From NCBI GenBank assembly GCA_947501115.1, contig CANMVX010000027.1:1-48106 (forward strand): DNA of 48,106 nucleotides, read 5' to 3'. The notes beneath the pieces were generated by a model. It was not told the DNA's origin and did no database searches. It saw only the letters and a program-made list of their open reading frames with translations. How positions within the stretch are numbered: position 1 is the first letter of the stretch; each line of letters opens with the position of its first letter. Source of the DNA: Haliscomenobacteraceae bacterium (lineage in GTDB: Bacteria > Bacteroidota > Bacteroidia > Chitinophagales > Saprospiraceae). The translations under genes were made by a program, and so were the position numbers. Positions 1 to 48,106 of the stretch are shown one piece after another.

Positions 1-1392
1 CGGTTTTTAAATCAGCCCACCTCGCAGGCAAATAATGTCACTACCGGGAGAATCTATCAAACGGTAATAAATAGAGAAAGAGCAGGTGATTATCTGGGAA
101 AGACCGTGCAGGTCATTCCACACATTACCGATGAGATAAAGCGGAGAGTCATGTTGCTGGCTTCAAATTCCAACTATGATATTATCATCACGGAACTGGG
201 AGGTACGGTTGGAGATATTGAATCTCTTCCCTATTTAGAATCTCTTCGACAATTACGCTGGGAGTTAGGTTCCGATAATTGCTTGGTCATCCATCTTACA
301 TTAATTCCCTATTTAAGTGCGGCGGGAGAACTAAAAACAAAGCCAACGCAGCATTCTGTAAAGGAATTACTAAATACCGGGATACAGCCCGATATTTTAG
401 TTTGCCGTACGGAACATCCCATCAATATGGATATCCGCAGAAAACTCGCTCTTTTTTGTAATGTAGATGTTGGCTCTGTCATTGAAGCGATTGACGCACC
501 CACTATTTATGACGTTCCCTTGTTAATGCTATCCGAAAAACTTGATAGTACGGTATTATCAAAATTGAGGCTTCCAGACAGAAAAGAGCCTAATTTAAAG
601 ACATGGAAATCGTTCTTAAACAAACTTAAACATCCGTCGAACGAAGTAACTATTGGGCTTGTTGGTAAATATAACGAATTACAAGATGCCTATAAATCGA
701 TTTACGAGTCGTTCATTCATGCAGGTGCGATAAATGAATGTAAGGTTAAAGTTATTCCTATTCATGCCGAAGAACTGGACGGTTCATATAATTCATTGGA
801 AGCTATTCTTGGTAAATTAGATGGTGTATTAGTAGCTCCGGGATTTGGAGAAAGAGGCATCGCCGGGAAAATAAAAGCGATTGAATTTGTAAGAAAAAAT
901 AAAATTCCATTCTTTGGTATTTGCCTTGGCATGCAATGTGCAGTGGTAGAATTTGCCTTAAATGTCGCCGGTATTGAGCATGCAAGTTCCACTGAAGTCA
1001 ATCCGGAAACGCCGGAACCTGTCATTGATATGATGGAAGAACAGAAAAAAATCACCGATAAGGGGGGAACTATGAGATTGGGTGCTTATGCCTGTGAACT
1101 GAAGAAAAAAACGAAAGCCGCCGTAGCCTATGGGGGTTTAAAAATTTCGGAAAGACATCGTCATCGCTATGAATTTAACAATGCCTATTTAGAAAAATTA
1201 ACATCAGCAGGCTTGGTTGTTTCAGGTGTAAATCCACAATCTGGTCTGGTGGAAATTATCGAATTGGCGGATCATCCCTGGTTTGTTGGTGTACAATTTC
1301 ACCCTGAATTAAAAAGTACCGTTGAGAATCCTCATCCTCTTTTTGTTCATTTTGTGAAAGCAGCATTAGCCCACAAGAAATCAAAAGTATAA
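1..1392 (+). CDS. pyrG: CTP synthase, 5' end outside the window
   Basis: Converts UTP to CTP with ATP and glutamine, the last step of de novo CTP synthesis in the cytoplasm. The frame is open from base 1, and the codons before the first possible start (GTG at 106) read as synthetase-domain sequence (TTGRIYQTVINRER, then GDYLGKTVQVIPH), so the gene begins upstream of the window. The synthetase domain continues through ELGGTVGDIES. The C-terminal class I glutamine amidotransferase domain carries the nucleophile in GICLGMQ and the His-Glu pair in GVQFHPE. 463 residues are visible out of about 535-550 in the family. A hairpin terminator follows at 1409-1436. Identification is secure; only the N-terminus is missing. 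Confidence 0.97.
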   Translation, partial: RFLNQPTSQANNVTTGRIYQTVINRERAGDYLGKTVQVIPHITDEIKRRVMLLASNSNYDIIITELGGTVGDIESLPYLESLRQLRWELGSDNCLVIHLTLIPYLSAAGELKTKPTQHSVKELLNTGIQPDILVCRTEHPINMDIRRKLALFCNVDVGSVIEAIDAPTIYDVPLLMLSEKLDSTVLSKLRLPDRKEPNLKTWKSFLNKLKHPSNEVTIGLVGKYNELQDAYKSIYESFIHAGAINECKVKVIPIHAEELDGSYNSLEAILGKLDGVLVAPGFGERGIAGKIKAIEFVRKNKIPFFGICLGMQCAVVEFALNVAGIEHASSTEVNPETPEPVIDMMEEQKKITDKGGTMRLGAYACELKKKTKAAVAYGGLKISERHRHRYEFNNAYLEKLTSAGLVVSGVNPQSGLVEIIELADHPWFVGVQFHPELKSTVENPHPLFVHFVKAALAHKKSKV

Positions 1393-1408
1393 CCATAACA
1401 CACCAAAA

Positions 1409-1436
1409 AGAGGCTGTCCATTTAAGGTCAGCCTCT
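1409..1436. terminator. Bidirectional hairpin terminator between pyrG and the M1 peptidase gene
   Basis: An 8-bp perfect stem (AGAGGCTG at 1409-1416, CAGCCTCT at 1429-1436) with a 12-nt loop lies between the convergent pyrG and peptidase genes. An A-tract precedes it, which gives U residues to minus-strand transcripts. The plus-strand T tract is weak. It probably serves both genes. Confidence 0.75.
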
Positions 1437-1466
1437 AGTTGTCAATAATCGATAGTAATAAAATAT

Positions 1467-3821
1467 TTAGTTTTTAGTTTCAGCCTTAGCTTTTTGCATT
1501 GGATTCATTCCACCGCCGCCACTCCAGCGACCTCCCCCAGATTGCTTAAACATTTCGAATCTTGAAGGAACTGCCTTTCTTGGGAAGAAATTATTCTCCC
1601 TTTCTGTATCTGCCGTTTCCTCTTGTGGATCTAATTCAACACTAACCACAGGTTTGCTTAAAGCAAATACCTTGGATACTTTCTGATCATTTAGTCGGAA
1701 AATTTCCGCTGGAATTCTTTTGACCTCTTTCGTACCATCCTCAAGATTAAACTGAATAATAAGAGGCATTACCAATCCTCCTTTATTAGAGAAATCCAAT
1801 TGATAAAAATGTAAACCTTTTGCTATAAAGGCTTTCTCCTTTTCACCTAATCCAGTCATATATTGATCATAAGCCTTCTTGTCCGAAGGAACTATGGCAT
1901 TAGGATCATAATTATTATAAAAATCTTCTAATTCTTTATTCCTTTCCACGGCCGTAGTTGGTAAATCTCTTTTGTTATTTTGATAAGTAATATCCTTCTC
2001 AAGTTCCTCTTTCGCAGCTTTACCTGCTAAGGGTTTTTCGATGTCCGGATTTTTAGTATCCATTCTAAAAGGAGTCACATTATCCAATGAAATATCCACA
2101 TGATCTGTAGTAAAAAACCAACCTCTCCAGAACCAATCGAGGTCAACACCCGATGCATCTTCCATGGTACGGAAAAGATCAGAAGGTGTAGGATGTTTGA
2201 ATGCCCAACGCTTTGCATATTCTCTGAAAGAAAAATCGAATAATTCTCTACCCATAACGGTTTCACGAAGAATATTCAATGCTGTAGCAGGTTTGCCATA
2301 AGCGTTATCACCAAAACGGATAATAGATTCAGAATTAGTCATAATAGGATTCTGAACAGCTTTATCCATCTTCATATAATCAACGATTGATTTTGCTGGT
2401 CCACTTCCAGAAGGGTAATCCCTTTGCCACTCTTGTTCTGCAAGAAATTGACAGAAAGAATTTAAGCCTTCGTCCATCCAGGTCCATTGACGTTCGTCAG
2501 AATTTACAATCATTGGAAAGAAATTATGACCAACTTCATGGAAAATAACCGATAGCATACCATATTTAATTCTGTCAGAATAAGTTCCATCCTTTTCAGG
2601 ACGACCATAATTGAAACAAATCATAGGATATTCCATACCATTGCTTGCTTCCACAGAAATAGCGACAGGATAAGGATAAGGAATAGTATGCTTAGAGTAA
2701 ACCCTCAACGTATGCGCCACTGCTTCTGTGGAATATTGTCCATACAGAGGATTTGCCTCCTTAGGATAGTAGGACATGGCCATAACTAAAGGCTGAGAAC
2801 TTCCATCAATTTTAACTCCCACGGCGTCCCAAATATATTTTCTACTTGTTCCAAAAGCAAAATCACGAACATTTTCCGCTTTATAAATCCACGTTTTCTT
2901 GGTAGCTGCTTTGGTTTTTTCCTTTTCTGTCGCTTCTGCCTGAGTTACAATGACAACGGGTTTAACTGCCGATTTTGATGCTTCAAAGCGCTTCAATTGC
3001 TCTGCAGTAAGAACCTCTTTTCCATTTTGCAAAACACCTGTAGAAGCTACAATATGGTCAGAAGGAACGGTAATAGCTACGGTGAAATTTCCAAAAGGTA
3101 AGGTAAACTCACCCTGACCTAGAAATTGCTTGTGCTGCCATCCATTATAATCGTCATAAACAGCCATTCTTGGATACCATTGAGCCAGAGTATAAAGGTA
3201 ATTTCCATCTTCTGGAAAAAACTCATATCCCCCTCTGCTGTCACCAGATAAAGCAGGATTCTGCCTGTCATTGATATTATAGGCCCACGAAATATTGAGT
3301 ACCACTTTACCACCCTTTGCCGCTAAAGGAGTGGGAAGATCAACCCTCATCATCGTTTTATTGACTGTATATTTCAAGTCCTTACCCATTAGGTCGCGAA
3401 CATATTCCAGTTTGAAACCCCCATCGAAAGAATTATCAATCATGGCATTTAACTGAGTCATAGTAGTTCGCTCTGACATGGTATTCGTTTTCGTCTTATA
3501 GGTATCAGACTCCGGATCTACTATATTTTGATCCAATTGCACCCATACATAAGAAAGCACATGCGGAGAATTATTTGTGTAGGTAATAGTTTCTTTACCA
3601 ATCAATTTTTGAGTGTTATCATCAACCTCCACTTTAATGTCATAATCAGCACGTTGTTGCCAATAACTTTCACCTGGGGCACCAGAAGCCGTACGGTAAG
3701 TATTGGGGGTGGGTAGTTCAGAACCCAACTGTCTGAAAAGACTTTTGTCTGTGTTTGGCGACTGAGCCCAAGCGATAAAAGTAAAGCTTGAAGCCACCAG
3801 AATCAAATATAAATGCTTCAT
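1467..3821 (-). CDS. Secreted M1-family zinc metallopeptidase
   Basis: A 784-residue gluzincin aminopeptidase-like protein. Residues 1-19 are a signal peptide ending at AWA-Q, so it is exported. The zinc site HEVGH spans residues 428-432, and the third ligand is E451 in WMDEG, the HExxH-x18-E spacing of family M1. The upstream NGMEYP is the counterpart of the family's GAMEN substrate-binding motif, with G-M-E-Y-P replacing the canonical form, as is common in Bacteroidota members. The C-terminus is rich in Gly, Trp and Met and low in complexity. The gene is monocistronic and convergent with pyrG, sharing its terminator. Probable role is peptide trimming in the periplasm or outside the cell; the substrate is unknown. 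Confidence 0.92.
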   Translation of the reverse strand: MKHLYLILVASSFTFIAWAQSPNTDKSLFRQLGSELPTPNTYRTASGAPGESYWQQRADYDIKVEVDDNTQKLIGKETITYTNNSPHVLSYVWVQLDQNIVDPESDTYKTKTNTMSERTTMTQLNAMIDNSFDGGFKLEYVRDLMGKDLKYTVNKTMMRVDLPTPLAAKGGKVVLNISWAYNINDRQNPALSGDSRGGYEFFPEDGNYLYTLAQWYPRMAVYDDYNGWQHKQFLGQGEFTLPFGNFTVAITVPSDHIVASTGVLQNGKEVLTAEQLKRFEASKSAVKPVVIVTQAEATEKEKTKAATKKTWIYKAENVRDFAFGTSRKYIWDAVGVKIDGSSQPLVMAMSYYPKEANPLYGQYSTEAVAHTLRVYSKHTIPYPYPVAISVEASNGMEYPMICFNYGRPEKDGTYSDRIKYGMLSVIFHEVGHNFFPMIVNSDERQWTWMDEGLNSFCQFLAEQEWQRDYPSGSGPAKSIVDYMKMDKAVQNPIMTNSESIIRFGDNAYGKPATALNILRETVMGRELFDFSFREYAKRWAFKHPTPSDLFRTMEDASGVDLDWFWRGWFFTTDHVDISLDNVTPFRMDTKNPDIEKPLAGKAAKEELEKDITYQNNKRDLPTTAVERNKELEDFYNNYDPNAIVPSDKKAYDQYMTGLGEKEKAFIAKGLHFYQLDFSNKGGLVMPLIIQFNLEDGTKEVKRIPAEIFRLNDQKVSKVFALSKPVVSVELDPQEETADTERENNFFPRKAVPSRFEMFKQSGGGRWSGGGGMNPMQKAKAETKN

Positions 3822-3983
3822 TTTGTTATTTTTTCAAATAGGAGTACTAAATTAATGAATAAAAATAAGTAAACAGAAAAAAATTATTTTATCAACTATA
3901 AATTCGACCAATGACCTGATTAAGCCCTGAATAACCTAGATATGCCAGTTTCAGGTCAGGCGTAGGAGGAACGTATATTCCTG

Positions 3984-4019
3984 AAAGTGAGCCATCCATT
4001 TATGCTAAAAGTGTGCCAT
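3984..4019. repeat. Two short direct repeats at a gene-decay breakpoint (possible IS21-like end)
   Basis: AAAGTGAGCCAT (3984-3995) and AAAGTGTGCCAT (4008-4019) are 12-mers with one mismatch, spaced 24 bp apart. They lie immediately downstream of the point where the DUF3644 reading frame stops matching its family. Serial short repeats near an end are known from IS21-family elements, so this may be the scar of such an insertion. No transposase is present. The rest of the 3822-4019 gap holds nothing I recognise. Confidence 0.35.
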
Positions 4020-4121
4020 TTAAATAATTGCTGGCTTGTTGTAGGTTTCAATAGCAAGTAAAGCAAAATCTCTCGACTTTTCAAGGCATTGTTTAACGTT
4101 ATGTGGCAAGCCTCTTGACAT
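4020..4121 (-). pseudogene. N-terminal remnant of a DUF3644-like gene, fourth gene of the RM operon
   Basis: The stop codon of the methyltransferase gene overlaps an ATG by one base (TAATG at 4123-4119 on the minus strand). This ATG opens a 33-residue frame beginning MSRGLPHNVKQCLEKSRDFA and continuing LLAIETYNKPAII before TAA at 4020-4022. From memory this matches the N-terminus of DUF3644 proteins (GLPHNV...LEK...SALLA-E-YNKP), which are normally a few hundred residues long. The homology stops abruptly at KPAI, next to the direct repeats at 3984-4019, so the gene looks cut by an insertion or deletion. The coupled start shows it once belonged to the restriction-modification operon. The family assignment is by recall only. 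Confidence 0.55.
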
Positions 4122-6064
4122 TATTCAATCACTTTTATCGTTTCGTCACCACTTATATTTCTCACTTTTATTCTCAAAGGTTTTTTGTCGCTGATGATTT
4201 TGCCGTCCCAAAAGTTTTTTGATTTTACTCCGTTGGTAATTACATAACCCAGTTTATCAATTTTAATTTCAGTCGTACTGTGCCATTGTCCTTCTGTGTT
4301 TTCACCATCGAGGGCAATAAGTTCTATGAGTTCTAAACCTTCTTCGCTGATGATGATAGGATTGAATTTTTTACCTTTGGCAATGGATTGTAAATTTCCC
4401 TTTTGGTTAAACTCACCTATTTTCTGAATAAGTCGGTCGCTGATGAATTTTTTTATTTCTGTTTCAAAACCGTCATTTATTTGGGTGGTTTTAAAATCTA
4501 TGATGTCTTCAATTACCACATCGTGTAATAGATTTTTAAGGTCTTTTAATGCTACTTCTATTTCAGTGGCATTGTTTTCTTTAATGAATTTTTCTAGTTC
4601 CTTTTGGTCGTCAATGTCTATGTAATACACAATTACTTTTTTTACGTTGACTTCCAGATTTTGTAATTCCTGATTTATAATGATATTTATGGTTGGAATA
4701 TCCAACACCTTTTCTTGTGAGTTAAGTAAATTGGGAACATAGACTGGAATGGTACCTTCTTTACTATGAATCACCGCACCAAACCAAAACTTACTAATGC
4801 CTGGTAAACCTTGCAGCAAACCAGGTATTAACATTTTTAGTTTATCCATTGTTTGTTGTGGGTTGCGGAACAAACTAACACCGTCTTTTATTTCTAATAT
4901 TTGAAAATTGGCTTTGGCTTCTATTAAGCGGTCTCTTACTGTTTGAATGCTATTAATACCAATATCAACGTGAATAAATTTTCTTCCTAAATCATTTGCA
5001 ACTTTTGAAGTTACGCCACTTCCTCCAAAGAAGTCTGCGACTACCATTTCTTTGTCTGAACTTGCACTAATAACTCGTTGCAAAAGTGCTTCAGGTTTTT
5101 GAGTTGCATAACCTACATTTTCCTTTTCAGTATATGCGTATGTTCCAACACCATAATCTCCGTAAGAATTTGCAATATCATCCTTTCCTATCCAAACACT
5201 CCAAGCGGATTGAGGACGATTTTTATTTGCTTCCGCAATAGCCTCTTCCTTTGATAGCTTTTGATTATTACAGATATAAGTTTTTAAATTATTACCACCG
5301 CCACTGGTTTCTCTACCTCTTGTGTAATACCAGCCCTCACTATCTTTTTGAAGAGCATTTGTTATTCTCTCTGAATACCCACGTCTATAAGGAGCATGGA
5401 AATAGCTATCTGCTTTTCTATATACAAATATTGTTTCGTGTGCTTTTGGGTATATATCACCAAATCCCATTAATCCACAAACCCAAACAATTTCATTGAA
5501 CTCGTATCCAACAAATACTTCATCCATTAGTATTTTAGCGTAATGACCAATATTCAAATCGATGTGAAAATAAATGCTGCCATTATCATTCATTATACTT
5601 TTTATAGCTATCAAATTTTCATACATCCAATTGAGGTAATCTTCTTTTTTCCAAATATCTCCATACATTTTTTCCTCAAATGCTTTTAGTTCTTCCATGT
5701 CCATTTCTTGTTTGGCAACGGCAATGTTATCGGCAATTTTTGGGTTTTTACGAAGAAATACTTTTTTAGCGTAATCAGCACCACTTGCAAAAGGTGGATC
5801 AATGTAAACCAAGTCCACTTTAATACCTTGTTCTTTCAGGTAGGCACAAGCAGAAATACATTCGCCACGAATAACTAAATTTTCAGAAGGTTCGCCCACT
5901 GTTTCAATAGGTTCTACTTCATAGAAAGGCATACCTCTTTTAATTCGGTCATACACTTTATCATTCTCACGGTAACGCAATACACGTTGTGTTCGAGTGA
6001 TGTTGTCCAAAATAGCTTGTCCTTCAACCGTATTTGGATAATATGGAATGTATTTTACTGGCAT
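4121..6064 (-). CDS. Adenine-specific DNA methyltransferase, type III Mod-like
   Basis: A 647-residue beta-class amino-methyltransferase. The catalytic motif DPPF is at residues 89-92 and the S-adenosylmethionine motif FFGGSG follows at about residue 340; motif IV before motif I is the beta-class order used by type III Mod subunits. The region between and the roughly 230 C-terminal residues would hold target recognition and contacts to Res. The start lies 3 bases after the Res stop codon, so the two are co-translated. The protein should modify adenine in an asymmetric site and protect host DNA. An orphan or type II methylase is less likely, given the adjacent Res-like helicase. Confidence 0.88.
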   Translation of the reverse strand: MPVKYIPYYPNTVEGQAILDNITRTQRVLRYRENDKVYDRIKRGMPFYEVEPIETVGEPSENLVIRGECISACAYLKEQGIKVDLVYIDPPFASGADYAKKVFLRKNPKIADNIAVAKQEMDMEELKAFEEKMYGDIWKKEDYLNWMYENLIAIKSIMNDNGSIYFHIDLNIGHYAKILMDEVFVGYEFNEIVWVCGLMGFGDIYPKAHETIFVYRKADSYFHAPYRRGYSERITNALQKDSEGWYYTRGRETSGGGNNLKTYICNNQKLSKEEAIAEANKNRPQSAWSVWIGKDDIANSYGDYGVGTYAYTEKENVGYATQKPEALLQRVISASSDKEMVVADFFGGSGVTSKVANDLGRKFIHVDIGINSIQTVRDRLIEAKANFQILEIKDGVSLFRNPQQTMDKLKMLIPGLLQGLPGISKFWFGAVIHSKEGTIPVYVPNLLNSQEKVLDIPTINIIINQELQNLEVNVKKVIVYYIDIDDQKELEKFIKENNATEIEVALKDLKNLLHDVVIEDIIDFKTTQINDGFETEIKKFISDRLIQKIGEFNQKGNLQSIAKGKKFNPIIISEEGLELIELIALDGENTEGQWHSTTEIKIDKLGYVITNGVKSKNFWDGKIISDKKPLRIKVRNISGDETIKVIE

Positions 6065-6067
6065 ATC

Positions 6068-8959
6068 TTAATCGTTAAAAAACTGGTTTAACTTGTTGTT
6101 CAATTTTGTGATGTTGGCTGCAATGTTTTTACTGTCTTCCAAATACAGGAAGTCAAAACGTTGGTAGCCAAATTTTTCTTGGTTTAGTTTCAAAAACTCT
6201 GTTTCCACATAGTTTTTCTTTTTTTGAAAAACCTTGTCATCAGCATACAAAGCACCTTTAGTTTCTAAGAGCAAGGCTTTGTGAATTTTGTTCTTTGAGA
6301 TTCGCTTTATAATTAAAAAGTCGGTGGTGTATTTGCCAATATTTTTCCAATATTTTCCTTCTTTGGCAAAGCAGTTTATTACAAATTCAGTTAAGCCGCG
6401 TTCTCCGTTATAGTAAATTTCTAAGTCTTTATTTTTGAAATCAGCTAATTGTAGTGCCTTTTGCAATGTTTCAATTTCTAGCCCACTACTTCCGCTTCCA
6501 CCAAAATTATAAGGTAAATAGTGGAAGGTAACTTCTTTATTTTTAACAGCAGGCTGAAAATCGTATTGCTCTTTAAAATTTTCAAAAGAACCAAATGCAA
6601 TTTCTAATGGCGTTCCTTTAACCATTTCCAAATTCATATCATAAAGTTGTTTTACTTTTTCTTCATCAATGTTTAAATGCATATTCCTTTTATCGAATTC
6701 TACTATTTTAGCGGTATCAGATTCTTTTGGATAGAGTTTTAGATTATCCTCTACATCGGTCAAGCGTTCTGCAATCAATAATTCGGCTTCTTTTGGAATG
6801 ACTTCTGTGTAGGTTTGTAAATCTCTTTTGATACTAAAGGCAACACGAATTTTAGATTGTAACGAATGCAAATCATACAACTCATTGAAAAAGCGGTTTC
6901 CATCTTTTTCGAAAGAAACGGTTTCAAATATTTCGTTTAGTTCTGTGTCAAATTGGTGCAATTGCGATTCCGGAATCAAAGCAAAACTTTGCCGGCTAAT
7001 GTCAAAAAGCCAATGATTATAATTAGCGAATGCAATGCCAGTTTCATTGATAACATCAATTTCGCCTGTATCAATATTCGAAATTTCGCTGGTGCTTATT
7101 AAAGCCGAAGCCTTGTAATCTTCCATTTTTTTAATGATGGCTTTTAACTTGGCTTTTGTATTTGCTGTTTCTTCCTGGTCAATGCTTTGGTAAGTAACTT
7201 TCATTTGATAAAAATCCACCTTCGGCAATTGCAAATATTCCATACGGCTGTGGCGTTCCACCATTTCGGCTTTACCAATACGTTTAGTGCTGTTCAATTC
7301 GTCAATACTGCTGTTTTGCTCTTGCTTCAACTGTTTATTTAGCGTATCAGCATTGTCTTTATTCAGCCAAATTAAAGCGGTTTCTGCTTTTCCTTTGTCC
7401 ACTTGGCGTAAACATCTGCAAGAAGTTTGCAGCACCATATTTTGTGGGCTATCGCCTTTTTGCGAAAGTATTACACCTGTTAAACTTGGGCAATCCCAAC
7501 CTTCTTTTCCAACTTGAACTAAAAGGATGTAACGCTTTTTTGAAATGGCTAAATCCAATGAACGAAATGCCAATTCATTCTCTTTTGGCAACGTGTATTT
7601 TTTATTTCCGCCGTGAAATTTCAAAATCTCGGCAGGATTAATTTTTAATTCACTCGTCAAGAACGGATAAACTTCTTCTTCTAAAACCTCTATATTACTG
7701 CAATAAATAGCTACTTTAGCTATAGTACCATTTTCATAAACTGTTTTCTTGTAGAGTGCATCAAAGTCCTCAATTCCTTTTTTAATGATTTGAAAACGGT
7801 CAAGGTTTTGCCCAATTTTTACGGTTGGAGTTTTCAGGAATTTCTTAATTGCAGTAACCAACGGATAATAATAAACCGTGTTGGTAATTTGCGAAAATTT
7901 AAAAGCATAAACACCAGCTTTGATGGTTTCAGCACCTTGTAAATAGGGCGTTCCCGAAAAACCTAAAACGCTTGTAATGTTTCCTTTACTGTGCCAATAA
8001 TTTACGGCTTGTCGTAATTTAATATCATCGGTTGCAGCGTGGTGAACTTCATCTATAAGGATCGTCAAGTTCGGAATTTGTCCGAACAATCTTTTCAAAT
8101 CGTTGCTTGTGTCTTTCTCTTCTTCTTCCAGTTCCAATTCTGTTTGCGCATTGAATTTGAAACTTTCCAAAATCACTTTCTCTGCATTCACTACAAACAC
8201 TTGTCCGAATGGATTAGGTAAACAGGCGTTTACTTTTTGTGCATTTGGATTTCTTGCCTTGTTACTTTTCTTTCCTGATTTCTGCTCGTCCAAAACATCA
8301 AACTTCAATAATTTTTTTAGATTAGATGCAAAAGGTTCAGGAATTACCCACGAAGGTTCAAAATTTAAAATTGTTTTTAAACTGGGAACAATAGATGATT
8401 TTAATCCCGAAGGAATAAGTACTAAAAAATTATGTGCAAATCCTTTATTATCAGGTTCTTTGTCTGCAAAATACAAGTCCAAATAAATGAAAGCAGCCAT
8501 CAAAAAAGTTTTACCTGCCCCCATTGGCAAACTCATTAAATAGTCGGCATAACTTACATTGTAGAAAATGCTTTTTATAATAGTGGCGTAATCTAATTCG
8601 GTTGGTTTATCAACAATCAGATTTTCAAGCTCTGGAAGTAGAGAACCGGTGCCATTTTTTGTTCTTGCAAAATCATATAGTGCAAAAGCGTCTTTATTAA
8701 CTGTTAAAAAATCTCTTGCGGATTGATTAATATTTCGTTTTGATAAGTCCGTGCCATTAATGAAAAATCCTTCTGAAAATAGTTTCCAAAGTGGTTTATT
8801 TTGACCTTGTATTTTCAAAAATAAATACGTTTCAATAGCTTCAATTTGCGTATCGCGCAACTGCCCTTTGTCACGGATATACTTTATCAAATCATTTATA
8901 GTGCATTCGTCAGACTGCAACCATTTGTTTTTCTTTTCTTGTATAATATAATGAAGCAT
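6068..8959 (-). CDS. Type III restriction Res-like DEAD/DEAH helicase-nuclease
   Basis: A 963-residue superfamily 2 helicase. Walker A is PMGAGKT at residues 145-151; the DExH box is IDEVHH, followed by a GFSGTP motif III and a late motif VI-like region (NMVLQTSCRCLRQ). Near the C-terminus, TDFLI followed by LLLETKG fits a PD-(D/E)xK nuclease core, as in type III Res subunits. The ATG overlaps the stop of the controller gene by one base (TAATG, 8961-8957), which implies translational coupling. Together with the downstream methyltransferase it forms the ATP-dependent restriction complex, acting on unmodified incoming DNA. Codon use and AT content resemble the neighbouring methylase. Confidence 0.88.
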   Translation of the reverse strand: MLHYIIQEKKNKWLQSDECTINDLIKYIRDKGQLRDTQIEAIETYLFLKIQGQNKPLWKLFSEGFFINGTDLSKRNINQSARDFLTVNKDAFALYDFARTKNGTGSLLPELENLIVDKPTELDYATIIKSIFYNVSYADYLMSLPMGAGKTFLMAAFIYLDLYFADKEPDNKGFAHNFLVLIPSGLKSSIVPSLKTILNFEPSWVIPEPFASNLKKLLKFDVLDEQKSGKKSNKARNPNAQKVNACLPNPFGQVFVVNAEKVILESFKFNAQTELELEEEEKDTSNDLKRLFGQIPNLTILIDEVHHAATDDIKLRQAVNYWHSKGNITSVLGFSGTPYLQGAETIKAGVYAFKFSQITNTVYYYPLVTAIKKFLKTPTVKIGQNLDRFQIIKKGIEDFDALYKKTVYENGTIAKVAIYCSNIEVLEEEVYPFLTSELKINPAEILKFHGGNKKYTLPKENELAFRSLDLAISKKRYILLVQVGKEGWDCPSLTGVILSQKGDSPQNMVLQTSCRCLRQVDKGKAETALIWLNKDNADTLNKQLKQEQNSSIDELNSTKRIGKAEMVERHSRMEYLQLPKVDFYQMKVTYQSIDQEETANTKAKLKAIIKKMEDYKASALISTSEISNIDTGEIDVINETGIAFANYNHWLFDISRQSFALIPESQLHQFDTELNEIFETVSFEKDGNRFFNELYDLHSLQSKIRVAFSIKRDLQTYTEVIPKEAELLIAERLTDVEDNLKLYPKESDTAKIVEFDKRNMHLNIDEEKVKQLYDMNLEMVKGTPLEIAFGSFENFKEQYDFQPAVKNKEVTFHYLPYNFGGSGSSGLEIETLQKALQLADFKNKDLEIYYNGERGLTEFVINCFAKEGKYWKNIGKYTTDFLIIKRISKNKIHKALLLETKGALYADDKVFQKKKNYVETEFLKLNQEKFGYQRFDFLYLEDSKNIAANITKLNNKLNQFFND

Positions 8960-9252
8960 TACTTTTTGTTGTATCTAATTTTCTGTTCAGCAGCTTTCAA
9001 AACTTTGTTAGCCAAATTTTCGTCTTGCAGGTCATACGCTACTTTGTCACTTAACCACTCAACCAATAAAGTTTCCTTGTCGAGTTTGTAAAACTTTGCA
9101 AATTTCAAAACTTGTTCCTTTGTTGGTTTTCGTTCATTGCGTTCGAATTTGCTAATGATAGCTTGGTCAATGTCTAGTTCAGCTGCAACTTGCCGCAGAA
9201 ACAAACCTTTATCTTCTCTTGCTGTTCGAATTAAGCTTCCAAAGTTACTCAT
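8959..9252 (-). CDS. XRE-family HTH controller of the restriction-modification operon
   Basis: A 97-residue protein with a Cro/C1-type helix-turn-helix at about residues 6-62 (LIRTAREDKG, LRQVAAELDIDQ, ISKFERNERKPT). It is the first gene of the operon and is coupled to Res through a TAATG overlap. Small HTH proteins in this position are controller (C) proteins that time nuclease expression after entry into a new host. A dyad, TTTGAC-N7-GTCAAA at 9267-9285, overlaps the -7 element of the promoter just upstream, so it probably represses its own operon. Mode of control is inferred from position. Confidence 0.85.
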   Translation of the reverse strand: MSNFGSLIRTAREDKGLFLRQVAAELDIDQAIISKFERNERKPTKEQVLKFAKFYKLDKETLLVEWLSDKVAYDLQDENLANKVLKAAEQKIRYNKK

Positions 9253-9266
9253 AAGACAATTTATGT

Positions 9267-9289
9267 TTTGACAATATTAGTCAAATATA
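9267..9289 (-). promoter_or_regulatory. Promoter with overlapping operator for the RM operon
   Basis: Read on the minus strand, TATATTTG (9289-9282) is a perfect Bacteroidota -7 element (TAnnTTTG), about 30 bases before the controller ATG. The TTTG is also one arm of the inverted repeat TTTGAC-N7-GTCAAA (9267-9285). A repressor bound there would cover the -7 region and the start point. I see no clear -33 TTG. Confidence 0.6.
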
Positions 9290-9374
9290 CTATTTATTTT
9301 TGGAATATCAGCTCGTCTGGAAGAAAAAATGGGATACTGGTTTTTTTACCCATTCCATTATACCATTCAAAATA

Positions 9375-10076
9375 CTATCCTTGAAAAACTAAAGCTTCTC
9401 CTTGCTTTAAAACCCTGATGTCCTTGAGTTGACTTTCGTACGTCTTTTTAGCTAATTTTTCGACGAAACCCTTTCCCAATTTTTTTTCGTCGTGGGTAGC
9501 CACTAACATTGAGGCACCACATAATTTTTTAGCTATCAATGCCTTATTATAACCCAGATTAATGGTTCCCCCTAACCAAAAAGGGAGTTCAAAGGTAGTG
9601 GTAGTCGTTATCAATACATCAGCCTTTGGCAAGTTCTTCGCCTTTGTCCCATGAGGTGCATATATAAAGGTACCGTCCTCATTTTCTATCCGAAAGGCAA
9701 AATGAACCGGGTCAAACAAGGAATTGGTAGGGATAACACTTATTTTAAATGGTGCTTCTTCGATGGGTATCAACACGTTAAAATGATTCCATCCACTTAT
9801 TTTTTTCAAGGTCCCAGGTCTGGAAATCACCGGAATATCCTTATCAAATTGAATTAAGGTTTCTTTATTACAATGATCGGTAAATGGGTGCGATATAAAA
9901 ATATAATCAATTTTACCCAAATCGCTCACTTTTGGTTGCTCTGTCAGGTGAAACTGCTCACTGAAAGCGGGATGGTAATCGATTTGTGAAGGGGTAAACC
10001 ATGGGTCAACCAATACCCGAATGTCCTGCCATTCCCACATCCATGAACTATCTTCATTTAATTTCACTAACCTCAT
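9375..10076 (-). CDS. Metallo-beta-lactamase-fold hydrolase (UlaG-like)
   Basis: A 233-residue MBL-superfamily protein. The strand WEWQDIRVLVDPWFTP is followed by IDYIFISHPFTDHCNKET, where the usual HxHxDH metal motif appears as HPFTDH: the second histidine is replaced by Phe, but the Asp-His pair is kept. Further candidate ligands are in IYAPHGT and ATHDEKK. It lacks a signal peptide, so it acts in the cytoplasm. Members of this branch cleave lactones, phosphodiesters or other esters, and the substrate cannot be told here. It is divergent from gluQ with a 56-base gap. The altered metal motif may mean a changed metal requirement. Confidence 0.7.
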   Translation of the reverse strand: MRLVKLNEDSSWMWEWQDIRVLVDPWFTPSQIDYHPAFSEQFHLTEQPKVSDLGKIDYIFISHPFTDHCNKETLIQFDKDIPVISRPGTLKKISGWNHFNVLIPIEEAPFKISVIPTNSLFDPVHFAFRIENEDGTFIYAPHGTKAKNLPKADVLITTTTTFELPFWLGGTINLGYNKALIAKKLCGASMLVATHDEKKLGKGFVEKLAKKTYESQLKDIRVLKQGEALVFQG

Positions 10077-10132
10077 ATCAAATATTTTATGGACAATATA
10101 TAAATAACTATCTTTAAAAAGTAATTAATAAA

Positions 10133-11038
10133 ATGAAAACGCGTATTGCACCAACCCCAAGCGGATTTTTACATGTTGGAAATGCTGTTTCTTTCCTAAT
10201 CACTTATTGCTTGGCGAAAAGTGAAAATGGGAAGTTATTATTACGAATTGATGACCTAGATAGGGAAAGATATCGGAAAGAATATGTTGAAGATATTTTT
10301 TACGCACTCGATTGGCTGGGTATCCAATACGACGAAGGGCCATCTTCTGTGGCTGATTTCGACAAATATTGGTCCCAACACCAAAGATTAAGTCTTTACG
10401 ACGATGTGTTGAAATCTTCCATGGAACGGGAGTGGGTTTATGCTTGTGACTGTACCCGCAAGGATTTGGTGGCTTCAGTTACTTATCCTGTTTATAATGG
10501 AAAATGCAGGGATTTAAAAAAATCATTCCATGAAAAATCAGCCTGGCGATGGCGAATAAAGGAAGATACTTCCATCCATTGGGTAGATTTATTCAAGGCT
10601 AATACCACCGTAAATTTATCCGAACAGATGGGTGATTTTGTAGTAAAACAAAAAAATGATCTGCCCTCCTATCAGTTAGGTAGTTATCTGGATGACCTGC
10701 ATTTTAATATAACCCATATAATCAGAGGGGCCGACTTACTTACTTCCACCGCCGCCCAATTATATATGGCAACACACTGGAAATCAACTGATTTTCAACG
10801 TATCCATTTTGGACATCACCCTTTAATCACAGATAAAAATGGACATAAATTATCAAAATCAGCTGGTTCTGAATCGTTAAAGGCATTAAGAGAAACCGGG
10901 AAAAACCCTTTAGCCATCATTGAAATAGCTAGAAAAATGTTAGGTTTGCCCGACGAGAAAATAGGAACAACAGCAGAATTAGTACAACTATGTTTAGCAT
11001 ACAAACCCTTCTTAAATGAAAAAATCAGAAGTATTTAA
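10133..11038 (+). CDS. gluQ: Glutamyl-Q tRNA(Asp) synthetase
   Basis: A 301-residue paralogue of the glutamyl-tRNA synthetase catalytic core that charges glutamate onto the queuosine base of tRNA(Asp). The class I HIGH-type signature is PTPSGFLHVGN (residues 7-17), and the KMSKS loop appears as KLSKS at residues 239-243. A zinc-knuckle pattern CDC...Y...C (ACDCTRKD, then YNGKC) is typical of GluQ rather than GltX. The anticodon-binding domain of GltX (about 470 residues in total) is absent, in line with this assignment. The last 23 bases overlap the start of the nitroreductase gene, so the two are co-transcribed. Confidence 0.9.
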   Translation: MKTRIAPTPSGFLHVGNAVSFLITYCLAKSENGKLLLRIDDLDRERYRKEYVEDIFYALDWLGIQYDEGPSSVADFDKYWSQHQRLSLYDDVLKSSMEREWVYACDCTRKDLVASVTYPVYNGKCRDLKKSFHEKSAWRWRIKEDTSIHWVDLFKANTTVNLSEQMGDFVVKQKNDLPSYQLGSYLDDLHFNITHIIRGADLLTSTAAQLYMATHWKSTDFQRIHFGHHPLITDKNGHKLSKSAGSESLKALRETGKNPLAIIEIARKMLGLPDEKIGTTAELVQLCLAYKPFLNEKIRSI

Positions 11039-11741
11039 AGAAATTGTAGAGCATCGCAGGTCTAACAGACATTTTTCTGAGGACATTGAAGTGCCAGACG
11101 AATCTGTTTTATCTGCCTTAACATTGGCCCAACTTTCTCCTAATAGCAGTAATATGCAACTTTGGGGATTTTACTGGATCAAATCAAAGGACTTGCTGGA
11201 ACAGATGACGCCGCTTTGCATGGGGCAATCCGCAGCCAGGACTGCAAAACATCTGATTGTTTTTGTTACCCGACAGGGACTTTGGAAGGAAAGAGCTGAA
11301 TGGAATTATAACAATATTAAAACGGCTATTCAGGGCGAACCCACTAAGCTAAATAAAAGAGGCTTAAGCTATTATAAAAAGTTAATGCCCATAATTTATA
11401 GACATGACCCCTTTGGATTTAATACCCTATTTAGAAAGGGAATTGTTTTTTATAAAGGATTCAAAAAGTCATTTATGCGTTTTGAAAGCCATGCTGATCA
11501 GAGAGTTATGCTTCACAAATCGTGTGCTTTGGCGGCACAAACATTTATGTTAGCCATGGCTTCTGAAGGATTTGACACCTGTCCTATGGAGGGTTTCGAT
11601 GCAAAAAGGGTTAAAAAACATCTTAATCTGCCAAAAGATGCCGAAATAACCATGATTGTTGCCGTTGGAAAGGGAACGGAAAAAGGGATTCATAGTGAAC
11701 GTATGCGCGTACCTTTGGAAGAGGTCATTTTTATTCGATAG
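11016..11741 (+). CDS. Nitroreductase family flavoprotein
   Basis: A 241-residue protein with the nitroreductase N-terminal signature EHRRSNRHFS followed by LSPNSSNMQLW, the FMN-binding region, and a C-terminal ITMIVAVGKG strand. The family uses FMN and NAD(P)H to reduce nitro groups, quinones, flavins or similar acceptors. It starts inside the 3' end of gluQ (23-base overlap), which suggests translational coupling rather than shared function. The insert between residues 90 and 165 is rich in basic and aromatic residues, so the precise substrate is not predictable. No signal peptide. Confidence 0.85.
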   Translation: MKKSEVFKEIVEHRRSNRHFSEDIEVPDESVLSALTLAQLSPNSSNMQLWGFYWIKSKDLLEQMTPLCMGQSAARTAKHLIVFVTRQGLWKERAEWNYNNIKTAIQGEPTKLNKRGLSYYKKLMPIIYRHDPFGFNTLFRKGIVFYKGFKKSFMRFESHADQRVMLHKSCALAAQTFMLAMASEGFDTCPMEGFDAKRVKKHLNLPKDAEITMIVAVGKGTEKGIHSERMRVPLEEVIFIR

Positions 11742-11814
11742 GTAAAAAACAACCTGTTCCCGTAATCCAAATTTCACCTCCATTTGTCCTTTAAATAAAA
11801 ATGATTATATTGGT

Positions 11815-13080
11815 ATGTTCTTTTTAAAAACACCTGGAATGAAGACAAAAAACCCTTATTTGTTACCTTTAATGCTCATAACAACGCTCTTTTTTTTATG
11901 GGGTTTTGCACATAATTTAAATCCTATCCTCATACCGCATTTGAAAAAGGCCTGTGAACTGAGCGATTTCCAATCTGCCTTGATAGATAGTGCTTTTTTC
12001 ATGGCCTATTTTTTAGTTGCCTTACCGGCAGGTTTTGCCATGAAAAAATGGGGATATAAAAATGGAATTCTTTTAGGATTATGTTTGTTTGCGCTAGGTG
12101 CTTTTTTATTCATACCCGCCGCTAATACCCGTCTTTTTCCTTTTTTCCTACTAGCCTTATTCATTATTGCCAGTGGTTTAACCTTCCTGGAAACCGCGGC
12201 GAATCCTTATGTGACCGTTTTGGGTGATCCCAATACCGCCACGCAACGTTTGAATTTATCTCAAAGTTTTAACGGTTTAGCTGCCACTTTAGCACCAGCT
12301 GCAGGTGGACTGTTCATTTTAAGTGGCACTGATTTATCGACCGAGGCCACGCAAAATATGACACCAGAAGCATTAAACGAGTTATTAAATTTGGAGGCGG
12401 CTGCGGTAAAAATCCCTTATCTCCTCATTGGAATCGTCGTCTTAGCTGTCGCTGTATTGATATATTTCAGTAAATTACCCGAGATAAAAGAAGAGGAAAC
12501 ACCCGTTAGCAAAGGTACTGGAAAATCCATCTGGCGTCATTCCCATTTGACGCAAGGGGTAATCACACAATTCTTTTATGTGGGAGCTCAGGTATGTGTA
12601 TCCAGCTTTTTCATACGATATGCTGGTTCCGCGGCAGGAATGGCAGAAAAAACAGCCGCATTTTATTTGGCCATTGCCCTGTTTGGATTTATGATAGGTC
12701 GCTTCGTAGGCACTTTTCTTATGCAATATATCTCCCCTACCCGATTGTTAACCGTTTATGCTGTCGTTTGCATGGCACTGTTGGCTGCTGTGGTTGGCTT
12801 TGGTGGCATTTTTTCTATTTATGCCCTCGTCGGCGTAGAATTTTTCATGTCCATCATGTTCCCAACCATTTTCTCCTTAAGTGTGAAATCTTTAGGAGAA
12901 GATACAAAACTTGGCTCTTCCCTGGTTATCATGTCCATCGTTGGAGGCGCCTTATTCCCTTTAATCATGGGTAAAATGTCCGACCAGGCTGGTATTCAAA
13001 TAGCTTATATCGTTCCATTAATATGTTTCCTTATGGTCGCCTGGTTTGGTTGGCGGGGACATATTGTTAAACAATCATAA
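11815..13080 (+). CDS. fucP: FucP-like sugar:proton symporter (MFS)
   Basis: A 421-residue major facilitator with about 12 membrane segments. The N-terminal LFFLWGFAHNLNPILIPHLK and the following LSDFQSALIDSAFFMAYF strongly resemble the FucP (L-fucose:H+ symporter) branch, and ETAANPYVTVLGD is another FucP-family signature. An ATG at 11839 is an equally good start (MKTKNPYLL), leaving out eight residues. It opens a plus-strand operon (11815-19022) of sugar-acid enzymes, 15 bases before the dehydratase gene, and so probably imports the substrate. Fucose is most likely by context; other hexoses are possible, since this family also transports glucose or galactose. Confidence 0.88.
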   Translation: MFFLKTPGMKTKNPYLLPLMLITTLFFLWGFAHNLNPILIPHLKKACELSDFQSALIDSAFFMAYFLVALPAGFAMKKWGYKNGILLGLCLFALGAFLFIPAANTRLFPFFLLALFIIASGLTFLETAANPYVTVLGDPNTATQRLNLSQSFNGLAATLAPAAGGLFILSGTDLSTEATQNMTPEALNELLNLEAAAVKIPYLLIGIVVLAVAVLIYFSKLPEIKEEETPVSKGTGKSIWRHSHLTQGVITQFFYVGAQVCVSSFFIRYAGSAAGMAEKTAAFYLAIALFGFMIGRFVGTFLMQYISPTRLLTVYAVVCMALLAAVVGFGGIFSIYALVGVEFFMSIMFPTIFSLSVKSLGEDTKLGSSLVIMSIVGGALFPLIMGKMSDQAGIQIAYIVPLICFLMVAWFGWRGHIVKQS

Positions 13081-13095
13081 AAGTCATTTTCTAAA

Positions 13096-14763
13096 ATGAA
13101 TCATAACTTAAGCAGGATGCACCTGCAAATTCACCCAAAAGATAATATTTGGGTAGCACTTAGGAATTTATCTAAAGGGCAAACCTTTCAGGAAGGCCAT
13201 GAAAGTGTAACGCTCATCATGGATATTGAGGCAAAACATAAGTTTACCACAACCCCTATTCCCAAAAATGAGGACATTATTTTTTATGGCGTTCTGGTAG
13301 GTAAAGCTTTAAAGGACATTGAGAAAGGGGAAAAGATTACGACTGAAAATTGTATTCATGAATCGGAACCCTATTCGATGGAACGGAGAAGAGAATATCA
13401 TTTTCAGCCGCCCGATATATCCAAATGGCAAAATAGAACCTTTGAGGGTTATGTGAGATCCGGTGGTCAGGTTGGTACCCGAAATTACTGGTTGGTCATA
13501 CCTCTGGTTTTTTGTGAAAACCGAAATATTCAGGTGATGAAGGAGGCTTTTGACAAAGAACTGGGATTTGGTCAACCTGAAAAATACAGGCCTCTAGTAC
13601 GGAATCTTTTGCATGCTTTTCAAACTGGGGCTGATATTGAACCTCTTGAAGTAGCTGCTCCCTGGCAGGAACATGGACCTGCTTTTCCAAATCCACATTT
13701 CCCACAAGTGGATGGCGTTAAGTTTTTAACCCACGAAATGGGCTGTGGAGGGACTAACCAGGATTGTCAGGCTTTAGCTGCCGTTTTTGCCGGATTTTGT
13801 ATCAATCCTAATGTCGCCGGTATTACTATCCTAAGCCTTGGATGTCAAAAGACTAGTTTTGACGACGTTAAAGATGAAATACAACGTAGAACGAATACTT
13901 TTGATAAGCCTATCCTCTATTTTAATCAGCAAAGCTATGGTACAGAACAAGCGATGATGTCGGCCGCCATTAAAGAGACTTTTAAAGGGTTGATTGACAT
14001 TAATAAGCTTAAAAGAACTTCAGTTTCCATTCAAAAGTTAAATGTTGGACTAAAATGTGGTGGATCCGATGGATTTTCAGGTATTTCCGCTAATCCTGCC
14101 CTCGGTGCTTTATCTGATATTTTAACCACCGTCGGCGCCACCACGTTGCTGGCAGAATTTCCTGAATTATGTGGTGTTGAACAGGAATTGATTGATCGCT
14201 GTGAAGCCGTCGAAGATGCCGAAAAATTCATTTCTCTCATGTCTGGTTATGCAAAGCAAGCGGAAGCCATTGGTGCTGGCTTTGATATGAATCCGAGTAA
14301 AGGAAATATTCGCGACGGACTGATTACCGATGCTATCAAGTCGGCCGGAGCTGCGAAGAAGGGCGGAAATGCCTATATCCGTGGGGTATTAGATTATACG
14401 GAACAACCTGAGCATTCGGGGTTACATCTTTTATGTACGCCGGGAAATGATGTATTAGCCACCACAGGTATGGCTGCTTCGGGTGCAAATGTCATTTTGT
14501 TTACCACTGGTTTAGGCACCCCTACGGGAAATGCGATTTCTCCCACTGTAAAGATTTCCACCCATACGGCATTAATGGACAGGATGCCAGATATCATCGA
14601 TTTCAATTCAGGGAAAATTATTTCTGGTGAAGAATCAATCGATGAAAATGGAGAAGCTTTACTTGAGTATATCATCAAACTTGCTTCAGGTGAAACAAGA
14701 ACACACGCGGAACGCCTGGGGCAAGACGATTTCATACCCTGGCGCAGAGGAATAAATCTGTAA
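13096..14763 (+). CDS. UxaA-family (altronate/galactarate-type) sugar-acid dehydratase
   Basis: A 555-residue protein with an N-terminal SAF domain (about residues 1-95; IHPKDNIWVALRNLSKG) followed by the altronate dehydratase catalytic region (SGGQVGTRNYWLVIP, HEMGCGG, LGCQKTSF, LKCGGSDGFSG, ATTGMAASGANVILF). Cysteines in the GCGG, GCQK and KCGG motifs fit the iron-dependent active site of the family. The reaction removes water from an aldonic acid to give a 2-keto-3-deoxy acid. Between a FucP-like importer and SDR/FAH genes, it probably acts on L-fuconate or a related acid, replacing the enolase-family fuconate dehydratase of other bacteria. D-altronate is the alternative, but uxaB and uxaC are absent nearby. 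Confidence 0.83.
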   Translation: MNHNLSRMHLQIHPKDNIWVALRNLSKGQTFQEGHESVTLIMDIEAKHKFTTTPIPKNEDIIFYGVLVGKALKDIEKGEKITTENCIHESEPYSMERRREYHFQPPDISKWQNRTFEGYVRSGGQVGTRNYWLVIPLVFCENRNIQVMKEAFDKELGFGQPEKYRPLVRNLLHAFQTGADIEPLEVAAPWQEHGPAFPNPHFPQVDGVKFLTHEMGCGGTNQDCQALAAVFAGFCINPNVAGITILSLGCQKTSFDDVKDEIQRRTNTFDKPILYFNQQSYGTEQAMMSAAIKETFKGLIDINKLKRTSVSIQKLNVGLKCGGSDGFSGISANPALGALSDILTTVGATTLLAEFPELCGVEQELIDRCEAVEDAEKFISLMSGYAKQAEAIGAGFDMNPSKGNIRDGLITDAIKSAGAAKKGGNAYIRGVLDYTEQPEHSGLHLLCTPGNDVLATTGMAASGANVILFTTGLGTPTGNAISPTVKISTHTALMDRMPDIIDFNSGKIISGEESIDENGEALLEYIIKLASGETRTHAERLGQDDFIPWRRGINL

Positions 14764-14775
14764 TAACAACTAAAT

Positions 14776-15540
14776 ATGCAGTTTTTAAAGGACAAAAAAT
14801 CAATTATTACCGGTGCTGGAAGTGGTATTGGAAAAGCTATTGCGCTACTTTTTGCAGAAAAAGGGTCTCACGTTATTTTGTTAGACAGAGACGAAGAAGG
14901 GGGAAATTCAGTAGCGAATGACATCGTAGCCGCCGGAGGAAAAGCTACCTTTATCGCCTGTGATGTTAGCAAACAAAAGGAAATAATAGATTTGTTTAAT
15001 CAATTAGCCCCCTTTGATATATTGGTAAATAATGCAGGGATAGCTCATATTGGAAATGCCGTCAGCACCACAGAAGAAGATTTCGACAGGGTGATATCTG
15101 TGAATATCAAAGGCGTTTATAATTGTTTGCATGCCGCTATTCCGATTTTTTTGAATCGCGGGGGCGGCGTAATCCTCAATATGTGTTCTGTGGCAGCTAA
15201 AGTGGGCTTGCAAGATCGCTTCGCTTATTCCATGAGCAAAGGAGCCGTCGCGGCTATGACCCTTTCTGTTGCCAAAGACTATCTGCATCAAGGAATACGC
15301 TGTAACAGTATTTCGCCGGCTAGGGTACATACCCCATTTGTCGATGGATTCATTGCTAAAAATTATCCGGGCAAGGAAGCAGAAATATTTGAAAAATTAT
15401 CGAAAAGCCAACCCATTGGAAGAATGGGTAAGCCAGAGGAAATTGCCGCTCTGGCTGCCTTTATTTGTAGTGATGATGCTGCCTTTATTACTGGAACCGA
15501 TTATCCTATTGATGGTGGTTTTCTAACACTAAACACTTAA
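14776..15540 (+). CDS. SDR oxidoreductase, probable 2-keto-3-deoxy-sugar-acid dehydrogenase
   Basis: A 254-residue classical short-chain dehydrogenase. The NAD(P)-binding TGAGSGIGK motif is near residues 12-20, an Asp after LLDRD favours NAD(H), NNAGIA is present, and the catalytic Ser and YSMSK (Y-x3-K) are intact. It lies 12 bases after the dehydratase and 21 before the FAH hydrolase. In the non-phosphorylating fucose route, a dehydrogenase oxidises 2-keto-3-deoxy-L-fuconate to the 2,4-diketo acid that an FAH-family hydrolase then splits, and this order of genes matches that sequence of steps. The assignment is from context plus family. Confidence 0.8.
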   Translation: MQFLKDKKSIITGAGSGIGKAIALLFAEKGSHVILLDRDEEGGNSVANDIVAAGGKATFIACDVSKQKEIIDLFNQLAPFDILVNNAGIAHIGNAVSTTEEDFDRVISVNIKGVYNCLHAAIPIFLNRGGGVILNMCSVAAKVGLQDRFAYSMSKGAVAAMTLSVAKDYLHQGIRCNSISPARVHTPFVDGFIAKNYPGKEAEIFEKLSKSQPIGRMGKPEEIAALAAFICSDDAAFITGTDYPIDGGFLTLNT

Positions 15541-15561
15541 TACACTATAAAACAACACCTT

Positions 15562-16443
15562 ATGAAATTATTTACATTTCGTGAAGATAATCATATCCAC
15601 AATGGGGTACTGGAAGATGGGATTTATTACAACACTTCTACCTTATTTCCCTCTTATGACGCCAGCTTTTTTGAAAATGATGGCTTAGCCTCATTAAAAA
15701 ATGCATTAGACACTAAGAATTCATCTTTAACGGTCATCGGACAACCAGAAAAGCTAATATTTGGCGCTCCATTTTCAACGCCTTCAAAAATAATCTGCAT
15801 CGGACTGAATTATGCCGATCATGCCCGGGAAACTGGGGCAGAAATTCCAAAGGAACCGATTATTTTCATGAAAAGTACCACTTCCTTTTCTGGCTGTAAT
15901 GATCCTGTTATGATTCCAAAAGATTCCGTAAAAACGGATTGGGAAGTGGAATTGGCTGTGGTCATCAGTAAAAAAGCAAGATATGTTTCTGCAGAAGAAT
16001 CGCTGCATCACATAGCTGGTTATTGTGTGCATAATGATGTTTCCGAAAGAGAATTTCAGTTGGAAAGAGGTGGCACCTGGGACAAAGGCAAAGGTTGTGA
16101 CACTTTTGCCCCGATGGGTCCCTTTTTAGTGACGCCCGATGAAGCTGGCGATGTACATAATTTACCCATCTGGCTTTCTTTAAATGGAGTGAAAGTTCAA
16201 AATAGTAATACTTCTAATCTGGTTTTTTCCATTCCTGAACTCATTTCTTATATCAGCCGCTTTATGACGCTGCTTCCAGGTGATGTCATTTCAACGGGAA
16301 CGCCTCCAGGGGTAGGTCTCGGCTTTAAACCTCCTATCTATCTGAAACCCGGCGATGTCATGGAACTGGGCATTGAGGGATTAGGTACAATGAGGCAAGA
16401 GACTATTGCTTTTTCTTTAGAATATGAAATGCCAAAAGTATAA
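15562..16443 (+). CDS. Fumarylacetoacetate-hydrolase-family enzyme, probable 2,4-diketo-3-deoxy-L-fuconate hydrolase
   Basis: A 293-residue FAH-fold protein. The core motif IICIGLNYADHARETG is followed by EPIIFMKSTTSFSG, the metal-binding glutamates in WEVELAVVI, and the C-terminal STGTPPGVGLG loop. Members split C-C bonds in diketo acids or act as hydratases or decarboxylases. Next to a dehydratase and an SDR, the expected reaction is cleavage of a 2,4-diketo-3-deoxy acid to pyruvate and a hydroxy acid (lactate in the fucose case). The stop codon is 3 bases from the next ATG, so the operon is tight. Confidence 0.82.
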   Translation: MKLFTFREDNHIHNGVLEDGIYYNTSTLFPSYDASFFENDGLASLKNALDTKNSSLTVIGQPEKLIFGAPFSTPSKIICIGLNYADHARETGAEIPKEPIIFMKSTTSFSGCNDPVMIPKDSVKTDWEVELAVVISKKARYVSAEESLHHIAGYCVHNDVSEREFQLERGGTWDKGKGCDTFAPMGPFLVTPDEAGDVHNLPIWLSLNGVKVQNSNTSNLVFSIPELISYISRFMTLLPGDVISTGTPPGVGLGFKPPIYLKPGDVMELGIEGLGTMRQETIAFSLEYEMPKV

Positions 16444-16446
16444 AAC

Positions 16447-17220
16447 ATGGATTTAGGACTAAAAGGTAAGCATATATTGGTTTCTGGCGGAGCAAAAGGT
16501 ATTGGCGCAGGTATTGTTCAAATTTTATCTGAGGAAGGTGCTATTCCAATAATTATTGGGCGAAATGAAGAAGATAATTTAAAAATACTGAAAAGCATTG
16601 GAAATAAGGGCTTTGCCATTACTGCAGATTTAATCCATCCGGAAGCGTGTGCCGACGCTGTTCAACAGGCCGTAAAACTGGCTGGCAGTATAGACGGACT
16701 AGTAAATAATGCTGGTGTAAATGATGGGATAGGTCTTGAAAAAGGCAATTATACCGACTTTATGGCTTCTCTTCACCGGAACTTAGTACACTATTATTTA
16801 TTGGCTCAACACACCCTTCCTTATTTAAAGAAATCGAAAGGAGCCATCGTTAATATCACCTCTAAAACAGCAGAAACAGGACAAGGAAATACTTCCGCCT
16901 ATGCCGCTGCGAATGGGGGCAGAAATGCCCTGACCAGGGAATGGGCCGTTGAATTATTACCTTATCAGATTAGGGTAAATGCCGTGGTCGTGGCTGAAAG
17001 CTGGACGCCATTATATGAAAAATGGCTAAATACCCTGCCGGAGCCTGAGAAAATGCTTAAAAAAATCAATCAGAGAATTCCATTGGAAAACAGGATGACC
17101 ACTTGTGAGGAAATCGGACAGATGGTAGCCTTTCTTTTATCGGAAAAATCAAGCCATACCACAGGTCAATTAATTCATGTCGATGGTGGATATGTGCATT
17201 TGGATAGAGCCATAGATTGA
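16447..17220 (+). CDS. SDR oxidoreductase, probable L-fucose-type sugar dehydrogenase, with YxxxN
   Basis: A 257-residue short-chain dehydrogenase fold with a nucleotide motif SGGAKGIGAG (about residues 14-23), NNAGVND, and the catalytic-region Ser in NITSK. The active-site tetrad Y-x3-K reads Y-A-A-A-N here, so the usual lysine is asparagine. The motif continues GGRNALTREWAVELLP, which I recall as conserved in a Bacteroidota clade. It could be a sugar 1-dehydrogenase giving the lactone at the head of the pathway. The missing lysine could mean altered chemistry or a non-classical proton relay. It is followed by a 33-base gap before the SRPBCC gene. Confidence 0.75.
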   Translation: MDLGLKGKHILVSGGAKGIGAGIVQILSEEGAIPIIIGRNEEDNLKILKSIGNKGFAITADLIHPEACADAVQQAVKLAGSIDGLVNNAGVNDGIGLEKGNYTDFMASLHRNLVHYYLLAQHTLPYLKKSKGAIVNITSKTAETGQGNTSAYAAANGGRNALTREWAVELLPYQIRVNAVVVAESWTPLYEKWLNTLPEPEKMLKKINQRIPLENRMTTCEEIGQMVAFLLSEKSSHTTGQLIHVDGGYVHLDRAID

Positions 17221-17253
17221 TATTGTTTTAGTCTTTACATTAATTCTTACATC

Positions 17254-17676
17254 ATGAAATTAATCACGGTAAAAGCAACGATAAATGCTCCCCTTTCACA
17301 AGTTTGGGAAAAGTGGACAAATGCACATCACGTAACCAAATGGAATTTTGCCAGTCCTGACTGGCATTGTCCATCGGCAGAAAATAATCTTGTAGAGGGA
17401 GGAGAATTTCATCATCTAATGGCTGCAAAAGATGGTTCTTTTCAATTTGATTTTTGGGGTACTTATCAGAAAATTGAACCTCAAAAATCAATAGAAATAC
17501 TCTTAGGCGATGGTCGGAAAATGTTTGTTTCCTTTGAAAAATTAGGAGATCAAACTATTCTCGAGGAGCGATTTGAACCCGAGAATGAAAATTCCGAAGA
17601 ATTACAGCAAGCGGGCTGGCAGGCTATTTTAGATAACTTTAAGGAATATGTAGAGTCCTCTTTAACACCCTCTTGA
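17254..17676 (+). CDS. SRPBCC/AHSA1-like ligand-binding protein
   Basis: A 140-residue START/Bet v1-like fold. The N-terminus ITVKATINAPLSQVWEKWTN, then VTKWNFASPDWHCP, FWGTYQKIEP and a C-terminal GWQAILDNFKEYVES helix are typical of AHSA1-like SRPBCC proteins (activator of Hsp90 ATPase homologue 1 family). These are small cytoplasmic proteins with a hydrophobic cavity and usually no assigned role. It sits inside the sugar operon, and its stop is 5 bases from the ATG of the GntP permease. This suggests co-expression but not necessarily a catabolic function. Confidence 0.8.
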   Translation: MKLITVKATINAPLSQVWEKWTNAHHVTKWNFASPDWHCPSAENNLVEGGEFHHLMAAKDGSFQFDFWGTYQKIEPQKSIEILLGDGRKMFVSFEKLGDQTILEERFEPENENSEELQQAGWQAILDNFKEYVESSLTPS

Positions 17677-17681
17677 TTAAA

Positions 17682-19022
17682 ATGGAACATTTATACCCTG
17701 TCTTGTGGATTTTTGGCTCCGTTTTAGCCCTCATTATATTAACATCGAAATATAAAGTTCACGCCTTTATCGTCCTGTTTTTGGTGTCCCTCCTTTTAGC
17801 CCTGGCAACCATGCCATTGGCAGAAGTTTTACCATTGATGAAAGAAGGATTTGGAAAAACGATAGGAAATATTGGTTTTCTAATTATTTCAGGATCATTT
17901 ATTGCTATCATACTGGAAAAAACCGGAGCAGCATCGATCATGGCAAAATGGTTTTTATCGAAATTAGGCCATAAAAATGCACCCTTATCTTTAGGCATGA
18001 CGGGATTTTTAAGTGGCTTACTCTTGTTTTGCGACACAGGATTTATACTCCTCAGTTCTTTAACGAAAGGGATTTCGGAAAAATCGAACTACTCCGTGCC
18101 TTTTCTGAATGGGATATTGGCTATTTCCCTATTTTCCGTTCATTGTTTGACCCCTACCCATCCGGGTATGTTAGGAGCTATTGGTATTATACCGGTTGAT
18201 TTTGGGCAGGTCTTATTTTTCGGCTCTTTACTGGCACTACCTGGCTTATTTCTTAGTTATCAATGGTTAAAATATGCCGACAGGAAGTGGAGCGAAGAAT
18301 TAACAGTTAAAGTACCCCTGCAAATTAATACCCCTCTTCCTGAAGAGGAAAACTTATCTGTTTTCAAGGCATTTTTGCCCATACTACTCCCTTTATTATT
18401 GCTATTTATTGCTTCATTCATAACCATTGTAAAAATAAATTTTCTACCAGAAGGTCTTACCTCTATTTTCTTATTTATAGGTCAAGCTCCGGTTTCGTTA
18501 AGCATAGGCGCTTTGATTTCCGTTTATTTGTTAAAAAACAGAGCTATTCCGGAGGTTAATATCATCATGGAGAGAGCTATTGAAAAAGCGGGAAGTATTT
18601 TAGTCATAACCGCCAGTGGAGGCGTATTCGGATTGGTTATCAAGGAATTGATGCAAGATTTACCCTTAAATCAATGGCTTGGAGGTATGGGATTAGGCCT
18701 TTTCATTCCCTTTTTGATAGCCTCATTCCTTAAGATAGCCCAGGGCTCATCTACCATCGCCGTTTTAACCACCGCCGCCTTGATTAGCCCCATGTTGGAA
18801 ACCATAGGATTGGATTCCGCTTCCGGACAATTAATGGTTATATTAGCTATGGGCGCCGGATCCATGGTATTTTCCCATGCCAATGATTCTTATTTTTGGG
18901 TAATTACGCAATTCTCTGGCATATCTTCTAACACCACCCTTCGATATTTTTCAACAGCTTCATTCATTATGGGGATTACCAGTATGGCAACTATTTTTCT
19001 TATTAATTTTTTATTTTTTTAA
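17682..19022 (+). CDS. GntP-family gluconate-type permease
   Basis: An integral membrane permease of about 446 residues with some 12 hydrophobic segments. Features of the GntP family include GNIGFLIISGSFIAIILEKTG, the FCDTGFILLSSL segment and CLTPTHPGMLGA. The start is taken as ATG 17682; a TTG at 17673 would overlap the SRPBCC stop and add three residues. Family members import gluconate, 2-keto-3-deoxygluconate or similar acids with protons. As last gene of the fucose-like operon, it may import the sugar acid directly or handle an organic-acid product. The substrate is not resolved. Confidence 0.86.
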   Translation: MEHLYPVLWIFGSVLALIILTSKYKVHAFIVLFLVSLLLALATMPLAEVLPLMKEGFGKTIGNIGFLIISGSFIAIILEKTGAASIMAKWFLSKLGHKNAPLSLGMTGFLSGLLLFCDTGFILLSSLTKGISEKSNYSVPFLNGILAISLFSVHCLTPTHPGMLGAIGIIPVDFGQVLFFGSLLALPGLFLSYQWLKYADRKWSEELTVKVPLQINTPLPEEENLSVFKAFLPILLPLLLLFIASFITIVKINFLPEGLTSIFLFIGQAPVSLSIGALISVYLLKNRAIPEVNIIMERAIEKAGSILVITASGGVFGLVIKELMQDLPLNQWLGGMGLGLFIPFLIASFLKIAQGSSTIAVLTTAALISPMLETIGLDSASGQLMVILAMGAGSMVFSHANDSYFWVITQFSGISSNTTLRYFSTASFIMGITSMATIFLINFLFF

Positions 19023-19094
19023 AAATCCGGAACGAAACTGACTTGATAGGCTATATATAATTGATATTAATTTTAATCACTCAATTTATTAGTT

Positions 19095-20399
19095 ATGAAA
19101 GCCATTTCTTTTTTAAAAGTACTTCCCATTATCGGATTATTTTCTGGAACCTTATTAGCACAGGAATTTCCAAAACCTGAAGAAAAGCCAGATTTTCAAT
19201 TTATTTCCACTGACGGCCTATCTGAATTAAAGGGTCATACTTCAAGACCCATTCCAAATCAGTACATTGTCATTTTAAATCCAACCGTAGCAAAGACAGC
19301 CCTCCAGGTGTATGAATCTCAATCTTTTTCAACGAGAGATGAGCAGGTAAAAACAGGGATTGAAGTAGAGCGCACTGCCCAAAATAATATTCTGGCTATT
19401 GCGCAGAAACTAGGTATTTCCCAATCAAGCATGCTGGGTATCTATAGCGGTGTGAATGTAGGATTTTTTGCAACTATACCAGATGATGTCGCTAAAAGAC
19501 TGATAGCTAATATCAAGCAATTTCCTGAAGTCAGCTCTATTACACAAGATCAGACGGTAGCGAGAGCAGGTGAATTAACAAAAAGTAAGGTTCCTCATCT
19601 AATAAGTATGGCACAATCTGTTCCATGGGGTGTTGCATTCACTGGTTGGACCAACATGCCAAATCAAATTTACTGGGCATGGATATTAGACACAGGTATT
19701 GATTTACAACATCAGGATTTGAATGTATTAGGAAGTGCACCCTTTGCAAAATCCTTTATTGCCGGCCAAACAGTACAGGATGGACACGGACACGGTACCC
19801 ATGTTGCTGGAACGGTAGCGGCAAAGAACAATACTTTTGGTGTAGTAGGCGTAGCTGCTGGTGCGCGTGTAGTACCAGTAAAAGTGTTAAGTAATTCAGG
19901 ATCTGGATCATGGGGTGGCGTATTAGCAGGAGTTAATCATGTGGCGACTTACGGAATACCTGGAGATGTGGTCAATATGAGTTTGGGTGGTACAGGAACT
20001 TATGCAGCACTAGAAACTGCTATTGCCACCTTAGCAGGCTCAAGAAAAATATTCTTCAGTATCGCTGCCGGAAATAGCAATTTGCCAGCTAATGGTTTTA
20101 CGCCTGCCAGAACAAATGGAGTGAACGTCTATACCATATCTGCCATGGATAACAGATGTAATATTGCCGGATTCTCAAATTACGGTAATCCACCGGTAGA
20201 TTTTGCAGCACCTGGCGTGGGAATCTTATCCACCTATAAAGGAAATGCTTATGCGACCATGAGCGGAACCTCAATGGCGGCTCCACATGTTGCTGGAATC
20301 CTTTTATTAAACTCTGGACTGGTAAGAAACGGAGGATGTTGTGCCGGCAGACTTTGTACAGATAGGGATGCAATCAAAGATCTGGTAGCAAAAAGATAA
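19095..20399 (+). CDS. Secreted subtilisin-like serine protease (family S8) with I9 propeptide
   Basis: A 434-residue precursor. Residues 1-22 are a signal peptide (GLFSGTLLA-Q). An inhibitor I9-like propeptide spans about 50-155 (NQYIVILNP ... FPEVSSITQDQ). The catalytic domain carries the triad D199 (ILDTGID), H233 (HGHGTHVAG) and S393 (GTSMAAPHVAG), with the oxyanion Asn in SIAAGNSN. It resembles proteinase K-like subtilases. A short Cys-rich tail (GGCCAGRLC) ends the protein, and no T9SS sorting domain is seen. It is a single gene, followed by a strong hairpin terminator at 20432-20461. Confidence 0.93.
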   Translation: MKAISFLKVLPIIGLFSGTLLAQEFPKPEEKPDFQFISTDGLSELKGHTSRPIPNQYIVILNPTVAKTALQVYESQSFSTRDEQVKTGIEVERTAQNNILAIAQKLGISQSSMLGIYSGVNVGFFATIPDDVAKRLIANIKQFPEVSSITQDQTVARAGELTKSKVPHLISMAQSVPWGVAFTGWTNMPNQIYWAWILDTGIDLQHQDLNVLGSAPFAKSFIAGQTVQDGHGHGTHVAGTVAAKNNTFGVVGVAAGARVVPVKVLSNSGSGSWGGVLAGVNHVATYGIPGDVVNMSLGGTGTYAALETAIATLAGSRKIFFSIAAGNSNLPANGFTPARTNGVNVYTISAMDNRCNIAGFSNYGNPPVDFAAPGVGILSTYKGNAYATMSGTSMAAPHVAGILLLNSGLVRNGGCCAGRLCTDRDAIKDLVAKR

Positions 20400-20431
20400 T
20401 TCATTCCCTGAAATTATAAATCCCATGAAAT

Positions 20432-20461
20432 AAAGAGGTTTTCCAAAAGGAAAGCCTCTTT
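20432..20461 (+). terminator. Rho-independent terminator after the S8 protease gene
   Basis: A 13-bp stem with one G-U pair (arms 20432-20444 and 20449-20461), an AAAA loop, and a following ATTTTT. It ends transcription 30 to 60 bases after the protease stop. Confidence 0.85.
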
Positions 20462-20509
20462 ATTTTTGGAAAAAGAGAAGCATAAATAAAAATAAATCTT
20501 CGCATATAC

Positions 20510-20547
20510 CCCAAAATTTGGGTAGATTGCCGAAAGGTTAGTTTCGG
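20510..20547. other. Paired small palindromes in the gap before higBA
   Basis: CCCAAA-A-TTTGGG (20510-20522) is followed by CCGAAA-N6-TTTCGG (20530-20547). The bases 20511-20530 are nearly repeated at 39544-39562. They may be a small repeated element or a regulatory structure. The remaining gap (20548-20642) has no gene. Confidence 0.4.
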
Positions 20548-20642
20548 AAATCTGGGAGTTACAGACCATTTAAAAACGACAACACACAATAAACTGACAG
20601 ACGATAAATTATAGTTTCTTTTTAACGAAACTTTTAGTATTT

Positions 20643-21032
20643 TTGACACATTGTTTAGACGAGGCATTTGAATTTTTGAGCGGCTTAGAGAGAAAACAAT
20701 ACGAAAAAATACTTTATAACATTCGTAAATCTCAAGTAGAACTTGACCCTGAACTTTTCAAAAAACTCTCGGACGACATTTGGGAATTTAGGACGCTGTA
20801 TCAGGGTTTACAATATCGACTGCTTGCTTTTTGGGACAAGACTTCAACAATTAACACTTTGGTTGTTTCAACACACGGATTTGTCAAAAAAAGAAGTAAA
20901 GTTCCAGACAATGAAAGTAAAAAATTAGAAAAAATGAAAGCATATACTTTAGACCAAGTACAAGATAAACTAATTGGTAAAATTGGGACACCCAAACGTG
21001 ACATATTTGAATATGAACTTCAAATGGACTAA
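20643..21032 (+). CDS. HigB/RelE-like (phage Gp49-type) toxin, running into the antitoxin frame
   Basis: A RelE/ParE-superfamily mRNA-interferase toxin. EAFEFLSGLERKQYEKILYN, then DIWEFRTLYQGLQYRLLAFW and STHGFVKKRSKVP are signature segments of the Gp49-like HigB family, whose members are about 110 residues. No ATG is available: TTG at 20643 is the only plausible start, and a few upstream codons also look homologous. The toxin part ends near residue 97 (about 20933), but no stop occurs there. The frame continues directly into the antitoxin sequence and ends at TAA 21030-21032. The normal toxin end has therefore been lost or fused. Function is doubtful. Confidence 0.7.
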   Translation: MTHCLDEAFEFLSGLERKQYEKILYNIRKSQVELDPELFKKLSDDIWEFRTLYQGLQYRLLAFWDKTSTINTLVVSTHGFVKKRSKVPDNESKKLEKMKAYTLDQVQDKLIGKIGTPKRDIFEYELQMD

Positions 21033-21248
21033 ATTGGTAAAGCCATTAAGCAAACACGACAAGAAAGACATTTGACACAGGAAGAACTTGGAAAACTAAT
21101 TGGTGTTCAAAAAGCTCAAATTTCAAGACTTGAAAACAATGCAAGTAATGTTACAATGGACACTTTGATAAAAGTTTTTACAGCTTTAAATGCAAAAATA
21201 AAACTTCAAGTAGAACTACCTAACCTGAACATCAGCCTTGGACAATAA
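20934..21248 (+). pseudogene. HigA-type XRE antitoxin split by an in-frame TAA
   Basis: From ATG 20934 the reading MKAYTLDQVQDKLIGKIGT ... FEYELQMD is the usual N-terminus of HigA antitoxins paired with Gp49 toxins. After TAA (21030-21032) the same frame continues as IGKAIKQTRQERHLTQEELG ... VQKAQISRLENN ... ALNAKIKLQVEL, a complete HTH domain ending at TAA 21246-21248. Family members read a leucine (D-L-I-G-K) where this gene has the stop, so one T-to-A change (TTA to TAA) explains it. There is no ATG, GTG or TTG between the stop and the HTH. Unless read-through occurs, the DNA-binding half is not made. Confidence 0.65.
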
Positions 21249-21269
21249 TACGGCACATAACAGCACATT

Positions 21270-21386
21270 GGTAATAGGCGGTGTTTCGTCTCTGCTTGAC
21301 AGTTTTGTGGTAACTGAAAATTCAGTTCTCAGAATTAACTTTTGTGGTGAAAAGCGCGCCACTTCTGCAATCTGCGAAACATTACC
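21270..21386. repeat. Large imperfect inverted repeat after the higBA remnant
   Basis: Outer arms GGTAAT (21270-21275) and ATTACC (21381-21386) and inner arms GTTTCG (21283-21288) and CGAAAC (21375-21380) can pair, with a seven-base bulge on the left side. This gives a 117-bp foldable element. It follows the stop of the broken antitoxin by 21 bases and precedes the T9SS gene. It is of the same general type as the elements after the next plus-strand genes, though its sequence differs. Confidence 0.5.
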
Positions 21387-21441
21387 TGCAAGTTTAAGAG
21401 CTAATAATTTTTGAAATAGGTTGACAAAAAATTAAATCTAA

Positions 21442-23445
21442 ATGAAAAAACAAGTTAAAAACTATTTATTAGGGATAATTACATTTTCAATCTGGACACT
21501 TTCTGTAAATGCTCAAAAGACCATTTTACCAGTTAATTCCTATGGTGTATGGGATAGATCGAATGCCTATGACATTTCAGTTAATAGTGATTACAACTAT
21601 TTAAAAGGCAAAAGTGCCGATGTAAACTGGGAAGATGTGCAACCAAATAACTCAAATCAATACAATTGGTCTGAAATTCAAACTATATTACAAGCAGCTT
21701 ACAATAACAATCAAATGGTCAACATAAGCGTAGGAGTTGGTCCCGATACACCAGTCTGGATTTACGCTAATGGTGTCCCTAGTGTGCTTACAAATGATAC
21801 AGAACATCCAAATTGGACACAATATCCTTATTATTTGGATGACGATTTTAAAAGGTATTATTTCAATATGATAGAAAGTTTCGGTAATTTCTTGCGATCA
21901 CTACCAGCAAATTTATTTAATCATATTGCATATATTCAAGTAAAAACTGGATGCACAGGCGATGAAGTTGCCTATAAGGGAAAACCTCTTAATTCTTCAT
22001 ATACTATTTCTGAAAATCAATGGAGTACTTTCCGATTAGAAGTATTTGAAAAATTTAGACTAACATTTAACACGGGTAATAGTAAGACCCAAATTGGTCT
22101 TCTATTTAATAATATCGACCCAATAGACCAACCTTCAGAATGGCAATGGGTGTCAAGCAATGTTACATATGGATTTGGAACAAAAGGTGGAGCTTATGCA
22201 AGGGGACATCATCTCTCTGACGAGTTGGATTTCAAAAATACCTGGACTCCATATCTCGTTAATCCTCAAGGATTACATTTATTTTCTGCCGCTGAAATGG
22301 ATCAAACATGGACTAAACCATTGTACCAAATTAATATTCCATTAGGCTTTTATTGGGGTGTATTAAGTGGGCTTAATACGGGTCTTTCGGTTTGGCTAGT
22401 TACCCAAAGTGCATTGCAAGAAGCTAAATCAAAACCAGAATTACACGACATTTTTAAGATGTTTAATAAATATTCCAAACAAGTATATCCTAATACTGCT
22501 GATGCAGCATATTCCATTTTTCATGAAGGATTAAATTCTCAAAACACTGTTAAATTTCCAGAAAATATTTTCGGTCAAGCCATTAAGCAAAATCAGTCTC
22601 GATATATTGCCATTTGCAATGCTTATGCAAGCCGTGGTGCACAAATGGATGATGTGAATTCAGCTACTCAAGGACAAGTTTATCAACGGGATCAGCAAAA
22701 AGGGTATAATGATGCCGGTTGGAATATTCAAGAAGGGAATTACGAAAGATGGATAACTCAAATAAATCCAGATTTAACATCAATTGGTCTTTTCAGAGTA
22801 AGAGGCGTTATAAATACAAGCTCATCAAAGTACGACCGTTTTGCTCGCTCTTTTGAAAAAAGTAGTGGGAAAAACACCATGTATTTTAAATTCCATTCCG
22901 ATGTGTTTACCCTTTCTGATCCAGACAGTTTAACATTTAAAATTACGTGGCTCGATAAAAATAAAAATTCGACCTGGGCACTAAAATATTATAATTTATC
23001 TGGCTTGCAGACTGCATTAAATATCACTGGTATTGGTGACAATCAGTGGAAAACAACTAATGTTACAGTACACAATCCAATAATTAAGCAAAATGGTGCT
23101 TTAGGTTCTGATTTTATGTTGGTAAATACAGATAACATTGATGATATCTTTCATGGTATTGAAATAGATATTACACGAATGGGTACCATATCTTCTATTG
23201 AAGATAATGCTGAAAACCTTGAAACAGTAATTTTCCCAAACCCAACATCGTCAATACTTTATTGGAATAAAAATATTATCTCAGATGAAATTATAATTTA
23301 TAATTCAAAAGGGCAAGTAGTTTCAACCGTCAATACATCTGAAAATAATTCACTTAGCTTATTAGATTTAGAAAAAGGGATTTATTTCATTATATTTTTC
23401 AAAGACAAAAAAAGAGTATTAACCAAAAAAGTAATCAAAGAATAA
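21442..23445 (+). CDS. Secreted glycosidase-like protein with T9SS sorting domain
   Basis: A 667-residue exported protein. Residues 1-24 form a signal peptide (SIWTLSVNA-Q). The body (about 30-400) has a pattern resembling TIM-barrel glycoside hydrolases of the GH5/GH42 type (YLKGKSADVNWEDVQPN, GVGPDTPVWIYANG, TGCTGDEVAYKG, FYWGVLSGLNTG), but I cannot name the family or catalytic pair. Residues 400-590 look like a beta-rich accessory region. The end (IFPNPTSSILYW ... GQVVSTVNT ... LEKGIYFIIFF) is a type A C-terminal sorting domain for type IX secretion. No SusC/D pair lies nearby. The gene sits alone between structured intergenic elements. Confidence 0.75.
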   Translation: MKKQVKNYLLGIITFSIWTLSVNAQKTILPVNSYGVWDRSNAYDISVNSDYNYLKGKSADVNWEDVQPNNSNQYNWSEIQTILQAAYNNNQMVNISVGVGPDTPVWIYANGVPSVLTNDTEHPNWTQYPYYLDDDFKRYYFNMIESFGNFLRSLPANLFNHIAYIQVKTGCTGDEVAYKGKPLNSSYTISENQWSTFRLEVFEKFRLTFNTGNSKTQIGLLFNNIDPIDQPSEWQWVSSNVTYGFGTKGGAYARGHHLSDELDFKNTWTPYLVNPQGLHLFSAAEMDQTWTKPLYQINIPLGFYWGVLSGLNTGLSVWLVTQSALQEAKSKPELHDIFKMFNKYSKQVYPNTADAAYSIFHEGLNSQNTVKFPENIFGQAIKQNQSRYIAICNAYASRGAQMDDVNSATQGQVYQRDQQKGYNDAGWNIQEGNYERWITQINPDLTSIGLFRVRGVINTSSSKYDRFARSFEKSSGKNTMYFKFHSDVFTLSDPDSLTFKITWLDKNKNSTWALKYYNLSGLQTALNITGIGDNQWKTTNVTVHNPIIKQNGALGSDFMLVNTDNIDDIFHGIEIDITRMGTISSIEDNAENLETVIFPNPTSSILYWNKNIISDEIIIYNSKGQVVSTVNTSENNSLSLLDLEKGIYFIIFFKDKKRVLTKKVIKE

Positions 23446-23481
23446 CCGTTGCCATACATTAAAATAAATCCAGCAGGTAAA

Positions 23482-23620
23482 AGCCAGCGTTTCGTGGTGG
23501 CTTGAGGCCAAGCCATGAAACTCCGGTTGAACGGAACCGGTTAGGAGTGGCATAAAATTATTATGGATTTTCCGTGTTGGGATTTATTACTTAATAGGCA
23601 TTGCGTTCATGGGCGTTGCG
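23482..23620. repeat. 139-bp structured intergenic repeat, copy A
   Basis: This element starts at AGCCAGCGTTTCGTG and ends at GGGCGTTGCG, and matches copy B (26668-26806) over its whole 139 bases with about 16 differences and no gap. It contains CCGGTT-N6-AACCGG and AGCCA...TGGCT stems. It lies 37 bases after the T9SS gene stop. The rest of the 23446-23794 gap holds no gene; a further inverted repeat is at 23727-23771. Confidence 0.8.
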
Positions 23621-23726
23621 GAAAGGCTTTGGCGAAATAAAAAAAATTGGAAAACTAAACGACATTTGGAAAGATAACTACATTTTGGAAAGGCGTAGCA
23701 AAATCGTAGGAATAGAATGAAAAGAC

Positions 23727-23771
23727 AGAATAGCAGCCGATAACCGTTAGAGTTTCGGTATCTGCTATTCT
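23727..23771. repeat. Inverted repeat before the Crp/Fnr gene
   Basis: AGAATAGCAG (23727-23736) and CTGCTATTCT (23762-23771) are perfect 10-bp inverted arms. Part of the 25-base interior can extend the stem, with unpaired bases. It ends 24 bases before the Crp/Fnr start codon. It could be a leader structure, an operator or the end of the preceding cassette-like unit. Confidence 0.55.
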
Positions 23772-23794
23772 AAACCGACACACAAAGACAATCA

Positions 23795-24361
23795 ATGACA
23801 TCATATCTTGACAAAATAAACAACTACATTAAATCTCTGGACAACGATACCTTGACTGTATTGCAAAATATTTCCACGGACAAAAAATTTAAAAAAGGAG
23901 ATTTGCTTTTAAGACAAAATGAAATCTGCGGAAAAAGTTACTTGATAATTACTGGTATTGCCCGCAAATACTATCTGAATGACGGAAAAGAAATAACAAC
24001 TGAAATATATTTTGAAAACGACTTAGCTGTTTCATTCGACAGTTATACGTTACAACAGCCAAGTAGAGAATTTATTGAAGCCTTGACTGATGTATCCGTT
24101 TCAATAACTCACTATCAGGCATTTCAGGACGCTAAAACAAAATATCCAAAATTGTTAGCCTTGGACTTAATGCTTGCAGAGTATTATGGCATGGGGCTTG
24201 AAAACAGATTGTTTCAATTTCATACTATGACAGCAACAGATCGTTACTTAGAAATTCTTAATAAAAGTCCGTATATTATTCAGACCATTTCGCTTACTAT
24301 CATAGCTTCCTACCTTGGCATCTCTTTGGAAACATTAAGCAGAATAAGAGCCAAAATTTAA
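23795..24361 (+). CDS. Crp/Fnr-family transcriptional regulator
   Basis: A 188-residue regulator with an N-terminal cyclic-nucleotide-binding-like barrel (about residues 25-115; FKKGDLLLRQNEICGKSYLI, ITTEIYFENDLAVSF) and a short C-terminal HTH (IASYLGISLETLSRIRAKI). No FNR-type cysteine cluster is visible, so it probably senses a small ligand or acts constitutively. Proteins of this size are common in Bacteroidota, usually next to the single gene they control. Here a perfect dyad ATTTGAC-N4-GTCAAAT lies 12 bases after its stop, ahead of the DUF418 gene, making that gene its likely target. Confidence 0.87.
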   Translation: MTSYLDKINNYIKSLDNDTLTVLQNISTDKKFKKGDLLLRQNEICGKSYLIITGIARKYYLNDGKEITTEIYFENDLAVSFDSYTLQQPSREFIEALTDVSVSITHYQAFQDAKTKYPKLLALDLMLAEYYGMGLENRLFQFHTMTATDRYLEILNKSPYIIQTISLTIIASYLGISLETLSRIRAKI

Positions 24362-24372
24362 TTAAGTTCATT

Positions 24373-24390
24373 ATTTGACCTAAGTCAAAT
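24373..24390 (+). promoter_or_regulatory. FNR/CRP-like operator dyad before the DUF418 gene
   Basis: ATTTGAC-CTAA-GTCAAAT is a perfect 7-bp inverted repeat with a 4-base spacer, the geometry of FNR-type boxes (TTGAT-N4-ATCAA). It lies between the Crp/Fnr gene and its neighbour, 54 bases before the DUF418 ATG. The position fits activation or repression by the adjacent regulator. Confidence 0.65.
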
Positions 24391-24444
24391 TTCTTGTGTT
24401 TTTCTATGCTGAATTTTGCAGCCTTATATAACTGAAATAGAAAA

Positions 24445-25539
24445 ATGAAAACAAGAATTATTGGATTTGACTTGGCCAGAGCCTATGCGATTTTCGGGAT
24501 GTTTATCGTGAATTTTAATACCGTTTTTGGGAGCCATACTAATCATACTGGATTAAGTGGTTTTCTAAACTTATTCAATGGCAATTCAAGCACTTTGTTT
24601 GTGATGCTTGCAGGTATGGGCGTTTCGTTAATGACAAACAGAAACGATTACACGCTAGAAGAAAGAGAAAGTATCAAAAGCATCATTACAAAGCGTTCTT
24701 GGTTTCTTTTTGTTATGGGTGTAGCCTTTTATCTTTGGTGGCCTGCAGACATTTTACATTTTTATGGTGGCTATATGCACATTGCTGTGCTACTCATTTT
24801 CTTTCCTAAAAAATATTTTTTGTATGCTGCCGCAGCCGCTATAATTATCTTCCACCTTCTATTGACTATTGTTCCTTATGAAACTGGCTGGAATCTTGAA
24901 ACATTAATTTATAAAGACTTTTGGACTTTAAAAGGATTTCTAAGGAATACTTTTTACAATGGTTGGAATTCCATTTTCCCCTGGATAGCTTATTTTTTTA
25001 TAGGAATGTATTTGGGACGTTTAAACTGGAGCGATCTCACGACACCCAAAAAGGTATTATTGATTGGCAGTTCAGTTTACTTCATTACATTTTTAATTCA
25101 ATCGTATGCTACTTCAGTGACTCAAAACAAAGACTTACTGTTTTACCTGACTGCGGATTATCTTCCACCATTTTTGCCCTTTATGTTGGGGACTGCTTCC
25201 TTTGGTCTAATCCTAATAAGCATTTTCATTTTTATTGGCAATAAAATAGGAGAAACCAAAATCGCCAGGATATTATCATCAACTGGACAGATGACATTGA
25301 CACATTACATTGCTCATTTAGTGTTGGGACTTCTTATTTTATCAATAATTACGGGCAAAACGCTTAGTTATGACTTGCTAAAAGAAATCCCGACAAACCC
25401 AATTATCATTTTGACTTTTACAATAATATATTTTTTGTTCAGTTGTTCCTTTAGTTACCTTTGGACAAAAAAATATAAGAATGGACCGTTAGAAATGTTA
25501 ATGAGAAAAATATCGGACGGACAGAAGAACGGCCGATAA
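24445..25539 (+). CDS. DUF418-family multispanning membrane protein
   Basis: A 364-residue protein with about 9-10 hydrophobic segments. The N-terminus RIIGFDLARAYAIFGMFIVNF is the entry helix shared by DUF418 (YeiB-like) and heparan-alpha-glucosaminide acetyltransferase-like families. The C-terminal half (STGQMTLTHYIAHLVLGL, then SYLWTKKYKNGPLEMLMRKI) is characteristic of DUF418. The function is unknown, although an acyl-transfer or transport role is often proposed. It is probably controlled by the upstream Crp/Fnr protein through the dyad at 24373-24390. Confidence 0.85.
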   Translation: MKTRIIGFDLARAYAIFGMFIVNFNTVFGSHTNHTGLSGFLNLFNGNSSTLFVMLAGMGVSLMTNRNDYTLEERESIKSIITKRSWFLFVMGVAFYLWWPADILHFYGGYMHIAVLLIFFPKKYFLYAAAAAIIIFHLLLTIVPYETGWNLETLIYKDFWTLKGFLRNTFYNGWNSIFPWIAYFFIGMYLGRLNWSDLTTPKKVLLIGSSVYFITFLIQSYATSVTQNKDLLFYLTADYLPPFLPFMLGTASFGLILISIFIFIGNKIGETKIARILSSTGQMTLTHYIAHLVLGLLILSIITGKTLSYDLLKEIPTNPIIILTFTIIYFLFSCSFSYLWTKKYKNGPLEMLMRKISDGQKNGR

Positions 25540-25547
25540 TAGTACCT

Positions 25548-25621
25548 GCTAAAAATTAGCGGTTAAGTGTTTAGGTAAAGCTTCGTACTAAGTTCAGTGC
25601 TTGCAGACAGTTTTCGTCTGC
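25548..25621. repeat. Two hairpins in the gap after the DUF418 gene
   Basis: GCTAA-AAA-TTAGC (25548-25560) and GCAGAC-N7-GTCTGC (25603-25621) occur in the 144-base gap before the WD40-like gene. The neighbouring bases (CGCCAACTTCTTGTAA, from 25627) resemble the 3' half of the 21270-21386 element, so this may be a diverged member of the same class. Confidence 0.4.
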
Positions 25622-25683
25622 GAAATCGCCAACTTCTTGTAAATGTAAGCCATTGGTGGCAACCATAAAGGACAACGTACAAT

Positions 25684-26652
25684 ATGACAAAAGGTAATAA
25701 AAAATTAGCCATCCTACATTTTCTGGTTATAGTTTTATCTACTCAGATTTTTGGACAAAATACTTTGACAAAGGAAATTCTTTGGACAACAGATTGGAGT
25801 CCTAACGGAAAGTATATTGCCATTGGAGGTAATGTTGACTCTTTAAAAATCTACAATAAAGGAAATCTAAAAATACAAAAGTCCATTCCAGTTAAGAATA
25901 CAATCACACGTATTAAATGGCATCCTTCAATCAATATTATTGCTGTAACGACACAAATGTCAAATGAAAAATCTTTTATTTTCAATTTCGAGACAAATGA
26001 AAAAATTGAATTAAGTGGTATCTCACCAGATGGGGCAAGGGGAATTGATTGGAATTATACAGGCGAATATTTAGCTGTAGCAGACAATGATGGACAAATA
26101 TTGCTTTACGACATCAACGGTAAATTATTAAGAAAATTTGTAAATGAAGTTAACTTAACCAAAGCAATTACTGCTCTTGATTGGCATTCTAAAAAAAATA
26201 TTCTTACAACCGTAACTGACAAAATTCGTTTTTTTGATATTGAAGGAAATTTACTAAAATCAATAAGGCATAGACAGGAAAATGTAATGTTGTTAAGTAT
26301 TGCTTGGCACAAAACAGGTGACTTTTTTGTAACTGGAGATTACGGAGACGAAAAAGACAAATCATTACTTCAATACTGGAGTGAAACAGGCGAACTTTTA
26401 AAAACCATTGACATCAGCAAAGGGGAATATAGAAATTTGGCTTGGAATGCAAAAGGTGACAGACTTGCATCAGCAAGTGACGCTTTAAGAATATGGGACA
26501 TAAAGGGAAACCTTATTTCAGAAGGTAATTCCAAAGACTATTTATGGGGAGTTTCCTGGAATGAAAAAGGGAATAGAATTATTACATCAAGTATGGAACA
26601 AAGAATAATTCTTTGGAATAAAAAAGCGGAAAGAATAATGACATTAGAATAA
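25684..26652 (+). CDS. Exported WD40-like beta-propeller protein
   Basis: A 322-residue protein with a signal peptide (residues 1-25, ending IFG-Q). Repeated blades follow the pattern W-h-x-x-G-x-h-h-A...h-x-h-W/Y (TTDWSPNGKYIAIGG, IDWNYTGEYLAVADNDG, LDWHSKKNILTTV, IAWHKTGDFFVTGD, LAWNAKGDRLASASD, VSWNEKGNRIITSS), giving about seven blades. WD40 propellers are binding platforms without catalysis. It stands alone between structured intergenic elements (25548-25621 and copy B at 26668), so no partner is apparent. Confidence 0.85.
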   Translation: MTKGNKKLAILHFLVIVLSTQIFGQNTLTKEILWTTDWSPNGKYIAIGGNVDSLKIYNKGNLKIQKSIPVKNTITRIKWHPSINIIAVTTQMSNEKSFIFNFETNEKIELSGISPDGARGIDWNYTGEYLAVADNDGQILLYDINGKLLRKFVNEVNLTKAITALDWHSKKNILTTVTDKIRFFDIEGNLLKSIRHRQENVMLLSIAWHKTGDFFVTGDYGDEKDKSLLQYWSETGELLKTIDISKGEYRNLAWNAKGDRLASASDALRIWDIKGNLISEGNSKDYLWGVSWNEKGNRIITSSMEQRIILWNKKAERIMTLE

Positions 26653-26667
26653 AGGACGGCCACTAAC

Positions 26668-26806
26668 AGCCAGCGTTTCGTGATGGCTGAAGGCCAAGCC
26701 ATGAAACTCCGGTTAAACGGAACCGGTTAAGCGCGCTATAAAAGTGTTATGGATTTTTCGTATTGGGTTTTATTACTTAATAGGAATTTCGTTCATGGGC
26801 GTTGCG
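26668..26806. repeat. 139-bp structured intergenic repeat, copy B
   Basis: Second copy of the element at 23482-23620, in the same orientation and of exactly the same length, about 88% identical by eye. Both stems (CCGGTT/AACCGG and AGCCA/TGGCT) are preserved. It begins 16 bases after the WD40-like gene. The rest of the gap to 26969 shows no gene. Confidence 0.8.
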
Positions 26807-26969
26807 TATTTTGATTTAAGTAAGCTTAAACCAAGAAGAACTTACCGAAAAAACAGTCACCAAAAAAAGTTACATATAGAGCGTCGAACATGGTTAAGGA
26901 AAACAATTAAATATTTCAAATAGATAAAAGTCATAATATTATACCTATCCCAAAAGTTAACTTTCGTCC

Positions 26970-27665
26970 TTATGGTAATTCAACTTGTCCATGCTTTTTT
27001 ATGATTATATAATCTACTGTTAGTACTAATATTTTTGGAAGCAAAAGCATTGTAAAAAATGCCAGATAAGAAATAGTTACTTCCGGTGTTGGTATGGCAA
27101 GTTTGAAAATATGATTACCATTAGCTGTGTCAGGGAAAATATAGTTTTGAGTTAAATTCCAGCCAAAATGAATAGCGAAAGGGATAAGTATTGAATAAGT
27201 TTTTGCATAAGAAAAAGCTAATAATAGACCCATTGCAAATGTAAAGGTGAATATTATAATCATTTGTGTCAAGTTTCCCCAAACTCCAGCATTAAACCAA
27301 TGTAAAACGGCAAAAAAGAGAGAAGTAATAACTATAGCTTTTGTCTGTCCGGCTTTTTTAATAAGAATATAAAGTAATGCCCCTCTGCAAATCAATTCTT
27401 CTGTCAAAACACTTCTAAACTGATACCAGGTTTCCAATAAAACGGAACTTATAGTCAATGAAGGTGTTAAAACATATACTTCTTCAGCAATATACATTCT
27501 TAGCAAAAAAGAAGATGCAGAGATTATGCTGGAAAATATAAATAGAATTAAAAAATATTTCAGTCTTTCTTTTGTAGGAGTCAACCCCAAAACAGTTAAG
27601 TTGCTTTTTGTAAAAAGCCAGATTAAAAGCCAGGAAATTAAAATAATTCCAATGAGTTGTAACAT
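26970..27665 (-). CDS. CPBP-family intramembrane metalloprotease
   Basis: A 231-residue membrane protein with about seven hydrophobic segments. The three CPBP (CAAX protease/bacteriocin-processing) motifs are present: EELICRG (EExxxR), FAVLHW (FxxxH) and HFGWN (HxxxN). These residues form the intramembrane active site. Bacterial members process prenylated or peptide substrates, or confer self-immunity to bacteriocins. It is the only minus-strand gene in the 19-32 kb block and has no evident operon partner. Confidence 0.88.
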   Translation of the reverse strand: MLQLIGIILISWLLIWLFTKSNLTVLGLTPTKERLKYFLILFIFSSIISASSFLLRMYIAEEVYVLTPSLTISSVLLETWYQFRSVLTEELICRGALLYILIKKAGQTKAIVITSLFFAVLHWFNAGVWGNLTQMIIIFTFTFAMGLLLAFSYAKTYSILIPFAIHFGWNLTQNYIFPDTANGNHIFKLAIPTPEVTISYLAFFTMLLLPKILVLTVDYIIIKKHGQVELP

Positions 27666-27974
27666 GTCTCAATATATATTAAGGTGTTTTTAAATTCCAT
27701 TTAGCAATTCTTCCAATGATAGTAAAGGTAAGTGGATATTTTTCTTGGCTTATAATAATCCGGAACTGAAAAAAAATTCATAATCCTAGATTATTGTTTT
27801 ACCCTATAGATAAAAAGACCATTTTTATCAAAAAACAGATACCTGAAACTACTGATACAAATTAAGATTATTTAAATTTGGTTGTCGGATTTAGTTGTAA
27901 TTTGTTGAAAATAATTGTAGGATCGCGTTGGCTCATAACCAATTCTTTGGACTGTAAGTGTTAAAGGAGTTAAA

Positions 27975-28001
27975 AAACCGTTTAGCAACCCTAAGCGGTT
28001 T
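27975..28001 (+). terminator. Hairpin terminator in the 27666-28186 gap, with no gene in front of it
   Basis: An 11-bp stem with one G-T pair (arms 27975-27985 and 27991-28001), a CAACC loop and a following ATTTTTAT form a good plus-strand terminator. No plus-strand gene lies upstream within 1.3 kb, so it may end a lost gene or a small RNA. The rest of the gap is AT-rich and featureless to me. Confidence 0.6.
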
Positions 28002-28186
28002 TGGCATTTTTATAGGCTTCCTATTCTATCAATTTTTTTTGTTGGTATGATTTATTCTATGAAAAAGCAGTGCATAGCATTAAATACTTATCTTGTTAAA
28101 AGAATTTTACAATATAGGGACACCAAAAAGAAATAAATCTTTGCTTATAACGAAAAGACATAAGAGCAAATCTCAACCTTTTAAAA

Positions 28187-29233
28187 ATGAATTACCAGGA
28201 GGAAATAAATTTGGAATTCACGCTGAAAAATTCACAAAAAGACGAATGGATTTCTTACATGGCATCTCGTCCAGATGATTTTCCTGAACTTATTGAACTT
28301 TCCATTTCCGACAAACAACCTTATTCGTGGCGTGCCGCCTGGTTGTTATCGAGTTGTATGAACAACAATGACCCGCGAGTAAAAAGTCATATACAAAAGA
28401 TTATCAATCTATTACCTACCATAGAAAATAGCCAGCAGCGTGCATTGTTAAAAGTTTTGGAGAAAATGGAAATAGTACCTGAATATGAAGGACCGCTATT
28501 TGACACTTGCACAATCATCTGGAAAAATATACATAATACTGCCACACTTCGTTTTCAGGCATTCAAAATAATGGTCGCTATTTCAAAAAAGTATCCGGAT
28601 CTTTCAAATGAAATAATATTATTGACCGATCCATATTACATAGACAATCTTTCATACGTAGTAAGGAAATCGGTCTTTACACTAATGACAGATACAAAAC
28701 CCAAACTTATAAAAACGATTTATCAAGAGGATATTAATTTAGAATTCACGCTGAAAAATTCGCATAAAAACGATTGCCTTTCATATATAACATCACACCA
28801 GGAAGATTTTCCAGAGCTTATTGAACTTTCCATTTCAGACAAGCAACCTTATTCGTGGCGAGCCGCCTGGTTGTTGTCGAATTGTATGGACAACAATGAC
28901 CAACGAGTAAAAAGATACCTACAAAAGATTATAGATATATTACCAGCCAGGCAAAATAGCCAGCAGTGGTCATTATTAAAAGTTTTGCAACGAATAGAAA
29001 TAGAGCCTGAATATGAGGGTCAGCTATTTGACACTTGCACAATCATCTGGAAAAATATAAATAATAAACCTTTTACTCGTTTTCAGGCATTCAAAATAAT
29101 GGTCGCTATTTTAAAAAAGTATCCAGATCTTTCAAATGAAATAAAATTATTGACAGATCCTTATTTCACTGATAATCTATCAGATAATTCAAGAAAATCA
29201 GTCTTTAAGCTAATGGTAAATCCCTATAAATAA
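28187..29233 (+). CDS. Helical-repeat protein made of two tandem copies of a 176-residue unit
   Basis: A 348-residue soluble protein of unknown function, predicted to be all-helical and HEAT-like. Residues 3-178 and 179-348 are two copies of one unit; long stretches are identical (ISDKQPYSWRAAWLLS, LFDTCTIIWKNI, RFQAFKIMVAI), and the DNA is similarly conserved with a 528-bp period (28193 to 28721). This points to a recent internal duplication. I recall single-unit homologues of about 170 residues in Bacteroidota, but cannot give them a role. There is no signal peptide. A GTG/TTG start further upstream is not supported. Confidence 0.75.
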   Translation: MNYQEEINLEFTLKNSQKDEWISYMASRPDDFPELIELSISDKQPYSWRAAWLLSSCMNNNDPRVKSHIQKIINLLPTIENSQQRALLKVLEKMEIVPEYEGPLFDTCTIIWKNIHNTATLRFQAFKIMVAISKKYPDLSNEIILLTDPYYIDNLSYVVRKSVFTLMTDTKPKLIKTIYQEDINLEFTLKNSHKNDCLSYITSHQEDFPELIELSISDKQPYSWRAAWLLSNCMDNNDQRVKRYLQKIIDILPARQNSQQWSLLKVLQRIEIEPEYEGQLFDTCTIIWKNINNKPFTRFQAFKIMVAILKKYPDLSNEIKLLTDPYFTDNLSDNSRKSVFKLMVNPYK

Positions 29234-29617
29234 TATAATTACGCTGCTCCTTATTACATTTAGAAATGAATTAAAAGGGCTCTTGATTCCACTTTTAGCA
29301 GTTACAATTAATTCCGGCTCGATTTATCATCCATTGAAAGACAAATTAAGGAACCAACAAATCTAATTTTTATTTTATGTATTGGCATTTCCATCATCGC
29401 ATAGCCTATAAAATACCGCACCTCATTCTCTTAAAACGAATGTAATACCTATTCTCAGTTTTAAATTATTATTAAGGGTAATTAGACGACATAGCTTACT
29501 CAAGGCATTTTTAAAAATAGAATTAAATTTGTGAAACATTCTCATTATTCTGATTTAATTTGTATAAAAATGTAATATTTGCATTAAATTTACAGAATTA
29601 CCTCAAAAATATAAACA
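29234..29617. other. 384-base intergenic stretch before the AbiL-like pair
   Basis: AT-rich with no open frame of note. An imperfect Bacteroidota -7 element (AATATTTG, near 29573-29580) about 38 bases before the ATPase start is the only candidate promoter. I see no repeat or RNA gene. Confidence 0.35.
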
Positions 29618-30883
29618 ATGATAGTTCAATTTACCGTTGGAAATTTTCTTTCGTTTAATGCAAAACAGGTGCTAAATCTTGAAGCCAAGGGCATCTCCGA
29701 ATTAAAAACAAATATATGCACATTCAAAGCCGAAAAAATCCTTCGTTCAATGGTAATCTATGGCGCAAATTCAAGTGGAAAAAGCAACTTAATTAAGGCG
29801 TTGGAAAGAATGCGTGAAGTCGTTTTGTCTTCCGTTCGATTAAACGATTCTGACGAATTAGAATACAGCCCATTTTTACTATCTATTGAAACCGACAGTC
29901 TTCCTACTTTTTTTGAAATTATTTTTTGGAAAGAGTCGATAAGATACAGGTATGGCTTTGAATATAATTTGAGACAAATTGAAAACGAGTGGCTCTTTGC
30001 TGGTAAATCTGAGAAGAGTGAAAAAACTCTTTTTATAAGAACAATAGAGGGGATTGCTGTAGATGCAAAATATAAGGAAGGCGTAGGAATCGAATCTAAA
30101 ACAAACAACAATAGATTGTTTGTTTCTCTGGTTGCTCAATTAGGAGGACCTATTTCAAAACAAATTTTAGAATTTTTCAAAAATTACAATGTTCTTTCAG
30201 GACTTGATCACAACGATTATAAGGGTTTTACGACAAGAATGCTGCATAAAAATTTAAATGGTTGTGAAGAATCTTTGGAATTATATCAAAAATTAAAATT
30301 AGGATTTCAAGACATTAAAGCTATAGAATCTGACTTCAACCTGTCAGAAATTCCTGAAAACCTAAAAGATGAACTTAGAATAAAATTAGTTAAGGACTTA
30401 ACTGGAAAAAGAAACATAAGCCTTAAAACGGTTCATAATAAGTATGACAAACAAGGAGAAATTGTAGATTTTGTTCTTTTTGATAAATTAAAAAATGAAT
30501 CAGAAGGGACAAACAAAATTATTGATCTTTCGGGACCTATTTTTGATACTTTGAAATTTGGGAAAGCACTAATTATTGATGAGTTAGACGCTAAATTACA
30601 CCCGCTTATTACCATGCGAATAGTTGAACTTTTCAACAGTCCAATTTCAAATACCAAAAATGCACAATTGATTTTTGCAACCCACGACACAAATTTACTA
30701 GGTGAAGAACTTTTCAGAAGAGACCAAATTTGGTTTACAGAAAAAGATGAACGTGAACAGACAGAATTATATTCTCTTTACGACTTTAATTTGCCAGACG
30801 GCTCCAAAGTGAGAAACGATTCAAACCTTGAGAAAAATTACATAAGAGGCAGGTATGGAGCGATTCCATTTATAACAAATTAA
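29618..30883 (+). CDS. AbiLi/RloA-like AAA ATPase
   Basis: A 421-residue ABC/SMC-type ATPase. The N-terminal strand VQFTVGNFLSF leads to Walker A GANSSGKS (residues 49-56). Near the C-terminus, KALIIDELDAKLHP is Walker B, and LIFATHDTNLL is the switch histidine region. There is no nuclease domain in this polypeptide. The next gene encodes an RloB-type TOPRIM-like protein 11 bases downstream, so the pair resembles AbiL (AbiLi plus AbiLii), a lactococcal abortive-infection system, and the ATPase-nuclease logic of OLD and PARIS defences. A role as phage sensor or motor is inferred. Confidence 0.82.
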   Translation: MIVQFTVGNFLSFNAKQVLNLEAKGISELKTNICTFKAEKILRSMVIYGANSSGKSNLIKALERMREVVLSSVRLNDSDELEYSPFLLSIETDSLPTFFEIIFWKESIRYRYGFEYNLRQIENEWLFAGKSEKSEKTLFIRTIEGIAVDAKYKEGVGIESKTNNNRLFVSLVAQLGGPISKQILEFFKNYNVLSGLDHNDYKGFTTRMLHKNLNGCEESLELYQKLKLGFQDIKAIESDFNLSEIPENLKDELRIKLVKDLTGKRNISLKTVHNKYDKQGEIVDFVLFDKLKNESEGTNKIIDLSGPIFDTLKFGKALIIDELDAKLHPLITMRIVELFNSPISNTKNAQLIFATHDTNLLGEELFRRDQIWFTEKDEREQTELYSLYDFNLPDGSKVRNDSNLEKNYIRGRYGAIPFITN

Positions 30884-30894
30884 TTTCTTTGGTT

Positions 30895-31599
30895 ATGGCT
30901 CGAACAATTAAGATTGATAACGCTTTACAGAAGCGATTTGCAAAACAAGCAAAAAAAAGCACACCGAGGGAACTTGTAACTTATTTTTTAATTTTATGTG
31001 AAGGTGAAAAAACTGAGCCGAATTATTTCAAATCATTTCCTAAGAAAGTTGGTAAAATTATATATGACATTGAATTCGAAGGAGGCGGAATCAGTACAAT
31101 AAAGGTTGTTGAAAAAGCAATAGAACTTAGAGATAAGTCGAAACAAAAATATGATAGGGTTTGGGCGGTTTTTGATAGGGATAGCTTTAAAGCAAACTCT
31201 TTTAATAGTGCTATTTTAAAAGCAAGAGCAAATGACATTAAATGTGCCTGGAGTAATGAAGCGTTTGAATTGTGGTATTTACTGCACTTTCATAATCGTG
31301 TAACTGCAATGAATCGAACAGAATACGAAAAAGCCATTGAGGAAGCAGTTAATGGAAAATTAGGTAAAAAGACATTTGAATACAAAAAAAATTCAACCGC
31401 AATGTATGCTCTTTTGAATAAAATAGGTAATCAAGAATTAGCCATTAAATGGGCCAGGGAACTGGCTGCTACTTTATTAGGCGAGCAATTTGCTAATTAC
31501 AATCCGCAAACCATGGTATTCAAACTGGTAGAAGAACTTAACGGAAAATCAGAAGAACTCAATGCTGAACTTATTAACAAATATGAACAAGGAAAATAA
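30895..31599 (+). CDS. RloB-family TOPRIM-like protein (AbiLii-like)
   Basis: A protein of about 234 residues. LILCEGEKTEPNYFKSF near residue 32 supplies the conserved Glu of a TOPRIM-like fold, and RVWAVFDRD supplies the DxD-type acidic pair. CAWSNEAFELWYLLHF is a strong RloB signature. ATG 30895 is preferred; a TTG at 30889 would add two residues. The gene follows the ATPase by 11 bases. In AbiL-type systems this subunit is the probable effector nuclease, released or activated by the ATPase on infection. No methylase or hsd gene is nearby, despite the name 'restriction-linked ORF'. Confidence 0.83.
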   Translation: MARTIKIDNALQKRFAKQAKKSTPRELVTYFLILCEGEKTEPNYFKSFPKKVGKIIYDIEFEGGGISTIKVVEKAIELRDKSKQKYDRVWAVFDRDSFKANSFNSAILKARANDIKCAWSNEAFELWYLLHFHNRVTAMNRTEYEKAIEEAVNGKLGKKTFEYKKNSTAMYALLNKIGNQELAIKWARELAATLLGEQFANYNPQTMVFKLVEELNGKSEELNAELINKYEQGK

Positions 31600-31651
31600 A
31601 AGCAGAGCCATCAAGAGCACTTGCCTTTTTTACATTTTTTAAAAAAAACTT

Positions 31652-31879
31652 ATGACCGCACAAGAACTCATACAACTCCTACAAGCCCTTCCTCCACATA
31701 CCAAAATTGTTGTACGGGGCTATGAAGATGGCTACAATGATATTTTACGATTGAACGAGGTAAAAATAAAACCCAAAGCCGATGCCGAATGGTATTATGG
31801 GGAATATATAGATACTAATGATGCAGAGGCAACGCTTGCGATTGACCTATTTGGCGTAAACCAACTGGCTAAAGATTGA
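31652..31879 (+). CDS. Small conserved hypothetical protein behind the AbiL-like pair
   Basis: A 75-residue acidic protein (TAQELIQLLQALPPHTKIVV, then RGYEDGYNDILRL, EWYYGEYID). The start of a helix-strand domain and the GYEDGYND motif look conserved, and I recall similar short proteins in other Bacteroidota without known role. It lies 52 bases after RloB on the same strand, so it may be co-transcribed. There is no signal or membrane segment. Its length and acidity would suit an inhibitor or antitoxin-like part, but that is conjecture. Confidence 0.6.
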   Translation: MTAQELIQLLQALPPHTKIVVRGYEDGYNDILRLNEVKIKPKADAEWYYGEYIDTNDAEATLAIDLFGVNQLAKD

Positions 31880-32048
31880 TTTGATATAATTTTGTTAGCC
31901 TGAAATTGGGAAAAAATTAATTTGGTAGGGTCGAATTACATTTACCCTCCTGTATTAAAACACCTACAACGTTAGATTACAAGCCAATATGGATATGAAA
32001 AGTATAAAACAAACACCGGACAGCATCAAAGGCAAAGATTTTTTAATA

Positions 32049-32375
32049 TCATTTTCCTTTACACAATTTTAAATTTCTTTCCAATTCTCTAATTTTCAAT
32101 TCCTTATCCACCAAGGAATCCTTTAAAGACTCATTATCTAATAGTAATTTCCTATAAGTATCTTTGTCAACCGTCTCCGAAGGGAGAACTACAGCCTCTT
32201 TTTCCAGCGTATCTACTTTGGTTGGCGAAATAAGTGACGATTGACCTTTGACTAATTTTTTTAATTCCTCAATGCCATCTTTTCCATTATAATAAGAGGC
32301 AATCACGTAGGCCAAAGGAACTAAAATGACCATTATAAGTATAAATCGAGTAAAACCTGTAACTTTGAAGCGCAT
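32049..32375 (-). CDS. Small membrane-anchored coiled-coil protein
   Basis: A 108-residue protein with one N-terminal transmembrane helix (about residues 10-30; FILIMVILVPLAYVIASYY). A polar linker and a C-terminal heptad-rich helix (RKLLLDNESLKDSLVDKELK) follow, likely a coiled coil facing the periplasm. I do not recognise a family. It is downstream of the lipoprotein gene but separated from it by a terminator (32422-32460), so it has its own transcription or depends on read-through. Confidence 0.6.
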   Translation of the reverse strand: MRFKVTGFTRFILIMVILVPLAYVIASYYNGKDGIEELKKLVKGQSSLISPTKVDTLEKEAVVLPSETVDKDTYRKLLLDNESLKDSLVDKELKIRELERNLKLCKGK

Positions 32376-32421
32376 AATCTATAATTTTATGCAAATATAG
32401 TAAGTTACAAGAAAGAAAAAG

Positions 32422-32460
32422 GCCAGGAGATAAATGAATTTACTTCATTTAAATCCTGGC
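32422..32460 (-). terminator. Terminator after the receptor-lipoprotein operon
   Basis: GCCAGGA (32422-32428) pairs with TCCTGGC (32454-32460), and an inner AAATGAA/TTCATTT stem extends the hairpin. On the minus strand it is followed by CCTTTTTCTTTC, a T-rich tail. It ends the operon 12 bases after the lipoprotein stop. Confidence 0.8.
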
Positions 32461-32471
32461 AAAAAGCAGCG

Positions 32472-33017
32472 TTAATTTATCGTTACAGGAAAAGTTACCT
32501 CTACATCTGTTTCTCCGGTGGAACATGGTGTAGAGGCTTTTTTGTCAGGCGTATGCTTCAGACTTACCTTGATACTTCCATTTCCAGCTGTGGTAGTTTT
32601 AATGGTACCCGCAAGGCCCAATGGATTTTTCTTTTTATCCTGATCGGTAATCTGAACGGCTGGCGCACTACCCGAAACGGCATAACAAACCAAATGATCA
32701 TTACTTTCCTTCAGGATTTCCGCTGTAATATTTTCAACAGGAGACTTGGATTCATCCAAAAAGGACGTGGAAATGGTATAACTTGTGTTTGCAGCCAAAA
32801 CAATAGATTCAATTACTGGAGCTAATCCTCCCGCACCATCCTTATCGGTCCATTTGAATGATTTGGCAGCACCTGATGCCGGTGTAAAAGTGATGCTTAC
32901 TGTGGTAATCAATTCCGATTCATTATCAGGATCTCCTGTGGTATCTTTCTCACAAGAAAAGGAAATGAAAGCTAAAAAAGCAAAGAAAAAAAAGGTAGAA
33001 AAAAGATGATTTTTCAT
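32472..33017 (-). CDS. Lipoprotein linked to the TonB receptor
   Basis: A 181-residue lipoprotein. The signal peptide ends at a lipobox-like FISFSC (Cys at about residue 22), followed by acidic residues. The mature part is beta-rich (VSITFTPASGAAKSFKWTDK, VCYAVSGSAPAVQI). The gene starts 35 bases after the TonB-dependent receptor and shares its operon. Small lipoproteins of this kind often sit next to metal-uptake receptors in Bacteroidota and may present the ligand at the outer membrane. The precise function is not known. Confidence 0.72.
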   Translation of the reverse strand: MKNHLFSTFFFFAFLAFISFSCEKDTTGDPDNESELITTVSITFTPASGAAKSFKWTDKDGAGGLAPVIESIVLAANTSYTISTSFLDESKSPVENITAEILKESNDHLVCYAVSGSAPAVQITDQDKKKNPLGLAGTIKTTTAGNGSIKVSLKHTPDKKASTPCSTGETDVEVTFPVTIN

Positions 33018-33052
33018 TTTAAATATATATTGACAAGGTTAACAATCGTCAT

Positions 33053-35410
33053 TTATGAATGCCCAAAGGGTATTCTTAATCTTACTACCAGATTTCGCCC
33101 GGGTTCCTGGATAAAATATCGAAATCGGTTCAGGTATTCCCTATAACGTGTATTCGTAGCATTATTTAAAGCAACGCCCAATTCTATGTTAGGGAAAAAT
33201 TTATTCTTAATATGTGTAAGAAACTCAATATCAATCCTCAAGTAACCATCAGGGGGTAGGGCATAATCAAAATCAGCCGGTACTCTACCCTGTTTTGCTA
33301 CGTGGGTCAGTTGGGTTCTTATAAAGGAATGCGTTGTATTTTCCTTTGCATTCAAGTAATAAGTAGTAAAAAGTTGCAACTTATTTGTAGGCATATAGAT
33401 TAAATAATCATTGCCAGTTACATTTCTACCTTTTACCATGGCGGCTTGAAAGATGAAATCCCAATGTTTATTCAAACTATAAGTCATATTACCATCAAGG
33501 CCCGCGATACTGACATTGGTTTGACTATAATTAAATGCAGGAAAAGCCCCTCTTATGGTTAAAACCGCTTCTTTCTGAGGGGAAAGGAAAATATATTTGT
33601 TTATCCAATTATAATAGGCGGTAGATTGAATCTTGAATTTACCTTCCTTCCATTCAAAATGAATACTATTATTAAAAGCACGTTCCGGGACCAGATAGGG
33701 ATTTCCTTTTTCGTAACTAGCTGACCCATGGTGCACTCCCTCACTGAAAAGTTCACTAACATGGGGTGTTCTCCAGGAAGATCCTGTTTGAAATACAAGG
33801 AAACCAGCATTTGAAAAATGAAAAACAGAGCTTAAGGTTCCTGAAAAACCTTGAAATTGATTTTCCCTGAAATCTTGTAGTTTAGGATTTAAATCATCAA
33901 TCCTCAGCCTATTCATATCGTAGCGAATACCCCCTTCAAATTCCCAGAGAGAGGTCGGTTTTTTATATTTGAGGGTATAATAAACACCACCTGTCCACTG
34001 GCTATAATCCGGTATTAAACTTCCTCTATCTGTTGTATTTACCTGTTGCATCAGAGCAAGGCCAACATGACCGTGAAAATTTGTATTCCAATTATGCTCC
34101 AGATCTATCTCCCCCCGATAGGTGGTAATTTCAAATAAGATATTGGGATTTTCGAGTGAACTGGGCAGAGTGCCAAAATTTCTATGCGCGTCAAATTCCT
34201 TTCGCCTGTTAAACTGCCTACTCAGATTTATTTCCAGATGACCATCATTTTCAAGATCGATAATATTTTTCCATTGAAAGAACTCATGTAATATTTGTTG
34301 TTGTGGACGACCTATTTCCCGGGAAAATGCGCCATCAGACAAAGGTCTTCCCCTTTCAATGGCATTAGTTAAATCGGTTAAATTTCCTATGTGAGCCTCC
34401 TTCAAAATACCTAGTATGGAAAAATAACGGGAGTAGAAAAAAGTAGAATTCAGGTTATTTTTCTCGGTACCGAGCATCCACGAAAAATTTTCTTCTCTCA
34501 CCCCAGTATTATTCATAAAATAATCGGGCGTATGCAAATTCCCTCCATTTTTAAGCGTTCCCTGGATCCTACCTGACACAGGTAAATTTCCAAAGGAATG
34601 ATTACCATTTAATTGGCCACTTAAAATGCCTAATTTGCCGTTGGACATCCCTTGCAAATGCACCTCACCATCTAATCCTTTTTCCCGTCTCAAGGCAGGC
34701 GGTTCAACTAAAATGATGCCACCTAAAGCATCACCACCATACCTGATGCTACCCGCCCCTTTAATCACCTGAATTTTAGTGGAAAGGAAGGGGTCAATTT
34801 CAGGCGCATGTTCACTACCCCATTGTTGCCCCTCCTGTCTAACACCATTTTGTAAAATTAAAACTCGATTACTATGTAAACCTTGTATAATGGGTTTAGA
34901 AATACTCGCACCGGTATTTAAGGTTTGAACACCAGGCAATTGCTTTAAACTTTCCGCAAGACCAAAGCCCATGGTACTTCGCAACGCTTCCAAATCCAGT
35001 ACCTCTTTTATGGTATTTTTTCCCAGTTTATCTCCATCACCCAGCACGGTTATTTTGTCTAGCATGATGCCTGATTCCCTGAGAACTATCTGAATACTCG
35101 TATCTTTTGTTAATAAAAAAGTAACCTCATACGCTTCCCATCCGATGCGGGAAAACTGAAAAGAATAGGAATCCTTACATAAATTTTTGAACAATAAAAT
35201 GCCTTCCTCATTGGTTGACCCTCCTAAACTTTGCCCTAAAACACCTATATTTACATAAGCTAATGATTTACCCTGAGGATCAACCACAGCCATTTGAAGC
35301 TTTAATGAACAAGAAGAATGTAGCTCCTGTCCCAACAAATAATTGGAAAAGAGCAACATGATGCCTAAAAAACACCCATATTTACATCCAATAATCTTGG
35401 AAAAACTCAT
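33053..35410 (-). CDS. TonB-dependent outer-membrane receptor, probable zinc (ZnuD-like) uptake
   Basis: A 785-residue receptor. A signal peptide (about 1-27) is followed by a carboxypeptidase-like regulatory domain (MAVVDPQGKSLAYVNIGV) that is common in Bacteroidota. The plug domain (FGLAESLKQLPGVQTLNTGA, ISKPIIQGLHSNRVLIL) precedes a 22-strand barrel ending in RLRIPFG-HS. The plug resembles ZnuD-like receptors (RP-I-GL...RVL-L-NG). Divergence from a Fur/Zur-type regulator, with a dyad between them, supports metal control. Iron or haem remains an alternative. The lipoprotein gene follows in the same operon. Confidence 0.85.
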   Translation of the reverse strand: MSFSKIIGCKYGCFLGIMLLFSNYLLGQELHSSCSLKLQMAVVDPQGKSLAYVNIGVLGQSLGGSTNEEGILLFKNLCKDSYSFQFSRIGWEAYEVTFLLTKDTSIQIVLRESGIMLDKITVLGDGDKLGKNTIKEVLDLEALRSTMGFGLAESLKQLPGVQTLNTGASISKPIIQGLHSNRVLILQNGVRQEGQQWGSEHAPEIDPFLSTKIQVIKGAGSIRYGGDALGGIILVEPPALRREKGLDGEVHLQGMSNGKLGILSGQLNGNHSFGNLPVSGRIQGTLKNGGNLHTPDYFMNNTGVREENFSWMLGTEKNNLNSTFFYSRYFSILGILKEAHIGNLTDLTNAIERGRPLSDGAFSREIGRPQQQILHEFFQWKNIIDLENDGHLEINLSRQFNRRKEFDAHRNFGTLPSSLENPNILFEITTYRGEIDLEHNWNTNFHGHVGLALMQQVNTTDRGSLIPDYSQWTGGVYYTLKYKKPTSLWEFEGGIRYDMNRLRIDDLNPKLQDFRENQFQGFSGTLSSVFHFSNAGFLVFQTGSSWRTPHVSELFSEGVHHGSASYEKGNPYLVPERAFNNSIHFEWKEGKFKIQSTAYYNWINKYIFLSPQKEAVLTIRGAFPAFNYSQTNVSIAGLDGNMTYSLNKHWDFIFQAAMVKGRNVTGNDYLIYMPTNKLQLFTTYYLNAKENTTHSFIRTQLTHVAKQGRVPADFDYALPPDGYLRIDIEFLTHIKNKFFPNIELGVALNNATNTRYREYLNRFRYFIQEPGRNLVVRLRIPFGHS

Positions 35411-35465
35411 ATTGCCGTATTTCTTAGAATAATTAAAAAAAATGGATTAAATTCCGTTCACTTTA

Positions 35466-35496
35466 CAAATATAAACATTTTTGCAACATAGTTTCA
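35466..35496. promoter_or_regulatory. Divergent promoter with Fur/Zur-type dyad
   Basis: TATATTTG (minus strand, 35473-35466) is a perfect -7 element for the TonB receptor. Eight bases upstream of it lies TGCAAC-ATA-GTTTCA (35482-35496), an inverted repeat with one mismatched pair per arm. It would sit in the spacer of the receptor promoter and 15 bases before the regulator ATG, so one bound repressor could control both genes. The repressor's identity is inferred from the adjacent fur-family gene. Confidence 0.6.
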
Positions 35497-35510
35497 TATA
35501 TAGAAAGAAA

Positions 35511-35942
35511 ATGAGGACTGATTTTGAATTGGAAAATGACGTTGTCACCTTGTTAAAACATCATGATTTGAGGCTAACCCAAGTCAGAAAGGAAGTTTTA
35601 TCTGTATTTTTAAAGAAAGAGCAGGCCCTTTCCCAAAGCGATATTGAGGAAAATATAGGTCAGATTGATAGAATCACCTTATATAGGACGCTCCGTAGTT
35701 TTGAAGACAATGGATTGATTCACAGAGCCATTGACGGTACAGACAAATTAAGATTTGCCTTGTGTGTGGACTTATGTGACAAGGAAAATCACAAACATAA
35801 TCATGCTCATTTTCATTGTGAAAAATGTACAAAAACCATTTGTTTGAATGGCGTTGAATTTCCCAAAATAATTCATCCTGCCGGATTTAAAGTCAAAGAA
35901 ACTTATTACGTTATGCAGGGCGTTTGTTCAAAATGCCAATAA
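35511..35942 (+). CDS. Fur-family metal-responsive repressor, probably Zur
   Basis: A 143-residue regulator. The N-terminal winged helix (LRLTQVRKEVLSVFLKKEQA, DRITLYRTLRSFEDNGLI) is followed by the dimerisation domain with a His-rich stretch (NHKHNHAHFHCEKC) and a C-terminal CSKC. These CxxC pairs form the structural zinc site. ATG 35511 is chosen; the TTG at 35481 would start inside the operator. It is divergent from a ZnuD-like receptor, which favours zinc sensing over iron. It likely represses the receptor operon and itself when metal is ample. Confidence 0.82.
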   Translation: MRTDFELENDVVTLLKHHDLRLTQVRKEVLSVFLKKEQALSQSDIEENIGQIDRITLYRTLRSFEDNGLIHRAIDGTDKLRFALCVDLCDKENHKHNHAHFHCEKCTKTICLNGVEFPKIIHPAGFKVKETYYVMQGVCSKCQ

Positions 35943-36054
35943 ACATAAACGTTGAAGCTATGTATTCTGAAAATGAGTTAGAGGGAGAATTGGCAGCATT
36001 TAAAAATATAAAATAAAACTTTAAAATTGTGAAAAATAAAATAATTATTTATTT

Positions 36055-36098
36055 AACAACTTTATAGTTGTTTTTTAAAATAAACAGTTCTACCTTTG
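36055..36098 (+). promoter_or_regulatory. Promoter and palindromic operator of the MqsR/Panacea toxin-antitoxin pair
   Basis: TTG at 36068-36070 and TACCTTTG at 36091-36098, 20 bases apart, form a near-ideal Bacteroidota promoter (-33 TTG, -7 TAnnTTTG), 17 bases before the toxin ATG. The -33 lies in a perfect inverted repeat AACAACT-TTAT-AGTTGTT (36055-36072). A palindrome of similar spacing (AACCT-N-AGGTT) is the MqsA operator in E. coli, so autorepression by the HTH antitoxin is likely. Confidence 0.72.
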
Positions 36099-36115
36099 TA
36101 TTTCTAATCCAATAA

Positions 36116-36331
36116 ATGATTTCAAAAACGGAAGTAGCCTCTTTTTTAAAAGATTACAGTGAAGGTCCCGTCGAAGAAAAAATATATGGAGGTGCTGATA
36201 TGTGGGTGTTTGGCAAAACAATAAAGAAAAGGGAAGTATATATCAAAATCACGATGGGACCAATTGGTAGCAGTGTTATCTGCATCTCTTTTCATTTGGC
36301 ACAACACAAAATGAATTATCCTTTTAAATAA
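36116..36331 (+). CDS. Shortened MqsR-like toxin
   Basis: A 71-residue protein. Its second half (MWVFGKTIKKREVYIKITMG, then SSVICISFHLA) aligns with the C-terminal beta strands of MqsR mRNA interferases (E. coli: VYLKI...LIVSFKEK). MqsR is 98 residues; here the segment between FLKDY and YSEGP seems to lack about 30-40 residues that homologues have between an N-terminal helix and the strand region. It may therefore be inactive or act differently. The gene is directly followed by an HTH-Panacea antitoxin and preceded by a strong promoter with a palindrome. Confidence 0.65.
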   Translation: MISKTEVASFLKDYSEGPVEEKIYGGADMWVFGKTIKKREVYIKITMGPIGSSVICISFHLAQHKMNYPFK

Positions 36332-36337
36332 TTGAAT

Positions 36338-37342
36338 ATGAAAAGTCCAATCACAGGTCTGGAAATGAAATTGACCAAGGAACAAAGGTCAATGATTTTC
36401 AGAAAGGAAACATTTGACATTGTTTTTCATTATTACCAATGCGAGGATAGCCGTGAACAATTTACCTCAGCGGCATTAGATGAATTGAATATGAATCAGG
36501 TATATAATCAATACCGGGATAAATTCAATATTCCTTTCCCCGACGAAATTAATAATATTCGCAGTAAATATGGTTTGTCAGCATCCAAGATGTCGGAAAT
36601 TTTAGGCTTTGGAGTAAACAGTTATCGCCAATATGAAGCAGGCGAAATTCCTAGTGTAGCTAATGCCAAGCTAATACAAATGGTGGATGACCCGCAAAAT
36701 TTCATGGAAATGACAGTATTGTGTGGCACATTGGATGAAAAAGCCAGAGTTAAATACATTCAGAAAGCAATATTTCTTGCAGGAGAAAAGAAAAGGAACA
36801 TTTTCAATATAAATTTCAAAGAATATTTACTTGGCAATCATTTGGCCGATATATATTCGGGGTATAGAAATCCAAACTTTGAAAAAATCACCGAAATGGT
36901 CGTTTATTTTTCAGATAAATTATCACCTTTCAAGACAAAGATGAATAAACTGTTGTTTTATGCCGATTTTTTAATGTTTAAGCAAAGTTGTTTTTCAATT
37001 AGCGGAATGCGTTACAAAGCTATTGAAATGGGCCCCGTACCTATTAATTTTCAAAGTATCTTTGAGTATTTAGCCAACAAAGATGAAATTGATATTTTCA
37101 CCACAGAATTTCCTCAAGGTTACATTGGCGAACAATTCAAGGCAAAAAAAAATAGGCCTTTTAGGGCAGAATTGTTTTCAGAAAATGAATTAAAAGTTTT
37201 AGAAAAGGTAGCCACCGTATTCAAACCAACAAGTACAAATGAAATGATTGAATTAAGTCATTTGGAAGAAGCCTGGAAGAAAAATGAAAAGAACAAGAGT
37301 GTCATCAGTTATGAATATGCATTTGATTTAAATCAAATGTAA
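36338..37342 (+). CDS. HTH plus Panacea (DUF4065) antitoxin
   Basis: A protein of about 334 residues. Residues 60-125 contain an XRE/MqsA-like HTH (IRSKYGLSASKMSEILGFG, then NSYRQYEAGEIPS). Residues 190-290 carry the DUF4065/SocA-like Panacea domain (KTKMNKLLFYADFLMFKQ, then YKAIEMGPVPINFQSIFEYL). Panacea domains are known as versatile antitoxin modules that neutralise unrelated toxins. ATG 36338 is preferred over the TTG at 36332, which directly follows the toxin stop. The protein should bind the palindrome at 36055-36072 and counter the preceding MqsR-like toxin. Confidence 0.8.
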   Translation: MKSPITGLEMKLTKEQRSMIFRKETFDIVFHYYQCEDSREQFTSAALDELNMNQVYNQYRDKFNIPFPDEINNIRSKYGLSASKMSEILGFGVNSYRQYEAGEIPSVANAKLIQMVDDPQNFMEMTVLCGTLDEKARVKYIQKAIFLAGEKKRNIFNINFKEYLLGNHLADIYSGYRNPNFEKITEMVVYFSDKLSPFKTKMNKLLFYADFLMFKQSCFSISGMRYKAIEMGPVPINFQSIFEYLANKDEIDIFTTEFPQGYIGEQFKAKKNRPFRAELFSENELKVLEKVATVFKPTSTNEMIELSHLEEAWKKNEKNKSVISYEYAFDLNQM

Positions 37343-37509
37343 GATGAGTAAATACTAAAGGTTGTAAACCTAACAGATGATAACGCTAACAATGGCCAGA
37401 TGAAAATATAAAACTTTAAAATTTTGAAAATTGAAATTCAAATTCGCTATGATTATCTTAGATAAAAAGCTAATTTGTTTACATGTAATGAATACACTAA
37501 AATTAAAAA

Positions 37510-37887
37510 ATGAATTCCATTCCTGGTATTTTCAATGATGTCATTGGATCCGTAATGCGTGGTCCTTCCAGTTATCATTGTGCTTCAGCATTGGGTATTG
37601 GAAGAAAGTTTACGGAAGGATTAATAGGCGTTTTTATCACAAAAAACACCTCTTTTGAAGCAAAAGTAGGAGATTGTATGTCTGAAACAGGTTCAGCAGG
37701 AGGAATGGCAATAGCTGCTCTAGCTTTACAAAATTCGCTTGGTTTAATATGTGATCCAAAAGGCAACCGGGTTGAAGCAACCTGTTTAGGAAAAAATGTT
37801 ATGGCAGCATCAAACGCCGTTTCTTCTGCAAATATGGCCCTTTCAAATTATGCCCATTTAATCCCATTAGAAGAGCTCATACCCTAA
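37510..37887 (+). pseudogene. Collapsed L-serine dehydratase remnant
   Basis: A 125-residue frame that joins two distant parts of an iron-sulfur L-serine ammonia-lyase. The first 30 residues (SIPGIFNDVIGSVMRGPSSY, then HCASALGIGR) match the start of the beta domain with its GPSS-H motif. Residues 52-120 (VGDCMSETGSAGGMAIAALA, LGLICDPKGN, AASNAVSSANMAL) match the end of the alpha domain, where family members have GLxCDPVxG and AVxAxxMAL. About 300-400 intervening residues, including most of the cluster site, are gone. A functional short protein cannot be excluded, but the joined ends fit a deletion. Confidence 0.65.
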
Positions 37888-38007
37888 GATGTACTAATTT
37901 TGGTGGTTTGTCCGTTACCAAAACTACCAGGAAAAAAGAATTAAATCTTGAAAATGCTCCTGTTAAATTTTACAAATCATGTTGAAAGGGAAGTTAAAAT
38001 TTAGACA

Positions 38008-39462
38008 ATGAAAAAGATAGGAATACTTGGATTTTTTATTCTTTCATCTTTCAGCTTAATCCTTGCTCAAGCGCCCAATCTGATAAGTTATCAGGCAGTA
38101 ATATGGGATGGGAGTGGAAATCTGGTAGCCGAGAAAATGGTAAGTATTAAAATTTCCATTCTTCAAGGTTCTGTCACAGGAGCTGCCGTATATGCTGAAA
38201 CTCACAGGATACAAACTAATGTCAATGGCTTGGTAAGCCTTTTGATTGGAGGAGGAACGAGTGCCACAGGAAAGATTTCAGATATAAACTGGGGAGGAGG
38301 TAGTTTTTTTCTGAAAACCGAAACAGATCCTACTGGAGGTGCCAATTTTTCTATTATTGGGACTACCCAATTGGTAAGTGTTCCGTATGCAATCCATTCC
38401 AACACGTCAAATAACCTTGTTACACCTACTCCTGGTTTACCTGGTCAAATATTAACGGCAGATAAAGAGGGTAAACCAATATGGGTTTCAACTTATCCGA
38501 CGATTAATACTACCAATTCTTCGAATATTACGTCCAATACCGCAGCAAGTGGTGGAAATGTCACCTCTGATGGAGGAGCACCAATTACTTCCAGAGGTGT
38601 GGTTTGGTCAACATTTCCCAATCCAACCATTTCATTAAGTACAAAAACTAATAATGGAACTGGTTTGGGTACATTTTCTGCTTCTCTAAGTGGATTAACC
38701 TCAAATACCACCTATTATGGTCGGGCATTTGCGACGAACAGTGTTGGCACTGGATACGGGAATGAAATAAGTTTTACAACTACCGCTGGATTAACCATGA
38801 ATACCCCATGTATTGGAACTCCAACTGTTAAAGATATTGACGGAAATAGTTACAATACGGTTCAGATTGGTACGCAATGCTGGACAAAGGAAAATTTAAA
38901 GGTTACTAAGTATAATGATAACAGCTTGATACCATTAGAGGCCACGGGTAGTATTAATGGCATTTCTGCCAAATGGCAAGCCCTTACCAATGGATCCTAC
39001 AGCATTTATGCCAATGAAATAAGTACGGGAACAAACGCCACAATCTATGGCTTTTTATATAACTGGTATGCTGTAAAAGGAATAGCAACCATTGGTAGTA
39101 ACAACTTAAAGAATATCTGCCCCATAGGTTGGCATGTTCCGACAGATGGAGAATGGACCATCTTAACAAATTTCCTTGGTGGAGACGTAGCAGGTGGAAA
39201 AATGAAACAATCAGGAACAACGCTTTGGAATGCTCCAAATACAGGTGCCGACAACTCCAGTGGTCTCACTGTCCTACCAGCTGGCTCGCGAAATAGTGAT
39301 GGTAGTTTTTACGGGATCAGAAGCAATGCTTTCTTTTGGAGTTCATCAGAGGATGGCAACAACTACGGCTGTTACCGCAACATGATTCTAAATAATAGTA
39401 ACGTAAGCAGGTATATCAACTACAAGTCTGCCGGCGCCTCCGTCCGTTGCCTTAGGGATTGA
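38008..39462 (+). CDS. Secreted FISUMP-domain surface protein
   Basis: A 484-residue exported protein with a signal peptide (1-20, ending LILA-Q). Residues 22-130 form the N-terminal domain common in Bacteroidota surface proteins (LISYQAVIWDGSGNLV, TNVNGLVSLLIGGG, QLVSVPYAIHSN). Residues 160-255 resemble a fibronectin-type repeat (GVVWSTFPNPTI, LSGLTSNTTYYGRAFATNS). Residues 275-484 are the Fibrobacter succinogenes major paralogous (FISUMP) domain, ending ASVRCLRD. The last 40 codons switch to AAC, TAC and other C-ending codons, unlike the rest. FISUMP folds are lectin-like; the role is probably adhesion. Confidence 0.85.
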   Translation: MKKIGILGFFILSSFSLILAQAPNLISYQAVIWDGSGNLVAEKMVSIKISILQGSVTGAAVYAETHRIQTNVNGLVSLLIGGGTSATGKISDINWGGGSFFLKTETDPTGGANFSIIGTTQLVSVPYAIHSNTSNNLVTPTPGLPGQILTADKEGKPIWVSTYPTINTTNSSNITSNTAASGGNVTSDGGAPITSRGVVWSTFPNPTISLSTKTNNGTGLGTFSASLSGLTSNTTYYGRAFATNSVGTGYGNEISFTTTAGLTMNTPCIGTPTVKDIDGNSYNTVQIGTQCWTKENLKVTKYNDNSLIPLEATGSINGISAKWQALTNGSYSIYANEISTGTNATIYGFLYNWYAVKGIATIGSNNLKNICPIGWHVPTDGEWTILTNFLGGDVAGGKMKQSGTTLWNAPNTGADNSSGLTVLPAGSRNSDGSFYGIRSNAFFWSSSEDGNNYGCYRNMILNNSNVSRYINYKSAGASVRCLRD

Positions 39463-39543
39463 CTAAACAGCGTTTTTGATGATTTTATACTAAATTATAA
39501 TTTATCTTAGAGCATATTGCGAAATAAAACTTAGTATCTACGA

Positions 39544-39562
39544 CCAAAATTGGGTAGATTGC
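39544..39562. repeat. Second copy of a short motif also present near 20511
   Basis: CCAAAATTGGGTAGATTGC differs from 20511-20530 only by one T fewer in the run. Both lie upstream of accessory genes on the plus strand. A shorter match (TTGGGTAGAT) occurs inverted near 46897-46906. Confidence 0.4.
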
Positions 39563-39630
39563 TTAAAGTATGTTTAGGCTTTAAGAAAGTAGGCCGTCAT
39601 TTTAAAAAGGCACCGCATAAAAAAAACAAA

Positions 39631-40170
39631 ATGACAAAAGAAGAACAAATTGAAATTCCATTAAGTAAACCTAAAATAATACTGACTTTTTTAGGTTCAC
39701 TATTATTTGTTGGACTTGGAATATGGTTTTTAACATGCCCACCACAGAGAAATCACTGGTTATTTGGAGACCCAACACTAATTTTTATTGCTGGAATTTC
39801 TTCTGTGATATTTTTTGGACTAGCAGCAGTAACAATATTTCGTAAGTTTTCAGACAAAAAGCCTGGATTAACAATAAACAAACAAGGAATAATTGATAAT
39901 TCAAGTGGTGTTTCTGGGGGACTAATTCCTTGGGCAGACATTCAAGAAATTAAAATATCCAAAGTTATGAGCCAAAAATTCTTGATGCTTATAGTTAGAA
40001 ATCCCGAAGACTATTTGAAGAAAGTAACAAATCCGCTGAAAAGAAATGCAATGAAAATGAATTATAAAACTTATGGTACGCCAATAAGTATTACTTCAAA
40101 TGCTTTACAGACAAACTTTGACGATTTACACAAATTGTTAATTGACAAAATGAACGAATATAAATCGTAG
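39631..40170 (+). CDS. STM3941-family two-helix membrane protein
   Basis: A 179-residue protein with two transmembrane helices near the N-terminus (LTFLGSLLFVGLGIWFLTC; LIFIAGISSVIFFGLAAVTI). A cytoplasmic PH-like domain follows (GLTINKQGIIDNSS, LIPWADIQEIKIS, FLMLIVRNPEDYL). This layout is that of STM3941-like proteins of unknown function. ATG 39631 (MTKEEQIEIPLSK) is chosen; an upstream TTG at 39550 would add a basic stretch that does not look coding and overlaps the short repeat at 39544. No operon partner is evident. Confidence 0.78.
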   Translation: MTKEEQIEIPLSKPKIILTFLGSLLFVGLGIWFLTCPPQRNHWLFGDPTLIFIAGISSVIFFGLAAVTIFRKFSDKKPGLTINKQGIIDNSSGVSGGLIPWADIQEIKISKVMSQKFLMLIVRNPEDYLKKVTNPLKRNAMKMNYKTYGTPISITSNALQTNFDDLHKLLIDKMNEYKS

Positions 40171-40240
40171 AAAAACAACGAACGGCCAATATCGGTTTGG
40201 CAATATGTTGACAGAAGTGCTTCTAATGAGATAATTAATA

Positions 40241-41311
40241 ATGACGATGAACAAAATATTACTTTTTAGCTTTTTGACAATTCTTACCTGCTGCAACGGA
40301 CAAGAAAAAGCACACCCTGGGAAAGAACTAAATACTTCCAATCCAATTCCCAAGGTGATAAGAAATTTTAAGGCAATAGGTATGGATCCCGATTTTGATA
40401 CTACCTTGGTCAGTCAATATATCCGAAGTATCTTTCAGGATTCGAAAGGAAATTTATGGTTTGGCACATTTGAAGGTGTAGTAAGATATAATGTGAAAAC
40501 ACTGACCTATTTTTCTACTCCAGAGGGATTTATTTCCAATAGTGTATTTGCTATAAATGAAGATAAAATGGGAAATATATGGATTGGGACGGACCAAGGC
40601 GTTTATAGATATGACGGAAATACATTTAAAAATTTTAATCAAAAAGATGGACTGAACCATATTGATATAAGTCGAAAGGGGATTCTTGTTGACAAATCTG
40701 GCACTATTTGGGTAGGTACACATGGAGGTGTTTACCGGTATGACCCAACTGCCGATAGCAAAGGCGGTCAAAGTTTTTCATTATTCCACCAACTTCCCCC
40801 TATCAATATTGCTGACATCATGGAAGACAAAAGTGGCAACATTTGGTTTGCGACCGCCAATCAAGGTGTTTTTCGCTATGATGGAAAAACAATTATCAAT
40901 ATGGCAGAAAAGGAAGAATTAAGCGCTAACTATGCAGGAGGTATAGCACAAGATAACGATGGCAATATGTGGTTTACGATGAAAACCGGCATTTGCAAAT
41001 ATGATGGAAAGACTTTAACAGAATACACAGCCAAAGACGGCTTAGGTGGAACTGAATTTTGGGGCATAATTATCGAACGTTCGGGTATAATATGGGTTAC
41101 AGCCAGAGGCAGTACCACAAGATTTGACCCTTCCATTCCCTTACCAAATCCAGATGCATTTACCGTATTTACACCAGAAGACGGTCTAAACTGTTGCGTT
41201 CAAAGTATGTTTCAAGATATATCGGGAAGAATGTGGTGGGGTACAGGGCAAGGACTCTATCGATTTGATGGTAAACGATTTTATCAGGTAAAACAAAATG
41301 GCCCCTGGTAG
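40241..41311 (+). CDS. Reg_prop beta-propeller lipoprotein
   Basis: A 356-residue protein with a lipoprotein signal (ILTCC, Cys at about residue 18-19). It contains at least six two-component-regulator propeller repeats of the form D-x-x-G-N-h-W-h-G-T...G-V-h-R-Y-D (GNLWFGTFEGVVRYN, GNIWIGTDQGVYRYDG, GTIWVGTHGGVYRYDP, GNIWFATANQGVFRYDG, GNMWFTMKTGICKYDG, GRMWWGTGQGLYRFDG). In hybrid sensors such propellers precede a kinase; here no kinase or transmembrane domain follows, so it is a stand-alone ligand-binding lipoprotein of unknown ligand. Confidence 0.87.
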   Translation: MTMNKILLFSFLTILTCCNGQEKAHPGKELNTSNPIPKVIRNFKAIGMDPDFDTTLVSQYIRSIFQDSKGNLWFGTFEGVVRYNVKTLTYFSTPEGFISNSVFAINEDKMGNIWIGTDQGVYRYDGNTFKNFNQKDGLNHIDISRKGILVDKSGTIWVGTHGGVYRYDPTADSKGGQSFSLFHQLPPINIADIMEDKSGNIWFATANQGVFRYDGKTIINMAEKEELSANYAGGIAQDNDGNMWFTMKTGICKYDGKTLTEYTAKDGLGGTEFWGIIIERSGIIWVTARGSTTRFDPSIPLPNPDAFTVFTPEDGLNCCVQSMFQDISGRMWWGTGQGLYRFDGKRFYQVKQNGPW

Positions 41312-41614
41312 ATTTAGCAAATTTTACCGACTCAAGTGATTTGAAAAAAGGATACAGAAAATGTATATTTCTTTGAAATACTTATGCTTATCACAGCTAA
41401 AACAGTAATAATTCTTAATTTATTAAAAGTAGTGTCTCAATTTTACCCGGAATATCCAGCCTAAACTTTTAGTGCCGAAAGAAATTGGGGACTTCAGAGC
41501 TTAAAATTGCATGATAATAATGAACTTACTAAGTTTCACGAAGCTTCATTTAATCAGCGTTCAACAGAGTAACGATATTTTTCGTATTTTCTGCTTTAAA
41601 AATTAAAAAGGAAT
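41312..41614. other. 303-base gap with no recognisable gene
   Basis: An AT-rich stretch before the orphan HTH gene. I looked for a RelE/HigB-type toxin in all frames, since such an antitoxin usually follows one, and found none. Confidence 0.4.
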
Positions 41615-41917
41615 ATGAGCAAGAAAAATAATTTGAAGACACTTGACCAATTTGTTGATGAACAATATGGTAAGAAAGGGACTATAAAACGTGATAAGTT
41701 TGAGGAAGGTTTTGAATCCTTTAAACTTGGTTTTCTCCTTCAACAAGCACGGCTTGAAAAAGGATTGACTCAAGAAGAACTTGCTGAAAAATGCGGAACA
41801 AACAAAGGTTATATTTCAAAAATAGAGAATAACATAAAAGAAGTTCGTATTTCAACATTACAAAAAATTGTAGAAATTGGACTTGGAGGACACCTTGAAC
41901 TTTCTATCAAACTCTGA
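41615..41917 (+). CDS. XRE-family HTH protein, apparently an orphan HigA-like antitoxin
   Basis: A 100-residue protein. Its N-terminal FVDEQYGKKGTIKRDKFEEG resembles HigA antitoxins of the kind at 20934. The HTH follows (about residues 37-92; LLQQARLEKGLTQEELAEKC, KGYISKIENN). The partner toxin expected just upstream is absent, so it is an orphan regulator or the remains of a toxin-antitoxin pair. The gene is monocistronic: a caspase gene on the opposite strand follows. Confidence 0.8.
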   Translation: MSKKNNLKTLDQFVDEQYGKKGTIKRDKFEEGFESFKLGFLLQQARLEKGLTQEELAEKCGTNKGYISKIENNIKEVRISTLQKIVEIGLGGHLELSIKL

Positions 41918-42090
41918 AGTGACGCAACCCGACCTACTTGAAGACAAAAAATGATTATCATTATTCAGTTCCGAATCCATATTCCAGTGATATGGGAACA
42001 TCCAGAATAACCCAATTGATAAAGGAATATATAGTCAACTATTTATACTTATTAAAAGCTATATCATTTTTTAATATTGGCAGGCGCCAC

Positions 42091-43149
42091 CTATTCGTCC
42101 CATTCGCTGCCATATTCTGAATAATGTAAATAATGCATGTACGATAACTTCTTTAAAACCACGGCGGGATACCATGCTTTGTAACTTGTGCTATACACTT
42201 TTACCGATGTTCCAACAGGAAAATCGATGGAACATCTAAAGGGTTTCACTCTCGAAGGCTCCACAATATCAACTTCGTTGTTGGTATAGCTATAAAATCT
42301 CACTTTTACCTTTTTATTGGCTTCTACCCCTTCTATAAATCCGAGCCATTTTGTTCCGTCATAATCTACCATCACTCGCTCACCGACGCTGACATGGCTC
42401 TTGGCTTTTACTCCGCTACTCAAAGTCCAGTTTTTCATGCTCGCAGGCACAAAATAGGATGCTTTTTGTCCTTCCACAACAGCCATTTCGGTATCAATAT
42501 ACTCAGATAGTTCTCCGAGCTGAATCATTCCATTATTATCGGTATCAACATAACTTTTACCATTGAGTGCATATAACAAGGCATTTGAAAAGGTCCAGTT
42601 TCCCGTCGAAACATCTGTCGGCACAACTGAATTTAGGGCGGCATAATTTCGAGTTTTGTATTTCTGGACTTCTTTTGCCAGGCCACCCGAATTACAGCAA
42701 TCGGCCGTAAACAATGCGGTATTTACAGCAAAATTTTCGTTTACGGTCTTAACAATTTCCTCCGTTGTCCAATCTGCCCCTTTATAATTAGCAAAACATA
42801 CCTTTCCGGCAGTATTTTTATACCCATGCCCGCAATAATAAAAAAATAGCATATCGTCTTTCTTAGCTTTTTTTAAAAAAGTCACAAATGCCTCCCTGAC
42901 CGTATTTGTGGTAGCACCTTCATCTTTTATAAAAAGCATCTGGTTGGCGGGAACGCCTTGCTTTTCAAAGAAATTCATTATTTTAGCACCCACTCTACCT
43001 TCTTTTTCGAACGGAGCAAAGGTTTTACCATCTGCCCATTCTAAGACACCGACCATAAAAACCCATGTTCGGGCGTAATCGAGTTTTACCTGAGAGATTC
43101 CCTTCAGACTCAACATAGTAAGGGCGAATAGTATAAATACTTTTTTCAT
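42091..43149 (-). CDS. Secreted caspase-like (C14) protease, copy 1, C-terminally truncated
   Basis: A 352-residue protein with a signal peptide (LSLKGIS-Q). The caspase p20-like domain has the catalytic His in FFYYCGHGY and the Cys in TADCCNSGG. An EF-hand-like loop DTDNNGMIQLGE (perfect D-x-D-x-N-G-x-I-x3-E) follows near residue 210. The C-terminus has two Tudor/SH3-like repeats (GERVMVDYDGTKWLGFIEG; GTSVKVYSTSYKAWYPAVVL). It is nearly identical to copy 2 (46929-48017), but TGG there is TAG here (42091-42093), removing Trp-Val-Ser-Pro-Ala-Asn-Ile-Lys-Lys; the ancestral stop is still readable at 42064. It lies 28 bases behind the AAA-TOPRIM gene. Confidence 0.85.
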   Translation of the reverse strand: MKKVFILFALTMLSLKGISQVKLDYARTWVFMVGVLEWADGKTFAPFEKEGRVGAKIMNFFEKQGVPANQMLFIKDEGATTNTVREAFVTFLKKAKKDDMLFFYYCGHGYKNTAGKVCFANYKGADWTTEEIVKTVNENFAVNTALFTADCCNSGGLAKEVQKYKTRNYAALNSVVPTDVSTGNWTFSNALLYALNGKSYVDTDNNGMIQLGELSEYIDTEMAVVEGQKASYFVPASMKNWTLSSGVKAKSHVSVGERVMVDYDGTKWLGFIEGVEANKKVKVRFYSYTNNEVDIVEPSRVKPFRCSIDFPVGTSVKVYSTSYKAWYPAVVLKKLSYMHYLHYSEYGSEWDE

Positions 43150-43177
43150 CTTTGGTTATTTAATTTTATTTGCAATG

Positions 43178-44905
43178 CTATTCATTTACTATGTATGCTA
43201 AATTATCAAAAAATTGATTAATATCAGTATGTATTTCCTCAAAATCCATATTTTGCGCCAAAATGGTTCTATTGATTTTTAAACTATTTTTAGCGTGTCC
43301 TTTTATTTTTTCAAATAAGCAATCTTTATTTTCGAATAATAATTTTTTACCATCTAAAACCTTAAAAATACTTGCGTTTACATTTTTCCAACTTGAATTT
43401 GGAGGTAATTGTAAGTTTTCGTTCATAAAAAATTCATCAATAATTGATCTATAAGGTTCAAAAAATAAACTATCCTGACGCTCATTTAAACTGGTAGAAA
43501 CTGCTTTTCTCCAAACATCAGGTATCAATAAATAATTATCAATATTCTTTCTTTTCCATTCATTGAGTACCTTATTGTTTGATCCGGGAAGAATAGCTAC
43601 ATCATCAGAATCATAATCTAATAAAATGGCTCTTTTTAAATTTGGTACAATTTGTTTTAACGCTCTATAATGCCTGTCCGCTTTTTCTTGCATTTCTTTT
43701 TTAGTGGAACCTCCTAATATAAATGGATAAAATTTTTGATACACATCTGATTTTCCTAGTTTTTCAGCCCAAATAGATAACAAACGCTCGTCATCTTCGC
43801 CTTCCACATAAAGTATAAAAGGACTTTGCTCCGTTCTTACAACATCAAAATTATCTATTTCACTCAAAGCATGTAAAACTTCATTATTGGTTTGAACTCT
43901 TTTCGGTTTTCCAGATAAAATGGATAGAATGGAGCTAATTTCAACTCCTTTTATAAATTCTTCTGAGTGTGTAGCTATTATACATTGTTTATTTGTTTTC
44001 AACTTAAAGTAATTTACCATTTGTCTTTGTAAATTCACGTGTAAATGAGCGTCGGGTTCATCAAATAAAATGGTACTTACTTCGGAATAACCGTAAACAA
44101 AAGCTAACAATGTAAGTATTTGATGAAAACCACTACCTCCTGAAATTATATCAAAACTTTTTTTACCTACTTTGTATTCAGATACAATTTCAGTACTAAT
44201 ACCTTTTTCATAATCAGGAACTTGTAACTCAACGCCAAACCAATCATTTATTTTTTCTATAATTTCTTGCCAATCCTTATTTTCTTTAGGTTTTGTATTT
44301 TCTCTATCTATTACTCTATACAATAGATTTCTGAGTACAGAACCTGGTTGTGCTTTACCTATTTGTTGTTTTACATTGCCATCGTCCATCCATTTTTCAT
44401 GGGGTTCTAAACCAGAGAAAGGCGGAACATAAACTATTTTAGGAAAACTTGAAAGAGCGATTTTTTCAGCAAAATTTTTCCAATCCCCTTTTGGAATAGC
44501 AAAAACTGCCTGTGGAGATTGATATCTCATCTGAACACAAAAGTTATGTTCCTTATTCTGATTATCTTTCCAATATAAATCAATTTCTATATATATGTAA
44601 TTTTGTGTCTTTGCCCCTTTCTTAGTGGGATTTTCTAAATATTCTCTATCTGTTCTATCTGTCCAAAGTAAATTAAACTCTGGTAATGGTAATGCAGTAA
44701 AATTAGGCAAAACCACTTGAATACCTCTACTTCCTTTTCTTTTAGATAAATTAAATTGATCTACACAATATTGCCAAATGGCCATAGCTTGTAATGCCGT
44801 ACTTTTACCGCTATTGTTTGCACCAACAATTAAATCAAATTGATTAAAATCAAATGTTTCTTCTTTGATGCGTTTAAAGTTTTTTAATATTAATTTATGA
44901 ATCAT
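43178..44905 (-). CDS. AAA ATPase fused to a TOPRIM nuclease domain (OLD/PARIS-like)
   Basis: A 575-residue protein. Walker A is GANNSGKST (residues 28-36); TILFDEPDAHLH is Walker B and CIIATHSEEFI the switch region (about residues 285-320). A TOPRIM-like domain follows: FILYVEGEDDERLL provides the conserved Glu, and RAILLDYDSDD the DxD pair (about 355-450). This order is that of OLD-family nucleases and of fused AriA-AriB (PARIS-like) anti-phage proteins, which cleave nucleic acid on sensing a phage trigger. The length suits either. The gene is flanked by a truncated DUF1016 gene upstream and the caspase copy downstream. Confidence 0.84.
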   Translation of the reverse strand: MIHKLILKNFKRIKEETFDFNQFDLIVGANNSGKSTALQAMAIWQYCVDQFNLSKRKGSRGIQVVLPNFTALPLPEFNLLWTDRTDREYLENPTKKGAKTQNYIYIEIDLYWKDNQNKEHNFCVQMRYQSPQAVFAIPKGDWKNFAEKIALSSFPKIVYVPPFSGLEPHEKWMDDGNVKQQIGKAQPGSVLRNLLYRVIDRENTKPKENKDWQEIIEKINDWFGVELQVPDYEKGISTEIVSEYKVGKKSFDIISGGSGFHQILTLLAFVYGYSEVSTILFDEPDAHLHVNLQRQMVNYFKLKTNKQCIIATHSEEFIKGVEISSILSILSGKPKRVQTNNEVLHALSEIDNFDVVRTEQSPFILYVEGEDDERLLSIWAEKLGKSDVYQKFYPFILGGSTKKEMQEKADRHYRALKQIVPNLKRAILLDYDSDDVAILPGSNNKVLNEWKRKNIDNYLLIPDVWRKAVSTSLNERQDSLFFEPYRSIIDEFFMNENLQLPPNSSWKNVNASIFKVLDGKKLLFENKDCLFEKIKGHAKNSLKINRTILAQNMDFEEIHTDINQFFDNLAYIVNE

Positions 44906-45071
44906 AATTTAATGCCTTTTAATCAAAGATATTTATTTGTCATTACTTCTAGTAATTTTCTCAAGGATTATCCTTTAGGTCGATTCAGTGGAAAAGAAAA
45001 AATTAAAAGCTAAAAAAATGACTATTTTTACTTTAAGTGGATGCGTTATAGATGGGCGAATTTATTAAGGC

Positions 45072-45722
45072 TTAAAAGTCGTTATTTGATAGCATTGACA
45101 TTTCAGAAAAATCAACAAGTTGCATATCCTTAACGTTATTCATCCCACAGCGTTCAAAATAGAGGCTGTTGATTTGGCGCTTCAATTCGCGAACACTACA
45201 AATTCCTTTTATGCATTCTACTTCATAAAAAGCCCGTTTGAGAGGGTCTTGAATAGGTAATAATTGTTCAATGTGTGTATATGAAAGCTGGCTTATAATT
45301 TTTTCAGCAAGCACTAAAAAATCTAAAGATTTAGATTCGGTGGTCAGCGACCCCCCAATTGGCATTGCCGATAAATTTTTTGCAATGTATGTTTGCAAGT
45401 ACGGATACAACTTATAAAACATCCTGAAGTTTCTAAAGGAACGTTCATCAAATCCTTTGATATTTTTTGAACTTTCCGCCAAATTAGATAATAATTTGCT
45501 CCCATAGGCCGCACGATCTTCTCCTTTTTGCTCAAATGTTACGATGTAATATCCCACCAACCAATTGCGAACAGTCAAGGACACATTTAGCGCATTAACA
45601 GCTTGTTGCTGAAAATGCTGATGCGTTTGTTCAATCACTGAAACCAGAGATCCAAAATTTAATTTATTATTACTCAAGCCAACATCGCTTTTAATTTGTT
45701 TATACCTCCATTTCTTTTTCAA
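45072..45722 (-). CDS. DUF1016 (YhcG) N-terminal fragment, nuclease domain missing
   Basis: A 216-residue protein matching the DUF1016 N-terminal domain (SVIEQTHQHFQQQAVNALNV, LTVRNWLVGYYIVTFEQKG, FDERSFRNFRMFYKLYPY, CSVRELKRQINSLYFERCG). Full proteins are about 340-380 residues, with a C-terminal PD-(D/E)xK nuclease after this region. Here the frame ends soon after the RQIxSLxxER motif, and no nuclease sequence continues in the following 166 bases. It is therefore a truncated gene, though the retained domain might still bind its partner or DNA. It could head the transcript of the AAA-TOPRIM gene. Confidence 0.75.
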   Translation of the reverse strand: MKKKWRYKQIKSDVGLSNNKLNFGSLVSVIEQTHQHFQQQAVNALNVSLTVRNWLVGYYIVTFEQKGEDRAAYGSKLLSNLAESSKNIKGFDERSFRNFRMFYKLYPYLQTYIAKNLSAMPIGGSLTTESKSLDFLVLAEKIISQLSYTHIEQLLPIQDPLKRAFYEVECIKGICSVRELKRQINSLYFERCGMNNVKDMQLVDFSEMSMLSNNDF

Positions 45723-45868
45723 TGCTTGCTTCCAATTGTTATTTATTTGGCAATTCTATATGGTGTTTTGATAGGAATAGTCGTTGGTTTTTGTGGGAAA
45801 ATTATTATTCATCGGTGCTTTCATTTCGAAGCTTTTCAGGATGTATAGGATTAACTAATAATCAATAA

Positions 45869-45891
45869 AAAGTTCCCTTTTTAAGAACTTT
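45869..45891 (+). promoter_or_regulatory. Inverted repeat before the second higBA pair
   Basis: AAAGTTC (45869-45875) and GAACTTT (45885-45891) are perfect 7-bp arms around a 9-base spacer, 17 bases before the toxin reading frame. This is the usual place for a HigA operator. It might instead act as a weak hairpin. Confidence 0.5.
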
Positions 45892-45907
45892 AATTTATCT
45901 TTAATGA

Positions 45908-46201
45908 ATCCGAATAATTTCTAAAAGGGCATTACGAGAATATTGGATTCAGTTTCCTGACACAGAAAATCAACTACTTAGCTGGTATAAAGTAATGGAA
46001 ACAGGGCGCTATAATCATTCTAATGATATTTTGGATAATTTTCCCTTCAGCAGATCGATCGGAGCGGCTCGATATGTTTTTAAAATAAAAGGAAATCAAT
46101 ATCGCTTAATAGTTAAAATCAATTTTGATTTACAAGCGGTGTGGATAAGATTTATTGGTACCCACTTACAATATGATAAAATCGACGCATTAACTATTTA
46201 A
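45908..46201 (+). CDS. higB: HigB-family toxin with no standard start codon
   Basis: The frame from 45908 gives 97 residues, the usual HigB length: (I)RIISKRALREYWIQFP, then ENQLLSWYKVMETGRYNHSN, FPFSRSIGAARYVFKIKGNQ and VWIRFIGTHLQYDKI. The first codon is ATC, preceded directly by TGA. Homologues begin M-R-I-I-S, so ATC stands where ATG is expected. The first real ATG (45995) would remove 29 conserved residues, including the ALREFW region. The toxin may be silenced by this change or translated at a low rate. The HigA gene follows after 12 bases. Confidence 0.7.
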   Translation: MRIISKRALREYWIQFPDTENQLLSWYKVMETGRYNHSNDILDNFPFSRSIGAARYVFKIKGNQYRLIVKINFDLQAVWIRFIGTHLQYDKIDALTI

Positions 46202-46213
46202 ATCAACCTAAAA

Positions 46214-46588
46214 ATGGCCTGGAAAATCATAAGAACTGAGGAAGCGTATCAGTCTGCTCTAAGTAGACTGGAAGAAATATTTGATTGTAAGAAAGGGGAT
46301 GAACATTATGATGAGGCTGAACTTTTAGTAATGTTAATTCATAAATATGAACAGGAAAATGAACCCGCTTACATAAATCCTGATCCCATTGAAGTCATAA
46401 AATATAAAATGCAGGAAAATTCATTAAGAAATAAAGATCTCGTTGAAATTATAGGTAGCAAAAGCAAAGTTTCTGAAGTACTGAATAAAAAAAGAAGACT
46501 TACGCTGGAAATGATTAGAAAACTAAGTAAAAACTTACATATCCCTACAGATTTGTTGATAAATGAATATGAATTAATTGAGCATTAA
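46214..46588 (+). CDS. higA: HigA-family HTH antitoxin
   Basis: A 124-residue antitoxin. The N-terminal half (WKIIRTEEAYQSALSRLEEI, then DEAELLVMLIHKYEQEN) and the linker PDPIEVIKYKMQENSLRNKD lead into an HTH (LVEIIGSKSKVSEVLNKKRR, LTLEMIRKLSKNLHIPTDLL). This is the standard HigA of the HigB (PF09907-type) pair, intact in length and motifs. It follows the toxin by 12 bases, and is likely to bind the dyad at 45869-45891 for autoregulation. Confidence 0.88.
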   Translation: MAWKIIRTEEAYQSALSRLEEIFDCKKGDEHYDEAELLVMLIHKYEQENEPAYINPDPIEVIKYKMQENSLRNKDLVEIIGSKSKVSEVLNKKRRLTLEMIRKLSKNLHIPTDLLINEYELIEH

Positions 46589-46928
46589 TTAGTGAGACCT
46601 ATAAGAATGGATAATTATTGTCTATTAAGCTTAGAAGAATTGGCTGTTATGAACCATTTTTCGTGAAACTTGGTTTGAATCAGGATTTTCAGGAAATATT
46701 CCCAAAAATAAGCACCTCCTCAATCTTTGATGGACATTATGTGTATTCCGGCGAAATTGGGTTCTTCGTCCATTTTGGTGAAATCCTATTTCATTTCCAA
46801 AAGAATTTGGAAACGAAATAGAAAAAGCGTGGCAATGACGAGAAAATCTGCTTAAAGTAAATCAACAACCACGAAGAACCTTTCGCGACCGGATTATCTA
46901 CCCAACTTTAATTCTTATCTATGCCGTA
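46589..46928. other. 340-base gap between higA and caspase copy 2
   Basis: A 67-codon frame (46618-46821) with no ATG start and no recognisable motif is present, but I do not regard it as a gene. A short inverted match to the repeat motif of 20511/39544 lies near 46897-46906. Confidence 0.4.
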
Positions 46929-48017
46929 TCATTTTTTAATATTGGCAGGCGATACCCATTCGTCCCATTCGCTGCCATATTCTGAATAGTGTATATAATG
47001 CATACACGAAAACTTCTTTAAAACCACTGCGGGATACCATGTTTTGTAACTTGTGCTATACACTTTTACAGATGTTCCAACAGGAAAATCGCCGGAACAT
47101 CTAAAGGGTTTCACTCTCGAAGGCTCCACAATATCAACTTCGTTGTTGGTATAACTGTAAAATCTCACTTTTACCTTTTTATTGGCTTCTACCCCTTCTA
47201 TAAATCCGAGCCATTTTGTTCCGTCATAATCTACCATCACCCGCTCTCCGATTCTAGTATTGCTCTTGGCTTTCACTCCGCTACTCAAAGTCCAGTTTTT
47301 CATACTCGCCGGCACAAAATAGGATGCTTTTTGTCCTTCCACAACAGCCATTTCGGTATCAATATACTCAGATAGTTCTCCTAGCTGAATCATTCCATTA
47401 TTATTGGTATCGACAAAATTTCTACCTCTGAGTGCGTATAACAGCGCATTTGAAAATGTCCAATTTGCCGTCGAAACATCCGTCGGCACAACCGAATTTA
47501 GGGCGGCATAATTTCGGGTCTTGTATTTCTGGACTTCTTTTGCCAGGCCACCTGAATTACAGCAATCGGCGGTAAACAATGCGGTATTTCCAGCAAAATT
47601 TTCGTTTACGGTCTTTACAATTTCCTCGGCTGTCCAATCTGCCCCTTTATAATTGGCAAAACAGACCTTTCCATCATCGTTTTTATAACCATGCCCGCAA
47701 TAATAAAAAAACAGCATATCGCCTTTCTTAGCTTTTTTCAAAAAAGTTACAAATCCCTCCCTGACCGCTTTTGTGGTAGCACCTTCATCTTTTATATAAA
47801 GCATTTGGTTGGCGGGAACGCCTTGCTTTTCAAAGAAATTCATTATTTTGGCGTCCACCCTACCTTCTTTTTCGAACGGAGCAAAGGTTTTACCATCTGC
47901 CCATTCTAAGACACCGACCATGAAAACCCATGTTCGGGGATAATCAAGTTTTTCTTGAGCGATGCCTTTCAAGCTCAACATAGTAAGGGCGAATAGTATA
48001 AATACTTTTTTCATCAT
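46929..48017 (-). CDS. Secreted caspase-like (C14) protease, copy 2, full length
   Basis: A 362-residue paralogue of the protein at 42091-43149, with over 90% identity by eye and the same layout: signal peptide (LKGIA-Q), catalytic His in YYCGHGY and Cys in TADCCNSGG, an EF-hand-like loop (DTNNNGMIQLGE), and two Tudor/SH3-like repeats. It retains the C-terminal WVSPANIKK missing from copy 1. The start equivalent to copy 1 is the second Met (48014). Similarity extends only a few bases beyond each end of the gene. As an exported metacaspase-like protease, its substrates lie outside the cytoplasm. Copy 2 has no adjacent ATPase gene in view. Confidence 0.86.
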   Translation of the reverse strand: MMKKVFILFALTMLSLKGIAQEKLDYPRTWVFMVGVLEWADGKTFAPFEKEGRVDAKIMNFFEKQGVPANQMLYIKDEGATTKAVREGFVTFLKKAKKGDMLFFYYCGHGYKNDDGKVCFANYKGADWTAEEIVKTVNENFAGNTALFTADCCNSGGLAKEVQKYKTRNYAALNSVVPTDVSTANWTFSNALLYALRGRNFVDTNNNGMIQLGELSEYIDTEMAVVEGQKASYFVPASMKNWTLSSGVKAKSNTRIGERVMVDYDGTKWLGFIEGVEANKKVKVRFYSYTNNEVDIVEPSRVKPFRCSGDFPVGTSVKVYSTSYKTWYPAVVLKKFSCMHYIHYSEYGSEWDEWVSPANIKK

Positions 48018-48106
48018 TGGTTATTTTTTTATTAAAAACGAATCTTTCTTCTTTTGTTTAATAAACCCTGGAAATAAATCCATTGGTAATAAAGGTATTT
48101 CCCTGA

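What the first reader, a model, noticed from the sequence alone, without database searches (positions are those of the whole stretch)
23482..23620. Two 139-bp near-identical structured repeats behind unrelated genes
Copies at 23482-23620 and 26668-26806 have the same length, the same orientation and about 88% identity, with no gaps. Each follows the stop of an unrelated plus-strand gene (16 or 37 bases), and both preserve the stems CCGGTT/AACCGG and AGCCA/TGGCT. Neither codes for a protein. Constant length and paired stems imply selection for structure.
Basis: seen in the sequence. Interest (0 to 1): 0.72.

Follow-up and report, generated by a model that had tools for sequence, protein, structure and literature searches.

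The report
IS91 end fragments at cassette junctions
The two look-alike repeats are most likely leftover ends of an IS91-type jumping gene sitting behind swappable gene cassettes, and following them pointed to what looks like an integron-like gene-swapping system in Bacteroidota.

Summary
The repeats are real: 123 of 139 letters identical, ungapped, 36 and 15 nt behind stop codons. They are not an isolated structured RNA. The 62-nt stretch starting 3 nt before each is a covarying hairpin end found at least 13 times in this genome (only 13 candidates were scored). In relatives this end closes IS91-family elements (tyrosine recombinase plus IS91 transposase, 2.3-2.46 kb), downstream of and antisense to the transposase, where oriIS is expected. 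The window copies are transposase-less remnants.

The ends follow ..YAAC-like letters, often an R''-like box behind a gene; 20 of 45 far-side flanks are attC-like palindromes. A model of such flanks, without window sequence, finds two sites in the window, before the genes preceding the repeats. Boxes around those genes match partly (9 and 7 of 12). So the repeats probably occupy cassette junctions of an integron-like array. In this genome and a sister species, orthologous tyrosine recombinases with the same att-like site are followed by different cassettes.

Inferred only: rolling-circle movement, end recognition through matching segments (21 of 21 strict pairs), cassette exchange. Against: 3 of 7 long copies here lie in open frames.

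The parts
21250..21261 (+). R''-like box ACGGCACATAAC at the end of the preceding cassette-like unit (Gp49-type toxin-like gene at 20643-21032)
   Evidence: sequence; abuts attC-like site 1; Gp49
21262..21384 (+). attC-like site 1
   Evidence: model R2, 53.6 bits, E 7.3e-9, filters off; again in the whole-genome search; no window sequence was used to build R2
21381..21392 (+). R'-like box ATTACCTGCAAG, 9 of 12 with the R'' box before copy 1
21442..23445 (+). cassette gene: 667-aa protein with Por secretion tail
23470..23481 (+). R''-like box CCAGCAGGTAAA (..GGTAAC in sister genome G001)
23482..23620 (+). repeat copy 1: solo oriIS-side end of an IS91-like element; hairpin 23488-23522, end-matching segment GTTGAAC 23526-23532
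   Evidence: IS91 link
23795..24361 (+). gene with cyclic-nucleotide-binding domain
24445..25539 (+). gene: DUF418 / HGSNAT_cat domains
25529..25540 (+). R''-like box ACGGCCGATAAT (contains the stop codon)
   Evidence: abuts attC-like site 2; its R' partner was not found by eye
25541..25655 (+). attC-like site 2
   Evidence: model R2, 33.0 bits, E 8.4e-5; next best in the window 12.5 bits;
25652..25663 (+). R'-like box ATTGGTGGCAAC (7 of 12 with the R'' before copy 2)
25684..26652 (+). cassette gene: 322-aa WD40-type protein
26656..26667 (+). R''-like box ACGGCCACTAAC
26668..26806 (+). repeat copy 2: solo oriIS-side end; hairpin 26674-26708, segment GTTAAAC 26712-26718; TTTCGTTCA near its end resembles the far end of complete elements by eye only
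   Evidence: the far-end pattern was not found behind it
26807..26921 (+). flank shared with the single copy of sister genome G001 (95 of 115 aligned columns)

Best explanation
The two repeats are remnants of one end, the oriIS-side end, of IS91-family elements. Complete relatives encode a tyrosine recombinase and an IS91 (Y2, HUH-type) transposase. These elements often enter the last box (R'', ..YAA|C) of gene cassettes, though not only there. They are expected to move by nicking next to the hairpin end, peeling off one strand by rolling-circle replication, and stopping at the far end ..GTNCAA|C. Solo or mini ends remain where the rest is lost or was never copied. The cassettes belong to an integron-like system of Bacteroidota: R' box, gene, R'' box, then an attC-like palindrome of about 122 nt (a longer form exists); an att-like site next to a Xer/IntI-like tyrosine recombinase heads one such array in this genome. 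In the window the repeats stand where attC-like sites would be expected, behind two cassette genes. Shown: the end family, its position beside IS91 transposases, R'/R'' matches in a subset of loci, the attC-like sites, and the sequence match between the two ends. Inferred: movement, strand polarity, the exact cut point (read by eye), base pairing between ends, and recombinase activity.
For: Model R1: at least 13 matches in this genome. Seven identical copies run off a contig end after 143-145 nt, as a multi-copy element would, and four contigs start or end inside the far side of the element. Transposase NF033538 439 bits (cut-off 125), Y2_Tnp, Zn_Tnp_IS91, and Phage_integrase in the one complete copy profiled, L116. 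R1 finds the end about 160-220 nt behind the transposase, antisense, in 5 of 7 Bacteroidota plasmid loci that I chose from 60 listed of 404 records matched by the transposase protein. Far end within 0-2 mismatches in 13 of 69 loci (rest 6 or more) and 9 of 61 (rest 5 or more). Cassette boxes: at least 11 of 12 in 13 of 122 loci against 0.42 expected from swapping, all 13 with the same single mismatch. Right-flank palindromes in 20 of 45. The stem in 12 chosen flanks: 51 both-sides-changed cells against 19.0 shuffled, 15 of 17 pairs against 10.7. Their model finds two sites in the window. A long reading frame ends within 120 nt before 77 of 133 copies.
Against: No IS91 transposase is found in this genome, so the full element here is inferred from contig ends; one search's family search rang in no control genome either. 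Three of the seven long copies here (contigs 53, 74, 115) lie where a reading frame runs on across the junction, so cassette ends are not the only target. The window copies lack a recognisable far end. R1 found the end in 9 of 29 transposase-picked loci at E<1e-3, two of them already known to R1. The R'/R'' match for the window genes is 8 of 12 when searched freely and 9 and 7 of 12 at the anchored place. Complementarity between R'' and a box further downstream is not general (3 of 122 at p<=0.05). The 12 flanks were chosen because they form the palindrome, which favours the count. The genome is a 175-contig assembly.
Confidence: 0.78

Rival explanations
1. The repeats are cis-acting RNA elements (3' UTR structure, or a small RNA with terminator) kept for gene regulation.
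For: They follow stop codons, the hairpin covaries, and several copies run into a terminator-like stem and T-run (by eye).
Against: No Rfam match at gathering thresholds. The same sequence is the boundary of identical multi-copy bodies and lies beside IS91 transposases. Some copies lie in open frames. An RNA role on top of the mobile one is not excluded.
Confidence: 0.08
2. The hairpin end is itself the recombination site (an attC variant) of the cassettes, and IS91 elements borrowed it.
For: In the unnamed genus g209 the end recurs behind genes, mostly without the far end of complete elements, and 5 of 12 such units looked at run to CTGAC|GTT, the R' of the next cassette.
Against: Behind complete elements a separate palindrome often fills the attC place (20 of 45), and no arm matching the hairpin end was seen near R'.
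Confidence: 0.15
3. The matching segments at the two element ends are ordinary subterminal inverted repeats bound by the transposase, not a DNA guide that pairs with the other end.
For: Covariation of inverted repeats is expected under protein binding too; the permutation test ignores ancestry, and for 15 loci I picked the inner segment by eye or.
Against: The segment is terminal on one side and some 46 nt inside on the other; in several elements 13-14 of 16 letters match; seven elements lack one letter in the inner copy only.
Confidence: 0.45
4. The window's arrangement is only a tandem duplication followed by divergence.
For: The copies share 88% over 139 nt. The sister copy in G001 is a mosaic that a single clean crossover does not explain: like copy 1 at 14 of 16 informative sites including 118 and 122, like copy 2 at 95 and 101, with copy 2's right flank.
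Against: The genes before the copies are unrelated, each copy follows its own R''-like box, and the flanks before and after the two copies do not match each other well.
Confidence: 0.07

Closest known systems
IS91 family / ISCR elements
   Same: Y2 transposase with zinc domain; hairpin end downstream of the transposase; different ends on the two sides. For ISCR, oriIS and terIS are described as ends with sequences forming secondary structures (PMC13393415, passages seen).
   Different: Carries a tyrosine recombinase; follows YAAC-like letters, not the GAAC/CAAG recalled for IS91; matching segments at the two ends; the ISCR clade Ia model gives only 24.1 bits (cut-off 925).
Integrons and CALINs
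   Same: Genes bounded by R'/R'' boxes with attC-like palindromes between them; att-like site beside a tyrosine recombinase, with different first cassettes in two species.
   Different: The recombinase is below the integron-integrase cut-off (203.3 against 265 bits) and the matches leave out the middle of the model (about positions 181-238); R boxes pair over about 12 nt with one fixed mismatch; the att-like site lies downstream of the recombinase stop and the cassettes run in the same direction.
attC-targeting elements (group IIC-attC introns, IS1111-attC; recalled)
   Same: A mobile element that homes to cassette recombination sites.
   Different: Different enzymes; here an IS91-type transposase at the R''|palindrome boundary. 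[quoted passage not shown]
IS200/IS605 family (recalled)
   Same: Hairpin, spacer, cleavage site and a nearby segment complementary to cleavage sites.
   Different: Y2 instead of Y1 transposase; the segment lies on the other side of the hairpin; pairing not tested.

Membership tests
IS91 family | IS91-type Y2/HUH transposase in the element | tested here: met
   In a complete relative: NF033538 439 bits, PF04986, PF14319. In this genome none found.
IS91 family | structured end downstream of the transposase (oriIS place) | tested here: met
   5 of 7 plasmid loci; 9 of 29 loci at E<1e-3, similar hairpins by eye in several others
IS91 family | target GAAC/CAAG (recalled) | tested here: not met
   Copies follow AAC (95 of 140 loci) or AAT (32 of 140) at the model start, in context YAAC or YAATAAC; YAA|C is my reading by eye
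IS91 family | rolling-circle transposition | not testable with these tools
   needs a transposition assay
Integron | integron integrase | tested here: not met
   TIGR02249: 0 of 13 genomes over the cut-off, but none of the 14 control genomes was over it either; contig-16 recombinase 203.3 against 265, while NF040815 222.2 against 220 is met
Integron | attC sites with imperfectly palindromic R and L boxes | tested here: inconclusive
   Arm covariation in 12 chosen flanks and R'/R'' matches fit; no curated attC model was available to compare
Integron | attI site next to the integrase where cassettes enter | tested here: inconclusive
   TATA(4-6 nt)AGTTR within 150 nt after the recombinase stop in 16 of 29 loci against 3 of 1044 control windows; different first cassettes in G000 and G006; activity untested
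Known structured RNA family | match to an Rfam model | tested here: not met
   0 at gathering thresholds in the window; in four related loci only two sub-threshold microRNA matches at another place
IS200/IS605 | Y1 TnpA transposase | tested here: not met
   the transposase of L116 is Y2_Tnp

The most novel reading that the evidence does not exclude
Bacteroidota carry an integron-like class of their own: a Xer/IntI-like tyrosine recombinase without the IntI middle segment, an att-like site (TATAAAnnAG|TTR) just behind it, and single- or few-gene cassettes with 12-nt R'/R'' boxes (one fixed mismatch) and about 122-nt attC-like palindromes. tet(X2) on a Myroides plasmid looks like one such cassette. 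An IS91-like element that also encodes a tyrosine recombinase prefers the R'' box and recognises its own two ends by matching sequence segments. The window's repeats are its footprints.
Probability: 0.5. Interest if true: 0.87.

Novelty: new variant of a known kind. Interest (0 to 1): 0.68.

Why it matters
[quoted passage not shown] If the system works as it looks, cassette capture is commoner there than counted, and at least one resistance gene, tet(X2), sits as a cassette. It also gives IS91-type elements a testable rule for where they often land and how their ends may be recognised.

Tried and rejected
Pattern scans for the ends in viral contigs found none or 2 and 8 contigs whose flanks do not continue like the element. 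The 139-mer and a 356-nt mini element had no plasmid match; the 145-nt end gave one, Rhizosphaericola. The genome-contig scan with a 20-mer gave 4 contigs, one of them (Undibacterium) a chance match by its flanks. I first thought contigs 16 and 93 were two halves of one split site; the box before the contig-16 gene did not support it and I dropped it. A general pairing of R'' with a downstream box failed. Fuzzy matching of the far end by regex gave poor picks and was replaced by an ungapped scan. Labels such as 'Flavobacterium-like' for unnamed genus g209, used in my notes, come from no call and are not used as evidence. Literature: eight searches, of which I saw the listed rows only: 15 of 269, 15 of 39 (60), 15 of 26 (61), 12 of 49 (90), 12 of 33 (91), 1 of 1 (100), 4 of 4 (101), 10 of 77 (126). 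No listed title or abstract start described such cassette arrays in Bacteroidota or IS91 elements with tyrosine recombinases in attC. I saw passages of three papers and read none whole; absence from print is not claimed beyond this.

Rows dropped or weak: one search used 32 unique of 38 end pairs; 11 of the 32 do not fit the strict GTTGNAC/GTNCAAC form and are outside the 21 of 21 (L137, G364a, L207, L252, L254, L255, L260, L263, L265, L274, L208). For 15 loci the inner segment was picked by eye or. One search listed every GTTGNAC in 450 nt behind the transposase for 21 loci: nine had one, seven agree with the far end, two do not (L264; L274, whose listed one lies far from the hairpin). L264, and L259, L261, L262, L271 without a visible segment, were not paired. 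One search dropped 18 of 140 loci (duplicates or short upstream sequence). One search used 45 of 49 flanks. rests on 12 flanks chosen from 16 listed. Confidence in the best explanation was lowered from 0.82 to 0.78 after the recount showed three of seven long copies in open frames.

Full report
The observation. The two 139-nt stretches are present as described, ungapped and 123 of 139 identical, 36 and 15 nt behind two stop codons. No Rfam family reaches its threshold. The window is contig 27 of a 4.7-Mb, 175-contig genome. A contig of its genus-mate G005 has the same length and sequence as a record titled Saprospiraceae bacterium, so the host is probably of that group (inference).

More copies. 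blastn in the same genome gave nine further places at E up to 1.6e-4. A search with the related 145-mer showed seven identical copies that run off a contig end after 143-145 nt, plus diverged ones. That is what an assembly does at a multi-copy element. They follow ..YAAC with few exceptions. Of the seven, three (contigs 16, 11, 90) have a long reading frame ending 10-15 nt before, three (53, 74, 115) lie where a frame runs on across the junction, and one (161) shows neither. Over 133 loci with enough upstream sequence, 77 have a long frame ending within 120 nt and 6 others an open one. Four contigs start or end inside the opposite side of the element. Two short copies in this genome and one in G005 have both ends (205-206 nt).

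The end as a family. Thirteen sequences of 62 nt gave hairpin 1 (15 pairs, 92.8% paired, 5 pairs changed on both sides). Over the 21-pair structure there are 13 both-sides cells against 4.0 shuffled (0 of 500) and 2-6 when slid; the count of such pairs, 5, is reached by 100 of 500 shuffles; helix 2 has none. The model R1 found it in 36 of 393 genomes of the order at E up to 0.01 and 15 of 392 of the phylum at E up to 0.001; only 13 candidates per genome were scored, so copy numbers are lower bounds.

IS91 identity. Complete copies in G563, G622 and G283 have a gene pointing at the hairpin end with a second gene upstream of it; in G485 the frames are broken up. One copy was profiled: IS91 family transposase, 439 bits against a cut-off of 125, and Phage_integrase. 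As a reverse test I searched plasmids with the transposase (404 records, 60 listed), fetched seven Bacteroidota loci and ran R1: five have the hairpin end about 160-220 nt behind the transposase, antisense. In 29 loci (27 from a protein search in which 19 of 365 genomes matched, plus two of the plasmid loci) R1 found it in nine at E<1e-3; similar hairpins are visible by eye in several others. This genome itself shows no transposase.

The two ends match. A far-end pattern with free positions was found with 0-2 mismatches in 13 of 69 loci, the rest at the shuffled level of 6 or more, and without mismatch in 9 of 61 further places, the rest at 5 or more. The inner segment GTTGNAC and the far end GTNCAAC agree at N in 21 of 21 unique pairs of strict form (14 A, 5 C, 2 T; 0 of 20000 permutations); 11 of 32 pairs are not of that form. 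Over all 32 the alignment score is 8.25 against 6.35 +- 0.24. In the list that ignored N, seven of nine agree. Ancestry is not corrected for, and an inverted repeat bound by protein would look the same.

Cassette boxes. The 12 nt before the end (R'') were compared with the sequence upstream of the same gene. At least 11 of 12 complementary: 13 of 122 loci against 0.42 expected from swaps; at least 10: 30 against 6.3. All 13 share one and the same mismatch at position 11. Most loci do not show it, and the window copies reach only 8 of 12 in this free search.

attC-like sites. Behind the far end, 20 of 45 flanks form a palindrome at p<=0.01, commonly with arms about 90 or 150 nt apart and followed by CGTTR. 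An alignment of 12 chosen flanks gave 15 of 17 pairs changed on both sides (10.7 shuffled) and 51 such cells against 19.0 (0 of 500), at most 15 when slid; choosing them for the palindrome favours this. The model R2, built without window sequence, finds 21262-21384 (E 7.3e-9) and 25541-25655 (E 8.4e-5) in the window, the next hit at 12.5 bits, and 16 sites at E up to 0.1 in this genome. In the window each site lies in front of the gene that precedes a repeat; the anchored boxes match at 9 and 7 of 12. Over 15 site pairs, 9 reach 8 of 12 against 23 of 210 swapped. So both repeats probably stand at cassette junctions.

A head of an array. On contig 16 of this genome a 350-aa tyrosine recombinase is followed by a palindrome ending TATATGGTA|GTTATGCG, two genes, an R2 site, one gene, and the IS91-like end. 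G006 has the same neighbour gene, a recombinase 93% identical and the same palindrome, but a different box and gene after it. Among 29 recombinase loci of the family, 16 have TATA(4-6)AGTTR within 150 nt after the stop, against 3 of 1044 control windows. Two contigs end exactly with that GTTR (L308, L334), as population variation there might cause. R2 hits were found in only 2 of these 29 loci, and none in L305 or L306. The recombinase fails the integron-integrase cut-off.

History in the window. The sister genome G001 has the orthologous gene followed by one copy. It is like copy 1 at 14 of 16 informative sites, like copy 2 at positions 95 and 101, and has copy 2's right flank; this mosaic is not one clean crossover. 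Further downstream both genomes share a 108-aa and a 181-aa protein and a receptor-like protein. The window's extra genes thus lie in a variable stretch that begins at these repeats; how it arose is open.

Judgement. Identity as IS91-like ends is well supported; their place at cassette junctions in the window is probable; movement and end recognition are inference. The integron-like system is the more surprising part and needs activity tests.

Noticed in passing
L303 (own contig 16) 1-6000 and L305 (G006 contig 50): Orthologous tyrosine recombinase with the same att-like palindrome but a different first cassette in two species: head of an integron-like array.
   Followed up: partly
L203 995-2505: tet(X2) on a Myroides odoratimimus plasmid lies between two R2 (attC-like) sites; R' and R'' match 11 of 12 with the usual mismatch.
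   Followed up: partly
L204 4761-6831: aadS and blaMYO-1 on a Myroides albus plasmid lie between R2 sites and an IS91-like end.
   Followed up: no
window 23621 to about 32000: Stretch that differs from sister genome G001 between shared neighbours; holds an AAA_21 ATPase and RloB-like pair (29618-31599) and an Rce1-like protease gene.
   Followed up: no
window 42091-43149 and 46929-48017: Two closely similar minus-strand genes (352 and 362 aa) with a caspase-like look by eye; family not tested.
   Followed up: no
L210, L211, L217, L236, L239 (unnamed genus g209): Many solo IS91-like ends behind genes; 5 of 12 units looked at run to CTGAC|GTT of the next gene.
   Followed up: partly
own contigs 53, 74, 115 (L008, L007, L004): Long copies at places where a reading frame is open across the junction, so some insertions seem to break genes.
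   Followed up: no
L039 6331-6397: Long palindrome in the Rhizosphaericola plasmid that scores below threshold as microRNA families; taken as chance.
   Followed up: no
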